64,000 nucleotides of DNA from Truepera radiovictrix DSM 17093. Lineage in GTDB: Bacteria; Deinococcota; Deinococci; Deinococcales; Trueperaceae. The notes beneath the pieces were generated by a model. The model was given only the letters and a program-made list of their open reading frames with translations, searched no databases and was not told the DNA's origin. The DNA lies in the NCBI RefSeq assembly GCF_000092425.1, contig NC_014221.1:1-64000 (forward strand). Reading direction: 5' to 3'. A program made the translations under genes and the position numbers. Numbering within the stretch: position 1 is the stretch's first letter; each line of letters opens with the position of its first letter. Of this stretch, positions 1 to 64,000 are shown piece after piece.

Positions 1-72
1 TTTGTTAGACTAGCGCGTTAGGAAGACCCTGCAGTAGGGCAGTGCAGACGAGCAGGGGATGGTTCAGGGCCG

Positions 73-102
73 CTCTAACCATGGGCTCTCTAACCATGGG
101 CC
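73..102. repeat. 15-bp tandem duplication upstream of dnaA
   Basis: Two adjacent copies of the 15-mer CTCTAACCATGGGCT lie head to tail at 73-87 and 88-102; the second differs only in its last base. They sit 64 bp before dnaA in a stretch where I see no gene. The unit does not match a DnaA box, and its function is unknown. Confidence 0.6.
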
Positions 103-165
103 GAGGCGCGTTGCGCGTCACCGCCTCTCCGGGAGCACCTCGTCTCACCCCGCACAAAGGACGCC

Positions 166-1500
166 ATGTTGAGGCACGAAAACGCAATCTGGGATGATAT
201 CCTCGAGTACGTCCGCGACAAGATCCCCGAGGTCGAGTTTCGCACCTGGTTTAAGCAGGTCCGTCCGCTAGGCATCGAGAACGGCGTCTTTATGATCGGT
301 GTGCCGCACTCGTTCGCGCGCGACTGGCTCAAAAACCACTACAGCCCGGTGCTCGAGCACGCGCTTAAAGACCTCGGTGCCGCCTCCCCGCGCGTCGGCT
401 TTCAGGTCGTCAGCTTCCCGACCACCGAGCAGCCCGACATCTTTCAACCCCAGACGACCGGTGACGACAGCTCTCAGGTCAAGCGGCCGCGACTCAACCC
501 CAAGTACGTTTTTTCCAACTTCGTCGTCGGCCCCAACAACAACCTCGCCTCCGCCGCAGCGCTCGCCGTCGCTGAGGCGCCGGGGCGGGCGTACAACCCG
601 CTTTTCATCTACGGCGACGCTGGACTCGGCAAAACGCATCTGATGCACGCCGTCGGTCACGCCGTCGCCGAGCGCCTCCCGCAGCTCTACATCGAGTACG
701 TCACCACCGAAGCGTTTACCAACGACCTCATCAACGCTATCCGCGAGGATAGGATGACCGCCTTTCGCGACCGCTACCGGAGCGTCGACGTCCTGCTCGT
801 CGACGACGTGCAATTTATCGCCGGCAAAGAGCGGACCCAAGAGGAATTCTTCCACACCTTTAACGCGCTCTACGAGTCGGGCAAACAGATCATCCTCTCC
901 TCCGACCGCCCCCCTAAAGACATCCCGACGCTTGAAAACCGCCTGCGGAGCCGTTTCGAGTGGGGGCTCATCACCGACATCCAGGCGCCGGAGCTAGAGA
1001 CGCGCATCGCGATCCTTAAGATGAACGCCGAATACCGCGGCGTCAAAATTCCGCCGGACGTCATCGACTACATCGCTCGGCAGGTGACCTCCAACATCCG
1101 CGAGCTCGAGGGGGCGCTCGTCAGGGTCATTCTCTACGCCAGCATGAACCAAGTCGAGCTCAACCGCCAGACGGTTGCCGCCGCCCTCTCCGACGTCTAT
1201 GCTCCTAGCGAGCTCAACTTGAGCATGGAGGAGATTTTGCGGGCGACCGCCTTTCACTTCGAGGCCGACGCCGAGGACCTCCGTTCAAAAGGCCGCCGCC
1301 ACGAACTCGTCGTACCGCGGCAGGTCGCCATGTACCTCATGCGCGAGCTGACCTCGCACTCGTATCCCGAGATCGGTCAGTTTTTTAGCGGTCGCGACCA
1401 CTCGACCGTGGTCTACGCGGTGCAGAAGGTCGGGGAGCAGCTCGCCAAGGACCGCGAGCTCGAGATGCGGATCCAAGCGATCAAAAGCGACCTCCTGTAA
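166..1500 (+). CDS. dnaA: Chromosomal replication initiator protein DnaA
   Basis: This is the AAA+ initiator that binds DnaA boxes and melts the origin. The 444-residue protein shows all four domains: an N-terminal interaction domain (residues 1-80), a short linker, an AAA+ core with Walker A GDAGLGKT and Walker B LLVDDVQF, and a C-terminal helix-turn-helix domain with the DnaA signature [11 protein letters not shown]. The ATG start is preceded by AAAGGA. The gene is followed directly by the origin and dnaN, the usual bacterial order, and the DnaA boxes just downstream allow autoregulation. Length is normal for the family and nothing is missing. Confidence 0.99.
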
Positions 1501-1829
1501 ACTCATCTAAAAGGTCAGTTTTTCATGATTTTAATTTTTTGCTCATTTCGAGTTGTGGATAAGTCTGTGGATAAGCTGTGGATAAGCTGTGGACAACGCT
1601 GTGGATAACGCCCCTATCCGCAGGGCTGTGGATAGCTGTGGATAACTTGCGGGGTTATCCACAGCTCAGGGCGAGTTATCCACAGTTTTATCCACAGCGG
1701 CTTTACCGTCTGGAGCGGATTAAACCCCAGTTATCCACACTATCCACAGCCCCTACTATAGAGAAAGGGTTCTGTCTTGATGCCTGATGTTCTCCGTCCC
1801 CCCTTTTTAAGCTTAGAGGTTGTGCTCTC
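1501..1829. other. Replication origin oriC
   Basis: The dnaA-dnaN spacer has no gene but is packed with DnaA boxes. Forward boxes (TGTGGATAA or one mismatch) start at 1554, 1566, 1577, 1588, 1600, 1627 and 1637. Reverse boxes (TTATCCACA or one mismatch) start at 1655, 1676, 1688, 1731 and 1740. The first five are spaced 11-12 bp, about one helical turn, which suits a cooperative DnaA filament. An AT-rich run at 1519-1547, very unlike the surrounding GC-rich DNA, is the likely unwinding element. The arrangement of all forward boxes followed by all reverse boxes is clear in the sequence; assignment as oriC follows from box density and gene context. Confidence 0.97.
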
Positions 1830-2921
1830 ATGAATGTCGAGGTACCGAGAAAGGCGTTGGGGGAGGTGCTCGCGCACCTCGAGCGCATCGTGCCGAGCCG
1901 TAGCAGCAACCCGAGCCTCAGCTTGCTCCGCCTCGAACTTAGCGACGGCCACCTTACCCTGAGCGGGAGCAACCTCGACCTCGACTTGCAGGCTACCCTC
2001 GCCGTGAGTAGTAGCGGTGAGCGCGGTGGCCCGTGGGCCCTGCCAGCTCACGTCTTCGGCCAAGTCGCGCGGGCGCTGCCCGGTGAACTCGTCGAGCTGA
2101 CGTTTGAGAGCGCCGAGCTCGAGGTGCGTTCGGGAAGCTACGCGACGAAGCTCCAACTCATGACCACCGACTTGCCCGACTTGGTGTTCCCCAACGACCT
2201 GCCGGGCCGTTTTTCCGCCGAGCGTTTGGGCGCAGCTCTCAGCCACGTCCGTTACGCCGCCGCCGTCGCCGAGTACCAAGCCATCTTCCGCGGCGTCAAG
2301 CTCGAGCTCCACGACGGTCGCACCCGCGCCGTAGCGACCGACGGCTTTCGTCTCGCGTACTATCACCTAGGCGCGTCGACCGGGTTGGCGCAAGACATCG
2401 TGATCCCCGCCCGCAGCGCCGACGAGCTCGTAAAGCTGCTCGGCGATGGTGAGACCAAGCTCGGCCTCAGTGAGGGACAGCTGTCACTCGAGACCGGCCC
2501 GTATCGGCTCAACGTCAAACTCATGGAGGGGACGTTCCCCGACTACGAACGGGTGATCCCATCGCACTTCCCGGTGAGCATCACCCTCGCCGCGCGTACC
2601 CTGCTCGAAGGGGTGCAGCGGGTGGCGGTGATGGCCGACCGCACGGCGAACAACCGCGTCGACCTCTTTGTCCGCGACGGCACCCTGCAGATCACCGCCG
2701 AAGGGGCCTATGGGCGCGCTCAGGAGGCGCTCGCCGTCGCGCAGGAGGGGAGCGAGTCGGAGATCGCGCTGGCCTACAACGCCGACTACCTCTTAAGCGC
2801 GCTGCGGCCCGTGGGCGGTGACGTGCGCTTCTCCTTCTCCGGCCCGACGAGCCCGAGCGTGCTCGTTAGCCTCGCCGACCCGAGCTATCTGGCGATGGTC
2901 GTGCCGCTGAGAACGGGGTAG
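1830..2921 (+). CDS. dnaN: DNA polymerase III beta sliding clamp
   Basis: This encodes the ring-shaped processivity clamp that tethers the replicative polymerase and repair enzymes to DNA. The 363-residue protein has normal length and begins MNVEVPRKALGEVLAHLERI, typical of clamp domain 1. It contains the central ATDGFRLAYY-type motif and ends with MVVPLRTG, matching the conserved C-terminal M-P-M/V-R type tail. It lies immediately after oriC. The ATG at 1830 follows an AGAGGT-like ribosome site about 10 nt upstream. The 199-bp gap to eno shows no convincing promoter. Confidence 0.97.
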   Translation: MNVEVPRKALGEVLAHLERIVPSRSSNPSLSLLRLELSDGHLTLSGSNLDLDLQATLAVSSSGERGGPWALPAHVFGQVARALPGELVELTFESAELEVRSGSYATKLQLMTTDLPDLVFPNDLPGRFSAERLGAALSHVRYAAAVAEYQAIFRGVKLELHDGRTRAVATDGFRLAYYHLGASTGLAQDIVIPARSADELVKLLGDGETKLGLSEGQLSLETGPYRLNVKLMEGTFPDYERVIPSHFPVSITLAARTLLEGVQRVAVMADRTANNRVDLFVRDGTLQITAEGAYGRAQEALAVAQEGSESEIALAYNADYLLSALRPVGGDVRFSFSGPTSPSVLVSLADPSYLAMVVPLRTG

Positions 2922-3087
2922 CCCTAGGGCGCGCCAAGGGGGCGACCTGAGGGTGCGCGGCGGTATAAGCTGGTTGGGGCAGCGGTGTAGCGGCGTCGGT
3001 GTAGCTGCTCGCCTTAGCGGTGCGAGGGGTGTCGAGGGCTACCGTTTGACGCCGCCGACCCCGACGTGGGACAGACGGCGCTGGTGA

Positions 3088-4388
<1,301 letters not shown>

Positions 4389-4389
<1 letters not shown>

Positions 4390-5840
4390 TGCGCCAGGTT
4401 CGCCGAACCAAGATCGTCGCCACCTTGGGGCCGGCGAGCAGCGACCCCGAGGTCATCAAAAACCTCATCCAGGCGGGGGTCAACGTCTTTCGGCTTAACT
4501 TCTCGCACGGCAGCCGCGAGACGCACCAAAACAACATCGCACTGATCCGGCAGGAGGCGGCGCGACTCGGCACCCCCATCGGCGTGCTGCAAGACCTTCA
4601 AGGCCCGAAGATCCGCACCACCACCTTTGCCGAGGGCAAGGTCATGCTGACCGCCGGGCAGCGTTTTAACCTGACCTGTGACGACACCTCCCCCGGGGAC
4701 GCTGCGCGCGTGGGCGTCACCTACCCCAACCTGTTTGCCGACGTCAAGGTCGGCGACACGCTGCTTTTAGACGACGGGCGGCTCGCGCTGCGCGTCACGG
4801 CGGTGCGCGGCGAGACCATCGAGACCGAGGTCACCCTCGGGGGGGTGCTCTCGAACAACAAGGGGATCAACATCCCTGACGCTGACCTGTCGATCCCCGC
4901 GCTGACCGACAAGGACGTCGAGGACCTGCTCTTTGGAGCGGAGCTCGACGTCGACTGGGTGGCGATGAGCTTCGTGCGGAGCCGCGACGACCTGCTGCTC
5001 GCTCGGCACTACCTCGCGAGGGCAGGGTCGCGGGCGAAGCTGATGGCCAAGATTGAAAAGCCGTCGGCGGTCGCCCGCTTCGACGAGATCCTCGCCGAGG
5101 TCGACGGCATCATGGTCGCGCGCGGCGATCTGGGGGTCGAGCTCCCCCCCGAGCGGGTACCGATCATTCAAAAGCGCCTGATCCGCGCCTGCGTCGAGGC
5201 GGGCAAACCGGTCGTGACCGCGACGCAGATGCTCGAGAGCATGATCTCGAGCCCGACGCCGACGCGCGCGGAGGCCTCCGACGTGGCCAACGCCATCTAC
5301 GACGGCACCGACGCCATTATGCTCTCGGCCGAGACGGCGGTCGGGAGCTATCCGGTCGAAGCGGTGCGGATGATGGCCCGCATCGCCCTATCGGTCGAGG
5401 GGGACGCGAGCTACCAGGCCAACTTGCGCGAGCACTACCCGCAACCCGACAGCACCACGGCCGATGCGGTGTCGCTCGCCGCCTGCCAGATGGCGCACTT
5501 TCTCTCCGCCAGGATGATCGTGACCTTTACCTCGTCGGGGACGACGGCGCTGCGCGTGGCGCACAACCGCCCCTCGGCGCCCATCTTGGCGCTGACCCCG
5601 AGCGAGCGGGCCTACCGGCAGCTCAGCCTCTCGTGGGGGATCCTGCCGGTATTCTCCGAAGAGATCCATTCGACCGACGAGATGGTCGAGGTCGCCAACG
5701 CCAAGATCATCGAGCTGATGAAGCGCACGGCGGGTCTTACCGTCGGCGACCGCTACGTGATCACCGCAGGCGTCCCTTTCGGTATGCGCGGCACCACCAA
5801 CCTCATCCGTGTCGAGGTGATCCGCGAAACCCCCGGATAG
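4389..5840 (+). CDS. pyk: Pyruvate kinase
   Basis: Pyruvate kinase transfers phosphate from PEP to ADP, giving pyruvate and ATP. The 483-residue protein starts with the conserved RRTKIVATLGPASS and FRLNFSHG motifs. It contains the active-site signature around MAKIEKPSAV, the metal site MVARGDLGVELP, and TATQMLESM, followed by the C-terminal allosteric domain. The start codon overlaps the eno stop by one base, and no separate promoter is visible, so the two are probably co-transcribed. The transcript ends at the palindromic terminator at 5918-5945. Confidence 0.98.
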
Positions 5841-5917
5841 CGTTGAGCGCTCGCTACCGGTCCGCGCACGGCAGCGAGGCGCTTGGGGGCGCTGGCAGCG
5901 CGACACCCACCCAAACC

Positions 5918-5945
5918 AAAAGCGGGCGCAGCTGCGCCCGCTTTT
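5918..5945. terminator. Bidirectional intrinsic terminator
   Basis: A perfect 28-bp palindrome (two 14-nt arms) starts with AAAA and ends with TTTT, so either strand forms a GC-rich hairpin followed by a U run. It lies between the convergent genes pyk (+) and rplI (-) and can serve both. Confidence 0.9.
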
Positions 5946-5961
5946 GCTGCCCTGTAAACAG

Positions 5962-6411
5962 TTACGCGTTCTCCGCGACGACCGCGACCTTGAGGTCGAT
6001 GGGCACTTCGGGGTGGGGTTTGTAGACCACGGTGTACTCGCCGAGGGTTTTGATCGGCTCGTGCAGGTCGAGCTTGCGGCGGTCGATGGTGACCTCGAAG
6101 CGCTTTTCAAGCGCCTCGGCGATGTCGCGCGCCGTGACCGAGCCGTAGATGCGGTCTTCACCGGCGCGCACCGGGATCTCGAGCTGCGCCTCGGCGAGCA
6201 TCTCTTTAAGGCGCTCGGCGTCGGCTTTGCGTTCGGCGAGCTGCTTCGCCCGCTGCGCCAAGCGCGCCTCTAGCTCGCGCTGATTGGCCTGCGTCGCGGG
6301 CAGGGCGAGGCCGCGCGGTACCAGAAAGTTGCGCGCAAACCCCGGTTTGACCGAGACCAAGTCCCCCGCTTCGCCGAGTTTTTCAACCGGTTCGAGCAGG
6401 ATGACGTTCAT
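5962..6411 (-). CDS. rplI: 50S ribosomal protein L9
   Basis: L9 binds 23S rRNA near the L1 stalk base. The 149-residue product has the family N-terminus MNVILLEPVEKLGEAGDLV and the long connecting helix rich in Glu, Lys and Arg (residues 42-75) leading to the C-terminal rRNA-binding lobe. Its start overlaps the rpsR stop by 4 bp (ATGA). It is the last gene of the rpsF-ssb-rpsR-rplI operon, a common bacterial arrangement. Confidence 0.97.
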   Translation of the reverse strand: MNVILLEPVEKLGEAGDLVSVKPGFARNFLVPRGLALPATQANQRELEARLAQRAKQLAERKADAERLKEMLAEAQLEIPVRAGEDRIYGSVTARDIAEALEKRFEVTIDRRKLDLHEPIKTLGEYTVVYKPHPEVPIDLKVAVVAENA

Positions 6412-6692
6412 TTGCGCACCAGCTTCTCGGTGATCGGGACGATGGCGAGAACGCGCGCCTGTTTAATCGTGGTGGCGAGCCTACGCTGGTGCTTCGCGCA
6501 CACACCGGTCCGCCGCCGTGGCAGGATCTTGGCGGTGTCGGAGATAAAGCGGCGCAGCATCCTACCGTCGCGGTAGTCGGTGACCTCTTGCTCCCCCGTG
6601 CAGAAGGGGCAGACCTTCGGGCGGCGCCCGCGGCGTCCGCCGCGGCGGTCATCGCGGTCGCGGCGGCTTTTCGTGTTACGTGCTTGAGCCAT
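6408..6692 (-). CDS. rpsR: 30S ribosomal protein S18 (zinc-type)
   Basis: S18 pairs with S6 on the small-subunit platform. The 94-residue protein has a very basic N-terminus and the core LRRFISDTAKILPRRRTG. Cysteines in VCPFC and the later VCAKH form the CxxC...CxxH set of zinc-binding S18 proteins. The start codon immediately follows the ssb stop (TAG-ATG, zero spacing), so translation depends on ssb readout. Confidence 0.97.
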   Translation of the reverse strand: MAQARNTKSRRDRDDRRGGRRGRRPKVCPFCTGEQEVTDYRDGRMLRRFISDTAKILPRRRTGVCAKHQRRLATTIKQARVLAIVPITEKLVRK

Positions 6693-7541
6693 CTAAAACG
6701 GTAGATCCTCTTCTGGTGGAAATTCCTCGTCAATGTCCAGCGCGGGGCTGGGACGACTCTGCTGACCCCTTTGGGCGCCCACCGCCTGCTGAGCGGGTTG
6801 GGGGCGGGTGCTGGCGCCACCACCGCCAGGACCACGGGTCAGGTACTCGACGCGGCTACCTTCGAGTTTGTCCTTGTACTGACGGTTGCCGTCTTTGTCC
6901 GTCCAGTTGTCTTTGACGAGCCGTCCGATCACCAGCACCGGATCGCCTTTGGCGAGCTCCGCGCAGCTCTCGGCCAGCTCACGCCAGACGTTGACCTCGA
7001 CAAAGTGAACGCTCTCCTGGTCCTGCCCGCTGCGGTCGCGGTACTGCTCGTTGACGGCGACGACAAAACGGGTGACCGCGTCGCCCGAGGGGGTGTAGCG
7101 CAGCTCGGCGTCCCGGATCAGGTTGCCGATGATGGTGACGTGGTTGAGCGCATTTTTCAGGCGCTCCTGACCGCGCGCGTCGAGCACCGTCGGTTCGCCC
7201 TTGCGCGGGCCGTGGGTCAGCACGTCGACGCGCACGGCGTTGATCCCGAGCGCGCTCCGCTTCTGGCCGCTCGCGTCCTCCCAGGCGCGGTAGTTTAGGC
7301 GCCCTTCGACGAAGACGGGCGTTCCGGCCGCCAGTTGATCGACCAGGTATTCGGCCTGTTTGCCGAACACCGACACGCGGTGGTACCACGCCAACTCACG
7401 CAGCTGGCCGTCGCTCCCGACGACGTGGTCGTTACCGGCTAAGTTGAGCTCCAAAATGGCCAAACCGCCGGCGGTGTACTTCATGTCGGGTGCTTGGGTC
7501 AGGGTACCGATGAGCTGGACGCTGTTAAGCCCTCGAGCCAT
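6693..7541 (-). CDS. ssb: Single-stranded DNA-binding protein with two OB folds
   Basis: SSB coats single-stranded DNA in replication and repair. The protein is 282 residues, far longer than the usual 150-180. It reads as two OB-fold domains in tandem: residues 1-110, starting MARGLNSVQLIGTLTQAPDM, and residues 115-235, starting NHVTIIGNLIRDAELRYT. A disordered tail ends in the acidic tip PPEEDLPF that recruits partner proteins. This duplicated form, active as a dimer rather than a tetramer, is a known mark of Deinococcus and Thermus. It sits between rpsF and rpsR as in most bacteria. Confidence 0.97.
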   Translation of the reverse strand: MARGLNSVQLIGTLTQAPDMKYTAGGLAILELNLAGNDHVVGSDGQLRELAWYHRVSVFGKQAEYLVDQLAAGTPVFVEGRLNYRAWEDASGQKRSALGINAVRVDVLTHGPRKGEPTVLDARGQERLKNALNHVTIIGNLIRDAELRYTPSGDAVTRFVVAVNEQYRDRSGQDQESVHFVEVNVWRELAESCAELAKGDPVLVIGRLVKDNWTDKDGNRQYKDKLEGSRVEYLTRGPGGGGASTRPQPAQQAVGAQRGQQSRPSPALDIDEEFPPEEDLPF

Positions 7542-7589
7542 GTTCTCCTCCGGATAAAGTCAACGGTGCGTTACCTCTGCGTGCGAGTC

Positions 7590-7940
7590 TTAAGCTGAAG
7601 CGGCTGGGGCCTCCTGGCCGGCGTCGCGCTCGCTGCTCCTTTGGGTGCGCTGTTCGGGACGGTCGCGCGTGATGAGTACGCGCATGACGTTGTCGCGCAG
7701 CCGCAAGTTGGTAGCGAGCTGGCGCGGCGCGGTCTCGGGGAGGCGAAGTCGGTAGATGATGTAGTAGCCCTCGTTCAGCTTGCGGATGGGGTAGGCGAGG
7801 CGCTTGTTGCCCCACTCGTCGGTGCTGAGAACCTCCCCCTCGAAGCGCTCGATCTGCGCCGCGATAGCGTCTTTCTCGAGGCCGAGCTGCGCTTCGCTCA
7901 GGTTGGGGTCGAGAATGACGTTAAGGTCGTAGTTGTGCAT
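7590..7940 (-). CDS. rpsF: 30S ribosomal protein S6
   Basis: S6 binds S18 and 16S rRNA. I place the start at the ATG at 7940, giving MHNYDLNVILDPNLSEAQLG (116 residues), because a strong AGGAGGTGAC ribosome site lies just upstream. An in-frame extension of 13 codons to 7979 lacks this support. The core includes WGNKRLAYPIRKLNEGYY and the RNA-binding beta strand LRLRDNVMRVLITRD. It is the first gene of the four-gene operon; a TAGAGT at about 7985 (minus strand) could be its -10, but no -35 is evident. Confidence 0.96.
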   Translation of the reverse strand: MHNYDLNVILDPNLSEAQLGLEKDAIAAQIERFEGEVLSTDEWGNKRLAYPIRKLNEGYYIIYRLRLPETAPRQLATNLRLRDNVMRVLITRDRPEQRTQRSSERDAGQEAPAASA

Positions 7941-8115
7941 GTCACCTCCTTTACGCGTAGGCTCGCTGCTAAAAAGCAACCACGTACTCTACCACGGCGG
8001 GAGCGAAACGTGCTAGGCGCTGGCGACAGCGAAGCGCGCGGGGCATAAAGCGGAGGTCGCGCGGCAGCGGGGGTGCACCGAGGGGCTGTGACATGCTAGC
8101 GAGGGAGGTGACCCT

Positions 8116-8838
8116 ATGCCGGAGCCGAAGCGCACCGAGAGAACTCGTCGGCGGCGCAGCGCGGGGGAGGGGGGGCAACGCCGAACCCTGCACACCCTCG
8201 TCGTGGTGGCGCTGTGGCTCGGAGGGCTCCTCGCGCTGTGGCTGTTCGCTAGAGCCCAGGGGCAGACCCCGGGGGGGCTCTTGCAGGAGCTTCTCGAGGC
8301 GCTCCGCGTGCACCCGCTGGCGCCCTTTTTGCTCTTCGGGCTCTACCTCGTCCGGCCGCTTTTTCTCCTCCCCGTGACCCTACTGACCCTGACCGCCGGG
8401 CTGCTCTTCGGCGCGTTCTGGGGGTTTTGGTACGCCGCTGCCGCCACGCTCGCCTCGGCGACGGTGGCCTACATCGTCGGTCGCTTTTTCGCCCAGGACC
8501 TCCCCGGGCGCTTCGGGCAGGGTGTCTCGACCCGGCTTCAGCGGTTTCCCTTCGAGACGGTGTTGCTGTGCCGCTTTCTGCTCCTCCCGGGCGACTTGGT
8601 CAACTACCTCGCCGGCTTTTTGCGGGTGCGTCTGGGCGCTTTTTTGCTGGCGACCCTTATCGGTGGGGCGCCGGGGCTCCTCGTCGGCGTCCTCGCCGGC
8701 GCTTCGCTCGAGGGGTTGCCGGGTGAGGTGCGCCTGAACGCGTGGTACCTCGTCGCCTCGGGGGTGCTCCTCGGCCTCAGCCTAGGGGTCTCTAGGTGGT
8801 TGCGGCGCCGCAACCCGCTCGGGCGCAACCCGCTCTAG
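8116..8838 (+). CDS. TVP38/TMEM64 (VTT/DedA-like) membrane protein
   Basis: This is a 240-residue integral membrane protein with an Arg-rich cytoplasmic start and about five to six hydrophobic segments. The central part shows the VTT-domain pattern: a VRPLFLLPVTLLTLTAGLLF stretch, then the glycine-rich GxxxG helices around FGAFWGFWYAAAATLASATV, and a later RFLLLPGDLVNYLAG motif. Family members are thought to move lipids or act at membrane contact sites; substrate here is unknown. The ATG follows GGGAGGTG. It is monocistronic in the window and faces away from the rpsF operon. Confidence 0.85.
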   Translation: MPEPKRTERTRRRRSAGEGGQRRTLHTLVVVALWLGGLLALWLFARAQGQTPGGLLQELLEALRVHPLAPFLLFGLYLVRPLFLLPVTLLTLTAGLLFGAFWGFWYAAAATLASATVAYIVGRFFAQDLPGRFGQGVSTRLQRFPFETVLLCRFLLLPGDLVNYLAGFLRVRLGAFLLATLIGGAPGLLVGVLAGASLEGLPGEVRLNAWYLVASGVLLGLSLGVSRWLRRRNPLGRNPL

Positions 8839-8959
8839 GGCTCCAAGCCGTAACGCGCCGTTAGGCGACGAGCACGCGGCGTTCGCAACCACTTTCGCGG
8901 CGCGGCCAAGGCGTGGTGGACACAAACGGTGGGGATGGGTGTCAAAGTGCGGAGAGGAC

Positions 8960-8985
8960 AAAAAAAGAGCGCTCTTGCGAGCGCT
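8960..8985 (-). terminator. Intrinsic terminator of the YciI-like gene
   Basis: Read on the minus strand, AGCGCTC-GCAA-GAGCGCT forms a 7-bp stem with a 4-nt loop and is followed by seven T residues (8966-8960). It is about 130 bp past the stop of the minus-strand gene at 9119. Confidence 0.85.
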
Positions 8986-9118
8986 GATAAAAACAGTGTA
9001 CACCCGTATGCGGCATTCGTCAAGAGGATGCACCCGCCGCACCGGGAACCCGCGTGTAAGGGTCTTGAAATCGCCCGTAACGGTTCCTGAGGGCGCCCTC
9101 ACGCCTGCTGGGAGGCGC

Positions 9119-9415
9119 TTAGAGCTCGAGCCCGACCGCGCGTCTAAAGGGGTAGATCTCCAGCTGCTGCCAGACCCCCTCTTTAAAGTAGACGTCGTTT
9201 TCGAGCAGCTCCCGCGCCGCCTCGAGCGAGGGCGCCTCGAGCAGCAGCGCGCTGCCGATCATCGTCCCCGCACCGTCTAAAAGCGCGCCGCCGAGCCGCA
9301 CGCGGCCCGCGTCGACGGCGGGTCGGATCTCGTCGAGGTGCCTTTGGCGCGCCCGCTGCCGCCGCGCGGGGGCGTCGGGATCGGTGCCGTCTTTGGCGAT
9401 GACAAGAAAGGTCAT
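9119..9415 (-). CDS. YciI-like protein
   Basis: This 98-residue protein starts MTFLVIAKDGTDPDAPARRQ and has the small ferredoxin-like fold pattern of the YciI family: a first beta strand, a HLDEIRPAVDAGRVRLGGAL helix-strand segment, and LEAPSLEAARELLENDVYFK near the C-terminus. The conserved His (RHLDEI) and Asp (ENDVYF) that form the presumed active site are present. The family's enzymatic role is poorly defined. It is a single gene with its own terminator, divergent from dnaK. Confidence 0.85.
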   Translation of the reverse strand: MTFLVIAKDGTDPDAPARRQRARQRHLDEIRPAVDAGRVRLGGALLDGAGTMIGSALLLEAPSLEAARELLENDVYFKEGVWQQLEIYPFRRAVGLEL

Positions 9416-9514
9416 GACCGTTCTCCTCGGGCTCGCTGTGAGCGCGTTTTCCAGGTCAGCTTACCGCGTTTTGCCCCCGCGCGCGGCGACGGCAGGGAGG
9501 ATGAAAGCGATGAA

Positions 9515-9535
9515 CTTGATATAAGTAGACTCACA
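9515..9535. promoter_or_regulatory. HAIR-like operator for HspR at dnaK
   Basis: The sequence CTTGATA-N7-ACTCACA matches the HAIR consensus CTTGAGT-N7-ACTCAAG at 10 of 14 positions with the exact 7-bp spacer. It ends 4 bp before the -35 box of the dnaK promoter, where a bound repressor would block RNA polymerase. HspR controls dnaK by such sites in actinobacteria and Deinococcus; no hspR gene is in this window. Confidence 0.6.
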
Positions 9536-9539
9536 TCTG

Positions 9540-9568
9540 TTGACATAGGTTTTTAGGATTGTTATACT
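9540..9568 (+). promoter_or_regulatory. Sigma-A promoter of dnaK-grpE-dnaJ
   Basis: TTGACA (9540-9545) and TATACT (9563-9568) are separated by an ideal 17 bp. This is among the best housekeeping promoters in the window and leaves an untranslated leader of about 80 nt before the dnaK ATG at 9656. Confidence 0.88.
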
Positions 9569-9655
9569 CTGCTTTAGCTTGAGCGCCTTGCGCACAGAAA
9601 TCTGCACAGCACCGCATCGAAGCAAGGCTTTGCAAACCATCCTGAAGGAGAGAAC

Positions 9656-11530
9656 ATGGCACGAGCCGTCGGTATCGACTTAGGCACGACAAACAGCGTG
9701 ATCGCCATTATGGAGGGGGGGGAGCCGACCGTTTTGGTCAACAGCGAGGGCAACCGCACGACGCCCTCGGTCGTCGCTTTCAAGGGCGACCAGCGCCTCG
9801 TCGGTCAGGTCGCTAAACGCCAAGCGGTCCTCAACCCCAAAGGCACCCTTTTCGAGGTCAAACGCTACATGGGCCGCACCTGGGACGAGGTCAAAGAGGA
9901 GGCCGAGCGTTCGCCCTACGACGTGGTGCGCGGCAGCGACGGCGGCGTCCGCTTCGTCGTCGAGGGCAAGCAGTACACCCCCGAGGAGATCTCGGCGATG
10001 GTGTTGCAAAAGCTCGTGCAAGACGCCTCCGCGACGCTCGGTGAAAAGATCACCAAGGCGGTGATCACGGTGCCGGCGTACTTTAACAACTCGCAGCGTG
10101 AGGCGACCCAGAACGCGGGGCGTATCGCTGGGCTCGAGGTCTTGCGCATCGTCAACGAACCGACCGCGGCGGCGCTCGCCTACGGCCTCGACAAAAAGGG
10201 CAACGAGACCGTCTTGGTCTTCGACCTAGGGGGTGGGACGTTTGACGTCTCGGTGCTCGAGGTCGGCGACGGCGTCTTCGAGGTGCGCTCGACGAGCGGC
10301 GACACCCACCTGGGTGGGTCGGACTTCGACTACGCGGTCGTCAACTGGCTCGCCGACGAGTTCCAGCGCGAGTACAACGTCGACCTGCGCAAAGACAAGC
10401 AGGCGTTGCAGCGCCTGTTGGAGGCGGCGGAAAAGGCCAAGATCGAGCTTTCGGGGATCCCCGAGACCACCATCAGCCTGCCCTTTATCGCCATGGATCC
10501 CGCGTCGAACGCGCCCTTGTACCTTGAAAAGCGCCTCTCGCGCGCCAAGTTCGAGGAGCTCATCGCGCCGCTCCTAAACCGCGTGCGCGGCCCCGTCGAG
10601 ACGGCGCTGCGCGACGCCAAGCTCTCGAAAGACGAGATCGACGAGGTCATCTTGGTGGGCGGTTCGACCCGCGTACCGGCTGTTAAAAAGCTCGTCCAGG
10701 AGATGCTCGGCAAAGCGCCCAACCAGTCGGTCAACCCCGACGAGGTGGTCGCTTTGGGGGCGGCGGTGCAGGCGGGGGTGCTCACCGGCGACGTCGAAGA
10801 CATCGTCTTGCTCGACGTGACGCCGCTGTCGTTGGGGGTCGAGACCAAAGGGGGCGTGTTCACCAAGCTCGTCGAACGCAACACCGCCATTCCGGTGCGC
10901 AAGACCGAGGTGTTTACGACCGCCGAGAACAACCAGACCGGCGTCGAGGTGCACGTCCTGCAAGGGGAGCGCGCCATGGCCGCCGACAACAAGTCGCTCG
11001 GGCGCTTTAAGCTCGACGGTATCCCGCCGATGCCGGCTGGCATGCCGCAGATCGAGATCTCGTACGACATCGACGCCAACGGCGTTTTGAAGGTCACGGC
11101 GCGCGAGAAGTCGACGGGCAAAGAGGCGAACATCACCATTCAAAACACCACCACGCTCTCCGAAGCGGAGGTCGAGCGCATGGTGCAAGACGCGGCGGCC
11201 AACGCCGAGCGCGACCGCGAGGCGCGCGAGCACGCCGAGGCGAAGAACACGCTCGACTCGCTGCGCGTCCAGGCGCAGCGGGCTGTTGACGAGTCCACCG
11301 CTGACGACGACACCAAGCAGCCCGTAAGGCGCCTTATCGCCGAGGCGCAGAGCGCCATCGACTCGGACGCGCCCAAGAGCCGCCTCGAGGAGCTGGGCCG
11401 CGAGCTCGCCGAAAAGGTCGCCCAGCTGCAGCAGGCCGCGCCCTCTCAAGGTGGCGATGGCGGCGGCGATCAGACGCCCCCCAAAGCCGACGAGGACGTT
11501 GTAGACGCGGACTTCAAACCGGCGGGTTAG
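9656..11530 (+). CDS. dnaK: Molecular chaperone DnaK (Hsp70)
   Basis: DnaK folds and holds proteins through ATP-driven cycles with DnaJ and GrpE. The 624-residue protein has the Hsp70 signatures IDLGTTNS at the N-terminus, [16 protein letters not shown], and [17 protein letters not shown]. The linker [11 protein letters not shown] leads into the substrate-binding domain, followed by a helical lid and a tail ending [13 protein letters not shown], close to the EEVVDADF tip of bacterial DnaK. AAGGAGAG precedes the ATG. It is transcribed from the 9540 promoter, probably under HspR control, and is followed one base later by grpE. Confidence 0.99.
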
Positions 11531-11531
11531 G

Positions 11532-12236
11532 ATGCGCGACGACGTTCAGGAACGTCCAACCTTAGACGGGGTCGCTGAGGAGGTAGGGGAGAACCCTACC
11601 CCCTCGGAGGGCCCCGAGGCGGCGCAGGGCGCAGCTCCCGAGGCGCCGGTGGCGGACGCGGGTGACGCGGACACCGCGGGCGCCACGGACGCCGCGCCCG
11701 AAGGCGCCCCTGCGAGCGACGAGGCCTCCAGCAGCGTGGGGGCGCCGCCCGAAGCGGCCGTGTCGCCCGAAGAGGTCGCGCTGTTGCGCAGCGAGCTCGA
11801 GCGGGCGCGCACCGAGGTGAGCGACTTTAAAAACCGCTTTTTGCGGGCGCGCGCCGACCTCGAGAACTACCGCCGCCGCGCCGCTCAGGACGCCGCGCGG
11901 GCGCGCGAAGCGGGGCTAGACAGTGCGATTTTAACCGTGCTGGCGGTCTATGACGACCTCGGGCGGGCGCTCAGCGTCGCGAGTGACGACCCCACCAAGC
12001 TCCTGCCCAACCTCGAGGCGGTGCGCGAGGGGCTCAAACGCAACCTCGAGAGCTTGGGCTTTAGCGAGGTCGGCAGCGTCGGGGAGGCATTCAACCCCGA
12101 TCTGCACGAGGCGCTGACGGCGGTGCCGACCGACGACGAGGCGGCGGCGAACACGATCGCCGAGGTGATCCAAACGGGTTTCGTCAAGGGCGAACGCCTC
12201 GTCCGGCCTGCGCGCGTGGTCGTCTTTCAGGGCTAG
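11532..12236 (+). CDS. grpE: Nucleotide exchange factor GrpE
   Basis: GrpE releases ADP from DnaK. The 234-residue protein has a long acidic, Ala-rich disordered N-terminus (residues 1-75), then the dimerising coiled coil with the typical LELERARTEVSDFKNRFLRARADLENYRRR pattern in part, and a C-terminal beta domain with EAFNPDLHEALTAVPT and GFVKGERLVRPARVVV. One base separates its ATG from the dnaK stop, so it is coupled to dnaK. The N-terminal extension is longer than in E. coli. Confidence 0.97.
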   Translation: MRDDVQERPTLDGVAEEVGENPTPSEGPEAAQGAAPEAPVADAGDADTAGATDAAPEGAPASDEASSSVGAPPEAAVSPEEVALLRSELERARTEVSDFKNRFLRARADLENYRRRAAQDAARAREAGLDSAILTVLAVYDDLGRALSVASDDPTKLLPNLEAVREGLKRNLESLGFSEVGSVGEAFNPDLHEALTAVPTDDEAAANTIAEVIQTGFVKGERLVRPARVVVFQG

Positions 12237-12279
12237 CAGGTTACGGTACGTCAGGTCAAGCTCAGGTCAAGGAGCGTAG

Positions 12280-13263
12280 ATGGCTGCCTACAAAGACTAC
12301 TACAAGATCCTCGGTGTGCCGAGAAACGCGACGCAAAAGGAGGTGCGTGCGGCCTACCGCAAGCTGGCAGCCAAGCATCACCCCGACCGCAACCCCGGCG
12401 ACAAATCGGCCGAGGAGCGGTTTAAAGAGATCGGCGAGGCCTACGCGGTGTTGGGCGACAAGGAGAAGCGCGCTTTTTACGACCGCTACGGCGCGGCGGC
12501 GGCCCAGCCGGGATTTTCGCCGGGTGGTGGGTTCTCCGGCGGCGGCTTTAGCGGTGGGCGCCCGGGGGGCGTCGAGGGCGACTTCAGCGACTTTTTCCAG
12601 ACGCTTTTCGGGGGCGGGTTCGGGGGGTTTAGCGCCGGCACACCTCAGGGGGGGCGCTTTACCACGACCTTCTCGACCGGTACCTCGGGGACCTTTCCGT
12701 TCGGCTTTCAGGAGCAGCGCCCGCGCCCTACCGACGTCGCGGTCGAGATGCCCGTCTCGCTCGAGGACGCCTATGCGGGCGCGAAAAAGACCATCAACAT
12801 CGAGGGGCGCCGCCTCGAGGTCACGCTCCCCAAGGGTAGCCGCGACGGGAGCCGGTTGCGCCTGCGCGGTCAGGCGCCCGAGGGTGGTGACCTCTACCTC
12901 ACGCTGCGGCTCGAGCCGCACCCCCGCTTCCGCCTCGACGGCGACGACGTGCGCGTTACCGTAGACGTCCCCGACTACGTCGCCGCGTTGGGCGGCAAGG
13001 TGCGGGTGCCGACCCTAGACGGCGACGTGGAGATGAAGCTCCCCGGCCCGACCCCATCGGGCCGGTCGTTCCGGCTGCGCGGGCGCGGGTGGCCGCGCAA
13101 AGACGGCACGCGGGGCGACCAGTACGCCGAGGTGCGCGCGACGGTGCCGGCGACGCTGAGTGACGAGCAGCGCGCCGCCTACGTGCGGCTGCAAGCGCTC
13201 GCCGAGATGCGCGCCAAGGGGGCCTCCGACGCGCGTCCAAACGATCCCGTAACGTCCTCCTGA
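12280..13263 (+). CDS. dnaJ: DnaJ co-chaperone lacking the zinc domain
   Basis: This stimulates DnaK ATPase activity. The 327-residue protein has a J domain (residues 1-70) with the HPD motif in KHHPDRNPGD, then a Gly/Phe-rich segment (GGGFSGGGFSGG), and two beta-rich substrate domains. No cysteines are present, so the usual CxxCxGxG zinc domain is absent, as in the short DnaJ of Thermus or in CbpA. Position third in the dnaK operon supports the dnaJ role over a CbpA role. AAGGAGCG lies before the ATG. Confidence 0.93.
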   Translation: MAAYKDYYKILGVPRNATQKEVRAAYRKLAAKHHPDRNPGDKSAEERFKEIGEAYAVLGDKEKRAFYDRYGAAAAQPGFSPGGGFSGGGFSGGRPGGVEGDFSDFFQTLFGGGFGGFSAGTPQGGRFTTTFSTGTSGTFPFGFQEQRPRPTDVAVEMPVSLEDAYAGAKKTINIEGRRLEVTLPKGSRDGSRLRLRGQAPEGGDLYLTLRLEPHPRFRLDGDDVRVTVDVPDYVAALGGKVRVPTLDGDVEMKLPGPTPSGRSFRLRGRGWPRKDGTRGDQYAEVRATVPATLSDEQRAAYVRLQALAEMRAKGASDARPNDPVTSS

Positions 13264-13297
13264 CCGTCGCCCCCCGACCGCTCAACCCCGGCACGCC

Positions 13298-13334
13298 GCG
13301 GGCGCCCGTTAATCGGAGCGCCCGCTTTACTTAT
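13298..13334 (+). terminator. Probable terminator of the dnaK operon
   Basis: An 8-bp stem (GCGGGCGC at 13298-13305 pairing with GCGCCCGC at 13318-13325) is followed by TTTACTTAT. The T run is imperfect, so termination is probable rather than certain. Confidence 0.6.
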
Positions 13335-13461
13335 GGGCAGGCTTTCTCATGGGCCAGGTGCTAAGGTGGAGCGCGTAACGCTACGTCTTGATCACGTTTT
13401 GAGACGAGCCGTCTAACTTGCCCTAGGGTGCACCCGCGGGCGCCTCTAGAAAGGAAGCACT

Positions 13462-14658
13462 GTGGTTTACAAACGATTTGCCCTCCTGGCCGCGCTCGTT
13501 CTCCTCGCTGGCGTTCTTTTCGTCGTCGCCCAACCCATGGGGGGGGCGGCCGCTACCGGCGGCGCCGACGGCGCAGCGACGGGAGGTGCGGTGTCGGGGG
13601 GCGCGATGACCGGCGGAGCGATGACGAGCGGGGCGGCCGCTGAGGACCCCGACGCGGTCGTGCTCGAGCTCGGCGGCGAACGCGTCTCGGCGGGCGACTT
13701 CGAGGGGCGCTTTAACATCGCGCTGCGCAACCTCGCCGCGCAGCAGGGGATCCCCCTCGACCCCGTGACGCTGGCGCAGTTCGGTACGCTTAAACCCGCC
13801 TTTTTAGAGCAGTTTGCCACCGAGCGCGCCCTGTTGCAGGAGGCCGAGGCGCGCGGGCTCGCCCCCGCCGACGAGGCGGTCGAGGCGGAGCTCGAGCAGG
13901 CGCGCGCGGCCGCGGGGGAGAACTACGAAGCGCTCCTAGCGCAAGGGGGCTTCGAGGACGAGGCGGCGCTCCGCGAACTGATCTACGAGAGTCTCGCGCT
14001 CCAGGGGCTCGTGGACGCCCTTGAAGCCGAGGTCGAGGTGGGTGACGAGGCCGTGAGCGCCTACTACGAGGCCAACCAGGCGCAGTTCGAGCGCTCGGAA
14101 GAGGTCTGCGCGCGTCACATCCTGGTCGAGGACGAAGCGACCGCCGAGGCGCTGCTGACGCGCCTCGAGGCGGGCGAGGACTTCGGCGAGCTCGCCCGCG
14201 ACAACTCCACCGACCCCGGCAGCGCCCCCGAGGGCGGCGACCTCGGCTGCTTGCCGCGCGGCGTCACCGTCCCCGAGTTTGAAGAGGCGGCGTTCGCCAC
14301 CGAGGTCGGCGAGACCACCGGGCCCGTGAGGAGCGACTTCGGCTATCACCTTATCCGCGTCTACGAGCGCAACCCAGCCGAGACGGCGCCGCTCGAGGAG
14401 GTGCGTTCGCAGATCGAGGGGCAGCTCCGGAACGAAGGCCTTAACGAGCGCATCGCGTCGCTCGTCGAGGCGTCCGGGGTGCAGACCTACCCCGAAAACC
14501 TGCTCTCGGCCGCGCCCGAAGCGCCCACGCCGCTGCCGGGTGAGGCCATGACCGGTGGCGCGATGACGGGTGGTGCGATGACGGGTGGTGCGATGACGGG
14601 TGGTGCGATGACCGGTGGGGCGTTGCCCGAGGGGGCCCAGACGGGCGGTGGGCAGTAG
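13462..14658 (+). CDS. Secreted SurA/PpiC-type peptidyl-prolyl isomerase
   Basis: This is a 398-residue exported foldase. The GTG start at 13462 follows AAGGAAG. A signal peptide (MVYKRFALLAALVLLAGVLF) is followed by a Gly/Ala/Met-rich linker, a SurA-like helical N-domain (residues 70-215), and a parvulin PpiC domain (about 216-320) with ARHILVEDEATAEALL, GEDFGELARDNSTDPGSA and GGDLGCLPRG. The C-terminus carries five copies of the GAMTG pentapeptide unit, a low-complexity tail. It likely assists folding of envelope proteins such as SlpA. No partner genes are adjacent. Confidence 0.9.
   Translation: MVYKRFALLAALVLLAGVLFVVAQPMGGAAATGGADGAATGGAVSGGAMTGGAMTSGAAAEDPDAVVLELGGERVSAGDFEGRFNIALRNLAAQQGIPLDPVTLAQFGTLKPAFLEQFATERALLQEAEARGLAPADEAVEAELEQARAAAGENYEALLAQGGFEDEAALRELIYESLALQGLVDALEAEVEVGDEAVSAYYEANQAQFERSEEVCARHILVEDEATAEALLTRLEAGEDFGELARDNSTDPGSAPEGGDLGCLPRGVTVPEFEEAAFATEVGETTGPVRSDFGYHLIRVYERNPAETAPLEEVRSQIEGQLRNEGLNERIASLVEASGVQTYPENLLSAAPEAPTPLPGEAMTGGAMTGGAMTGGAMTGGAMTGGALPEGAQTGGGQ
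14545..14619 (+). repeat. 15-bp coding repeat (five units)
   Basis: Five consecutive 15-bp units of the type GCGATGACGGGTGGT encode A-M-T-G-G in the tail of the PpiC protein. Three central units are identical at DNA level, suggesting recent slippage or unequal exchange. Two degenerate units occur near the other end of the same gene (about 13595-13630). Confidence 0.9.
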
Positions 14659-14678
14659 CCGCCAGCACCTTATCCGGA

Positions 14679-14709
14679 GAGGGGAGACGCCGCGTCTCCC
14701 CTCCTCTTT
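14679..14709 (+). terminator. Intrinsic terminator after the PpiC gene
   Basis: A perfect 11-bp stem (14679-14689 with 14693-14703) and 3-nt loop are followed by CTCTTT. It lies between the convergent PpiC gene and pdxH. Confidence 0.75.
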
Positions 14710-14788
14710 GGGCATCTTTGGCTTACGCGGGTGGCAGCGGCGCAAGGTGAGGTCGGTGTGCACCGCCCCCCTCACGCTTTGGGGACCC

Positions 14789-15418
14789 TTAGGGGGCGAG
14801 GCGCTCGAGCCGCCACGTCCCCCCTTCGCGGGTGTAGCGGAAGCGGTCGTGGAGGCGGTCGGGGCGACCCTGCCAGAACTCGAGCGCGTTCGGCGCGACC
14901 GCGTAACCCCCCCAAAAGTCCGGGAGCGGCACCTCGCCTGGAAACCGCGCCCGCAGCGCCTCGCGGCGCGCTTCGAGCTCCGCGCGGCTCCCGATCACGC
15001 GGCTTTGCGGCGAGACCCACGCGCTCAGTTGGCTGCCGTACGGGCGGCTCTTGTGGTACGCCTCGGCGTCCTCGCGGGGGAGCCTCGCCGCGCGCCCCTC
15101 GACGCGCACCTGACGCTCGAGCTCGAGCCAGTTAAAGACGAGCGCGACGAGGGGGTTGTGGGCGATCTCGCGCGCCTTGCGGCTCTCGAAGTTCGTAAAG
15201 AAGTGAAACCCGCGTTCGTCGAGCCCCTTGAGGAGCACCGCCCGCGCCGAGGGTTGCCCGCTGGGCCCCACCGTCGCGAGCACCATCGCGTTGGGCTCGG
15301 GGAGCTTAGCGGCGCAGGCCTCGTCTAACCAGGCGCGAAACTGCGCCACGGGGTCGGGGTCGAGGTCGGCGCGCCGGAGCGCGCCGCGGGTATAGTCTCT
15401 GCGCAGGTCGGCGAGCAT
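14789..15418 (-). CDS. pdxH: Pyridoxamine 5'-phosphate oxidase
   Basis: PdxH oxidises pyridoxine or pyridoxamine phosphate to pyridoxal 5'-phosphate using FMN. The 209-residue protein has the family pattern: MVLATVGPSGQPSARAVLLK, FFTNFESRKAREI, RQVRVEGRAARL, YHKSRPYGSQLSAWVSPQS, and the C-terminal FWQGRPDRLHDRFRY, whose last Arg-Leu-His contacts substrate. Length is normal. It is a single gene; no other vitamin B6 gene is adjacent. Confidence 0.96.
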   Translation of the reverse strand: MLADLRRDYTRGALRRADLDPDPVAQFRAWLDEACAAKLPEPNAMVLATVGPSGQPSARAVLLKGLDERGFHFFTNFESRKAREIAHNPLVALVFNWLELERQVRVEGRAARLPREDAEAYHKSRPYGSQLSAWVSPQSRVIGSRAELEARREALRARFPGEVPLPDFWGGYAVAPNALEFWQGRPDRLHDRFRYTREGGTWRLERLAP

Positions 15419-15523
15419 AGGGGCATTAAGCCCCGCTAGGGGCGTTCGCGTCTGCCCTATACGTCACAAATCGGGCTCGCCGCGCCTTTTACACTGGGGC
15501 AACGTGACCTTAAGGAGGCGGCC

Positions 15524-15817
15524 GTGGCGGACTACGAGAGGGAGCTAGATGGCGATCTGGGCGGCGACGCAACCCCTTACATGAGCGACGACGACGAGTT
15601 CGAGCGCGACGGGACGCACACCATCTTGGGCGACGAAAATGAGAACTTAGCGCGCCGCAACGACCTCGCGCGGCAGCTCGAGGACCTCGTCGCGGCGGCG
15701 CTCGACTGGTCTGAGATCAGCGATGACGAGGACGCGCGCGAGATCTACGAGGACCTCGTCGACCTCTACGAGCGCGTGAGCGCGCCCCTCGAAGATACCG
15801 ACGACGAGGTCGTGTAG
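15524..15817 (+). CDS. Small acidic protein of unknown function
   Basis: I do not recognise this 97-residue protein. It is strongly acidic, with runs such as SDDDEFERD and DTDDEVV, and is predicted largely helical in the second half (LARQLEDLVAAALDWSEI). It has no cysteine, no signal peptide and no membrane segment. The GTG start is supported by TTAAGGAGG 6 nt upstream, and codon use matches its neighbours, so I consider it real. It could be a lineage-specific adaptor; function cannot be inferred. Confidence 0.75.
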   Translation: MADYERELDGDLGGDATPYMSDDDEFERDGTHTILGDENENLARRNDLARQLEDLVAAALDWSEISDDEDAREIYEDLVDLYERVSAPLEDTDDEVV

Positions 15818-15888
15818 CCCCGAGCGCTACAAGCCCCTTCACGGGGCCTTGAGGCCGAAGCGCCGTACCCTACACACCCAGCCCGCAC

Positions 15889-15914
15889 GACCCACGGGGA
15901 GCTCCCCGTGGGTC
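15889..15914. repeat. 26-bp perfect palindrome
   Basis: Two 13-nt arms (GACCCACGGGGAG and its complement) meet without a loop. It follows the acidic-protein gene and could act as a transcriptional stop, but lacks a T run on either side. Confidence 0.6.
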
Positions 15915-15985
15915 GCTTGTCCTCTGGGGCACGCTTTTTGAGGCCGGGCTACGGGCGCGGCGCGTCGGGCGCGCTAGCCTTGGGC

Positions 15986-18022
15986 ATGAACCGCCTGAGC
16001 CGCGAGACGAGCCCCTACCTGCTGCAGCACGCCGAGAACCCCGTCGACTGGTTTCCCTGGGGGGAGGAGGCGTTCGCCAAGGCGCGGGCCGAAGACAAAC
16101 CGATCCTGCTGTCGGTGGGCTACGCCGCCTGTCACTGGTGCCACGTGATGGCGCACGAGTCGTTTGAAAACCCCGAGATCGCCGACCTGATGAACGCCCA
16201 CTTCGTCAACGTCAAGGTCGACCGCGAGGAGCGTCCCGACGTCGACGCGGTCTATATGAGCGCGGTGCAGGCGATGACCGGCTCCGGCGGTTGGCCGATG
16301 ACGGTCGCGCTGACCCCGGACGGCAAACCGTTTTTCGGCGGCACCTACTACCCCCCCGAGGACCGCTTGGGGCACCCCGGGTTTAAACGGGTGCTCCTGA
16401 GCCTCGCCGAGGCGTGGCGAAGCCGCCGGGACGAGGTGCTGAGAGCGGCGGAGACGCTCACAAACCACCTCGCCGACCTCAACAAACTCCCCGCCGCGGG
16501 CGAGCCGTCGCCGGGCGCGCTAGGGGAGGAGGTGCTGGCGGAGGCGGTGCGCGCCCTGCAGCGCACCTTCGACCCCCAACACGGCGGTTTCGGGGGGGCG
16601 CCCAAGTTTCCACCGCACGGCGCGCTCGCCTTTTTGCTGCGGCGTCCCGAACCCGAGGCGCGGGAGATGGCCTACGTGACCCTCGACAAGATGGCCGCCG
16701 GCGGCATCTTCGACCAGCTCGGCGGCGGCTTCGCGCGCTACAGCGTCGACGCGCGGTGGCTCGTGCCGCACTTTGAAAAGATGCTCTACGACAACGCGCA
16801 ACTCGTCGGCGTCTACGCTGAAGCGTACGCGCAGACGCGCCGCGCCCGTTACCGCGAGGTCGTCGAGGCGACGCTGGCGTTCGTGCAGCGCGAGCTCACG
16901 AGCCCCGAGGGGTGCTTCTACAGCGCCCTCGACGCCGACTCCGAGGGGGAGGAGGGCAAGTTCTACGTCTGGCGCGCCGATGAGTTCGACGTTCTGGGCG
17001 AGGACGCCGCGCTCGCCAAAGTCTACTTCGGGGTGAGCGCAGCGGGCAACTTCGAGGGCCGCAACGTCCTCTTCGTGCCGCACCCGCCCGCTGCGGTCGC
17101 CGAGCGCTTCGGCCTGAGCGAGGCGGCGCTAGCGGCGAGGCTGGCGCGCGTGAAGCGCGCCCTTTTCGAGATCCGCTCGAGGCGCACGCGACCCGGGCTC
17201 GACGACAAGGTGCTCGCCTCGTGGAACGGGTTGATGATCGGCGCCTTTGCGCGGGCGGGGAGGGTGCTCGCAGAGGACGCTTACCTCGAAGCCGCCCGCC
17301 GCGCCGCTAGGGGCGTGCGCTCGGCGCTCCTCCGGGAGGGGAGGCTGTGGCACACCTTTCGGGGGGGGGAAGCCAAGGTCGAGGGGCTCTTGGAGGACTA
17401 CGCCCTTTTGGGCCTCGGCCTGTTGGAGCTCTACCGCGCGACGTTGGAGGGGCCGTGGTTGCTCTGGGCGCTCGAGCTCGCCGAGGTCATCGCGGCGCGC
17501 TTTACCGACCCCGAGGGTGGGTTTTTCAGCACCGCAGCCGACGCCGAAGCGCTCGTCGTGCGCCCCAAAGAGCTCTTCGACGCGGCGTTGCCGGCCAGCA
17601 GCGCCGCCGCCGCCCTGCTGCTGGCCTCGCTCGCGCGCTACACCGACCGCCGCGCCTGGGAGACGCTCGCGGCGCGCGCCCTGACGCCGCTACGCGAGGC
17701 GCTCGTAAGGCACCCGAACGGTTTCGGCACCTCGCTGCAGGTCTTGGCGCAGCTCCTGGCGCCGCCCCAGGAGGTCGCGCTCGTGGGGCCGCTTGAACAC
17801 CCCGAGATGCGGGCCATGGAGGCGCTGCTCAGCACCCTCCCCCCTGAGGTGGCCGTCGCGCGCGTCGCGGCGGAGGGCGACCCGCTCGCAGCGCACCTCC
17901 CCTTCGTGCGGGGCCGACGGGCGCTGCAGGGGGAGCCGACCGCGTACGTGTGCCAGCGGGGCGCCTGCCAGCTGCCCGTCACGAGCGCCGCGGCGCTGGC
18001 GGCGCAGCTCGGTGTCGCGTGA
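15986..18022 (+). CDS. YyaL/SPATA20-like thioredoxin-domain protein (DUF255)
   Basis: This 678-residue protein has an N-terminal thioredoxin-like domain (residues 1-165) starting [20 protein letters not shown], with the CHWCHVM redox motif, [10 protein letters not shown] and [17 protein letters not shown] long alpha/alpha barrel resembling N-acyl-glucosamine epimerase or glycosidase folds follows, with [20 protein letters not shown] and [11 protein letters not shown]. The biochemical role of the family is not settled. I place the start at ATG 15986 because the conserved family N-terminus begins there and a TAGCCT -10 box lies 5 nt upstream; an open extension to 15908 crosses a palindrome. Confidence 0.92.
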
Positions 18023-18108
18023 CCCACCCGTAACCTGGCGGGCGTTTTCAAGGCACCGTTCCGGCGGCTTTTGAAAAGCAGCGCGGCGCTTACGGGTACA
18101 ATCACGCC

Positions 18109-20448
18109 ATGACGGCCTCCTTTAGGCTCCTGCTCGGGCCCCCCGGGTCGGGGAGGACGACGCGCCTTTTGGCGCGCGCGCGCGCGGCCACGGCGGCGGG
18201 GCAGCGCGTGTGGTGGGTCGGACTGCCGGGGCAACGCACCGACCTCTACCGGCGGGCGGCGGCGACGGGGGGCGTGATGGGCCTTGAATTTTTGAGCGCG
18301 CAGCAGGTCTTCTACCGCCTGCTGGCGCGCGCGCTCACGCTCAAGCCGCTCGTCGTCGGCACGGCGCGCGTCGCGCTCGTCGGCGAGGCCTTAAAGCAGG
18401 TCGCGGGCGAACTGCCCGCCCCCGGCGAAGCGCGCCTGTTTACCCGCGCGGTCGCCGAGGCCAAACGCTTCGGCGTCGCCTGGTCCGACCTGCCTGCTGC
18501 TGACCGCGAGGCGGAGCGCTTTCGGGCGGTCTACCGCGCGTATGAGGCGATCAAGGGGGAGCGCTGGGACTACGACGACTTCCGCCGCGAGGCCCTTGGG
18601 CTCGCCCGCGCGGGGCGGGCGCAACCCGAGGCGCAGCTCATCGTGGTCGACGGTTTTCGGGAGCTGGGGCCCTTGGAGCTGGAGCTCTACCGGGCGCTCG
18701 CGCAGCGCTGCGCCGACCCGCCTGAGGTCTGGCTGAGCTTGCCGGAGGCGGTTCCTGGCCTCACGCCCGAGGAGTTGGGGGGCGCCGAGCGCCTGCCGCG
18801 GCGGCCCAACGCCGTAGCGGTCTACGCCGCCCCCAACCCGGTCGCCGAGGCGCGTTGGGTGCTGCGCGCGCTGAAGCGCGATCTGGCTGCGGGCGCCGAA
18901 CCGCGTTCGCTCGCCGTGGTGCTCCCTGAGCGCGAGGTGCGCGCCTTTCGGGCGCTCGCCGACGAGTACGGGGTGCCGCTCGCCGACGAGACGCCCAAGT
19001 CGCTCGCCGAGCTGCCGGGGGGGCAGCTGCTCGTCAATCTCCTCGAGCTCCCCGACTACCCGACCCCCGCGCGGCTCCTCGCCCTCCCCGAGCTCGAGGC
19101 GCTCGCCAAAGCCGCCTTGGCAGCGCGCGTAGCGGGGCGCGAGGCCCTGGAAGCGCTCGCCCACGAGCAGGGGCTCGCCGGCCCCCTGAGGGCTTGGCTA
19201 ACGCGCCTGGAGGCGCCCACGAGCGAGCTCGAGTGGGCGCGCGACCTTCTGTACAGCCTCCCCGAACTGGGCGGGGGGGTGGCGCCGCGCTTCGTGGACG
19301 CCGCCATGGAGCGCGCCAAGGAGGCCGCGAGCCTCGCCAAGGGGGCGCAGTTTCGCGCCTGGTGGGCCGCGCTGCTACGCGAGACGCGCCTCAAACCCCC
19401 CGCGGGTGGGGGGGTACCGCTCCTCAGCGCCACGCTCGCTTCGGGGCGGCGTTTTCGGCGCGTCTACCTCATGCGGGCGCTCGAGGGCGCCTACGGCACC
19501 GGCGAAGCCGAAGACTACTTCTTCCCCGAGGAGCTGCGGCGCCCGCTCGGCGAGCGGGCGCCGCAGCTCCCCAAACGCTTCGGGGGGCGCGACGCGGCGC
19601 TGTTTGCCGAGCTGCTCACGCGCGGCGACGAGGTCGTCGTGACGTTCCCCGAGGCCGATCAGGGGGGGCCGCGCGTCGCCGAACCGGCGCTCACGCCGTG
19701 CGCCGCCCAACCGCTCCCCCAACTGCCCGCAGGGAGCGCGGTCGAGCTCGGGGTGCGCCACACCTTCACCCCGTGCGAGGCGCGCGCGGAGCGGCCGCTG
19801 CGCGTAGGGCGGACCGACGTGCAGGCGCTCGTGCGCTTCGAGCGCTGCGCCTTTCGCTTCTGGGCGGAGCGCTTCGTGGTCCGCGAGGACCCGCCCTGGT
19901 GGCGCGCGCTCGTCGCCGAGCTGCGCGCCTTGGGGCGGCTTAGCGAGGTGCGGCTGAAGCTGCTCCAGACCCGCTTCCCAGCCGCTGCGCCGTGGCTGGC
20001 GGCGCACGGTGAGCGGCTCTACGAGCTCACCTTCGGGGTCGTGCTCCCCACGGGGGGCGTCGGTCCCGTCGCGCGCCTCGACGCGGCCGGCCGCACGGGC
20101 CGCGAGGTGCAGCTCTACACCTTTACCGAACCGGGGCGCCCGTGGGGGGCGGCCGAAGCGCGCGCCTGGGTCGAGGCGCGCGACCGCCTGCGCGAGCTGT
20201 GGGCGGCGGCGCACCTCTTTGAAGCGCACGGGGTGACGCGCGTGCACCTCTTTCTCTGGCCGGTGCTCGGTCAGCCGGTCGCCGTCTACGAGGGGGGGAT
20301 CGCGGCGCCGACCCGCGCCATGCGCGCGCGGCAGGCGCGGGTGGCGCAGCTCTACGCCCGCCTGAGTAGCGGCGACCGCTCGGCGAAGCCGGGTTACGGC
20401 TGCCGCGACTGCGAGGTCTTCGACCTCTGCCGCGAGGGGACGCGGTGA
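18109..20448 (+). CDS. addB: AddB-like subunit of a helicase-nuclease, catalytically degenerate
   Basis: This 779-residue protein pairs with AddA to process double-strand breaks. It starts with a P-loop, LLLGPPGSGRTT, in which the essential Lys is Arg (AGG codon). The C-terminal nuclease-like domain keeps the four-cysteine iron-sulfur staple of AddB: C580 in FERCAFRFW and C765, C768, C774 in YGCRDCEVFDLC. The nuclease core is eroded: the expected GxIDRID...DYK reads GPVARLD...LYTFTE. It overlaps addA by four bases. A TACAAT box 6 nt before the ATG suggests a leaderless mRNA. The alternative, AdnA-type, is less likely because helicase motifs are absent. Confidence 0.8.
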   Translation: MTASFRLLLGPPGSGRTTRLLARARAATAAGQRVWWVGLPGQRTDLYRRAAATGGVMGLEFLSAQQVFYRLLARALTLKPLVVGTARVALVGEALKQVAGELPAPGEARLFTRAVAEAKRFGVAWSDLPAADREAERFRAVYRAYEAIKGERWDYDDFRREALGLARAGRAQPEAQLIVVDGFRELGPLELELYRALAQRCADPPEVWLSLPEAVPGLTPEELGGAERLPRRPNAVAVYAAPNPVAEARWVLRALKRDLAAGAEPRSLAVVLPEREVRAFRALADEYGVPLADETPKSLAELPGGQLLVNLLELPDYPTPARLLALPELEALAKAALAARVAGREALEALAHEQGLAGPLRAWLTRLEAPTSELEWARDLLYSLPELGGGVAPRFVDAAMERAKEAASLAKGAQFRAWWAALLRETRLKPPAGGGVPLLSATLASGRRFRRVYLMRALEGAYGTGEAEDYFFPEELRRPLGERAPQLPKRFGGRDAALFAELLTRGDEVVVTFPEADQGGPRVAEPALTPCAAQPLPQLPAGSAVELGVRHTFTPCEARAERPLRVGRTDVQALVRFERCAFRFWAERFVVREDPPWWRALVAELRALGRLSEVRLKLLQTRFPAAAPWLAAHGERLYELTFGVVLPTGGVGPVARLDAAGRTGREVQLYTFTEPGRPWGAAEARAWVEARDRLRELWAAAHLFEAHGVTRVHLFLWPVLGQPVAVYEGGIAAPTRAMRARQARVAQLYARLSSGDRSAKPGYGCRDCEVFDLCREGTR

Positions 20449-23219
20449 AGCTGCGGGTCGCTTCGGCCGGGACCGGCAAAACCACCTCGCTCGTGCGGCG
20501 CTACCTCGAGCTCATCGGCGCCGGCACCCCGTTGCGGCGCCTCGCGGGGGTGACCTTTACGGGGGTCGGGGCCGCCGAACTGCGCACGCGGGTGCGCGCC
20601 GGCGTGGCGGAGGTGGGGGCCACGGGGCGCTTTCTCGACCTCGCCTTCCCCCCCGAGCACCGGCCCCGCTTCGAGGAGGCGGCGCTCGAGCTGAGCGGGG
20701 CGACGCTCACCACCATCCACGGCTTTATGGCCGCCGCGCTGCGCCTGAACGCCCCGCTCCTGGGGCTCGACCCGGACTTCGGTGCGCTCGGCGAGTGGGA
20801 GGCGCGGGCGCTCTTCGAGGAGGAGCTCGCCACGCTGCGCTTTCTCGCCCGCGCCCCGGAGCACGCCCTGCACGCCCCGCTGCAGCGCCTCGCGGGGGGG
20901 GCGGAGGCGCTCTGCACGCAGCTCTTCGCGGCGCGGGCGCTCGCCGAGCGCTTTCGCCTCGCCGCGGCTGCCAGCGAGCGCGAGCGCGACCTCCTCGCGC
21001 TCTTCGAAGCGGCCTACGCGCGCTACCGGACGCGGCTCGGGGCGCTGCTGTTGCCCCCCCCCGAGATCGAGCGGCGCGCCCTCGAGCTGACCCGGCACCC
21101 GGAGGCGATGGCGCGTCTGCGGGCGCGCTACCAGCTGCTGCTCGTCGACGAGTTTCAGGACGTCAACCCCGTGCAGGGGCGCTTTTTCGAGGCGCTCGAG
21201 GCGTCCGGGCTCACCCTGGAGGTGGTCGGTGACCCCAAGCAGGCGATCTACGGCTTTCGCCACGCCGACGTCGAGGTGTTTCGGGGGGCGCTGCGGCGCG
21301 CGCGCGCGCGCGGCGAGCTGGCGCCCCCGCTCACCGAGACCCGTCGCCACGCGCAGGTCGTAACGCGTTTTCTCAACCACCTCACGCGCGCCTTTGCCGA
21401 GCGGGGTTGGGGCTTTTCCGCCGCCGAGGCGCCCGAGGTGACCTGCGCGGGTCCGCAAGCGGCCGAGCGGGGGCGCGTCGAGATCCACTGGGTGACGGGG
21501 GAGGCCGCCATGGGCGAGCTGCGGGCTTACGAAGCGCGCGTCTTAGCGGGGCGCGTCGCGGCCCTTTTGGAGCGCTACGCCCCCCGTGAGGTGGCCGTGT
21601 TGGCGCGCTCTTACGCGGGGCTCGCGCAGATGGAGGGGGCGCTGCGCGCGCTCGGGGTGCCCGCGACCATGCTGCAGGGGCGCGGCTACTTCGAGCGGCT
21701 CGAGATCCGCGACCTCTACCACGCGCTCAAAGTCGGCCTCGACCCGCAGGGGTTGTCGCTGGCGGCGTGGCTGCGGGGACCGTTCGCGGGGCTCTCGCTC
21801 GGCGACGTCGAGCGCGTCGTCCTCGCCGAAGCGCCCCTGGCGACCCTCGAGCGCCTCGCCCCCGAGGTCTCTCGGCGCCTCGAGCGGCTGCGCGAGGTGG
21901 TGCGGCGCGGCCCCGTCGAGGCGCTTAAGCTGCTCGTACGCGCGCCGCTCATCGGCGAGAGGCGCTACGTCGACTTTTTGGAGCCGCGCGCGCGCGAAAA
22001 CGTCGACGCGCTGCTTTTCGCCGTGGCGGCCCACCCGCCCCCGGACGTCGGGGCGCTGCTCGAGAACCTGAGGCGCCTCAGCCGCCAAGAGGACGCGGGC
22101 GACGTGCCGCAGAGCGGCGACGGGGTCTCGCTCCTGACGGTGCACCGCGCCAAGGGGCTCGAGTGGCCCGTGGTCGCGCTTTTCGACCTCGGCCGCTTCG
22201 ACACGCCGCGCGCCGCAGCCCTCTACGTCGCGCCGGGAAGCGGCGAGGTCGCGCTTGAGGGGAGCGGGGCGTTCGCCGAGCTCGAGGCGGCCGCGCGCGC
22301 CCGTGACGCCGAGGAGAGCTACCGGCTGCTCTACGTCGCGGCGTCGCGGGCGCGCGACGTGCTCCTCGTAAGCGGTAGCGTCAAAGGGGGGCGCCCCAGG
22401 GGGTGGGCGGCGGCGCTCGCGGCGCTCGGCTTCGGGCCCGAAGCGCGCCCCTGGGCGCGCGGCGACTTCGTGCTGCAGCGCTGGCCGGCGCAGAGGGTAG
22501 CGCCAGCGGCAGCGGCGGTTGCGGACGAAAGGGCGCTCCCCGCCGCCCCCTGGACCACGCGGCGCTTTCTCGAACCGCCGCAACCGCCCCTCTGCTCGCC
22601 TTCGGCGGCCGCTACCCTTGGCGACGAGGGCGATGAGAGCTGCGAACCGCTCCCGATCACCGATCCCGACGAGGGGGAGCCGCTACCGGGGCGCGCGCGC
22701 GCGGTCGGCACGCTCGTCCACTACGCGGTGTCGCAAAACTGGTCGGCGAGGAGCGCGACGCACCTGCGCAACCTAGAGGCGCAGGAGGTGATGTTCGCGT
22801 TTAGCGCGGCCGAACGGGCGGAGATCCTCGCCGAGGTCGCCGAGCTGCTCGGCCGCTACGAGGCGCTCCTCGGAGCCGCGCTGCCGGCGCTCGAGGCGCG
22901 CGAGGCCGACTTCGCCGAGCTCCCCTTCGCGCTGCCCTTCGCGGGTACCGTGTGGCAAGGGGTGATCGACCGGCTTTACTGCGCGGGGGGGCGTTGGTAC
23001 CTCGACGACTACAAAACCGACCGCACCGTTCGGCCCGAGAGCTACTACCGCCAGCTCGGGCTCTACGCCCGTGCGGCGTGGGCGGTGCGCGGTTTGCGGC
23101 CCGAGGTGCGGCTCGTGTACCTGCGGGCGCAGCAGGTCGTCCGGGTACCTGAAGAGGCGCTCGAGGGGGCGCTAGAGGCGCTGTTGGCGCGCGCCCCACC
23201 TGACTTGAGGTCTGCCTAG
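20445..23219 (+). CDS. addA: AddA/RecB-like helicase-nuclease
   Basis: This UvrD-family (SF1A) helicase fused to a RecB-type nuclease resects double-strand breaks. The 924-residue protein has Walker A ASAGTGKTT (residues 7-15), motif Ia VTFTGVGAAELRTRV, Walker B LLVDEFQD, motif III DPKQAIYGFRHAD, motif V LLTVHRAKGLEWP and motif VI YRLLYVAASRARD. The nuclease domain is intact: H in GTLVHYA, D842 in GVIDR, D855-Y856-K857 in DDYKTD, and QLGLY. The GTG start lies in the addB stop (GTGA). It is shorter than Bacillus AddA (about 1230 residues). Confidence 0.88.
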   Translation: MKLRVASAGTGKTTSLVRRYLELIGAGTPLRRLAGVTFTGVGAAELRTRVRAGVAEVGATGRFLDLAFPPEHRPRFEEAALELSGATLTTIHGFMAAALRLNAPLLGLDPDFGALGEWEARALFEEELATLRFLARAPEHALHAPLQRLAGGAEALCTQLFAARALAERFRLAAAASERERDLLALFEAAYARYRTRLGALLLPPPEIERRALELTRHPEAMARLRARYQLLLVDEFQDVNPVQGRFFEALEASGLTLEVVGDPKQAIYGFRHADVEVFRGALRRARARGELAPPLTETRRHAQVVTRFLNHLTRAFAERGWGFSAAEAPEVTCAGPQAAERGRVEIHWVTGEAAMGELRAYEARVLAGRVAALLERYAPREVAVLARSYAGLAQMEGALRALGVPATMLQGRGYFERLEIRDLYHALKVGLDPQGLSLAAWLRGPFAGLSLGDVERVVLAEAPLATLERLAPEVSRRLERLREVVRRGPVEALKLLVRAPLIGERRYVDFLEPRARENVDALLFAVAAHPPPDVGALLENLRRLSRQEDAGDVPQSGDGVSLLTVHRAKGLEWPVVALFDLGRFDTPRAAALYVAPGSGEVALEGSGAFAELEAAARARDAEESYRLLYVAASRARDVLLVSGSVKGGRPRGWAAALAALGFGPEARPWARGDFVLQRWPAQRVAPAAAAVADERALPAAPWTTRRFLEPPQPPLCSPSAAATLGDEGDESCEPLPITDPDEGEPLPGRARAVGTLVHYAVSQNWSARSATHLRNLEAQEVMFAFSAAERAEILAEVAELLGRYEALLGAALPALEAREADFAELPFALPFAGTVWQGVIDRLYCAGGRWYLDDYKTDRTVRPESYYRQLGLYARAAWAVRGLRPEVRLVYLRAQQVVRVPEEALEGALEALLARAPPDLRSA

Positions 23220-23226
23220 GGGTCGC

Positions 23227-24087
23227 TTAAGGTTCGACGATGACGTAGCCGCGGATGGGCCGGTTGGCGCTGTTGCCGAGGTTGTCGGTGACCCGCACCC
23301 GAAAGACGTAGGCGAACTCGTCGCCCGCCCCGGGGAGGGCGTCGATGTTCTGCGCGTCCTCGGCGACGCGAATCTCGAAGACGCAGCGGACCTCGGTCGG
23401 CAGGGCGAGGAGGTTGCACGCCCCTTGCGGTTCACCCTCGAGGGTAAACGGGCCGCGCGTCGGGGCGAGGTTACCCGCGAGCCCCTCGGGGGAGCTGTTG
23501 ACAAGGTTGATGACGACCTCGGCGATCCCGTCGGGGTCGCGAAAGCTCGCCTGCGCGTAGAAGCTCTCGCCGGGGGCGACGCGGACGATGCGTTCGTCGT
23601 CGGGCGCCGCGATGCCGCCCGCACGGTCGTTGAGAAAGGGTCCCTCGGCGCGCGCGCTGACGCCGAAGGTGCCGCTCGGGGCCTCGTCGCGCTCTTGCTC
23701 GCTACCTTCCCGGGGCGCCACGTCGGCACCCCCCGTCACCGGCGCGCCCGGCGCCGCACCCTGAGGGGCGCTTTGGACCTCGACGCGCACGTCGCGTTGC
23801 ACGCTGCTCCCCTGCCGTTGGGCGAGCAACGTGTAGGTCGTCGAGAGGCGTGGCCGCACGGTCGCCGCCGTCTCGCTGGTCGGGCCGACGCCGGGCAAGA
23901 GGGCCGTGCGCCACCCCGCGCCGGAGCGCAGCGACCACGTCAGCGTCACGGCTTCGCCGGGGCGCACGACCTCCTCCGAGGCGCCTAGGGTGAGCTCGGG
24001 GGGGCTGGGCGGACGCTGCAAGGGGCGTGCGTAGGCGGCGAGCGCGGCGAGCGGACAGAGGAGCACGTACCAGTAACGTCGTCTCAT
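23227..24087 (-). CDS. Secreted Ig-like domain protein of unknown function
   Basis: This 286-residue exported protein starts with a signal sequence (MRRRYWYVLLCPLAALAAYA). A first beta-sandwich domain (residues 30-105) has VVRPGEAVTLTWSLRSG, TYTLLAQRQG and a VRVEV end, the pattern of bacterial Ig/PKD-like folds. A linker with APVTGGAD leads to a second beta domain with two cysteines (CNLLALPTEVRC) that probably form a disulfide. SD GGAGG precedes the ATG. It is convergent with addA (7 bp between stops). Role is likely surface binding or structure; no catalytic motif is visible. Confidence 0.75.
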   Translation of the reverse strand: MRRRYWYVLLCPLAALAAYARPLQRPPSPPELTLGASEEVVRPGEAVTLTWSLRSGAGWRTALLPGVGPTSETAATVRPRLSTTYTLLAQRQGSSVQRDVRVEVQSAPQGAAPGAPVTGGADVAPREGSEQERDEAPSGTFGVSARAEGPFLNDRAGGIAAPDDERIVRVAPGESFYAQASFRDPDGIAEVVINLVNSSPEGLAGNLAPTRGPFTLEGEPQGACNLLALPTEVRCVFEIRVAEDAQNIDALPGAGDEFAYVFRVRVTDNLGNSANRPIRGYVIVEP

Positions 24088-24104
24088 GAGGGCCTCCGAG
24101 TCCC

Positions 24105-24134
24105 TTGAATTGTAGCGTCTTTACGCGCTAGAAT
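24105..24134 (+). promoter_or_regulatory. Likely rplS promoter
   Basis: TTGAAT (24105-24110) and TAGAAT (24129-24134) with an 18-bp spacer lie 37 bp before the rplS ATG. Confidence 0.55.
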
Positions 24135-24170
24135 TGCAAGGTTGTGCCCAGACGGGGCGTAGGAGGAACG

Positions 24171-24596
24171 ATGAAGTACAACAAAGGCGCTATCTTGCGC
24201 GCCATCGAGCAGCCGTTTTTAAAGAGTGACCTCCCCGAGTTCGACACCGGCGACACGGTGCGCGTCGACTACCGCGTCTCGGAAGGCAACCGCACCCGCA
24301 TTCAGGCCTTTGAGGGCGTGGTGATCGCCCGTCAGAACGGGAAAAAGGGCGCCCGCGCCACCTTCACCGTGCGCAAGATGAGCTTCGGGACCGGCGTCGA
24401 GCGCGTGTTCCCGCTGCACTCGCCCCTGATCAGCGCGATCACGGTCGTGCGCCGCGGGAAAACGCGCCGCGCCAAGCTCTACTACCTGCGCGACCTGCGC
24501 GGCAAAGCGGCGCGCCTAAAAACCGACGTCAGCCGCCAAGAGGTCGACCGCGCCGCCGCGCGTGCGGAGCGCGAAGCGGCCCAGAGCGCCGAGTAG
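24171..24596 (+). CDS. rplS: 50S ribosomal protein L19
   Basis: L19 sits at the subunit interface. I choose ATG 24171 ([16 protein letters not shown], 141 residues) because AGGAGG lies 5 nt upstream; an in-frame extension of nine codons has no such support. Conserved parts include [51 protein letters not shown] and [15 protein letters not shown]. Unlike the common arrangement there is no rimM or trmD next to it; it stands alone between a secreted protein and a tRNA gene. Confidence 0.97.
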
Positions 24597-24634
24597 GCGC
24601 GCGCCCCGTCGTCGGCCCGTTTGGGGCGCGCGGC

Positions 24635-24664
24635 TTGACAGCGCCCCAAAGGTGCCGGTAGACT
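24635..24664 (+). promoter_or_regulatory. tRNA-Ala promoter
   Basis: TTGACA (24635-24640) and TAGACT (24659-24664) are separated by 18 bp, placing the transcription start about 25 nt before the tRNA. Confidence 0.75.
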
Positions 24665-24697
24665 AGCTAGGTTGAGTCAAAGGCTCAACGCTCTCAT

Positions 24698-24773
<76 letters not shown>

Positions 24774-24785
24774 CCACTGCACGCG

Positions 24786-24814
24786 AGCTCTGGGCGCCCC
24801 CCAGAGCTTGTTTT
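24786..24814 (+). terminator. Intrinsic terminator of tRNA-Ala
   Basis: A 9-bp stem (AGCTCTGGG at 24786-24794 with CCCAGAGCT at 24800-24808) is followed by TGTTTT. Confidence 0.8.
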
Positions 24815-24920
24815 GTGCTGTCCCATCCAGGCGGGGGCGAGCCGCCGCCCCGACGCTGGGGTCGCCTCGCGACGGTTTGTCTGAGGGGTTCTCGTCTGAG
24901 CAGTTCTCGGAGGTCTAGAC

Positions 24921-25226
24921 GTGTTTGCAATTATCCAGAGTGGCGGAAAACAGTACCGCGTCGCTGAGGGCGACGTCGTGCGCCTCGAGGCGCTCGCCGC
25001 CGAACCCGGTGAGACGGTCGAGCTGCCGGTGATGATGGTAGCGGGCGACGAGATCAAAGTCGGCGCGCCGCTCGTCGACGGGGCTAGCGTGCGCGCCGAG
25101 GTGCTCGGCCACGGGCGCGGCAAAAAGCTCTACATCTACAAGTTCAAAGCGAAGTCCAACTACCGCCGTAAAACCGGCCACCGGCAGAACTACACCGAGG
25201 TTCGTATCACGCACATCGCCGGCTAA
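24921..25226 (+). CDS. rplU: 50S ribosomal protein L21
   Basis: L21 binds 23S rRNA. The 101-residue protein begins [20 protein letters not shown] and ends with the family signature [22 protein letters not shown]. The start is GTG with GGAGGT upstream. It leads the rplU-rpmA pair, and the Obg gene follows as in many bacteria, although a terminator separates obgE here. Confidence 0.97.
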
Positions 25227-25246
25227 CGACCGCGCAGGAGGTTTGT

Positions 25247-25522
25247 ATGGCACACAAAAAAGGCGTCGGTAGCTCGAAAAACGGGCGCGACAGCGAATCG
25301 AAGCGCCTAGGCGTCAAGCGTTTTGACGGCCAGGTCGTCGCGGCCGGCAACATCTTGGTCCGCCAGCGTGGCAGCAAGTTCAAACCCGGCCCCAACGTCG
25401 GTCAGGGCAAGGACTTTACCCTCTTCGCGCTGCGCGAGGGCGTCGTGCGCTTTCACAACAAGGGTAGCAAGGGGCGTTTTATCAGCGTTGAGGAGCGCAC
25501 CGAGGCGATCGCCGCGGACTAG
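25247..25522 (+). CDS. rpmA: 50S ribosomal protein L27
   Basis: L27 reaches the peptidyl transferase centre. The 91-residue protein starts [20 protein letters not shown], already the mature-type N-terminus with no cleavable extension, and has [15 protein letters not shown] and the [11 protein letters not shown] core. GGAGG precedes the ATG; only 20 bp separate it from rplU. Confidence 0.97.
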
Positions 25523-25540
25523 TCCCGCGGTGGCAAGCGG

Positions 25541-25571
25541 CGTGCGGGCGTAGCCCGCACGTTTTGCTTTG
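25541..25571 (+). terminator. Intrinsic terminator after rpmA
   Basis: A perfect 9-bp stem (CGTGCGGGC, 25541-25549, with GCCCGCACG, 25553-25561) and a 3-nt loop precede TTTTGCTTT. Confidence 0.9.
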
Positions 25572-25756
25572 ACGTTTACGAGAGCCGCCGGTGCCACCTG
25601 GCGAGCTGGCGTCCCCGCATAAGGGCAGGGGCCCGTGGCAGGCGCGCCCCGCCGCGACCTGGGGCGGTGAAGACGCGCTGCGTTACGGCTAAACTAGAGG
25701 CCACCCCTTACCCCCCGGGGCGGTACGGGGGGGGCGAGGGTCGGAAAAGAGGCGAC

Positions 25757-27157
25757 ATGGCGCTTAGAGACATTCTCGACATCACCGTACAGGGGGGTAA
25801 GGGCGGCGACGGCGGGTTGTCGTTTTTGCGCCTTAAGTACCTGCCAAAGGGGGGACCGGACGGCGGTCACGGCGGTGACGGCGGGGACGTCGTGCTCGAG
25901 GCGATCGACGACGTCACCTCGCTCGAGCGCCTGGTCAGCCGGCGCCTCTACCGCGCGGGGACGGGCGGCCAAGGGGAGGGGCGCAACCGCACGGGGGCGC
26001 GCGGCGAGGACGTCGTGCTCAAGGTACCCGTCGGCACCGTGGCGACGGACCTCGACACGGGGGAGCGGCTCGCTGACCTGACCGAGGTCGGCCAGCGGGC
26101 GCTGGTGGCGCGCGGCGGGCTCGGGGGGCGCGGGAACGCCTCGTTCGCCTCGTCGCGGCGGCGCACCCCGCGCTTCGCCGAGCGGGGGACGCCGGGGGAG
26201 ACGCGGCGGTTGCGGCTCGAGCTGCGCACGATCGCCGACGCCGGGTTGGTGGGCTACCCCAACGCGGGGAAGTCGAGCCTGCTAGCGGCGCTGTCGAACG
26301 CGCGGCCGCAGATCGCCTCCTATCCCTTTACCACCCTGAGCCCCAACCTCGGGGTTGTCGAGCGCGGTCTGGAGCGCTTTACCCTGGCCGATATTCCCGG
26401 CATCATCGAGGGGGCGAGCGAGGGCAAGGGGTTGGGGCTCGAGTTTCTCCGCCACATCTCGCGCACCCGCTTGCTGGTGTTTGTTCTCGACGTCGCCGAA
26501 GCCCCGGCGCAGACCCTAGAGGCGCTCCGCCACGAGCTGCGCGCGTACGACCCTTCGCTGCTGACGCTGCCGGCGCTTATCGCGCTCAACAAGGTCGACC
26601 TCGCCGCGCCCAGCGAGGTCGCGGCGGCAGTTGCCGAGCTCACCCCCTTCGGGCTGCCGGTGCTGCCCGTCTCGGCGCTCGAGGGTGCGGGGTTAGAGGC
26701 CCTCAAGGGGACCCTGTTCGACCTCCTGCCGCAGCGACCGCAGCGCCCCGCACCGGCGCCGGCGCCGCGGCGCGTCGTGGTCGACCCCGTACGGGTCGAG
26801 CGCCACGAGCGCGGCGGTTGGCGCGTCCTCGGCCGCGACGTCACCGAGCTCGTCGCGCGTTTTGACGCCAGCAACCGCGAGGCGGTCGCCTATCTGCAGG
26901 GCCACTTTATCGCCTTGGGAGTCTACAAGCTCCTCAAGCGCGCGGGCGCCGAGGCGGGCGACGACGTGTGGATCGGCGACGCGGTCTTCGAGTACTTCGA
27001 CGAGGCGGGCGAAGCGGACGCGGAGGACAGCGCCCCCGAAGCGGACGCCGCCGCCGACGATGATGATGCGCCGGCCCCCCTCGCCGCCGAGGGTGACGGC
27101 GCGCCCGAGCCGGTCGGCGCCGCGGGCGGCGACGGCGTCGCGGAGGGAGACGGGTAG
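25757..27157 (+). CDS. obgE: Obg GTPase
   Basis: Obg is an essential ribosome-associated GTPase. The 466-residue protein has the glycine-rich Obg fold (residues 1-158, [20 protein letters not shown]), a G domain with G1 [10 protein letters not shown]3 DIPGIIEG and G4 NKVD, the C-terminal OCT domain around VFRAHERGG-like [15 protein letters not shown], and a 50-residue acidic Asp/Glu/Ala tail. I start at ATG 25757 (AGAGG upstream, conserved first residues); the open frame extends to 25667 without support. Confidence 0.96.
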
Positions 27158-27178
27158 GCGCGTGGCCGGGAGCCCGGG

Positions 27179-27751
27179 GTGAGGTTGGGGCTTTTCGGCG
27201 GGCGTTTCGACCCGCCGCACATCGGCCACCTGCTCGCGGCGCAGGGCGCTCTGGAGGCGCTGGCGCTCGACGAGCTGTGGTTTGTACCGGCCAAAGCGCC
27301 GCCGCACAAACCCACCTGCGCGGGCGCCGAAGACCGCTACCAGATGCTCGTGCTCGCGACGCTTACGCACCCGCAGCTGCGCGTGAGCCGGCTCGAGCTC
27401 GAGCGCCGCGGGGTGTCGTACACCTTCGACACCGCGGTGCAGGTGCGCGCGCAGCACCCGGACGCGCGCCTCTTTTTTATCACCGGCGCCGACGCCTACG
27501 CCGAGATCGCCTCGTGGCACCGCGCCGCGGAGCTCGTACGGTTAGTAAACATGGTCGCCATCCCCCGTCCGGGGTATACTCTAAGTAACGTCGCGTCTCC
27601 TTTTAAGGAGGCCGTCTACCCCCTCGCCCTCAGGGCGTGCGACGTCTCGAGCACCGAGATCCGCAACCGGCTCGCGCAGGGCCGTTCGGTTCGCTACCTC
27701 GTCCCAGAGCTTGTGGAGACCTACCTTGAGAAACACGCTCTTTACCGTTAA
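27179..27751 (+). CDS. nadD: Nicotinate-nucleotide adenylyltransferase
   Basis: NadD makes deamido-NAD from nicotinate mononucleotide and ATP. The 190-residue protein has the nucleotidyltransferase motif [12 protein letters not shown] near the N-terminus, [24 protein letters not shown], and the C-terminal ISSTEIR-type motif [10 protein letters not shown]. The start is GTG. It lies between obgE and yqeK, a widespread arrangement. The downstream gene starts within its last codons. Confidence 0.95.
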
Positions 27752-28319
27752 CAGCCCCTGTACGCGCCCCAGCATCCTGCCCTACTGCGAGCGCGTCAAA
27801 GAGCGGGTGACGCCGAAGCGCTTCGAGCACATCGTGCGCGTCGCGATCCTCACCGAGACGATCGCCCAGGCCAACCGCTTCGACCGCGGTGAGCTGCGCG
27901 CGGCCTGTTTGGCGGCGGTTCTCCACGACGTCGCGCGCGACCTGAGCGCCGAGGAGCTCTTTGCGCTCGCGCCGCCGGAGACCGAGCTCGAGCGCGAACA
28001 CCCGCTCGCGGTGCACGGCCGCGCGGGGCGGCGCATCGCCGAGAGCTGGGGGGTCAGCGACGAACGGGTGCTCGCGGCCATCGAGGGGCACGTGTTCGGG
28101 GTCGCCCACGACAACCGCATCGGCATGGCGCTCTACGTCGCCGACGTCTCCGAGCCGGGGCGCGGCGTCAACCACGACATCCGCGAGCTCGCCATGCACA
28201 ACCTGTTCCGCGCCTATCAGCGTGCGGTGAACACCAAAGTCGCCTACTTGCGCTCCCGTGGCAAAACCGTGCATCCGGTGACGCTGCGCGTCTACCGCGA
28301 AATCTGTGGTGCCCTCTAG
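27726..28319 (+). CDS. yqeK: YqeK-type HD-domain phosphohydrolase
   Basis: YqeK enzymes cleave diadenosine tetraphosphate. The protein has the HD-domain metal ligands: H in [11 protein letters not shown] in VLHDVARD, H in HPLAVHG and D in VADVSEPGR. The start is uncertain: TTG 27726, with GGAG 8 nt upstream, gives 197 residues; GTG 27711 gives 202. Both overlap nadD, so translation is probably coupled to it. The nadD-yqeK-LCP-rsfS order is conserved in many Gram-positive and Deinococcota genomes. Confidence 0.88.
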
Positions 28320-28352
28320 CCGCACCCGCGCCAGCCGCCCCCCTCACGGGCC

Positions 28353-29675
28353 GTGAGACGCCGCCGTCTCAGCCGTGGGGTGCAGCTGCTGGGGCTTCTT
28401 ATCGCGGTGCTCGGGCTCTGCGGTTACTGGCTCACCCGCGACGTGCAGCGCACCGTGTTGAGCCCCGAGGAGGCGCGGCTCCTTAACCCCGAGGGCGCCG
28501 CGTTCCAGGCGAGCTTCGTCGTCGCGGGGCGCGACTACGACTACGACCCCGCGGGGCCGCTGGTGTGGCAGGACGGCGAGTGGGTGCGCAGCTTTACCAC
28601 CGAGCCCCGCCTGGGCTACCGGACCGACACCATCTTGTACGTCAACTTCGTCGGCAACCGCATCTACATGGTCTCGGTGCCGCGCGACATCTTTTTGCCG
28701 CGGTTTCAGATCCCCATCAACGAGGTCTACGCCTACCCCGAGACCTATGGTTCGGCGAGCCGCGCCGACAACCTCAGGCGCGCGGTCAGCGAGCTTTTGG
28801 GGGTCCCTATCGACTACTACGCGGTGATCAACATCGATATCTTCGAGCGGCTCGTCGACGCCATCGGCGGGGTCGAGCTCGAGGTGCCCCGCGCGATGGT
28901 CTACCGCGACCAAGCAGCGGGGCTCGAGATCGATCTGCAGCCGGGGTTTCAACGCCTCTCCGGCGCCGAGGCGGCGGGCTTTGTGCGCTACCGCGAGCTG
29001 CTGCGCGGCGACATCGACCGCATCGACAACGTTAAAACGCTCGCGTACGCGGTGCTCGGCCGTCTGCAAGAGCTCAACGTCCGCGCCGCCCTCAAACTCC
29101 CCGAACTCATCGACACCTACTTCGATGAGGTCGATACGAACGCGAGCCCCGCGCTCTTTTCGCAGCTCCTGCCGCGCCTCGGGGAGATGACGCTCGAGGC
29201 GGCGACGCTGCCGACCTCCGACATGGAGGGGAGCGGCCGCTTTTTGGAGACCGACCCCGAAGCGGTCGAGGCGTTTTTGGCGACCCTTTTTGGCGGCACC
29301 GCCCGCACGGTGACGCGCACCCCCGAGGGGCGGGTGCTGCTGACCGACCGCAGCGGGGTGCCGGGGGCCGGCGACAGGGTGCGCGAGCTGCTGCTCGCCG
29401 CCGGGGTGGCGCCCGAGCAGCTGCGCGTGCGCCGCGGCGCGCCGGACGCGATCACGCGGGTGATCGTCACCCGCGAGAGCCTCGCGGCCGCCCCCTTCTA
29501 CGCCGACCTGCTCGGGGTAGGCTGGCAGCAGATCGACCGCTTTGCGGTCGACGCCGACATCGAGGTGATCTTGGGGCAAGACGCGGCCCGCTTCGACCTC
29601 TTTAGGCGCGCCCAGGCGCCCACGCCACAGATGTCCACACCCCCATCAAGTCCACACGTTTCCACAGGAGGTTAG
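28353..29675 (+). CDS. LytR-CpsA-Psr (LCP) family cell-wall glycopolymer transferase
   Basis: LCP proteins attach polymers to peptidoglycan at the outer face of the membrane. The 440-residue protein has one N-terminal membrane anchor (LLGLLIAVLGLCGYW) and an LCP domain (about 90-240) with the signature arginines and aspartates in YRTDTILYVNF, MVSVPRDIFLP and RYRELLRGDIDRIDNV. A LytR_C-like domain follows (about 320-420). The start is GTG. The last codons contain the AGGAGG used by rsfS. Confidence 0.9.
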   Translation: MRRRRLSRGVQLLGLLIAVLGLCGYWLTRDVQRTVLSPEEARLLNPEGAAFQASFVVAGRDYDYDPAGPLVWQDGEWVRSFTTEPRLGYRTDTILYVNFVGNRIYMVSVPRDIFLPRFQIPINEVYAYPETYGSASRADNLRRAVSELLGVPIDYYAVINIDIFERLVDAIGGVELEVPRAMVYRDQAAGLEIDLQPGFQRLSGAEAAGFVRYRELLRGDIDRIDNVKTLAYAVLGRLQELNVRAALKLPELIDTYFDEVDTNASPALFSQLLPRLGEMTLEAATLPTSDMEGSGRFLETDPEAVEAFLATLFGGTARTVTRTPEGRVLLTDRSGVPGAGDRVRELLLAAGVAPEQLRVRRGAPDAITRVIVTRESLAAAPFYADLLGVGWQQIDRFAVDADIEVILGQDAARFDLFRRAQAPTPQMSTPPSSPHVSTGG

Positions 29676-29679
29676 CACG

Positions 29680-30069
29680 ATTACCCACAAACTGTCCGCA
29701 ACCGACGTGCCCGACGTCGTCCAACGCATCGTCGACGCCCTCGACGATCGGCGCGCCAAAGACATCGCCGTGCTCGACTTGCGGCGCGCTTCGGAGACGC
29801 TCGACTACTTTATCGTCGCGACCGGTGAGTCGAGCCTGCAGCTGCGCGCCCTCGAGGAGAGCGTACGCGATAAGCTCGAAGCCGTCGGGGTGCGCCCCAA
29901 AGGGGTCGAGGGCCCTTCGACCCGTTGGGTGCTGCTCGACTACGGGTTTGTCGTGGTGCACATCATGAGCCCCGAAGCGCGCGACTTCTACGACCTCGAG
30001 GGCCTGTGGGCTGACGCCGAACGGCTCGAGGTGACGCCGACGCCGCCGGCCGCCACCCCGCCCGCTTAA
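29680..30069 (+). CDS. rsfS: Ribosomal silencing factor RsfS, possible AUU start
   Basis: RsfS binds L14 and blocks subunit joining when nutrients are low. The conserved part reads DDRRAKDIAVLDLRRASETLDYFIVATG and WVLLDYGFVVVHIM. The start is unusual: a perfect AGGAGGT (29666-29672) is followed 8 nt later by in-frame ATT (29680), giving 129 residues. The first ordinary start, GTG 29707 (120 residues), is 34 nt from that site and has none of its own. I annotate the ATT start as the better fit; the GTG form remains possible. Confidence 0.85.
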   Translation: MTHKLSATDVPDVVQRIVDALDDRRAKDIAVLDLRRASETLDYFIVATGESSLQLRALEESVRDKLEAVGVRPKGVEGPSTRWVLLDYGFVVVHIMSPEARDFYDLEGLWADAERLEVTPTPPAATPPA

Positions 30070-30074
30070 GGCGC

Positions 30075-30413
30075 GTGCGGCACTGGGCCGAGGAGGTCGC
30101 TAAGGCGCACCTGCAGCGCTTGGGCTACCGCGTCGTGGCCGAGAACTACCGCGTGCGCGGGGCCGAGATCGACCTCATCGCCGAAGCCGAAGGGGTGCTC
30201 GTCATCGTCGAGGTCAAGCAGCGCCGCCGCGACCGCTTCGGCACCCCCGCGGAGCAGCTGACGCCCCAAAAGCTCAGGCGGCTCCAGCAGGCCGCGCTCC
30301 TCTACCTCGCGGAGCGCTACGGCCGCGACGATCTGCCGCTGCGCTTCGACGCCGTACTGGTCTCCGGGAGCCGCGAGCGCTACCGGCTCGAGCACCTGCA
30401 AAGAATTCTCTAG
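30075..30413 (+). CDS. YraN family (UPF0102) endonuclease-like protein
   Basis: The 112-residue protein has the YraN pattern: GEEVAKAHL-like WAEEVAKAHLQRLGYRVVAENYR, then RGAEIDLIAEAEGVLVIVEVKQR, which is the D...ExK core of the restriction-endonuclease fold. Family function is not established, although a role in recombination or RNA handling has been suggested. The start is GTG, 5 bp after rsfS. It closes the conserved block that begins at obgE. Confidence 0.9.
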   Translation: MRHWAEEVAKAHLQRLGYRVVAENYRVRGAEIDLIAEAEGVLVIVEVKQRRRDRFGTPAEQLTPQKLRRLQQAALLYLAERYGRDDLPLRFDAVLVSGSRERYRLEHLQRIL

Positions 30414-30522
30414 CCCTCTTGGACGGTGCCACGTTGGACACCCCACACCGCAACTCCACGCCCCTCCCGCTCGGGCGCCTCCCTGGCCCGGGGTGTCGGC
30501 GTGCGCTCAAGGGGGGGCGTTA

Positions 30523-31134
30523 GTGGGGGCGGTGCGCGTCAAGATCTGCGGCGTCACCCGCACCGAGGACGCGCTCCTCGCCGAAGCCGCGGGGGCGGAC
30601 GCGGTGGGGTTTATCTTCGCCGAACGCTCCAAGCGCCACGTGACCCTCGAAGCGGCCAGGGAGATGAGCGCGGCCTTGGGACCCTTTATCGCTCGCGTCG
30701 GCGTCTTTGTCGACGCCCCCTTCGAGGAGGTCGTGGCGTGCGTCAGGGCGCTTCGCCTCGACGCCGTGCAGCTGCACGGGGGCGAAGACGCCCCCTATGC
30801 GGCGGCGCTACAGCGGCACGTCCGGGTCGTGCGCGCCGTGGGGTTCTCCCCCGAGCTCGACCCCGCGGCGCTGAGCGGCTACCCCGCCGACGCGCTGCTC
30901 CTCGACGGGCTCACCCCCGGCAGCGGGGAGCGCTTCTCGTGGGCGGCGGCGGCGGCCTTTCGGGGGTGGCCGCGCCTCCTCCTCGCCGGCGGGCTCACCC
31001 CCGACAACGTCGCCGCCGGTATCGCGGCGCTCCGCCCCTACGGGGTCGACGTAGCCTCGGGGGTCGAGCTCCGCCCGGGGGTCAAAGACCCCCGCAAAGT
31101 ACAAGATTTTGTACGCGCCGCGAAGTCGCTTTAA
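30523..31134 (+). CDS. trpF: Phosphoribosylanthranilate isomerase
   Basis: TrpF isomerises phosphoribosylanthranilate in tryptophan synthesis. The protein is a TIM barrel with KICGVTRTEDALLA (catalytic Cys), GFIFAERSKRHV, VGVFVDA, VQLHGGE, LLLDGLTPGSGERFSW (catalytic Asp) and LAGGLTPDNVA. I favour GTG 30523 (203 residues) because the family begins just before KICG; GTG 30493 would add ten residues. No other trp gene is in the window. Confidence 0.93.
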   Translation: MGAVRVKICGVTRTEDALLAEAAGADAVGFIFAERSKRHVTLEAAREMSAALGPFIARVGVFVDAPFEEVVACVRALRLDAVQLHGGEDAPYAAALQRHVRVVRAVGFSPELDPAALSGYPADALLLDGLTPGSGERFSWAAAAAFRGWPRLLLAGGLTPDNVAAGIAALRPYGVDVASGVELRPGVKDPRKVQDFVRAAKSL

Positions 31135-31152
31135 GCGGGTGGTGCCTCAACG

Positions 31153-31348
31153 TTATCCACAGCTTCGCCCGGGGTTGTGGATAACGCGCTTTGCGCCGTG
31201 CAGCACCCCACTTTTCTTCGGTGGTCGGGAGAACGCTCGTGCTGGACGCGCTTTTTGCGGTTTTCGTAAAGCGCGGGCTGCCTAGCAGAACTGTCACCCT
31301 TTTGTCAAGGGCGAAACTTATCCACAGCTCGAGCGGGGTTTATCCACA
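31153..31348. promoter_or_regulatory. Distal cluster of four perfect DnaA boxes
   Basis: The 382-bp gap between trpF and the carboxyltransferase gene has no convincing gene. It holds four exact consensus DnaA boxes: TTATCCACA at 31153-31161, its complement at 31176-31184, and TTATCCACA at 31318-31326 and 31340-31348. The first two form an inverted pair 14 bp apart; the last two are direct with starts 22 bp apart (about two helical turns). Each pair is flanked by GC-rich sequence. This resembles titration or reactivation sites (datA, DARS) of other bacteria, though no homology is claimed. Confidence 0.8.
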
Positions 31349-31516
31349 GCGTTTCGCGTACACTAACCTGCGTACCCTGCGCTAACACCCCAACGCCGTG
31401 CCGAGGAGGTTGAGCGACGAAGTCACAGAGGTGCTCGAGGGTCAGGGGGCGGTCGTGGGCTGACCACCCCCTCGTTGGCGCGTGTGAGGGGCACCTCGTG
31501 ACCACGTCGGTTACCT

Positions 31517-33187
31517 ATGGACGAACTCAAAAGCAGCCTAACGCTAACGGAACGCCGCGAGGGACCCTTTCACGCCCACCGCAAAGCCTGGAAGGCGCTC
31601 GCTGCCCAGCTCGCCGCCGACCGCGCGCGGCTCGCCGCCGGCGGGGGGGAGGGGGCGGTAGCGCGGCAGCACGCCAAGGGCCGCTTAACGGCGCGCGAGC
31701 GCGTCGCGGCGCTTGTCGACCCCGGTACGCCCTTCGACGAGCTGATGACCTTCGCCGGCGACGGGCTCTATCCAGAAGTCGGCGGTGCGCCCTCTGGTGG
31801 CGTGGTCACGGGGATCGGGCGGGTGGCCGGGCGCAACTGGCTGATCATCGCCAACGACGCGACTGTCAAGGCCGGGGCGTTTTTCCCGATCACCGCCAAA
31901 AAGGTCATCCGGGCGCAGACGATCGCGCTCGAAAACCACCTGCCGGTCATCTACCTGGTCGACTCGGCGGGGGTCTATCTGCCCATGCAAGATGAGATCT
32001 TCCCCGACCAGGACGACTTCGGGAGGGTGTTTTACCTCAACGCGCGCCTCAGCGCCGCCGGCGTGCCGCAGCTCGCAGCGATCATGGGCAACTGCGTGGC
32101 GGGCGGGGCCTACCTGCCGGTCATGTGCGACACGCTGGTGATGACGGAGGGGTCGGGGCTCTACCTGGCAGGTCCGGCGCTCGTCAAAGCGGCGATCGGT
32201 CAGAACGTCTCGAGCGAGGAGCTGGGCGGCGGCCGTCTCCACGCCGAGGTCTCCGGCACCGCCGACTACCTCGAGCGGAGCGACGCGGACGCTCTGCAGC
32301 GCCTGCGGACGCTCGCCGGCAGCTACGCCCCCGCCGCTCAAGCCCCGTGGGCTTTGGGGCGCACTGAGAGCCGCGAGCCGAAGCTGCCGGCAGACGACCT
32401 CTATGGCCTGGTGCCGGCCGACGGCGGCACCGCCCCCTACGATGTCCGCGAGGTCATCGGTCGGCTCGTCGACGCCTCGCAGTTTAGCGAGTACCGGGCG
32501 CGCTACGGCCGCACCATCGTCTGCGGCACCGCGCGGCTCGGCGGTTTCTCGGTCGGCATCGTTGCCAACCAGCGCCTGGTGGTGCGCAACAAGGGGCGGC
32601 TCGAGGTCGGCGGGGTGATCTACGCCGAGGCGGCGGACAAGGCCGCCCGGTTTGTCCTCAACTGCAACCAAGCGGGCATTCCCATCCTCTTTTTGCACGA
32701 CGTCACGGGTTTCATGGTGGGGCGGGAGAGCGAAGCCGAGGGGATCATCCGGCGCGGCGCCAAGCTCGTCAACGCGGTCTCCAACAGCGTCGTGCCGCGC
32801 CTCAGCGTGATCTTGGGGGGCTCTTATGGCGCGGGGCACTACGCGATGTGCGGCAAGGCCTACGGCCCCCGCTTTCTCTACGCGTGGCCCTCGGCGCGCT
32901 ACAGCGTGATGGGGGGGCAGCAGGCGGCCAAGACGATCCTGGACATCCAGGTCGCGCAGCTTAAGCGGCGCGGGGTGACGCCCGACGACGCGGCCCTCGC
33001 GGAGCTCTACGAGCGCATCAAGGCCGACTACGACCGCGCGCTCGACATCCGCTACGCCGCCGCGCGGCTCTGGGTCGACGAGGTGATCTTGCCCTTGGAG
33101 ACCCGCGAACGCCTCATCCGCGCGCTCGAGGTCTGCGCGCTTAACCCGCAGCAAGAGGCGCTCAAGCTAGGGGTGTTTCAGGTCTAG
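31517..33187 (+). CDS. Acyl-CoA carboxylase carboxyltransferase (beta) subunit
   Basis: This subunit moves carboxyl from biotin to an acyl-CoA such as propionyl- or methylcrotonyl-CoA. The 556-residue protein has both crotonase-like halves: the N-half with HAKGRLTARERVAALVDPG, LVDSAGVYLPMQ and GNCVAGGAYLPVM, and the C-half with FLHDVTGFMVGRESEAEGI, GGSYGAGHYAMCGKAY and AWPSARYSVMGG. These resemble the methylcrotonyl-CoA branch. No biotin carboxylase or biotin carrier gene is adjacent, so the substrate cannot be fixed from context. Confidence 0.85.
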   Translation: MDELKSSLTLTERREGPFHAHRKAWKALAAQLAADRARLAAGGGEGAVARQHAKGRLTARERVAALVDPGTPFDELMTFAGDGLYPEVGGAPSGGVVTGIGRVAGRNWLIIANDATVKAGAFFPITAKKVIRAQTIALENHLPVIYLVDSAGVYLPMQDEIFPDQDDFGRVFYLNARLSAAGVPQLAAIMGNCVAGGAYLPVMCDTLVMTEGSGLYLAGPALVKAAIGQNVSSEELGGGRLHAEVSGTADYLERSDADALQRLRTLAGSYAPAAQAPWALGRTESREPKLPADDLYGLVPADGGTAPYDVREVIGRLVDASQFSEYRARYGRTIVCGTARLGGFSVGIVANQRLVVRNKGRLEVGGVIYAEAADKAARFVLNCNQAGIPILFLHDVTGFMVGRESEAEGIIRRGAKLVNAVSNSVVPRLSVILGGSYGAGHYAMCGKAYGPRFLYAWPSARYSVMGGQQAAKTILDIQVAQLKRRGVTPDDAALAELYERIKADYDRALDIRYAAARLWVDEVILPLETRERLIRALEVCALNPQQEALKLGVFQV

Positions 33188-33207
33188 CGCGCCGTGAGTC
33201 TTTGGGT

Positions 33208-33705
33208 CTAGCTGCGCGAACGGCGCTTCGGCGGCCAGTCGCCCAGCATCCGCCGCAAGTCGACGATCTGCCCCGCGTGGTAGGCGGTGTGGTCGGCCGC
33301 GAGCAGAACCTGCCGCAAGGGGGTGTGCTCGGGGTGGTGGGGGAGCGGGGCAACGAGGTCGCACGTCGGGTCGCGAACGAGGGCGACAAAGGCCTCGAGG
33401 TCGCGCGCGTAGCCCTCCAGAGCGGCCTGCCAGGCGCTCTCGGGGAGGTCGCTGCGGTTTTCGGGCCAGTAGCCCCCCGGCCACTCGGGCGAACGCCACG
33501 CGGGGTCGACGGTGTAGTGGAGCAGGTCGTGCTGCGCGATGCGGACGTGCTCGAGGAGCTGCCAGATGGAGTGCAACCCGGGTGGGCGGTGGGTGCGCCA
33601 CTCGGGGGGGAGCCCTTCGAGGGCGCCCAGAAGGCTGACGTGCGCGCCCTCGCCGCGAAGCAGCTTTTCGAGGGTCTGGCGCAGGGTGGTGTCGCGTAGG
33701 TTCAT
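33208..33705 (-). CDS. DinB-like metalloenzyme-fold protein
   Basis: This 165-residue protein has the DinB four-helix pattern with three spaced histidines: H in LLEHVRIAQHD, and the HTAYHAGQI motif near the C-terminus. Such proteins bind a metal and some act as thiol transferases (bacillithiol, mycothiol); the true role here is unknown. I use ATG 33705, as the helix begins there; GTG 33723 would add six residues. It is convergent with the carboxyltransferase gene. Confidence 0.8.
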   Translation of the reverse strand: MNLRDTTLRQTLEKLLRGEGAHVSLLGALEGLPPEWRTHRPPGLHSIWQLLEHVRIAQHDLLHYTVDPAWRSPEWPGGYWPENRSDLPESAWQAALEGYARDLEAFVALVRDPTCDLVAPLPHHPEHTPLRQVLLAADHTAYHAGQIVDLRRMLGDWPPKRRSRS

Positions 33706-33915
33706 CGGATGCCATCCCGCCACGGCCGGCTCTGCGCGCCCGAAGGCGTCGGGCGACCGCTAAGTGGGGTCGTGGCGTGGCTCGCAGACCGGGTGTTCAA
33801 CCTCGCCTCCTGACACCGTTATACCGAGTTTGGGGGGGCGGCTTTCAGCGTAGAGCACACCTTTAGCCACATCCCCCGTCACCTTACGAAAGTAGCGGCA
33901 GGGCGAGGGGGTGAG

Positions 33916-33950
33916 GCCGCCCCCACCCTCGGGTCGAGGGTGGGGGCGGC
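33916..33950. repeat. Long GC stem-loop in a gene-free gap
   Basis: A perfect 15-bp stem (33916-33930 with 33936-33950) with a 5-nt loop can be extended by three more pairs past one bulged G. There is no T run on either strand, so it is not a standard terminator. It lies in the gap 33706-34043, which otherwise holds only a 10-bp tandem duplication (CAGGAGGTAG, 33978-33997) and a TATGCT -10 box at 34030. Confidence 0.6.
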
Positions 33951-34153
33951 GCTCAGCTTGGTGGCGCAGAGCGACCTCAGGAGGTAGCAGGAGGTAGGGT
34001 TGGGGGCTGACCGCGCAGCGTCGCAGCGGTATGCTAAAGCATCATGCTCGTTCGTGCTTTGCCCCGAGGCGCGCGGCCGCGCCGACCCCTGCGGCGTGCG
34101 ACCGATGCGCGTGCCTGTCGCCGCGGGGTCCGTCGCCCCAGGGGAGGAGCGCG

Positions 34154-35818
34154 TTGAGCTTCGCGCAACCGCTCTTTCTGGGGTTGCTCGCGGCGCTGCC
34201 ACTCATCGTGTGGCTCCACTTTTTAAGGGCGCGCCGGCGCACCGAGCGGGTCTCGGCCCTGTTCTTGTGGGTGCAGGCGCGCGAGGCGGCCGCGCAGCGC
34301 CGGCGCCTCTCACCGACGTGGCTGCTCGTCGCGCAGCTGCTTTTCGTGACGCTTTTAGCGCTCGCTCTGGCGCAACCGCAGTTCGGGCGCCCCGCCGTCC
34401 CGCCCCGCATCCTCATCCTCGACGCTTCGGCCAGCATGGCCGCCGAGGAGCCGCAGGGGACGCGCCTCGCGCAGGCGGTAGCGCTCGCCGAGGGGTTGCT
34501 TGGCGGCGCCGGTGAGGTCGCGGTGGTGCGCGCGGGTCTCGCCGCGACCGTGGTGCAACCCCTGACCAGCGACCACGCCGCCGTGCGCGCGGCGCTCTCG
34601 GGGCTCGAGGCCGCCGACGCAAGCGCCGCACTCGGGGAGGCGCTCGAGCTCGCCCGCACGCTCGCCCCCGACGCGGAGCTGCACGTGATCGGCGACCAGG
34701 CCCCGCCCCCCGGATGGCAGGTCTACGTGCACCCCGTCGGGACAGAGGTTCCGAACGTGGGGATCAGCGCGCTCGAAGCGGCGTTTGGTCGGCTCTTCGC
34801 CTCGGTGGTGTCGAATACCCCCTACCCGCAGACGCTCGAACTCGTCTTCGAGCGCGGTGATGAGAGCGTCCGCACCACGGTGCTCGTCCCGGCGCGCGGC
34901 CAGGCCAACGTCTCGGTGCCGGTCGATGACACCGGCGGCGTCTACCGCGCGCGGCTCGAGGGTTTGGGCGAGGACGCGCTCGCGCTCGACAACGAAGCCT
35001 GGATCGGCAGCCGCGAGCTGCGCGCGCTCGTGAGCCCGCCGAGCACCCCCGTGGAGCGCGCCCTCGGGGCGATGCCGGGGGTCGCCGTGCAGAGCCTGCT
35101 CCTGCGCGAGGGGGACAGCTTGCCCGAGGCTGAGCTCACCGTCTGGCTCGGTTTGCCGCCCGACCCGCTCCCCGCGGGCGATGTGATCCTCTTTGCGCCC
35201 CCGCAGGAAGCGCCGACCTACGGGCGCGTCGCCGACTGGGTGCGGAGCGACCCGCTCCTGCGCTTTGTCGACCTCGCCGGGGTGGTGCTGCCCCTGGCGA
35301 GCGCCGAGCAGCTGCGGGCGTGGTCGCCGCTCCCTCTGGCGGAGGCCGAGGTGCTCGCGCAGACGAGCGCGCTCACCCCGGCGCTGCTGCGTTGGCGCGC
35401 GGACGGGCGCACGGTGCTCTTCTTCCCCTTCTACCCGTCGCAGACCGACCTCGTCCGCCGCCCCGCTTTTCCCGTGCTGCTCGCGAACGCGGTCGCCGAG
35501 GGGCGCACCGACGCGCCCCTGCCGCTCGGCACCCCGCTAGGCGGCGGGGCGCGCGCGCTAGCGCCGGGGCTCTTCGAGGTGGGTGAGCGCACCGTGGCGG
35601 CGAGCCTGCTGAGCGCTGCGGAGTCGCGCCTCGAGGTCACCGCACAGCCGCGCGTTCCGCCGGAGGCCGCGCGCCCTGCCGCGTCCCCCCCCCAGGGGCG
35701 CACCGGCGCGCGCTTGCCGTTCTGGCTGCTTGTGGTAGCGGTAGCGCTGCTGCTCGCCGAGTGGCTGCTCTGGTCGCGCGGGCGCGGTTTGGGCTACCGT
35801 CTGCGGCGCGGCGCGTAG
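34154..35818 (+). CDS. BatA-like membrane protein with VWA-type domain
   Basis: The 554-residue protein starts MSFAQPLFLGLLAALPLIVW, the classic BatA/aerotolerance N-terminus with two membrane helices (about 5-20 and 55-75). A von Willebrand A-type domain follows with a DASASM metal site in place of DxSxS. A long periplasmic part and a last membrane helix (FWLLVVAVALLLAEWLLW) complete it. I use TTG 34154, preceded by GGGAGGAG and overlapping the stop of a short upstream frame. The MoxR, DUF58 and BatB partners that usually accompany it are absent here. Confidence 0.82.
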   Translation: MSFAQPLFLGLLAALPLIVWLHFLRARRRTERVSALFLWVQAREAAAQRRRLSPTWLLVAQLLFVTLLALALAQPQFGRPAVPPRILILDASASMAAEEPQGTRLAQAVALAEGLLGGAGEVAVVRAGLAATVVQPLTSDHAAVRAALSGLEAADASAALGEALELARTLAPDAELHVIGDQAPPPGWQVYVHPVGTEVPNVGISALEAAFGRLFASVVSNTPYPQTLELVFERGDESVRTTVLVPARGQANVSVPVDDTGGVYRARLEGLGEDALALDNEAWIGSRELRALVSPPSTPVERALGAMPGVAVQSLLLREGDSLPEAELTVWLGLPPDPLPAGDVILFAPPQEAPTYGRVADWVRSDPLLRFVDLAGVVLPLASAEQLRAWSPLPLAEAEVLAQTSALTPALLRWRADGRTVLFFPFYPSQTDLVRRPAFPVLLANAVAEGRTDAPLPLGTPLGGGARALAPGLFEVGERTVAASLLSAAESRLEVTAQPRVPPEAARPAASPPQGRTGARLPFWLLVVAVALLLAEWLLWSRGRGLGYRLRRGA

Positions 35819-35881
35819 CGCGGCCTCGGGCGCGCCTCACACGACGCTCGCTTTGGGAAGCGCATCTGCTAGGCTGAGGCC

Positions 35882-36205
35882 ATGAGCGAACTGCCGAGCA
35901 AAGAGGCGCTCCTCGAGGCGCTCAAGGTCGTCAAAGACCCCGAGATCCCGGTGAACGTCGTCGACCTGGGGCTCATCTACCGCCTCGAGGTCAAAGAGGG
36001 TGGCGAGGTCGACATCGACATGACCCTGACCAGCATGGGCTGCCCCGTTCAGGACATGATCCAAGCGGACGCGGAGCTGGCCTGCGTGCAGGTCGAGGGG
36101 GTTAAAAAGGTCAACGTCGAGTTCGTCTGGTCCCCCCCCTGGTCGCCCGCGAAGATGTCCGAGGACGGCAAAAAGCAGATGCGCATGTTTGGCTTTAACT
36201 TCTAG
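35882..36205 (+). CDS. SufT/MIP18-type iron-sulfur assembly protein (DUF59)
   Basis: The 107-residue protein has the DUF59 pattern: ALKVVKDPEIPVNVVDLGLIY, VDIDMTLTSMGCPVQDMI with the conserved Cys, and WSPPWSPAKMSEDGKKQM. Such proteins help maturation of Fe-S proteins. No suf cluster is near. A TAGGCT -10 box with an upstream TG lies 6 nt before the ATG, so the mRNA is probably leaderless. Confidence 0.9.
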   Translation: MSELPSKEALLEALKVVKDPEIPVNVVDLGLIYRLEVKEGGEVDIDMTLTSMGCPVQDMIQADAELACVQVEGVKKVNVEFVWSPPWSPAKMSEDGKKQMRMFGFNF

Positions 36206-36239
36206 GAGCTCTAAACGCCGCGCCGCGCGGCGACGAGCG

Positions 36240-36698
36240 CTACGCCCGGTGGTAAGGGTGACCGGCGCGGATCGTCTCGAGGCGGTAGAGCTGCTCTAAC
36301 AGGACGAGCCGCGCGAGCTCGTGCGGGAGCGTCAGCGCGGAGAGGCTCCAGAGCTCCCCAGCGGCCTCCCGCACGAGCTCGCTCAGCCCAGCCGCACCAC
36401 CGATCAGCAGGCTGACCTGGCTGACCCCGCGCGTCTCAAGCGCCGTGACGCGTTCGGCCAAAGCCTCGGACCGCCGCTGCTGAGCGCGTTCGTCGAGCGC
36501 GATGAGGTAGCCCCTAGCCGCCCCCAAGAGCGCCTCCCCCTCCTGCTGTTTGACGCTCTCGAGGTCCTGACCGCGCCCCTCTTTGAGCTCGAGCAGCTCT
36601 AGCGGCGCGTAAGCCTTGAGGCGCGCGGCGTAGTGCGCGCACCCCTCGGCGTAGAAGCCGCGCTTGAGTCGGCCGATGGCGACGACGCGGTACTTCAC
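36240..36698 (-). CDS. rlmH: 23S rRNA pseudouridine-1915 N3-methyltransferase RlmH
   Basis: RlmH is a SPOUT methyltransferase acting on 23S rRNA helix 69. The 152-residue protein has the trefoil-knot motifs: YLIALDERAQQRRSEALAE, SLLIGGAAGLS and the C-terminal LPHELARLVLLEQLYR with the ending GHPYHRA, typical of the family. It follows thyX on the same strand, 18 bp away. Confidence 0.96.
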   Translation of the reverse strand: MKYRVVAIGRLKRGFYAEGCAHYAARLKAYAPLELLELKEGRGQDLESVKQQEGEALLGAARGYLIALDERAQQRRSEALAERVTALETRGVSQVSLLIGGAAGLSELVREAAGELWSLSALTLPHELARLVLLEQLYRLETIRAGHPYHRA

Positions 36699-36716
36699 GG
36701 GGTGCGCGGCGGGTTG

Positions 36717-37586
36717 CTAGGCCAACCTTTGCGCGTCGGCAAAGCCCAGCTTCTCCAGCAGCTCACGCCGACGTGACGCGCGCAAGTCGCTCGTCTCCAG
36801 GGCTGCTTGGAGTGCGCCGCTGTCAATAGCCGCGCGCAAGAGCTCGAGCTCACCCCTGGAGAACGTCTTGGCGCATAGCACGTGCTCTTCAAACGCCGCG
36901 CACGCGACCGGCGCGACCCCTTTGGCAAACGCTAGAAGCGCCTCGGCGTACATGCGGATTTCACGTTGCGCGTGAGGGTCTAAGCGCAGCTTGAGAAAGT
37001 GAAAGAGGTTGTGCAGGTCAATCTGCCAGTAGAACTCGGTGTAGAGTGACAGCGGCAGGTTGATGCGGGCGAGTTCGCGCGCCACGCCCGCCTCCAGCAG
37101 GGCCTCGTAGGTGTCGTAGGCGCGCGCCTGAGAGGCGACGAGCTCCGCTAGGAGCTGCGCGTTGGCCTCCTCGCCGAGCGCCCCCGCCGAGCCCTGCTTG
37201 TTGCTCTCGTCCTGGCCCCTTAGCGCTTCGGGGACGTAGAACTCGTCACGCAGCACGCTGTAGCGCCCGGAGAGCTCGTTCACGCGGGCGGTGCGGTGCC
37301 TAAGCCACTGCCGGGCGACAAAGAGGGGCATCTTGAGGTGAAAGGTCATGACCACCTGTTCGAAGGGGCTGGTGTGACCCTGGCGCATGAGGTAGTCAAT
37401 GAGTTGGGCGTCCTCGCGGGTGCTCTTGGTGCCCGCGCCATAAGAGACGCGCGCGGCTTGCACGATGCGCGCGTCCCCCCCCATGTGGTCCACCAGGCGG
37501 ACGAAGCCCTTGTCGAGCACGCGGTATTCGCGGTCTAAAAGCGGCTCGGTCTGGGGGTCGTCGGCGGCGTGGGGGGGGGGTGTCAT
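36717..37586 (-). CDS. thyX: Flavin-dependent thymidylate synthase
   Basis: ThyX makes dTMP from dUMP using FAD and methylenetetrahydrofolate. The 289-residue protein carries the ThyX signature RHRTARVNELSGRYS and the associated ARVSYG and FYWQIDLHNLFHFLKLR segments. On the minus strand a TAAGAT -10 box sits exactly 6 nt before the ATG, so the transcript is likely leaderless. It heads a two-gene unit with rlmH. It is about 60 residues longer than the Thermotoga enzyme. Confidence 0.96.
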   Translation of the reverse strand: MTPPPHAADDPQTEPLLDREYRVLDKGFVRLVDHMGGDARIVQAARVSYGAGTKSTREDAQLIDYLMRQGHTSPFEQVVMTFHLKMPLFVARQWLRHRTARVNELSGRYSVLRDEFYVPEALRGQDESNKQGSAGALGEEANAQLLAELVASQARAYDTYEALLEAGVARELARINLPLSLYTEFYWQIDLHNLFHFLKLRLDPHAQREIRMYAEALLAFAKGVAPVACAAFEEHVLCAKTFSRGELELLRAAIDSGALQAALETSDLRASRRRELLEKLGFADAQRLA

Positions 37587-38204
37587 AAGCGTATCTTATC
37601 AACCCGTCCTCGCGATGTGCACCCCTTCGCTGCCACACGCTCAAGTGTTGTACTGTATACTTTTTGCTCAACTCACTCTCAGGTTGCGTATCATGCTGTG
37701 AGCATGGTAGGTCAACCTCGCTCAACGCCTCGTCAGTAAGGTCCGCAGAAGGTTCTGGCTCTCCCGGAGCCGCTGAGAGTAGCGCCATCAGAAAGTGGCC
37801 GAAGCGCGAAAAACCCCGTGTGGTGCGTGAACGCGAGCGATGAGAGGTTGATGTGAAATGCTGGGTCGTCGTTCATGTCCTGCGCGGAGCTAGATCCCGC
37901 CGCAGTGCAAAAGCGACCTTGGGAAGCGCTTCGGGGGCGCGTTGAGCGGAACGCGAAGTGTCTCATAAGCGCTTCATATCGTTTGACACCTTTGCGGGCC
38001 TGTGGAATACTTGCCGTGACTTGTTTCTCCAAAGGGTCGCTGCGAAAGGAGGTGTGATGCCACTTGAACCGGCTCTTGTGCGAGGACAAGCTCTCAGCGG
38101 ATCCGACGTCTTTGACGCGTCAGAGGAAACTCGGACACTCGGCGCGGCACCTTGCAACCCCCGCTGACTGTTTACGACACACCACGTTCAAGGGGTTTAG
38201 TCAC
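37587..38204 (+). promoter_or_regulatory. Gene-free region with slpA promoter and long leader
   Basis: This 618-bp stretch between thyX and slpA shows no strong gene. The slpA promoter is TTGACA (37983-37988), 17 bp, AATACT (38006-38011), giving an mRNA leader of about 190 nt. The leader includes the short frame at 38057. The first half (37600-37950) holds nothing I can name. Long leaders with a regulatory role are described for S-layer genes of Thermus. Confidence 0.65.
38057..38167 (+). CDS. Possible 36-codon leader peptide upstream of slpA
   Basis: The ATG at 38057 is preceded by AAAGGAGGTG, the strongest ribosome site near slpA (4-nt spacing). It encodes MPLEPALVRGQALSGSDVFD and 16 more residues, ending 37 bp before the slpA ATG. 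Product sequence is not recognised. It could couple or attenuate slpA translation, or the ribosome site could serve another purpose. Evidence is limited to the ribosome site and position. Confidence 0.35.
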   Translation: MPLEPALVRGQALSGSDVFDASEETRTLGAAPCNPR

Positions 38205-41105
38205 ATGAAAAAGCTTCTTCTTGCCACCCTAGCTCTGCTCATCGTGAGCGGCGCTGCGGCGCAGTCCTTCCCGGACGTTCCGGAAGGGTCTTACGCCGAA
38301 GAGGCCGTTGCGCGGCTGGCCGATCTAGGCATCATTATCGGCTTCCCGGACGGAACCTTCCGCGGTAACGAACCCTTTAACCGTTACCAAGCGGCGCTCG
38401 TCGTCTCCCGTTTGCTCGACCTCATCGACAGCGAATTCCTCTCTGCCGAGGACCTCGACACGGTGCGCAACGCGCTGCAGGAGCTCGCTTCGGACGTCGC
38501 TGCCAACGAAGAGGCGATTGCCGCGCTCGAGGAGGCGCTTGCGGGCGCCGCGGGCGCCGACGCCGACGCCGTCGCGCAGCTGCAGACGCAGCTCGACGCG
38601 CTGCGCGTGGAGCTCGACACCGCGATCGCCGCCTCGCAGGGGCTCGCCGCGCTCGAGCAGCAGGTCGCCAGCAACACCTCGCAGATCCAGCAGCTCACCG
38701 ACCTCGTCACCATCCTCAACGAGGACATCGCGGCGCTCGCGACTGGCGGTGAGGTCGACCCCGGTTTCTTGGAGCAGATCGAACAGAACACCGGCGACAT
38801 CGCCAACCTGCGCGAGTTCGTGGTGCTGCTGCGCCGCGACCAGGTTGCGACGACCGAGCGCGTCGCCGCGCTTGAAGCCAGCGACGCCGAGCAGAGCGCG
38901 CGCTTAGACGACCTCGAAACGCGCGTCACCGAGCTCGAAGCGACCGCCGTCGCCTTTAGCGGCTCCATCGGCCTCGAGTACGACGTGCGGCGTTTGAGCG
39001 GTGCGGAGATCCCCTTCGACACCGACCGCATCTTCGGCGTCGGCCTAGAGCGCGAGGAAGCGCCCTCGTTCTTCACCACAGGCGCCGCTGACCTCAACGA
39101 CGACGGCGACCAGACCGACATGGGTGAGCGCGCCGAGGACCGCCAGGACATCTTCCAGCAGCGCGGCCGCTTCCGCCCCGTGCTCGAACTCAACGTCGAC
39201 TTCTCCGCCGAGCGCGGCCTCGCGCCCGCGTCGGGGCTCAACCAGTTCGAGTCGACCGTGGCGCTCAGGCTCCGCGAAGCGCGCGTGCTGCAGAGCGGCG
39301 CGGATATCACCGACCCCACCTTCGACTTCACGAACCCCGACAACTACTTCACCGGCTACGTCTTCGAGTTCACCGGGATCACCGCCACCTTGGGCCCCAT
39401 CGGCGCCGACCCGATCAACTTCTTTTTCGGTCAGGAGCCCGGTGCGGACTTCTCCGCCTACGTCTTCGAGAGCCTAGGCCCCGGCTTCCGCGTCGAGATC
39501 GGCTCGCCCGACTTCTTGGCCTTCTTGCAGCCCACCCTCGAGCTCGCCTACGGTGTCTACGAGCAGGGCGGCGACGCGCAGAACGACCCGGTCGAACTCC
39601 CCGACCACCGCGCGCCGCAGCTCTCGTTGGGTGGCGCGCCGCAGCCCAACCCCTGGACCGACGCCTACTACCGCGGGGTCCGCGGTACGCTCACGCCCTT
39701 CTCGGGTCCGGACTTCTCGATGACCGGGGGCTTCTCGGTCGGTCAGATCGCGGGTAACGCCGGCGACAACGCCGACGCCGCGAACGACAACATCGAGGTG
39801 ACCGCTTGGAGCTTGGACGGTCAAGTCAACCTGAGCGTCTTTAACCTCGAGTTCGAGTACGCCGCCAACGACATCCCGCAGGGCGCCCTCTTCCAGCAGG
39901 GCAACCAGGTGCTGCGCGACGAGGAGGGCAACCTCGTCGACTTCGAAGGCAACCCCCTCGAAGAGGGCGCCGCTGGTATCCCCGTCGTCCAGGAGATCGA
40001 CAGCACCTCGCTCGTCTACGCCGAGCTGACCGTAGACACCGAAGCCGCCGGCTTGCCGCTCCTGCGCAGCCTCTCGGCCAACTACCGCTCGATCCCGCAG
40101 TTCTGGTACGGCCTCAAGTACGACACCGACACCTTCCCCTGGAGCCTCGACCAAGTCGGTTACGGCGCCGAGGCGACGGTCGGCCTGTCGATCTTTAACC
40201 TCACCGGTTTCGTCGACACCTACACCATCACCAACCCCGCGACCGAAACGGGCGTCGATGGCGCGCCGGTGACCGGTACGGAGGTCTTCGCCTACGGTGC
40301 GCGCTTGGGCGTCGAGGTCTTCCGCGCGATCGAAGTGTACGGCTTCTACAACGTCGTGACCTTAGACGGCCAGCAGGTCGAGGCGCTTGACCCCGCGAGG
40401 CGCAACGAGGCGTACGTCGCCGGCGTCGGCCTCGGCGTCGAGCACGACGGTGCGGCCGCCAACGCGCTCGTCCCGGGCCTTAACTTCAACGTGGCTTACG
40501 ACCTGCTGAGCGGTAGCATCGCCGCCGCGACGGTCGACACCGAAGTGACCGTCGGCCCCTTTGCGCTCTCGCCCTACGTCGGCTTCGACCGCAGCTTTAG
40601 CGCGGGCCAGTTCACCGACGACACCATCGAGCTGCGCGCGGGTACGGGCCTCGCCACCGAGCCCCTCGACCTCCCGCTCGCCCCGAGCTTCTTGGCCAAC
40701 GTCAACTTCCGCAACACCGACCACTTCGACGTCGCCGCGGATGTGGACGACTACACCGCGACCGTGCTGCAGTACTCGGTCGGCATCCAGTTCACCGAGT
40801 TCCTCCTGCCGGAGAGCAGCCTGGGCGTCCGCTACGGTTCGTTCACGGGCGAGAACATCGTCGTCGAACCCAACACCATCGGTTCGGGTGACTTCGCCAG
40901 CGACATCTCGGGTGGCGGCAACGCGGCCCGTCGCGACGTGCCGGGGACGGGGACGCAGTCGACCGAAGGGTACGAGGTCGTCTGGAACTACTACGGCCTC
41001 GAGCTCGCCTACGGTGCCTACACCAACACCAACCCCCCGGCAAGCCCCAACCCGGGCCTCACCGGTGGTCAAGCCTTCGCCATCCGCTACACCGTCGAGT
41101 TCTAA
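38205..41105 (+). CDS. slpA: SlpA-like S-layer/outer-membrane porin
   Basis: This 966-residue protein is the main envelope protein of this lineage. It has a signal peptide (MKKLLLATLALLIVSGAAAQ), one SLH domain (residues 20-65, FPDVPEGSYAEEAVARLADL) that binds pyruvylated cell-wall polymer, a long heptad coiled coil (85-245) spanning the periplasm, and a beta-rich region of about 700 residues ending with AIRYTVEF, a terminal-Phe outer-membrane barrel signature. I start at ATG 38205; the frame is open to 38064 but the signal peptide fixes the start. The terminator at 41141 follows. Confidence 0.93.
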   Translation: MKKLLLATLALLIVSGAAAQSFPDVPEGSYAEEAVARLADLGIIIGFPDGTFRGNEPFNRYQAALVVSRLLDLIDSEFLSAEDLDTVRNALQELASDVAANEEAIAALEEALAGAAGADADAVAQLQTQLDALRVELDTAIAASQGLAALEQQVASNTSQIQQLTDLVTILNEDIAALATGGEVDPGFLEQIEQNTGDIANLREFVVLLRRDQVATTERVAALEASDAEQSARLDDLETRVTELEATAVAFSGSIGLEYDVRRLSGAEIPFDTDRIFGVGLEREEAPSFFTTGAADLNDDGDQTDMGERAEDRQDIFQQRGRFRPVLELNVDFSAERGLAPASGLNQFESTVALRLREARVLQSGADITDPTFDFTNPDNYFTGYVFEFTGITATLGPIGADPINFFFGQEPGADFSAYVFESLGPGFRVEIGSPDFLAFLQPTLELAYGVYEQGGDAQNDPVELPDHRAPQLSLGGAPQPNPWTDAYYRGVRGTLTPFSGPDFSMTGGFSVGQIAGNAGDNADAANDNIEVTAWSLDGQVNLSVFNLEFEYAANDIPQGALFQQGNQVLRDEEGNLVDFEGNPLEEGAAGIPVVQEIDSTSLVYAELTVDTEAAGLPLLRSLSANYRSIPQFWYGLKYDTDTFPWSLDQVGYGAEATVGLSIFNLTGFVDTYTITNPATETGVDGAPVTGTEVFAYGARLGVEVFRAIEVYGFYNVVTLDGQQVEALDPARRNEAYVAGVGLGVEHDGAAANALVPGLNFNVAYDLLSGSIAAATVDTEVTVGPFALSPYVGFDRSFSAGQFTDDTIELRAGTGLATEPLDLPLAPSFLANVNFRNTDHFDVAADVDDYTATVLQYSVGIQFTEFLLPESSLGVRYGSFTGENIVVEPNTIGSGDFASDISGGGNAARRDVPGTGTQSTEGYEVVWNYYGLELAYGAYTNTNPPASPNPGLTGGQAFAIRYTVEF

Positions 41106-41140
41106 ACCCCGCGTTTAGACCAGACGGCCTGACGGATACG

Positions 41141-41167
41141 AACCCCGCTTCGGCGGGGTTCTTGCTT
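41141..41167 (+). terminator. Intrinsic terminator of slpA
   Basis: AACCCCGC-TTCG-GCGGGGTT (41141-41160), an 8-bp stem with the extra-stable TTCG loop, is followed by CTTGCTTT. Confidence 0.88.
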
Positions 41168-41249
41168 TGGTCCCCGAGCTCGTCCTGGCGTTCTCGTGGT
41201 GGTGGACGTTTGCGAGCGCTCGGCGCCGGAGCGTACAGTAAACTCCCTT

Positions 41250-41918
41250 ATGCTGACCTGCTATGACCTCTTCGACCTCTCGCGCGTCTCACCGAACTTG
41301 CGGCCCCTGCTCGAGGTAACGCGCCCCTGGGAGGTGCTCGCCAAGCTCGACGCCTTTTGTACCGAGATCCCCGACCAGCGCCTCGGCGAGGTGCACCCGA
41401 CGGCGGTGCTCGTCGGCAACGTGTACCTCGAAGCGGGGGCGAAGGTCGGACCCCACGCCCTGATCGAGGGCCCAGCGTGGATCGCCGCGGGCGCCGAGGT
41501 CGGGCACGGCGCCTACCTCCGCGGGGGGGTGGTCCTGGCGGCAGGGGCGAAGGTCGGTCACGCCACCGAGGTCAAACGCGCGCTCTTTTTGGAGGGGGCC
41601 AAAGCGCCGCACTTCAACTACGTCGGCGACACCGTGCTCGGCCGCGGGGTCAACTTGGGCGCGGGGGTCAAGCTCGCCAACCTCAAGACCTTCGGCGACA
41701 CCATCGAGGTCGCGGGGGAGAGCACGGGGCTGCGCAAGTTCGGCGCCGCCCTGGGCGATGGGGTGTCGATCGGCTGCAACGCGGTGACCGCCCCGGGGAC
41801 CATCGTCGGGCCGCGGACGATCATCTATCACGGGGCAACGGTGCGCGGTGTGGTACCGGCCGACGTCGTCGTCAAGCTCAAGCAGCCGCTTCAGACGGTA
41901 CCGCGCCGCGACCCTTAG
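41250..41918 (+). CDS. Left-handed beta-helix (hexapeptide) transferase-like protein
   Basis: The 222-residue protein is mostly hexapeptide repeats (residues 45-205: AVLVGNVYLEAGAKVGPHALIEG and similar) with HFNYVGDTVLGRGVNLGAGV, as in the acetyltransferase half of GlmU-type enzymes. There is no nucleotidyltransferase domain. The family is found next to sugar-nucleotide genes, but none are here, so the substrate is unknown. TAAACT lies 5 nt before the ATG, so leaderless expression is likely. Confidence 0.8.
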   Translation: MLTCYDLFDLSRVSPNLRPLLEVTRPWEVLAKLDAFCTEIPDQRLGEVHPTAVLVGNVYLEAGAKVGPHALIEGPAWIAAGAEVGHGAYLRGGVVLAAGAKVGHATEVKRALFLEGAKAPHFNYVGDTVLGRGVNLGAGVKLANLKTFGDTIEVAGESTGLRKFGAALGDGVSIGCNAVTAPGTIVGPRTIIYHGATVRGVVPADVVVKLKQPLQTVPRRDP

Positions 41919-41949
41919 GGGCCGCGCGCCCGCTCTGCTAGGCTAAACC

Positions 41950-42600
41950 ATGTTCCCGCTTCACGACGCCAACCCTCGCCACGGCCCCTCGTTCGTCAAC
42001 TGGGCGCTGATCGCCCTTAACGTCGCCGTCTTTTTCTACAGCCTCGGGGTGTCGCCGTTTGAGGCGCGGACGCTCGTGTTGACCTACGCCTTTATCCCGC
42101 AGTTTTTCTTTTTCGACCCGCTCGGCAACGCCTACCGCCTCCTCAGCAGCCTCTTCCTGCACGGCGGGCTCGCCCACATCCTCGGCAACATGTTTTTCCT
42201 GTACGTCTTCGGGGACAACGTCGAAGACCGCCTGGGCCACGGGCGCTACCTGCTGTTTTACCTCCTGGGGGGCGTCGTGGCGACGCTCGCGCACGGCGTG
42301 TTCGTACCGGGGTCGCCGGTGCCGATGATCGGCGCTTCGGGGGCGGTGAGCGCGGTGCTCGGCGCCTACATCGTGCTGTTTCCGCGCCAGCGCATCCTCA
42401 CCTTCGTCCCCCCCTTGTTCCTCTTCTGGCTTCCCGCTTGGCTCTACCTCGGGTACTGGGCGCTGATCCAGCTGCTCGAGGCCTTCGGCGGTCTCGTGGT
42501 GATGGGGACGGGGGGCGGGATCGCGTGGTGGGCGCACGTGGGCGGCTTTTTCTTCGGGGTGTTCGCGGTGCGCTCGTTCGCGCGCCCCCGCGGCCTCTAG
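41950..42600 (+). CDS. Rhomboid family intramembrane serine protease
   Basis: The 216-residue protein has six hydrophobic segments and the rhomboid active site: GASGAVSAVLG (catalytic Ser in TM4) and WWAHVGGFFFG (catalytic His in TM6), plus the LFLHGGLAHILGNM motif. It cleaves membrane proteins within the bilayer; substrate unknown. A TAGGCT box preceded by TG lies 5 nt from the ATG, the same 11-base context (TCTGCTAGGCT) as sufT. Confidence 0.93.
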   Translation: MFPLHDANPRHGPSFVNWALIALNVAVFFYSLGVSPFEARTLVLTYAFIPQFFFFDPLGNAYRLLSSLFLHGGLAHILGNMFFLYVFGDNVEDRLGHGRYLLFYLLGGVVATLAHGVFVPGSPVPMIGASGAVSAVLGAYIVLFPRQRILTFVPPLFLFWLPAWLYLGYWALIQLLEAFGGLVVMGTGGGIAWWAHVGGFFFGVFAVRSFARPRGL

Positions 42601-42659
42601 CGCGTCCCCTTCACGGCCCTTTTCATGTCGGCCTCGTGACGACCTCGTAGACTACCGTC

Positions 42660-43328
42660 ATGCGTCGCTCTCTCACCCCCCTTGTCGCCACCCTCCTCGT
42701 CGCTGCGCTCACCTTCGGGGGGGCGCAGGGTGAGGTCGAAACGTACCTGAGCGCCAACGGCAGCGACCCCGAGACGACGCGGGGCGCCTCCAGGCTGCTG
42801 CGCTACCAGCTCGAGGATTTCCCCGTCCCCGTCTACGTCCCCCTCCCCCCCGTGGCGCCGCCGGAAACCGCTACCGGAGGGGTTCAGACGGGTGGGGCGA
42901 GCGCCCCGGGGAGCGCCGCCTGGCGTCGCCAGGAGGTGATCCGGGCCTTTGACGCCTGGGCGGAGGCGGTGCCGGAGATCGTCTCCTGGACCTTCGTCGA
43001 GACGCCGGGAGAGGAGACCCTCGTGGTGAGCTGGGAGGATCTGCCCCCCAACCTCGCGGGGTCGTACCGCTACGCCTTCTCGGTGACGCCGAGCAACGAG
43101 TACCGCTTCCGAGCGACGCGGATCCTGCTGGACCCCAACACGCCCGAGGGCGACCTCTACCGTTTCGCGCTGCTGCAGGTCGGCCACGCCCTCGGGCTGT
43201 TGGGGCGCAGCCCCTTCGAGGGCGACGCGCTGAGCGCCGTACCGAGCGGCGTGGTGAGTGAGCGCGACGTCGCCACCCTGCGCGCGCTCTACGCGCTTCC
43301 GAGCGGCACGGTGCTGCACGGCGATTGA
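42660..43328 (+). CDS. Secreted matrixin-like protein with a dead zinc site
   Basis: This 222-residue exported protein (signal MRRSLTPLVATLLVAALTFG) has a proline/glycine linker (TATGGVQTGGASAPG) and a matrixin-like fold: WRRQEVIRAFDAWAEAVPEI, FRATRILLDPN and LLQVGHALGLLGRS, which aligns with HExGHxLGLxHS. First His, catalytic Glu and third His are replaced by Leu172, Gln173 and Gly182; only His176 remains. It is therefore unlikely to cleave peptides. TAGACT 6 nt before the ATG suggests leaderless expression. Confidence 0.75.
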   Translation: MRRSLTPLVATLLVAALTFGGAQGEVETYLSANGSDPETTRGASRLLRYQLEDFPVPVYVPLPPVAPPETATGGVQTGGASAPGSAAWRRQEVIRAFDAWAEAVPEIVSWTFVETPGEETLVVSWEDLPPNLAGSYRYAFSVTPSNEYRFRATRILLDPNTPEGDLYRFALLQVGHALGLLGRSPFEGDALSAVPSGVVSERDVATLRALYALPSGTVLHGD

Positions 43329-43412
43329 GGGAGCGACGCCTAAGCGGGTCGGCTGACGCAACGACGGGCGGTGCCGGAAGACGCCTCACGCGTGGCGCGG
43401 TGGGCCCGACGG

Positions 43413-43444
43413 CGACACCGCGAGGGGACGCCCTCGCGGTGTCG
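43413..43444. repeat. 14-bp GC stem-loop after hpf
   Basis: A perfect 14-bp stem (CGACACCGCGAGGG and complement) with 4-nt loop GACG lies between the convergent matrixin-like gene and hpf. It lacks a T run on either strand. Confidence 0.6.
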
Positions 43445-43485
43445 GCTGCGGTACCTGTTTGCGCCGCGCTGTTCGTTGTTGGCCG

Positions 43486-44058
43486 TCAGTTGTTGGCCGG
43501 CTCGATGAGGCCGTAGTCGCCGTCGTGGCGCCGGTAGAGCACGCTGATGGTGTCGGTCTCCATGTTGTGAAAGACGAAAAACGCGTGGCCGAGCGCCTCC
43601 ATCTGCAGCGCCGCATCCTCGGGCGACATGGGGCGCATCACGTGGCGTTTGACGCGGACGATGGCGGGTTCGCGTTCCTGGCTCTCGTCCGCCGCCACCC
43701 CCGCCCCCTCCATGGGGGCGACGTCGAGGTCGCTGGGGGGCGGCTCCTGGTTGCGTTTGGCGAGCCGCCGCTCCTTAAAGCGCCGCAGCTGACGCTCGAG
43801 CTTCTCGACCACCAAGTCGGTCGCGGCGTAGGTGTCGGGGCCGCTCTCCTCGGCGCGCACGATGCCGTTGGGGACGTTGAGCTGCACCTCGACCTTGGCG
43901 GGCATCGCGGGGTTGCCGTCGGTGGCGTAGCTCATCACCACCTTGGCGTCGACGATGTGATCGGAAAAGCGCTCGAGCTTCTCGAGCTTCTCCTCGGCGT
44001 AGGCGCGCATGGCGTCGGTGACTTCGATGTTGCGGCCGATCATCTGATAGATATCCAT
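43486..44058 (-). CDS. hpf: Long-form ribosome hibernation promoting factor
   Basis: HPF dimerises and silences 70S ribosomes in resting cells. The 190-residue protein has the N-terminal RaiA-like domain (residues 1-100, MDIYQMIGRNIEVTDAMRAY), an acidic linker, and the C-terminal dimerisation domain with KRHVMRPMSPEDAALQME, HAFFVFHNMETDTISVLYRR and DGDYGLIEP. This is the long form that makes 100S dimers alone. AAAGGAG precedes the ATG. Confidence 0.96.
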   Translation of the reverse strand: MDIYQMIGRNIEVTDAMRAYAEEKLEKLERFSDHIVDAKVVMSYATDGNPAMPAKVEVQLNVPNGIVRAEESGPDTYAATDLVVEKLERQLRRFKERRLAKRNQEPPPSDLDVAPMEGAGVAADESQEREPAIVRVKRHVMRPMSPEDAALQMEALGHAFFVFHNMETDTISVLYRRHDGDYGLIEPANN

Positions 44059-44471
44059 AGAACTCCTTTCGCGGGTCCGAAGTGCTTGCTGCAGGTTTCA
44101 TCTGGTTCGCGACGCGCTCAGCTAAGGAGACATCGTCTGGCACGTACGTCCTTAGGATGAGACCTGCTGAACTACGTAGCAACCTCTCAAGCAACTGCTG
44201 CTAGGGCTACCTTATGAGGCTAGTTTACACCTACGCTGAGCCGCTAAAGCCGCGCTGTGCCCACAAAAAATGCGCCCCGCTAGGGGACACTGTTGGTAAA
44301 GTCTTTCGAGTTCTGGCTGCGAAAAATCGATTAGCAGTTGGGTGCTGCCCTGCAAACGCCTGTGCCTGCCCTGCATTGTTGATGCAACCGTATTGCTAGA
44401 AGCGTTACGTTAGCCTTGGCTTGCAGCCCGACAGATTGACACATGTTCATGTATGGGTTTAACGTAACCGC
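44059..44471. other. Gene-free border of the accessory island
   Basis: This 413-bp stretch has no gene I can support. Base composition drops compared with hpf. It includes the 12-mer CCCCGCTAGGGG at 44275-44286, repeated in the same orientation at 47668-47679 on the other side of the island, and ends in the arsR promoter. Confidence 0.5.
44436..44465 (+). promoter_or_regulatory. arsR promoter with internal operator
   Basis: TTGACA (44436-44441), 18 bp, TAACGT (44460-44465), then 6 nt to the ATG. Between the boxes lies the inverted repeat ACATG-TT-CATGT (44441-44452), resembling the half-sites of ArsR/SmtB operators. The regulator would block its own promoter until metal is bound; mRNA is likely leaderless. 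Confidence 0.65.
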
Positions 44472-44816
44472 ATGGAAACGCTGTCGTCTCGACTGAAAGC
44501 GCTCGCCGACCCGGTGCGGCTGGCGATGCTAGATTTCCTGCTGAATCCGGTGCAAGCCTGCTTGACGCAAGCGGATGGCGTGTGCGCCTGTGATTTCGAG
44601 GCCGGACTAGGCATGACGCAATCAGCCGTCAGCCACCACATGAAAATTCTCGTGCAGGCGGGTTTCGTCCACGCCGAAAAGCACGGGCGCTGGGTGCGCT
44701 ACAGCGTCAACCCGACGGTGTTCGCCTCGGTTTGTGAAGCGCTGCGGCCGTATGTCGAGGCTTCCCCTGTGCCGGAGGCCGCGCCACGCCTGGCAGTCGC
44801 AGGAGGTCGGAGCTGA
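44472..44816 (+). CDS. ArsR/SmtB family metal-responsive repressor
   Basis: The 114-residue protein has the winged-helix pattern: SRLKALADPVRLAMLDFLL, then CACDFEAGLGMTQSAVSHHMKIL (recognition helix) and EKHGRWVRYSVNP (wing). A cysteine pair (CAC) and an earlier Cys in QACLTQ lie before the recognition helix, as in thiol-type (As, Cd, Pb) sensors. It is followed three bases later by a transporter gene. Base composition differs from the core genes, suggesting transfer. Confidence 0.92.
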   Translation: METLSSRLKALADPVRLAMLDFLLNPVQACLTQADGVCACDFEAGLGMTQSAVSHHMKILVQAGFVHAEKHGRWVRYSVNPTVFASVCEALRPYVEASPVPEAAPRLAVAGGRS

Positions 44817-44819
44817 ACC

Positions 44820-45608
44820 GTGGACAGGTCGCTGTTTCAGGTTCCCAAGATGGACTGCGCCGCTGAGGAAAACCTGGTGCGGATGCAGCTCGACGGCATG
44901 GCGGCGGTGAAGTCGCTCGACTTCGACCTGTCAGCCCGCAAGGTGACCGTCTATCACGAGGGCGGGCTAGGTGAGATCGAAAACGCCCTCGTGCAGCTCG
45001 GCCTCGGCTCCAAGCTGGTCGAGACTGGCGAGACGGACGAGGCCGCGCCGGAAACCGCGCAGCAACGGCGGTTGCTGTGGGTGGTGCTGCTGATTAACTT
45101 CTCGTTCTTCGTCCTGGAAATGACCACCGGCTTTATCTCCGGTTCGATGGGGCTGGTGGCGGATTCGCTCGATATGCTGGCCGATGCGCTGGTGTACGGC
45201 CTAAGCCTGCTGGCGGTCGGCGCGACGGTCGCCCGGAAAAAGAACGTCGCCCGCTACAGCGGCTATTTTCAGGCGACGCTCGCCGTGCTCGGCTTTGTCG
45301 AGGTGCTGCGCCGCTTCTTCGGCGTCGAGGCGCTGCCGGACTTCCGCACGATGATTGTTGTTTCGGTGCTGGCGCTCATCGCTAACGGCGTATGCCTCTA
45401 CCTGTTGCAGCGCTCGAAAGATAGAGAGGCGCACATGCAGGCTAGCATGATTTTTACCAGCAATGACGTGATTATCAATCTCGGAGTCATCACCGCCGGG
45501 GTGCTGGGGCTGTGGCTCGGGTCGGGAATTCCTGACCTGGTAATCGGCGCAATCGTCTTTGTGATTGTGACGCTCGGCGCGGTGCGGATTCTGCGGCTGG
45601 CGCGGTAG
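44820..45608 (+). CDS. CDF-type cation transporter with an N-terminal HMA-like domain
   Basis: The 262-residue protein has an HMA-like domain (residues 1-66) with one metal Cys in PKMDCAAEEN in place of the usual pair, then about six membrane helices. TM2 carries DSLDMLAD (D115, D118, D122), the CDF metal site in the D-type form. TM5, where HxxxD is expected, reads FTSND: the His is Phe212 and only Asp216 is kept. It likely exports a divalent ion sensed by the upstream ArsR protein. GTG start; same operon. Confidence 0.82.
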   Translation: MDRSLFQVPKMDCAAEENLVRMQLDGMAAVKSLDFDLSARKVTVYHEGGLGEIENALVQLGLGSKLVETGETDEAAPETAQQRRLLWVVLLINFSFFVLEMTTGFISGSMGLVADSLDMLADALVYGLSLLAVGATVARKKNVARYSGYFQATLAVLGFVEVLRRFFGVEALPDFRTMIVVSVLALIANGVCLYLLQRSKDREAHMQASMIFTSNDVIINLGVITAGVLGLWLGSGIPDLVIGAIVFVIVTLGAVRILRLAR

Positions 45609-45613
45609 CCACT

Positions 45614-45744
45614 TCAATGCTCTTCAAACTCGCGCTCTATGTCTTAGCGGCCATCAAGCACCCGCATACGTCGATACCATCATCGAGCAGGAAATAGAAA
45701 ATCACGTAATGGTTGGAAACAAAACTGCGAAGGCGTCGTACGTC
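45614..45744 (-). pseudogene. ParE/RelE-type toxin remnant
   Basis: On the minus strand one frame reads VRRLRSFVSNHYVIFYFLL and DDGIDV, the core of ParE/RelE toxins. A frame shift then gives MRVLDGR, stop, DIEREFEEH, stop, matching the usual ending IRVLDGRRDIEREF. At least one frameshift and in-frame stops upstream and downstream break the gene, and no antitoxin is present. The IS1182-like transposase gene starts about 95 bp upstream of it. Confidence 0.75.
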
Positions 45745-45821
45745 TCACGCGGCCTTACAGCCCCATAAACGCATAAGCCAGCTTGCCTTCCCATTACACG
45801 CGTGCGTACGGCAAAGCCTTT

Positions 45822-47515
45822 AACCCTTCATACTGAGCCATGTTGAAACCACAGCCGGTACCGCCTGTCCCCGAAATGACCGCCCGAGCTGCCCACGCCG
45901 CCTTTCCCAAGGGTCATTGTTACCTCACCCTCCGCGATGAGCTGGGAACGATCTTCACGGATGACATGTTTGCCGACCTCTTTCCCACCGTTGGACGGCC
46001 AGCGGAAGCGCCGTGGCGGCTAGCTTTGGTGACCATCGTACAGTTCGCCGAAGGCTTGTCCGACCGAGATGTGGCCGATGCGGTGCGAGACCGCATCACC
46101 CTAAAGTATCTGTTGGGACTCGAGTACGACGACTCCGGTTTCGACTACTCTATCTTGTCGCGCTTTCGTGACCGACTGGTCGAGGGCAATTCGGTAGCCA
46201 TCCTTCTTGACGCCCTAGTCGAAGCCAGCCGCAAGGCGGGGCTCATCAAACACCGCGGCAAAGTGAGAACCGATGCGACCCATATTCTTGCGAAGATTCG
46301 TGAACTCAGTCGCCTCGAGCTGGTCGGCGAAACGCTTCGGCACGCCTTGAACGAGATCGCCAAGGCCGCGCCGGAGTGGTTGAGGGCACTGGCACCAGAT
46401 GACTGGTACAAAAGGTATGCAAAACGCTTTGAAGAGGAGTCTTACCGGAGCCGATATAAGCAAGGACCAGGCTACAGTGCCCAGGTCGGTAGAGACGGCT
46501 TTCTCTTGATGACCGCGGTCTATAGTGCCGATGCTCCTACTGGGCTAGGGAACCTGAAGGCGGTTGAACTGTTACGTCGCTGCTGGCTCGAGCAGTTCAT
46601 GGTCGAGGGTGATGAGGTCAAGATGCGTAAGGGCGGAAACATGCCTCCAAGTGCTGCACGGCTCGAGTCTCCTTACGACGCCGAAGCGCATTACGGCGTT
46701 AACGGTGGGCTGTCCTGGGTGGGGTACAAGGTGCATTACACCGAATCGTGTGATGAAGACGCACCCCATCTTGTCGTTCACGTCGATACGACTGAAGCAG
46801 CAATGGCTGACCTCGTGCGCGTCACACCTATCCACGAGCAGCTCAAGCAAAGGCAACTACTTCCTGCTGAGCATTTTGTGGACAATCAGTATGTAACCTC
46901 GAAACTTCTGGTTGACAGCAAGAAACACTACAGCGTGGAACTGGTGGGTCCTATCAAACCCCACTACGAAGCTAAGGGCTTTGGCATCGGGGAGTTCAAA
47001 ATCGACTGGGAGCACAAAGTCGTTACCTGCCCTGGGGGCGAGCAGAGTACGCGGTGGCGACCCGAGGTACCCAAATCGGGTCGAGCGCAAATTACGGTGC
47101 GTTTTGCCCCTTCCGACTGTCGGGCGTGCTCCCTGAACGACCGCTGTGCCAAGAACACGACGCGTGTGGGCCGTACTCTGGCGCTCCTACCCCGTGAGCA
47201 GTACGAGGCGCGTGAAGCGGTTAAACAAAAACAGCACACTCAAGAATGGCTCGCGCGTTACCAGATCCGTACAGGCAGTGAAGGAACGTTCTCACAGGCG
47301 GTTAGTGCGGGCCTTCGCCAGAGTCGGTATTATGGCTTGAACAAAAACCACCTTCAGAACGTTGCCATAGCCGCTGGGATGAACTTCCAACGCCTCTCGG
47401 ACTGGTTCGAGGAGATACCCCGAGCTCAGACGCGAACATCGAGGTTTGCAGCGCTAAGAGCATAGAACAGGTTTCAACCTAGTTCTCTAACCGTAGTGGT
47501 GCTGAGTGAGAGGGT
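45822..47515 (+). mobile_element. IS1182-like insertion sequence (approximate ends)
   Basis: The element contains one transposase gene. Imperfect inverted repeats are seen at AACCCTTCATACTGAGCC (45822-45839) and GCTGAGTGAGAGGGTA (47501-47516). The 10-mer GCAAAGCCTT occurs in direct orientation at 45811-45820 and 47522-47531 and may be a target duplication, but the repeats and inverted ends are not exactly flush, so boundaries are tentative. Confidence 0.6.
45840..47465 (+). CDS. IS1182-family transposase
   Basis: The 541-residue DDE transposase has the N-terminal DUF772 part (LRDELGTIFTDDMFADLFP, PWRLALVTIVQFAEGLSDRD, LGLEYDDSGFDYSILSRFRDRL) and catalytic region with RTDATHILA, GYKVHYTESCD and the distal CRACSLNDRC zinc-like cluster near GLRQSRYYGLNKNH (region with the catalytic Glu of the family). 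It is full-length with no stop, so the copy could be active. Base composition is lower in GC than the core genes. Confidence 0.92.
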   Translation: MLKPQPVPPVPEMTARAAHAAFPKGHCYLTLRDELGTIFTDDMFADLFPTVGRPAEAPWRLALVTIVQFAEGLSDRDVADAVRDRITLKYLLGLEYDDSGFDYSILSRFRDRLVEGNSVAILLDALVEASRKAGLIKHRGKVRTDATHILAKIRELSRLELVGETLRHALNEIAKAAPEWLRALAPDDWYKRYAKRFEEESYRSRYKQGPGYSAQVGRDGFLLMTAVYSADAPTGLGNLKAVELLRRCWLEQFMVEGDEVKMRKGGNMPPSAARLESPYDAEAHYGVNGGLSWVGYKVHYTESCDEDAPHLVVHVDTTEAAMADLVRVTPIHEQLKQRQLLPAEHFVDNQYVTSKLLVDSKKHYSVELVGPIKPHYEAKGFGIGEFKIDWEHKVVTCPGGEQSTRWRPEVPKSGRAQITVRFAPSDCRACSLNDRCAKNTTRVGRTLALLPREQYEAREAVKQKQHTQEWLARYQIRTGSEGTFSQAVSAGLRQSRYYGLNKNHLQNVAIAAGMNFQRLSDWFEEIPRAQTRTSRFAALRA

Positions 47516-47571
47516 ACTGCTGCAAAGCCTTAGTGTCATTAGGGCTTAAACGAGGGCTTAAGTAAAGGTTC

Positions 47572-47604
47572 GCACGGCTGCTTAGGCAGCCGTGCAGCTT
47601 TTTT
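47572..47604 (+). terminator. Strong intrinsic terminator after the transposase gene
   Basis: GCACGGCTGC (47572-47581), loop TTAG, GCAGCCGTGC (47586-47595), then AGCTTTTTT. It stops plus-strand transcripts before they run into minE. Confidence 0.9.
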
Positions 47605-47626
47605 GCAGAAGGGAGGAGGTGGTTAC

Positions 47627-47701
47627 TTGTCCAAATTTGAAATCTTGTTCGAGTTCGCCAACAGCATCCCCGCTAGGGGCGCGGAGCGCAAAGAGGGTTA
47701 G
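47627..47701 (+). CDS. Possible 24-residue small protein
   Basis: TTG 47627 follows AGGAGGT with 6-nt spacing and opens a frame encoding MSKFEILFEFANSIPARGAE plus four residues. The product is not recognised. It may be a true small gene, or the start of a gene cut by island loss or gain. The frame crosses the repeat CCCCGCTAGGGG. Confidence 0.3.
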   Translation: MSKFEILFEFANSIPARGAERKEG

Positions 47702-47714
47702 GGCTACGCGCCCT

Positions 47715-47954
47715 CTACGCGGAGGGTTTGGCCGGGAGGTTGGCGACCAAGACCATCCGGTCGCCCTGCTGCTCCAAAGACACGTCGTAGTTGGTCTCGT
47801 CGGCGGGGAAGTACTTGCTGATCACCTCTAGGAGCTCGTTTTTGAGCGCGTCCATCTTCCCCGGTGAGAGCCGCGCGCGGTCGTAGGACAAGACGAGTTT
47901 GAGGCGCTCTTTGACCGTGTCCTTGCTTCTGTTGCGGCCGAAAAGTCCGAACAT
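47715..47954 (-). CDS. minE: Cell division topological factor MinE
   Basis: MinE drives oscillation of MinD. The 79-residue protein starts MFGLFGRNRSKDTVKERLKL, with the MinD-contact helix and DRARLSPGKMDALKNELLEVISKY typical of the dimerisation domain. Its start overlaps the minD stop by one base. Confidence 0.95.
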   Translation of the reverse strand: MFGLFGRNRSKDTVKERLKLVLSYDRARLSPGKMDALKNELLEVISKYFPADETNYDVSLEQQGDRMVLVANLPAKPSA

Positions 47955-48760
47955 CAGCCCATTCCAAATAGACGGCGCAAGTAGCCCAGAAAGTTGCCGC
48001 GGCTCTCGAGCGCGCGGTGGGGGATCTCTTCGCCCTGGATGCGTTTGGCGATGCTCCTAAAGGCGTCACCCGCCCCCGTCTTGCCGTTTTCCAGACTGAT
48101 GGGGCTACCGACGTTCGTCGAGACGATGATCTTCTCGTCCTCGGGGACGATGCCGATGAGCTTGATGCCCAAGATCTCGAGGATGTCGTCGACCTCCAAC
48201 ATGTCGCCGCGCTTGACCATCTCGGGGCGGAGCCGGTTGATGATGCACTTGACCTCGGTGATCTCGCGCGCTTCTAACAGCCCGATGATGCGGTCGGCGT
48301 CCCGGACGCTGCTGACCTCCGGGTTGACGACCACCAGCGCCCCCTGCGCGGCGCTCGCGGCGGTCTGAAAACCCGACTCGATGCCCGCTGGTGAGTCGAT
48401 GAGGATGCGGTCAAAACCCTCTTCGCCCAGGAGCAGCTCGACGGTCTCTTTCATCCGCGCTTCGGACAGGGCGCTCTTGTCGCGCGTCTGCGAAGCGGCC
48501 AGGAGGTAGAGGTTGTCGACCCGTTTGTCGCGAATAAGCGCCTGCTTGAGCTTGCAGCGCCCCTCGAAGACGTCGATGAGGTCGTAGACCACGCGGCCCT
48601 CGAGGCCCATGACGACGTCTAGGTTGCGCAGCCCGACGTCGGTGTCGATGACCGCGACCTTCTCCCCGAGGAGCGCGAGCGCCGCTCCAACGTTCGCGGT
48701 GGTGGTGGTTTTGCCGACCCCCCCCTTGCCCGAGGTGACAACGATGGCTTTAGCGTTCAA
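47954..48760 (-). CDS. minD: Septum site-determining ATPase MinD
   Basis: MinD is a membrane-binding ATPase that positions the division site. The 268-residue protein has the deviant Walker A KGGVGKTTTTANVG, DTDVGLRNLDVVMG, and LLIDSPAGIESGF-type RILIDSPAGIESGF, with a C-terminal amphipathic helix (NFLGYLRRLFGM). The start is TTG with GGAGAA upstream. minC is not adjacent: the next 250 bp upstream hold no gene I can see. Confidence 0.96.
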   Translation of the reverse strand: MNAKAIVVTSGKGGVGKTTTTANVGAALALLGEKVAVIDTDVGLRNLDVVMGLEGRVVYDLIDVFEGRCKLKQALIRDKRVDNLYLLAASQTRDKSALSEARMKETVELLLGEEGFDRILIDSPAGIESGFQTAASAAQGALVVVNPEVSSVRDADRIIGLLEAREITEVKCIINRLRPEMVKRGDMLEVDDILEILGIKLIGIVPEDEKIIVSTNVGSPISLENGKTGAGDAFRSIAKRIQGEEIPHRALESRGNFLGYLRRLFGMG

Positions 48761-49010
48761 TGCGTTCTCCTTCTGGTCTGCTGTGGTCTCTGCCCCGCGT
48801 GCACGTGGTCCAACCGTTGCGGTCCCGGGGGGCCCGCCCGCGGTGATGCGAAGCGTAGGGGGTGCGCTAGGAGGAAAGTAGGGAAGACGGCCCTAGCGGC
48901 CCAGCGAGCGGGTGTCGCGTCCCGCCTGCGGTTGGGTCGTAGCGCCCCCGGTCACACGTCCCGAGAATTGTAACAGAAGCCAGCGCGGGGTTGGCGGGGT
49001 TTGGCCGGGG

Positions 49011-52331
<3,321 letters not shown>

Positions 52332-52379
52332 AGTCAGGCCATCATAACGCGCAGCGGTGACCGCCGCCGATGCCGAGGT

Positions 52380-53330
52380 TTAGGGCGGCCCCTCAGCGAG
52401 AGCCCCGTACGCCGCCGTCTTGACGTAGTGCGCCCACAGCCCCGCGTACCACCCGTAGCGCTCGGCAATCTCGCGGGCGCTGCCCGCGCTGATAGGCAGC
52501 CCCTTGGTGTAGACCTTCGAGATGGCCGCCAGCAGCCCCGTGTCGGTCCAGGGGACGCGCTCGTAACGCCCCAGACCGCGCAGGGCGATGAAGTCGACCG
52601 ACCACGCGCCCAGGCCCTTGATGCGCCCGAGCCAGCGCGCCACCTCGTCAAAGGGGGCGGCGCGCAAAAACGCCTCGTCGGCGAGCGCGAAAGCGCGTAC
52701 GAGGTGGAGCATCCGTTCGGTTTTGCGGGTGTTGTTGGTCGCCGCCAGGATGCGCGCGTGGGGGTCGTCGAGCAGCTGCTGCGCTTCGGGAAAGGCGACG
52801 TAGCGGCGGCCGCCGTGCTCGAGGCGCGGCCCGAAGCTCTCGGCAAGGCGCGCCATCGTCTTGTGGGCGAAGCCGTTCGGCGTCCGCTGCTGCACGAGCG
52901 CCCAACAGGCCGCCTCAAAGGGCGTCAGGACCTTTACCGGATGGTAGCCGTAGAGCCGCGCGACGACCTCCGCGAAGAGGGGGTCGCAGCGGGCGTAGAG
53001 GGGCGTGAGGTCGTCGTCCAGGCTGAGGTAGAAGCGCACCCGGTCGGTGGCCGCGCGCGTCAGCGCGTCGTCCAGCATCTTGGCGTAGAGGGTGAGCTCG
53101 AGCCGCTCGGGCTGCGCCGTCGGCCACACCTCGAAGAGCACCGCCTGGCCGCGCACGCTCACCACGCGCCGCAGCCCCTGGACGCGCTCGTCCCCGACCG
53201 TTTTGCACGCGATCTGCTCGGCTGCCGGGACGCGCTCGTAGGGGCGCCCGTAGAAGGCGCGGATGTAGTCCAGGCTCCTCTGCAGCGAAAAGGGCGGGGT
53301 GGCCGTCACGGTCAGCGTCGTCTGCTCCAC
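52380..53330 (-). CDS. AlkA-type DNA-3-methyladenine glycosylase
   Basis: This base-excision glycosylase removes alkylated bases. The 316-residue protein has an N-terminal AlkA-like beta domain and an HhH-GPD domain with LGRIKGLGAWSVDFIALRGLG (helix-hairpin-helix) and the catalytic Asp in VPWTDTGLL. LVQQRTPNGFAHKTMARL matches the AlkA core (VxxQQ). There are no C-terminal cysteines, so no Fe-S cluster as in MutY/Nth. The start is GTG. It follows the pcrA gene in the opposite transcriptional order, 48 bp upstream. Confidence 0.88.
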   Translation of the reverse strand: MEQTTLTVTATPPFSLQRSLDYIRAFYGRPYERVPAAEQIACKTVGDERVQGLRRVVSVRGQAVLFEVWPTAQPERLELTLYAKMLDDALTRAATDRVRFYLSLDDDLTPLYARCDPLFAEVVARLYGYHPVKVLTPFEAACWALVQQRTPNGFAHKTMARLAESFGPRLEHGGRRYVAFPEAQQLLDDPHARILAATNNTRKTERMLHLVRAFALADEAFLRAAPFDEVARWLGRIKGLGAWSVDFIALRGLGRYERVPWTDTGLLAAISKVYTKGLPISAGSAREIAERYGWYAGLWAHYVKTAAYGALAEGPP

Positions 53331-53390
53331 ACCCCATCAAACCACCGCGCCGCGTACGAAACTGCGCGCCAGGAGCTGTTAGCATGCCCT

Positions 53391-53957
53391 ATGGCGAGCG
53401 GCCGCACCCACGAGGCGATCAACTTGGGCGTCTTCGCCGCGCTCGCCGGGGGCTACGCCTACGCGCGGGCGCGGTCGCTCGCGGATCCCACGAACCTCCT
53501 GTTTGCCCCCGAGACGCTCTGGGCGTTTGTCCTGAGCTACCTCATCGGCACCTTTTTTATCACCCCCGACCTCGACCTCGCCGAGAACCGGATGCGCGCG
53601 CGCAACAACTGGGGGCTGCTGGGCCTGTTGTGGGTGCCTTACGGGGCGCTCTTTAGCCACCGCGGGCTGTCGCACACCTGGTTTGTGGGCCCCCTTACGA
53701 GGCTTCTATACCTGGTGCTGCTGGCGCTGGCTCTGGGGTGGGCGGCCTCGGAGATCGCGCCCCACTTTGGCTACCGCGTCGGTTTCGAGGCCGAGGTAGG
53801 GGAGAGCTGGCCGCAGCTCCTCGTGGGGTCGCTCGCGGGCTACTACTTGTCGCAGTGGCTGCACCTGATCGCCGACGGTATCCAACCCGACCACGCCTGG
53901 AGGCGCAAGGGGGCGCGCACAAGGGGGCGCAAACGGCGGCGGCGCTCACCCTCTTAA
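53391..53957 (+). CDS. DUF2227-like metal-binding membrane protein
   Basis: The 188-residue protein begins MASGRTHEAINLGVFAALAG and has about four hydrophobic segments. Histidines and aspartates at GRTHEAIN, FITPDLDLAENR, SHRGLSHTWFVGP and WLHLIADGIQPDH form a likely metal site, as in DUF2227 and YdjM-like hydrolases. Activity unknown. A longer open frame upstream is antisense to the glycosylase gene and is not real. It ends with a basic tail. Confidence 0.8.
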   Translation: MASGRTHEAINLGVFAALAGGYAYARARSLADPTNLLFAPETLWAFVLSYLIGTFFITPDLDLAENRMRARNNWGLLGLLWVPYGALFSHRGLSHTWFVGPLTRLLYLVLLALALGWAASEIAPHFGYRVGFEAEVGESWPQLLVGSLAGYYLSQWLHLIADGIQPDHAWRRKGARTRGRKRRRRSPS

Positions 53958-54052
53958 GCTTTTGCTATGCTTGGCGTAACCGCGCTCGACAAGCCCCACC
54001 CGCGCCGCAGCGAGGGCGCTCACAAGGTGGCTCGAGCAGAGGGAGAGTAGCG

Positions 54053-55123
54053 ATGCACCTAAAGAGAGCCGTGGCCCTTGGCCTGTTTGCCGTCTGCGCG
54101 TCCGCCGCCGCCCAGGAGGGTTGGACCTGCCCCGAGGGTTTCGCGGGGCAGCGCCTAAACGTCTACAACTGGACGACCTATATCGCCGAGGACACCATCG
54201 CTAACTTCGAGGCGCTCTGCGACGTCAGCGTGACCTACGACACCTACCCGACTGAGGACGACATGTTGGCGCGCATCCGCCAGGGCAACCCCGGTTACGA
54301 CATTGTGGTGCCGAGCGGGACCATCATGGTGCTGATGATCAACGAGGGGCTACTAGAACCCCTCAACCTCGAGAACATCCCCAACGTCGCCAACCTAGAC
54401 GACACCTTTCTCGACCTCCCCTTCGACCCCGGCAACCAGTACTCGCTGCCGTACCAGTGGGGCACGGTGGGGATCGGCTACAACCGCACGCGCGTGGGCG
54501 GCGAGATCACCTCGTGGCGGGAGATGTTCGCCTACGAGGGGCCGGTGTCGTGGCTCGAGGACGTGCGCGGCATTATGGGGGTCGCGCTCCTCCTGGCCGG
54601 CTTTGACCCGAACAGCACCGACCCCGATGAGATCGCCGCCGCCAGGGATTTCTTGATCGACAACGGGTCGAACGTGGTCTACATCAACCAAGACGACGGC
54701 CAAGAGGTCCTGTTGCGCGGCGAGGCGGACATCGTGATGGAGTACTCCGGCGACATCTTCCAGATCATCGAGGAGTGCGACTGCGACGACTTCGCCTACG
54801 TCATCCCCGAGGAGGGGACGTACTTCTGGGTCGACAACGTCGCCATCCCGGTAGGTGCCCAGAACAGGGCGCTCGCAGAGGTCTTTATCGACTACCTGCT
54901 CGATCCGCAGGTGGGCGCCGACATCTCCAACTTCACCGCCTACGGCTCCCCCAACCGCGCGGCGATCGAGGCGGGGCTCATCGACGAAGCGCTCCTTAAC
55001 AACCCCGGTATCTACCCCTCCGAAGAGGTCGAGGAGCGGCTCTTTACCATCATCAACGACCCCGAAGCCGAAGGGCTCTACAACGACGCCTGGGACGAGG
55101 TCAAGATCTTTGTCGGGGGCTAG
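54053..55123 (+). CDS. potD: Spermidine/putrescine-type substrate-binding protein
   Basis: This 356-residue periplasmic receptor has a signal peptide (MHLKRAVALGLFAVCASAAA), then the PotD pattern LNVYNWTTYIAEDTIANFEA, YDTYPTEDDMLARIRQG, YDIVVPSGTIMVLMINEGLL, and YGSPNRAAIEAG. Tyr, Trp and Asp residues that line the polyamine pocket are present. It is followed by potA at 46 bp. The GGGAG ribosome site lies 8 nt before the ATG. Confidence 0.92.
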   Translation: MHLKRAVALGLFAVCASAAAQEGWTCPEGFAGQRLNVYNWTTYIAEDTIANFEALCDVSVTYDTYPTEDDMLARIRQGNPGYDIVVPSGTIMVLMINEGLLEPLNLENIPNVANLDDTFLDLPFDPGNQYSLPYQWGTVGIGYNRTRVGGEITSWREMFAYEGPVSWLEDVRGIMGVALLLAGFDPNSTDPDEIAAARDFLIDNGSNVVYINQDDGQEVLLRGEADIVMEYSGDIFQIIEECDCDDFAYVIPEEGTYFWVDNVAIPVGAQNRALAEVFIDYLLDPQVGADISNFTAYGSPNRAAIEAGLIDEALLNNPGIYPSEEVEERLFTIINDPEAEGLYNDAWDEVKIFVGG

Positions 55124-55169
55124 GCGGTTGAGCGCAGCGTTTCGTGATCCAGGCGTGATATGAGGGTCT

Positions 55170-56282
55170 ATGCAGCCAGCCGTCGAGCTTAGAGAGGTCA
55201 CCAAAGCCTACGCCGACCCGCGCGGCGCGGGGACGGTGCGGGCGATGGACGCGGTGTCGCTCCGCATCGACGAGGGGGGCTTTTTCGCCCTCCTAGGTCC
55301 CTCGGGGTGCGGCAAGACGACGACGCTGCGTTCGATCGCCGGCTTTGAACAGCCCGACAGCGGCGCGGTGCTGATTCGGGGGCGCCCCGTGCAGGGCATC
55401 CCCCCCTTCCACCGCCCCGTCAACACGGTGTTTCAGGACTACGCGCTCTTCCCGCACATGAGCGTCCTGCAAAACGTCATGTTCGGCCTCAAGATGGCCA
55501 AGGTGCCCGCGCGGGAGGCGCGGCGGCGTGCGGAGGAGGCCTTGGAGCTCGTGCACCTGCCCCACGTCGGGGCGCGCCGGCCCTCGCAGCTCTCCGGCGG
55601 GCAGCGGCAGCGGGTCGCTCTGGCGCGCGCGCTCGTCAACCGCCCGGCGGTCTTGCTCCTCGACGAACCCTTGGGCGCTCTGGACCTCAAGCTGCGCAAA
55701 GCGATGCAGTTCGAGCTCAAAAGGATGCAGCAGCAAGTCGGCATCACCTTCGTCTTCGTCACCCACGACCAGGAGGAGGCGATGGCGATGGCTGATCACA
55801 TCGCCGTGATGGACCGCGGCCGCGTCTTGCAGGTCGGGACGCCCGCCGAGATCTACGAACACCCCGTTAACCGCTTCGTCGCCGACTTTATCGGCGAGAC
55901 CAACTTTTTGGAGGGGACGCTCGAGGCTTCCGGGCCGGTCGGGCACTTTCGCCTAGCGGACGGTCGCACTCTCCCGGTCGTGCTCGGCGCCGCCGCCCCG
56001 ACCTCCGGCCCCGCGACCCTCGCGGTGCGCCCCGAGCGCATCCGCTTGACGCGCGCCACCCACGGAACCGGCGCGGGCGGCGTGCGCCTCGCCGCAAGGG
56101 TCACCGAGGTGCACTACCTCGGCACCGACACCCGCTACCACCTCGTCAGCGGCAGCGCGACCCTGAGCGTGCGGCAGCCCAACACTGGCGGTCAGCTGGG
56201 CGCCGAGGGGCGCTTTGCCCCCGGCGACGAGGTCGTCGCGTGGTGGCAGCCGGACGGGGCGGCGGTGCTGCGGCCCGAGTGA
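55170..56282 (+). CDS. potA: Polyamine ABC transporter ATP-binding protein
   Basis: The 370-residue ATPase has Walker [11 protein letters not shown] loop [16 protein letters not shown], signature [15 protein letters not shown], Walker [12 protein letters not shown], the switch THDQEEAM, and a C-terminal TOBE domain ([12 protein letters not shown]). It pairs with PotD, but the two permease genes potB and potC that normally lie between them are absent; after potA the convergent TRAP operon begins. They may be elsewhere in the chromosome. Confidence 0.92.
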
Positions 56283-56323
56283 CGGCGAGTTGCCCGAGAC
56301 CCTCAGGTGCGCATGCCTATCTC

Positions 56324-56368
56324 ACCGCAACACCCGTGAGTGCAGCGTTTCACACCGGGTGCTGCGGT
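56324..56368. terminator. Hairpin between convergent potA and TRAP genes
   Basis: A 13-nt arm (56324-56336) pairs with 56356-56368 with one mismatch. It overlaps the end of the TRAP permease gene. There is no T run, so terminator activity is tentative. Confidence 0.4.
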
Positions 56369-58404
56369 TGGACCTGCGCTACCCCAAGTCTCCCCTCACG
56401 CTTAGCCTTGAGGAAGTTGACGGCGAACACCACGAGGAGCGCCGCGAAGCCGCCGATTTCGACCCAGATGTTTGGCCAGAAGATGGCGACCGTCCCCGCA
56501 GCCGCCAGAAGGCGTAAAAGAGGATTTAGGGGGGCGAACAAAAAGCCCTCGAGCGCCCCGGCAAAGGCGCCGAGCGCGGCGAATGCGGTAAGCACACTCC
56601 ACGCCACCCCCTGCGGCGTACCCCCCAGGATGATCTCGGGGTTAAAGACCATAAAGAGCGGGATGAGGTAGAGCCCCTTGGCGAACTTCCAGGCGGCGAG
56701 ACCTGTGCGCATGGGATCAGAACCGGCGATACCGGCGCCCGCGAAGGCCGCTAATGCTACAGGCGGTGTGACGTTTGAGTCTTGCGAATACCAGAAGATC
56801 AGCAGGTGGGCGATCACCAGGGGGATGCCGAACTCGCTCTGCAGTGCCGGAGCGGTCAGCACCGCCAGCACGATGTAAGAGGCGGTCACCGGCAGCCCGA
56901 GACCCAGCACCAAGCTGGCGAGCGCGACGAGCGCGATGGCGAGGACCAGGTTGCCGCCCGAAAAGGAGAGCATCAGTGCGGAAAACTTGAGTCCCAAGCC
57001 GGTCAAGCTGATGATGCCGACGACGATACCGGCCACGGCGCAGGCGACGCTCACGGGAACGGCATTTTTAGCGCCGGCGGCGAGCGCCGTGAAGAGTCCT
57101 TGCGCCCCGCTACGTCCCAGTTGGGCCGCACCCGATGTCGCCGCTTCGGAGCGGCGTAGCGCAAGCTGCAGAAGGGCGCGCACAAACGCCACGACGACGA
57201 TGGAGACGACCGCGATAAAGCCGACGCGGTTGGGTGAAACGTTGCGCACCAAGAAGTAGACGAGCAGCCCCAGGGGCAAAAGAAAGTGCCAACCGCTTCG
57301 CAACACCTCGCGAATGCGCGGCAGCTCGGCGCGCGCTATCCCGGTCATGCCGCGCTTGGCCGCGATGATGTCGACGAACAGGTAGACGGTGGCAAAGTAC
57401 ATGAGCGCGGGAAGGACGCTCAGCTTGACGATTTCGGCGTAGGGTAACCCGGTGTATTCGGCGATGATAAAGGCGCCCGCTCCCATGATCGGCGGCATGA
57501 TCTGACCACCAGTGCTCGCCGCCGCCTCGACGCCCCCCGCCTCCTCGGCTTTGTAACCGAGTCGTTTCATCAAGGGGATCGTAAAGGCGCCGCTCGTGAC
57601 CACGTTGGCGATCGCGCTGCCCGAAATCGAACCCATAAAGGCCGAGGCCACGACCGCCGCCTTAGCGGGACCCCCCCGCTGTCGTCCCGCTGCGGCGTAG
57701 GCGAGGTCGATGAAGAACTTTCCGGCACCCGTGACCTCCAAAAAGGCGCCGAAGAGGATAAAGATAAAGACGAAGGTGGCCGCTACCCCTAGAGGCGTGC
57801 CGTAGATGCCCCCTTGACCCAGGTAGAGCGTCGAAACGATGCGCTCCACGGTGTAGCCGCGGTGCGCCAAGATGCCGGGCAGGAGGTCGGCTAGAAAGGG
57901 TAGTGCGCCCCGCTCGCCCGCCATGGCGTAGACGATAAACGCTAGGCCGATGAGGGTGATCGGCAGCCCGATGACCCGGCGACTCGCTTCTAAGAGCGTG
58001 ACGATGGTCACGACGCCGACCGCGATGTCGGTTGGGGTCCAGAACCCCGTGCGGCCGATGATGGCGTCTAGGTTGTACGACAGGTAGAAGCCAGAGAGCG
58101 CGCTGCCGGCGATGAAGACGCTGTCAAAAGCCCAACCTAGGGCACCGCGGCGACGCCCTCGTCGCGCCGGATAGAGCAAAAAGGCGAGCACCAAGATGAG
58201 CGACAGGTGGATCGAGCGCTGGTAGAAGAGCCCGAGAGGGACGAGGCCTGCTGTGACAAGCTGAAAAAGCGACAGTGCAACGGCGACCAGGGAGCTCAGG
58301 ACCAGCGCCGCTCGGGCTGTAGGGGCGCGGGCCGTAGGGGAGTTGTCGCTGAAGGTCGGGGTGACGTCGCTCGCGGGTTGGGAACCTGGGGGTTGAGAGT
58401 TCAT
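56350..58404 (-). CDS. Fused TRAP transporter permease (DctQM type)
   Basis: This 684-residue membrane protein combines the small (Q, residues 40-180) and large (M, residues 190-640) TRAP permease units in one chain, as usual for TAXI-type systems. The M part has AAKAAVVASAFMGSISGSAIANVVTSG-type residues (GPAKAAVVASAFMGSISGSA), GGQIMPPIMGAGAF and the second repeat LVLGLGLPVTASYIVLA. It works with the TAXI receptor encoded upstream. It overlaps the DUF1850 gene by 4 bp. Confidence 0.92.
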   Translation of the reverse strand: MNSQPPGSQPASDVTPTFSDNSPTARAPTARAALVLSSLVAVALSLFQLVTAGLVPLGLFYQRSIHLSLILVLAFLLYPARRGRRRGALGWAFDSVFIAGSALSGFYLSYNLDAIIGRTGFWTPTDIAVGVVTIVTLLEASRRVIGLPITLIGLAFIVYAMAGERGALPFLADLLPGILAHRGYTVERIVSTLYLGQGGIYGTPLGVAATFVFIFILFGAFLEVTGAGKFFIDLAYAAAGRQRGGPAKAAVVASAFMGSISGSAIANVVTSGAFTIPLMKRLGYKAEEAGGVEAAASTGGQIMPPIMGAGAFIIAEYTGLPYAEIVKLSVLPALMYFATVYLFVDIIAAKRGMTGIARAELPRIREVLRSGWHFLLPLGLLVYFLVRNVSPNRVGFIAVVSIVVVAFVRALLQLALRRSEAATSGAAQLGRSGAQGLFTALAAGAKNAVPVSVACAVAGIVVGIISLTGLGLKFSALMLSFSGGNLVLAIALVALASLVLGLGLPVTASYIVLAVLTAPALQSEFGIPLVIAHLLIFWYSQDSNVTPPVALAAFAGAGIAGSDPMRTGLAAWKFAKGLYLIPLFMVFNPEIILGGTPQGVAWSVLTAFAALGAFAGALEGFLFAPLNPLLRLLAAAGTVAIFWPNIWVEIGGFAALLVVFAVNFLKAKREGRLGVAQVQPQHPV

Positions 58405-58889
58405 GGTGTGACGTCAGCAGCCGGAGATTGGGCTGCTGGCACGACCGCCAGGGTGACGCGCTCCCCGGCGGCGAGGGCGCTCAGTGAGATGCTCCGGCCC
58501 GCGTGGACGAGGCGGTGATCGACCCGCGCCGAGCCGACGCGCAGCGCGTAGCGGTTGTTGGGTACGGGCTCATCGATCTCGCGGAGCCAGTAGCCCCCAT
58601 TGGGGTCTGACTCGAGCCGCCCGCGCCCCGGAATGTGGCCGAGACCGGCGGCAAAGTCGGGAGCGTAGCTGTCTTGCAGGAGCATCTGCCCCCCTTTTAA
58701 GCGGTAGCGGTCGCGCACCTCAAAGCCGGCGACCGAGTGGTACCAGCGCACCTCCCAGGTGGGTACTGCGCTCAGCTCGAGGCGGAGCAGCACCGCGCCG
58801 TCGTCGCGCATGACGACGAGCTGCTGGGCGTGGGCGGCCGCTACGCCCAGCAGCAAGGCGCCGACGAGCCAACGGTGCCTTCTCCGCAC
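58401..58889 (-). CDS. DUF1850 family protein of a TAXI-TRAP operon
   Basis: The 162-residue exported protein (signal MRRRHRWLVGALLLGVAAAH) has the DUF1850 pattern: VRWYHSVAGFEVRDRYR with HS motif, LLQDSYAPDFAAGLGH. Genes of this family lie between TAXI receptor and TRAP permease genes in many genomes; role unknown. It is located three bases after the receptor gene. Confidence 0.85.
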   Translation of the reverse strand: MRRRHRWLVGALLLGVAAAHAQQLVVMRDDGAVLLRLELSAVPTWEVRWYHSVAGFEVRDRYRLKGGQMLLQDSYAPDFAAGLGHIPGRGRLESDPNGGYWLREIDEPVPNNRYALRVGSARVDHRLVHAGRSISLSALAAGERVTLAVVPAAQSPAADVTP

Positions 58890-58892
58890 CCG

Positions 58893-59861
58893 TTACTCCC
58901 CAGCGATGAGGTGTTCGGGGACGTCGGCGCCGACCTCCTGGTAGTAGCGCACCGCGCCGGGGTGCAGCGGAATGGGGGTCGACGCGAGGCTAAACGCGAC
59001 GGTGGTGTCGTTGGCTGCGGGGTGGATGGCGATAAGGTCGTCGACGTGCTCGAAGATCGTCTTGGTGACCTCGTAAACGAGGGTCTCGTCGAGGCTCTCA
59101 TCCACGATCAAAAGGTTCGGGGTGCTCAGCGCTAGTACCTCCTCGTCTTGTCCCGGGTAGGTCCCGGCGCTCATGGTGTAGGGCGCGTACGAGGGGTCGA
59201 GCTCCTGTGCAGCGGCGATCTGCGCTTCGGTAAGGGAGACGAGGCGCACGTCACGCGTGGTAGCGAGGTCTAAAATCGAGGCGGTGGGTGGCCCCGCACT
59301 CCAGAAGCCCGCATCAATCTGGCCGTCGCGCAGCGCCGCAGCCGTTTCGTTAAAGTCGAGGCGCTGCACGCTAAGTTCATCCAACGAGATGCCGTTGGCG
59401 CTGAGGAGCGCCTCGGCGGAGATCGCCGTACCGCTGCCGGGAGCGCCGATGGAGACGCGCGCGCTGCGCAGGTCCTCCAAGGTCTCGATGCCTGAGCCGG
59501 CGAGCGTAACGAGGTGGAGCGCATTTGGGTACACGGCGCCGAGCGCGCGTAGTGAAGGGATGGGGCGACCCTCGAAGTTGCCGCTCCCCGAATACGCTTG
59601 AAATGCGGTGTCGGCGAGCGCAAAGGCGATGTCCGACTCCCCCTGGAAAACAAGCGCGACGTTCTCTTCGGACGCCCCCGTGGCCTCGGCGACCGCTTGG
59701 TATCCCTCGACGTGGGTATTGATGAGCTCGGCGATGCCCCCACCCAAGGGGTAATAGGTGCCTCCGGTACCCCCTGTGGCGATCGACAGGTTGCTCTGGG
59801 CTGTCGCCTCTAGGGGGACGAGCATGACCAGCAGACCGACAAAGAGCCTTAACGTACGCAT
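58893..59861 (-). CDS. TAXI family TRAP transporter solute receptor
   Basis: The 322-residue periplasmic protein has a signal peptide (MRTLRLFVGLLVMLVPLEAT), then the TAXI opening LSIATGGTGGTYYPLGGGIAEL, and SIGAPGSGTAISAEALL with LDFNETAAALRDGQIDAGFW. TAXI receptors bind carboxylates such as 2-oxoglutarate, glutamate or related acids. The nearby CoA-transferase and glutaryl-CoA dehydrogenase genes hint at a C5 dicarboxylate. A TATACT box lies at 59902-59907 (minus strand). Confidence 0.93.
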   Translation of the reverse strand: MRTLRLFVGLLVMLVPLEATAQSNLSIATGGTGGTYYPLGGGIAELINTHVEGYQAVAEATGASEENVALVFQGESDIAFALADTAFQAYSGSGNFEGRPIPSLRALGAVYPNALHLVTLAGSGIETLEDLRSARVSIGAPGSGTAISAEALLSANGISLDELSVQRLDFNETAAALRDGQIDAGFWSAGPPTASILDLATTRDVRLVSLTEAQIAAAQELDPSYAPYTMSAGTYPGQDEEVLALSTPNLLIVDESLDETLVYEVTKTIFEHVDDLIAIHPAANDTTVAFSLASTPIPLHPGAVRYYQEVGADVPEHLIAGE

Positions 59862-59967
59862 CGGTGCCTCCCATGGTTCAGCTAGCTGTTGCGCTAGATG
59901 AAGTATAAACGCCCGAAAGTCTTGGGGCGATGGGTGTGTACATCAAGGTGGTGTACCAAAGAGTACG

Positions 59968-61209
59968 TCAGCCCTCCTGGGACTCCGGGAGCGTACGGAG
60001 CGCCCCCTCCCGCTCGAGCCTCCCGACCTCCTCCGCGCTGAGCCCCAGTACCTCCTGGAGCACCTCCGCGGTGTGCTCGCCCAAGCGGGGCGGGGCCGCG
60101 CCGAGGCGGGCGGGGGTGCGGCTGAGGTGTTTTAAGGGGCTGCCGACGACCTCGAGGGGGCCCAGAGCGGGGTGGAGGACGCTCCCTGTCATCCCCCGCG
60201 CGGCGAGCTGCGGTTCGGCGAAGACCTCCGCGAGGTTCTGGACGGGGGTCGCGGGGACGTTCGCGGCGCGCAACCGCGCCAACCACACCGCGCGCGGCTG
60301 CGCCTTTAGGCGCTCGGCGAGGCGCCCGACGACCTCCTCGCGCGCGGCCACGCGCCCCGCGTTGGTCTCGAAGCGCGGGTCGGCGGCCAGCTCGGGGAGC
60401 CCGAGCGCCAGACACGCCCGCACGAACTGCGCGTCGTTGCCGACCGCCAGCACGAGAAACCCGTCGGCCGCCCGAAAGGCGCCGTAGGGGACGATCTGCG
60501 GGTGCTCGCTCCCGAGGCGGCGCGGCGGGGTGCCGGTCAGCAAAAAGCCCTGCGCCTGGTTGATGAGCGAGGCAACCGCCACGTCGAAGAGCGCCACGTC
60601 CAGGTGCTGCCCGCGGCCGCTGCGGGTGCGCTCGAAGAGCGCGGCCAAGATGCCGACGGCGAGGTGCAACCCCGCGAGCACGTCGACGACCGCCACGCCG
60701 ACCTTGACGGGCGGCCCGTCCGGGGTGCCGGTGAGGCTCATGAGCCCGCCGAAGGCCTGCATGGCGGCGTCGTACCCGGGTTCGGCGCGGCGCGGCCCCG
60801 TCTGACCGAAGCCGGTGACCGAGGCGTAGATGAGCCCCGGGTGGGCTGCGGCGAGGCTTGCGTAGTCCAGGCCGTAGCGCGCGAGGTCGCCTACCTTGAA
60901 GTTTTCCACCAGCACGTCGGCTTCGAGCGCGAGCCGCCACGCCACCTCGCGCCCCTCGGGGTGTTTGAGGTCGATACAGAGGCCCTTTTTGCCGCGGTTG
61001 ACCGACAGGAAGTAGGCGCTCTCCCCCTCGGCGAAGGGCGGCCCCCAGCGGCGGGTGTCGTCGCCGGTGAGAGCCTCGAGCTTCCACACCGTCGCGCCCA
61101 GATCGGCAAACAGCTGCGTGCAGTAGGGGCCGGCCAGCACGCGCGAGAGGTCCAAGACGCGCACGCCGGCAAGCGCGCCCGGGTGGGGTGTCGCGTTTGT
61201 CTGTGGCAC
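59968..61209 (-). CDS. Class III (CaiB/BaiF) CoA-transferase, SUGCT-like
   Basis: This transfers CoA between acids. The 413-residue protein has VRVLDLSRVLAGPYCTQLF, DDTRRWGPPFAEGESAYFLS, VNRGKKGLCIDLKHPEG, VENFKVGDLARYGLDY, TGFGQTGP and the catalytic Asp in GYDAAMQAFGGLM. The spacing and GDDTRxWGPPF motif resemble succinyl-CoA:glutarate CoA-transferase. I use GTG 61209; TTG 61251 would add 14 residues. It is 106 bp upstream of and co-directional with the TAXI genes, and divergent from the dehydrogenase. Confidence 0.85.
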   Translation of the reverse strand: MPQTNATPHPGALAGVRVLDLSRVLAGPYCTQLFADLGATVWKLEALTGDDTRRWGPPFAEGESAYFLSVNRGKKGLCIDLKHPEGREVAWRLALEADVLVENFKVGDLARYGLDYASLAAAHPGLIYASVTGFGQTGPRRAEPGYDAAMQAFGGLMSLTGTPDGPPVKVGVAVVDVLAGLHLAVGILAALFERTRSGRGQHLDVALFDVAVASLINQAQGFLLTGTPPRRLGSEHPQIVPYGAFRAADGFLVLAVGNDAQFVRACLALGLPELAADPRFETNAGRVAAREEVVGRLAERLKAQPRAVWLARLRAANVPATPVQNLAEVFAEPQLAARGMTGSVLHPALGPLEVVGSPLKHLSRTPARLGAAPPRLGEHTAEVLQEVLGLSAEEVGRLEREGALRTLPESQEG

Positions 61210-61420
61210 GCTTCCAGCTTTACCACGGCGGCGGTGGGGACCTGCCGGCAAGGGGGGTGCAGAGGTGGGGGGTAACGTCCGCGACCGACCCCCTTGCTCG
61301 TTGTGGATACTTTAGCTAAACTAACTAGTGTGTGCAGCGCTTGACGCTCGGGGCTGGTCGAGGGGAGCTCGCGTCCCTCTAGACCGTTTGCGACGTGTCT
61401 TCACCGCGTGGGAGGTCGCC

Positions 61421-62080
61421 GTGACCTTGACAGCCGCCCAAACCCTACGCCGCTCCGCGTTGATCACGCTCTATCTCCTCGCACTCTCCCTGCTGCCGTG
61501 GGCCGCAGCGCAGCTCACCGTTCGTTACGACGGCGGGCCTACGGGCGGTTTCGAAGCGTTCATTGTGCTGCAAGAGGCGATCGCGTTTGAACTAGACGGG
61601 GAGGCCGCCGGCCTCTACGTCGTCGCGCGGCGCGGCGACGAGGTGCTGCTCGACACCAGCGTCGCGCTCGAGCCGGTCGTCTCGGGGCGCGTCGCCGTGG
61701 GGATGATCACGGTGCCCATCTTCGGTATGTGCGAAGGGGGGCCGACGCTCTTTATCCAGGTGCAGACCACCAAAGTGGAGGGTTCGGGCAGCCGCTCGCT
61801 CACCGGCTGTTTGGAGACGTCCGGCGGGTACCTCGAGCGGACCGTCGCGAGCGGCCCCGGGACCTTTGTGGCGACCGCGCCGCTCGACCGCTGGATCGCC
61901 CTGCAGGCGCTGCTGACGCCAGAGGCCTACACCGACACCGTCCTCGGCGAGGACGCCGTGACGTTTTTCGCCTTTTTCGGTCGCGAAGACCCGGCGCGTC
62001 TGGGGGCGCCCTACCCGCCGCTGCCCGACGTGAGGACGTTCGACGAGCTGCAGGCTCTGGCGCTCTTCCCCGCCCCTTAG
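61421..62080 (+). CDS. Secreted protein of unknown function
   Basis: I do not recognise this 219-residue protein. GTG 61421, preceded by GGGAGGTC, gives a clear signal peptide (LITLYLLALSLLPWAAAQ). The mature part is beta-rich with two cysteines (FGMCEGGP, SLTGCLETSG), likely a disulfide, and ends FDELQALALFPAP. No catalytic motif is seen. Upstream reading to 61328 is open but lacks a ribosome site. It is alone between the CoA-transferase and the dehydrogenase. Confidence 0.65.
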   Translation: MTLTAAQTLRRSALITLYLLALSLLPWAAAQLTVRYDGGPTGGFEAFIVLQEAIAFELDGEAAGLYVVARRGDEVLLDTSVALEPVVSGRVAVGMITVPIFGMCEGGPTLFIQVQTTKVEGSGSRSLTGCLETSGGYLERTVASGPGTFVATAPLDRWIALQALLTPEAYTDTVLGEDAVTFFAFFGREDPARLGAPYPPLPDVRTFDELQALALFPAP

Positions 62081-62205
62081 CGGAGCCTCACGGCTCCCCC
62101 GTTGCTGCGCCTAGACCATCTAGACTACCGAAGCGCTCGCTCTGGAGGCGGTCGCTGTAAGATAGGGCATCAGCCATAGGCGCAGGACGAGTAAAGGAGC
62201 CTTTC

Positions 62206-63411
62206 GTGACCCGCACCGCACAGAAGACCGATGTTGGCGCGCGCTCGAGCGTCGCCCTGGACGACTTTTACGGCCTCGAACCCCTCTACACCGCCGAGGA
62301 GCGCCGCTTGCGCGACACCATGCGCGCGTTCGTGGCCGCGGAGATCCTGCCGCACATCGGCGACTGGTGGCAGCGCGAACACTTCCCGCCGCACCTGCCG
62401 CGCGCCTTGGGTGAGCTCGGGCTCCTCGGGGTGAGCCTGCCCAAGGCCTACGGCGGCCAAGGGGCCTCGCACACCGCCTACGGGCTCGTCTGCCAGGCGC
62501 TCGAGTACGGCGACTCGGGGTTGCGCTCGTTTTTGAGCGTGCAGTCGAGCCTGGTCATGTACCCCCTCTACAAGTACGCCTCCGAAACGCTTCAAAAGCG
62601 CTGGCTGCCGCCCCTGGCAACCGGCGAGGCGGTCGGCTGCTTTGCCCTGACTGAACCCCACGGCGGCTCCGACCCGAGCCGCATGAAGGTCACGGCGCGT
62701 CGGGTCGGGGGCGAGTACGTGCTGAGCGGCCACAAGCGCTGGTCGACAAACGGGCTCATCGCCGACCTCGCCATCGTCTGGGCCAAAGAGGAGGGGAGCG
62801 ACCAGGTCGTCGGTTTCGCCGTCGAGACCCGTTCGGAGGGGTTCGAGGCGCGCGGCATCCCCGGCCGGGCGTCGCTGCGGGCGTCGGTCTCGTCGGAAGT
62901 GTTCTTGCACGAGGTGCGGGTGCCCGCCGAGAACAAGCTGGCGGTCGAGGGGTTGCGCGGGCCGCTCTCATGCCTCAACGCGGCGCGCTTTGGCATCGCT
63001 TTCGGAGCGCTCGGGGCGGGGTACGCCTGCTTCGACGAGGCGCGGCGCTACGTGGCGGAGCGCGAGCTGTTCGGCGAGAGCTTGGCGCACAAGCAGCTCG
63101 TGCAGGCGGGACTTGCCGACATGCTCGCCGAACTCACCAAGGGGAGCCTGCTCGCCTACCACTTGGGCCGCCTCAAGGAGGCCGGTCAGGACACCCCCGC
63201 GCGCGTCTCCCTGGCCAAACGCGACAACGTGCGCGCGGCGCAGCGGGTCGCGCGCACGGCCCGCGACCTCTTGGGCGGCAACGGCATCCTGACGGAGCAC
63301 GCCAGCATCCGGCACCTGCTCAACCTCGAGTCCGTCGCGACCTATGAGGGGACCGACGCGGTCCACACGCTCGTGTTGGGCCGCGAGATCACGGGGCATA
63401 ATGCGTTTTAA
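62206..63411 (+). CDS. Glutaryl-CoA dehydrogenase-like acyl-CoA dehydrogenase
   Basis: This flavoenzyme oxidises and decarboxylates glutaryl-CoA to crotonyl-CoA. The 401-residue protein has family motifs LDDFYGLEPLYTAEERRLRD, GLRSFLSVQSSLVMYPL (with Arg and Ser that bind the glutaryl carboxylate), GCFALTEPHGGSDPS, and the C-terminal LLGGNGILTE and TYEGTDAVHTLVLGREITG holding the catalytic Glu. The start is GTG with AAAGGAG. A TAAGAT box lies about 45 nt upstream. Confidence 0.88.
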   Translation: MTRTAQKTDVGARSSVALDDFYGLEPLYTAEERRLRDTMRAFVAAEILPHIGDWWQREHFPPHLPRALGELGLLGVSLPKAYGGQGASHTAYGLVCQALEYGDSGLRSFLSVQSSLVMYPLYKYASETLQKRWLPPLATGEAVGCFALTEPHGGSDPSRMKVTARRVGGEYVLSGHKRWSTNGLIADLAIVWAKEEGSDQVVGFAVETRSEGFEARGIPGRASLRASVSSEVFLHEVRVPAENKLAVEGLRGPLSCLNAARFGIAFGALGAGYACFDEARRYVAERELFGESLAHKQLVQAGLADMLAELTKGSLLAYHLGRLKEAGQDTPARVSLAKRDNVRAAQRVARTARDLLGGNGILTEHASIRHLLNLESVATYEGTDAVHTLVLGREITGHNAF

Positions 63412-63429
63412 ACCCCTGGCGCGTAGCTT

Positions 63430-63464
63430 GTGGCCCGTGGTGCTCCCCATGAGCCACGGGCCAC
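63430..63464 (+). terminator. Hairpin after the dehydrogenase gene
   Basis: An 11-bp stem (GTGGCCCGTGG with CCACGGGCCAC) and 13-nt loop, without a T run. It may slow or end transcription before the next gene. Confidence 0.45.
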
Positions 63465-63492
63465 ACCCCACGCGCCGCCACCAGGAGTTGCG

Positions 63493-64000
63493 ATGACCCC
63501 ACGCCGCATCCGCGTTCAAGAGCTCTCCGGCACGCCCTACCAGATGGGGGTGCAGCACGGGCGGGCCCACCGCGACACCATCCGCGCCTTTGCCGAGGAG
63601 CGCGTCCGCCTCGCCGGCGAGAGCGCCTGGGCGGGCCGCGACGTCCCCCGCGAGGAGGTCTTGGCGCTCGCCGAAGCGTGCGTCTCGGCGCACCGCCGCT
63701 ACAGCCCGGCGCTCACCGAGGAGCTTGCGGGGATGGCCGCGGCGACCGGGTTGACGCTCGCCGAGCTGGTCGTAGTGGGCGGCTTTACCGATTTTATCGA
63801 TACCGTCTACGGCGCGGCCAAGGGGGCCGCAGCGCCGAGCGCGGCGGACAACTGCACCGCCTTTTTGGTGCCGAACGCGCGCGCGGCGCTCGGGTCGGGC
63901 TTTCTCGGTCAGACCTGGGACATGCACGCGGGCGCGACGCCGCACGTGATCTTGCTGCGCGGCGCCCCCGCGGGGGCGCCCCCCTTTCTCGCCTTCTCGA
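63493..64000 (+). CDS. C45-family acyltransferase/hydrolase (partial, runs off the window)
   Basis: ATG 63493, with AGGAG 5 nt upstream, opens a frame that continues past the window end (169 codons seen). It starts MTPRRIRVQELSGTPYQMGV and shows GRAHRDTIRAFAEER, then DNCTAFLVPNARAA and LGQTWDMHAG. The NCT and GQTWD motifs match the C45 (acyl-CoA:6-APA acyltransferase-like) Ntn-hydrolase family, where the Cys becomes the N-terminal nucleophile after self-cleavage. Substrate unknown. Confidence 0.85.
   Translation, partial: MTPRRIRVQELSGTPYQMGVQHGRAHRDTIRAFAEERVRLAGESAWAGRDVPREEVLALAEACVSAHRRYSPALTEELAGMAAATGLTLAELVVVGGFTDFIDTVYGAAKGAAAPSAADNCTAFLVPNARAALGSGFLGQTWDMHAGATPHVILLRGAPAGAPPFLAFS

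Follow-up and report, generated by a model that had tools for sequence, protein, structure and literature searches.

A conserved cluster of DnaA boxes beside trpF is a probable control site outside oriC in Truepera radiovictrix and its relatives

In Escherichia coli, datA has an IHF site between DnaA boxes 2 and 3, lies at a conserved distance from oriC, and promotes the hydrolysis of DnaA-ATP, and the DARS loci, built around a core of three DnaA boxes, stimulate the release of ADP from DnaA. To our knowledge, the limits on initiation are poorly known outside E. coli and Bacillus subtilis. Read-through transcription governs IHF binding at E. coli datA (PMC10950094). In B. subtilis, clusters of DnaA boxes (DBCs) hold DnaA, and their joint loss leads to early initiation (PMC5295017). 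DnaA from Deinococcus radiodurans binds a single TTATCCACA in vitro (PMC7988490). A literature search found no equivalent of datA, DARS, or a DBC for the lineage studied here. The site described below has, in sequence, what marks the generic class of DnaA-box clusters outside oriC, namely several consensus boxes within a short non-coding stretch.

The window, the whole 64-kb stretch of the T. radiovictrix genome that was analysed, contains 13 exact copies of TTATCCACA. Nine of these lie at 1554-1739, and four are found in the gap between trpF and a carboxyltransferase gene, within 196 non-coding bp some 29-30 kb from oriC. The four boxes are identical in sequence to those of oriC, and a relaxed consensus (TTWTNCACA) added no box to the exact set over the window. 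The initial annotation had described an inverted pair and a direct pair at this location, and its coordinates and orientations proved exact, with start-to-start spacings of 23 bp for 31153/31176 and 22 bp for 31318/31340. It had also called the gap gene-free and had noticed no other such cluster outside oriC in the window; indeed, no gene was recognised between trpF and the carboxyltransferase gene, and the other nine exact boxes all belong to oriC. The features of the locus and its surroundings are as follows.

166-1500: dnaA, identified by profile
1554..1748, no strand: oriC box array between dnaA and the next gene, with nine exact boxes and three with one mismatch; the yardstick for box sequence
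30493..31134, plus strand: trpF (phosphoribosylanthranilate isomerase, PRAI), left neighbour (PF00697, E 1.7e-46)
31153..31161, plus strand: DnaA box of the left group, direct, exact TTATCCACA; the position-10 box of the f1 geometry, at a homologous position in relatives
31176..31184, minus strand: DnaA box of the left group, inverted, exact; position 33, 23 bp after the direct box
31238..31248, no strand: palindromic motif CGTCCNGGACG, degenerate in the window as CGTGCTGGACG, at a constant offset in relatives
31279..31284, minus strand: putative extended -10 (TG-C-TAGGCA) of a leftward promoter, its TA 17-18 bp from TTGACA in relatives
31303..31308, minus strand: TTGACA, putative -35 of that promoter, separated from the right box by 9 bp
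31318..31326, plus strand: first DnaA box of the right group, exact, conserved in family f1
31340..31348, plus strand: second DnaA box of the right group, exact, overlapping a possible -35 of a rightward promoter
31364..31369, plus strand: possible -10 (TAACCT) of the rightward promoter, tentative, 18 bp after the TTATCC of the last box
31517..33187, plus strand: carboxyl transferase gene, right neighbour (PF01039, E 1.8e-138)

Dinucleotide shuffles gave an expectation of 0.02 exact TTATCCACA boxes per window, with a largest count of 1. The whole genome (3,260,398 bp) holds 41 exact boxes, compared with 3 for the reversed pattern. These comprise nine at oriC, four in the trpF gap, four at 2,850,308-2,850,433, fourteen in five CRISPR leaders, and ten single boxes. 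Outside oriC, the genome therefore has one other four-box cluster, which makes the trpF-gap cluster rare but not unique, and five groups of two or three boxes, all of them in CRISPR leaders. Many equally dense clusters, which the initial annotation took as an argument against its reading, were not found. In the second four-box cluster (2850308-2850433; L035 6309-6434), three boxes lie 22 bp apart, and the gene just downstream is FabH-like in appearance.

Conservation was examined by locating TrpF, which was found in 107 of the 111 genomes of the order, retrieving the flanks for a sample, and counting exact boxes downstream of trpF at a distance of at most 450 bp. The control consisted of 74 trpF loci from other phyla; no Deinococcaceae were evident among the genomes of the class and phylum searches. 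Exact boxes followed trpF in 20 of 25 cases in family f1 (22 of 25 with TTTTCCACA allowed), in 4 of 4 in f2, 9 of 9 in f3, and 1 of 4 in f5, compared with 1 of the 74 control loci. In f4 the count was 3 of 20, most of the sampled genomes having no boxes beside trpF. The remaining flanks around trpF, 420,590 bp in all, contained only 3 exact boxes.

A homologous element was present in all 39 genomes of family f1, to which T. radiovictrix belongs, with near-fixed geometry in nearly all. The pattern TGTCAAN{7,14}TATCCACA, which joins the promoter-like site to the right box, matched 33 of the 39, in a single copy per genome except in G097, which has two, one on each of two trpF contigs; the reversed control gave 2 matches in all across the family. 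The six genomes missed by this pattern also carry boxes, in matching geometry in G017, G003, G004, G099, and G024, and as direct boxes only in G011. High-GC relatives with few exact boxes genome-wide retain them at the element (2 of 3 in G020, 2 of 4 in G005, and 2 of 6 in G008). The left geometry recurs in G029 (f2; 0/10/33), G025 (0/24), and G040 (f5; 0/11/33), so the element is probably older than the split of those families. The boxes of f3 and f4 lie all on one strand, unlike the f1 geometry. Loss of the boxes in close relatives, named beforehand as evidence against a function, is thus not the case, and retention in the 39 family genomes, extending to part of four other families, lends strong support to the claim that the boxes form a functional DnaA site away from oriC. 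We conclude that the stretch in the trpF gap is very probably no coincidence but a genuine control site, and very probably one that has been undescribed until now.

The anatomy of the element was derived from aligned f1 elements (n = 32 for most motif counts). The search pattern included TTGACA and most of the right box, but neither the TA and the TG nor the palindrome, nor the inverted and left boxes. The left group consists of two to four boxes, one of them inverted. Its direct boxes (at most one mismatch) precede the inverted box by 33, 23, and/or 13 bp, giving positions 0/10/20/33, all four of which are retained in G009 and two (10 and 33) in G000. The inverted box (at most one mismatch) lies 130-156 bp ahead of the right box in 31 of the 32 elements. 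The distance is typically about 142 bp, falling at 140-145 bp in 24 of 31, and the outliers (130, 152, and 155-156 bp) are off by approximately one helical turn, which is suggestive of helical phasing but not proof of it. A second right box, exact or with one mismatch, follows the first by 20-22 bp in 16 of 32 elements. The two-turn spacing attributed to the direct pair stands for the right pair; the left group has a phasing of 0/10/20/33 bp. Mean majority-base frequency was 93% over the inverted box versus 45% in the adjoining spacer. Each of the 32 elements has the CGTCCNGGACG palindrome 79-83 bp ahead of its right box, differing from the 14-mer query at 0-6 positions. As for a possible genome-wide regulon of the palindrome, GTCYWGGACGG was rarer than its reversed control in five of the eight genomes counted and commoner in the other three (G020, G007, and G008). 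In G026, each of the three double-sided CCGTCCAGGACGG palindromes (193019-193072, 440922-440975, and 2017519-2017571) has a DnaA box some 40 bp away.

On the minus strand, all 32 f1 elements contain TTGACA-N17/18-TA, and 29 of them also have the TG extension (TGnTA). Relative to this leftward promoter-like site, one set of boxes immediately precedes the -35, and another lies some 100 bp beyond the start. The putative -10 is mostly TAGGNN, without the usual final T, so the leftward promoter may be weak or no promoter. The site was not seen in G017 and G003 despite boxes in place, and no clear counterpart of it was found in the elements of f2-f4. In the opposite direction, a -10 of the form TANNNT at a spacing of 17-18, with the last box as -35, occurs in 6 of 22 elements, against a background of about 0.8% per position; a rightward promoter of this kind is proposed tentatively. 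The bracketing of a conserved promoter-like site by the element raises the standing of gene regulation, which the initial annotation had named as just one of several possible roles.

The genes around the element vary. In f1, a cupin gene and then the carboxyltransferase gene usually follow, the cupin gene being missing in G000. In the window, the cupin gene of several family members is absent, leaving a gap at 31365-31516. Other genes found downstream, assigned mostly by eye and in some cases by profile match, are a ParB/ParA-like pair in G025, TruA-like genes in G037 and G033, an archease-like gene in G047, and a carboxypeptidase-like gene in G040. In f2-f5, the element adjoins trpF with different genes downstream; in G018, G002, and G009, it precedes cupin-carboxyltransferase with no trpF beside it. 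The element is retained when the gene on either side is exchanged. The variation of the downstream gene between families rules out its regulation as the sole role of the element, and a sole role tied to trpF is ruled out by the three genomes that carry the element elsewhere. In G025 (L047 6780-7160), trpF is flanked by a tandem duplication of some 200 bp that includes a DnaA box and the end part of a ParB-like gene. The distance between the element and oriC, taken from box and dnaA positions, is about 30 kb in G000, 46 kb in G030, 59 kb in G034, 102 kb in G029, and 118 kb in G026, and rises to 0.63 Mb in G008, 0.66 Mb in G053, 1.2 Mb in G051, and 1.9 Mb, near the terminus, in G017. The closeness to oriC to which the initial annotation drew attention is thus incidental.

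On balance, we lean towards the view that this stretch of some 200 bp, conserved and present once per genome, assembles a DnaA complex which governs the bracketed promoters and also holds DnaA, in the manner of datA or the B. subtilis DBCs. DnaA would bind the left group, which ancestrally may have had as many as three direct boxes at 10-bp intervals and one inverted box, as well as the one or two direct boxes of the right group, and the two groups would probably be joined in one nucleoprotein complex across approximately 142 bp. The near-fixed spacing over this gap fits one complex joining the groups around the promoter-like site. Such a complex would bracket the leftward promoter-like site and abut the rightward promoter region of the downstream operon. 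Its occupancy would most likely control these promoters in step with the DnaA level and replication, and it would at the same time hold several DnaA molecules. Given the positions of the boxes around the leftward promoter-like site, DnaA could either repress or activate. We infer DnaA binding from the boxes, their identity with the oriC boxes, and the published binding of TTATCCACA by D. radiodurans DnaA; binding in vivo, looping, promoter activity, the direction of regulation, and any effect on the timing of initiation are likewise predictions from sequence.

The element could instead be a pure titration or inactivation site of the datA or DBC kind that times initiation at oriC, its promoter-like motifs being incidental. 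We regard this as possible but doubtful. The boxes are perfect and of high affinity, intergenic, and single copy, with no fixed neighbour; promoter PyjeV overlaps an essential DnaA box in E. coli datA too (PMC10950094), and early initiation followed the removal of six DnaA-box clusters in B. subtilis (PMC5295017). However, TTGACA-N17/18-TGnTA and the palindrome are placed as tightly as the boxes, a distance from oriC that ranges from 30 kb to 1.9 Mb is poorly suited to a timing device, and boxes at trpF are missing in most f4 genomes. Quite improbable, in our judgement, is a DnaA-controlled gene for a small or antisense RNA that would run leftward into trpF with the boxes as operators. Although the conserved leftward promoter-like site, with boxes upstream of its -35 and about 100 bp past the start, would suit such a gene, Rfam gave no match at the element, whether at the site itself with E values up to 5 or at the gathering score over the window and 13 loci. 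For 20 aligned leftward transcripts, RNAalifold returned no consensus structure besides the hairpin of the inverted boxes, no conserved small ORF was seen on inspection, and the element is present without trpF in three genomes. A small conserved minus-strand peptide was rejected by inspection, as its start codons are not kept.

The inverted boxes, whose perfect 11-bp arms (CGTTATCCACA/TGTGGATAACG) enclose a 14-nt loop just 3′ of trpF, might also be taken for a transcription terminator of that gene with an accidental likeness to DnaA boxes. This is very improbable: a scan found no terminator-like site, the right boxes are direct repeats, the f3 boxes are all on one strand and unable to pair, the sequence is identical to the oriC boxes, and the element persists away from trpF. 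That same identity is what might suggest a remnant or copy of oriC, or else a secondary origin, to which we give equally little credence, since no AT-rich unwinding region or tract was seen next to the boxes, GC skew has no lasting shift near 31 kb, and the spacing is unlike that of oriC, with a geometry of its own conserved throughout f1. A chance cluster, for which nothing speaks beyond the small size of the site, has negligible probability and is already refuted by the shuffled expectation and by the presence of the element in every family genome.

Boxes of the same sequence occur in CRISPR leaders. The T. radiovictrix genome has five arrays of one repeat type, which were listed by repeat independently of boxes. 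All five leaders contain the inverted pair TTATCCACA-N8-TGTGGATAA, and four of the five contain a third exact box. The leader boxes (L031-L034) are located as follows.

111995-112052: CRISPR-leader boxes
471412-471437: CRISPR-leader boxes
477142-477199: CRISPR-leader boxes
2407360-2407417: CRISPR-leader boxes
2587613-2587670: CRISPR-leader boxes

In G059, both loci with its CRISPR repeat have an inverted box pair. Most of the CRISPR leaders fetched from Meiothermus-like (f4) and Marinithermus-like (f3) genomes have an inverted pair, about 80-90 bp ahead of the first repeat, and most of the inverted pairs in these genomes lie in such leaders. This leader set (L109-L128, with relatives in f1, f3, and f4) had been picked by the pair pattern, which biases it towards the pair. 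Some leaders of the fetched relatives have TGTACAGGACGGCATTTAAC downstream of the pair, resembling the palindrome of the trpF element. Some of the f4 leaders retrieved show the palindrome-like motif clearly, those of T. radiovictrix only weakly, and a motif shared by the trpF element and CRISPR leaders is only suggested. Among the papers searched, none mentioned both a CRISPR leader and a DnaA box. It is conceivable, though unlikely, that the trpF element and the CRISPR-leader pairs form one undescribed module of the phylum, in which DnaA would tie non-coding transcription and array activity to replication, perhaps together with a reader of CAGGACGG-type palindromes. Binding of DnaA to the leader boxes, if it occurs, would couple adaptive immunity to replication. 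The trpF element itself, single copy and of near-fixed geometry in every family genome, is a ready experimental target, and its independence from both neighbours and from distance to oriC helps to separate the possible mechanisms.

Among known systems, E. coli datA resembles the trpF element in having intergenic boxes outside oriC, on both sides of a spacer, with a promoter overlapping a box (PMC10950094, PMC4585315). Unlike datA, the trpF element has a palindrome and a conserved promoter-like site, and its position relative to oriC is not conserved. The IHF consensus WATCAANNNNTTR is absent from the window and present in 1 of 32 f1 elements; lacking this consensus and a fixed distance to oriC, the element was not filed as datA. 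E. coli DARS1 and DARS2 have a core of three DnaA boxes; the boxes of the trpF element, two to four of them in its left group, run direct, direct, inverted at 0/20/33 or 0/10/33 bp. DARS2 additionally needs IHF and Fis sites (PMC4585315). The B. subtilis DBCs are likewise groups of boxes outside oriC that bind DnaA (PMC5295017), as is predicted for the trpF element, which differs from them in being single copy, conserved, and of fixed internal geometry. The mioC and dnaA promoters of E. coli are alike in having DnaA boxes within and around a promoter (PMC4585315), whereas at the trpF element the promoter is a predicted one and the boxes stand on both sides of it at a near-fixed distance.
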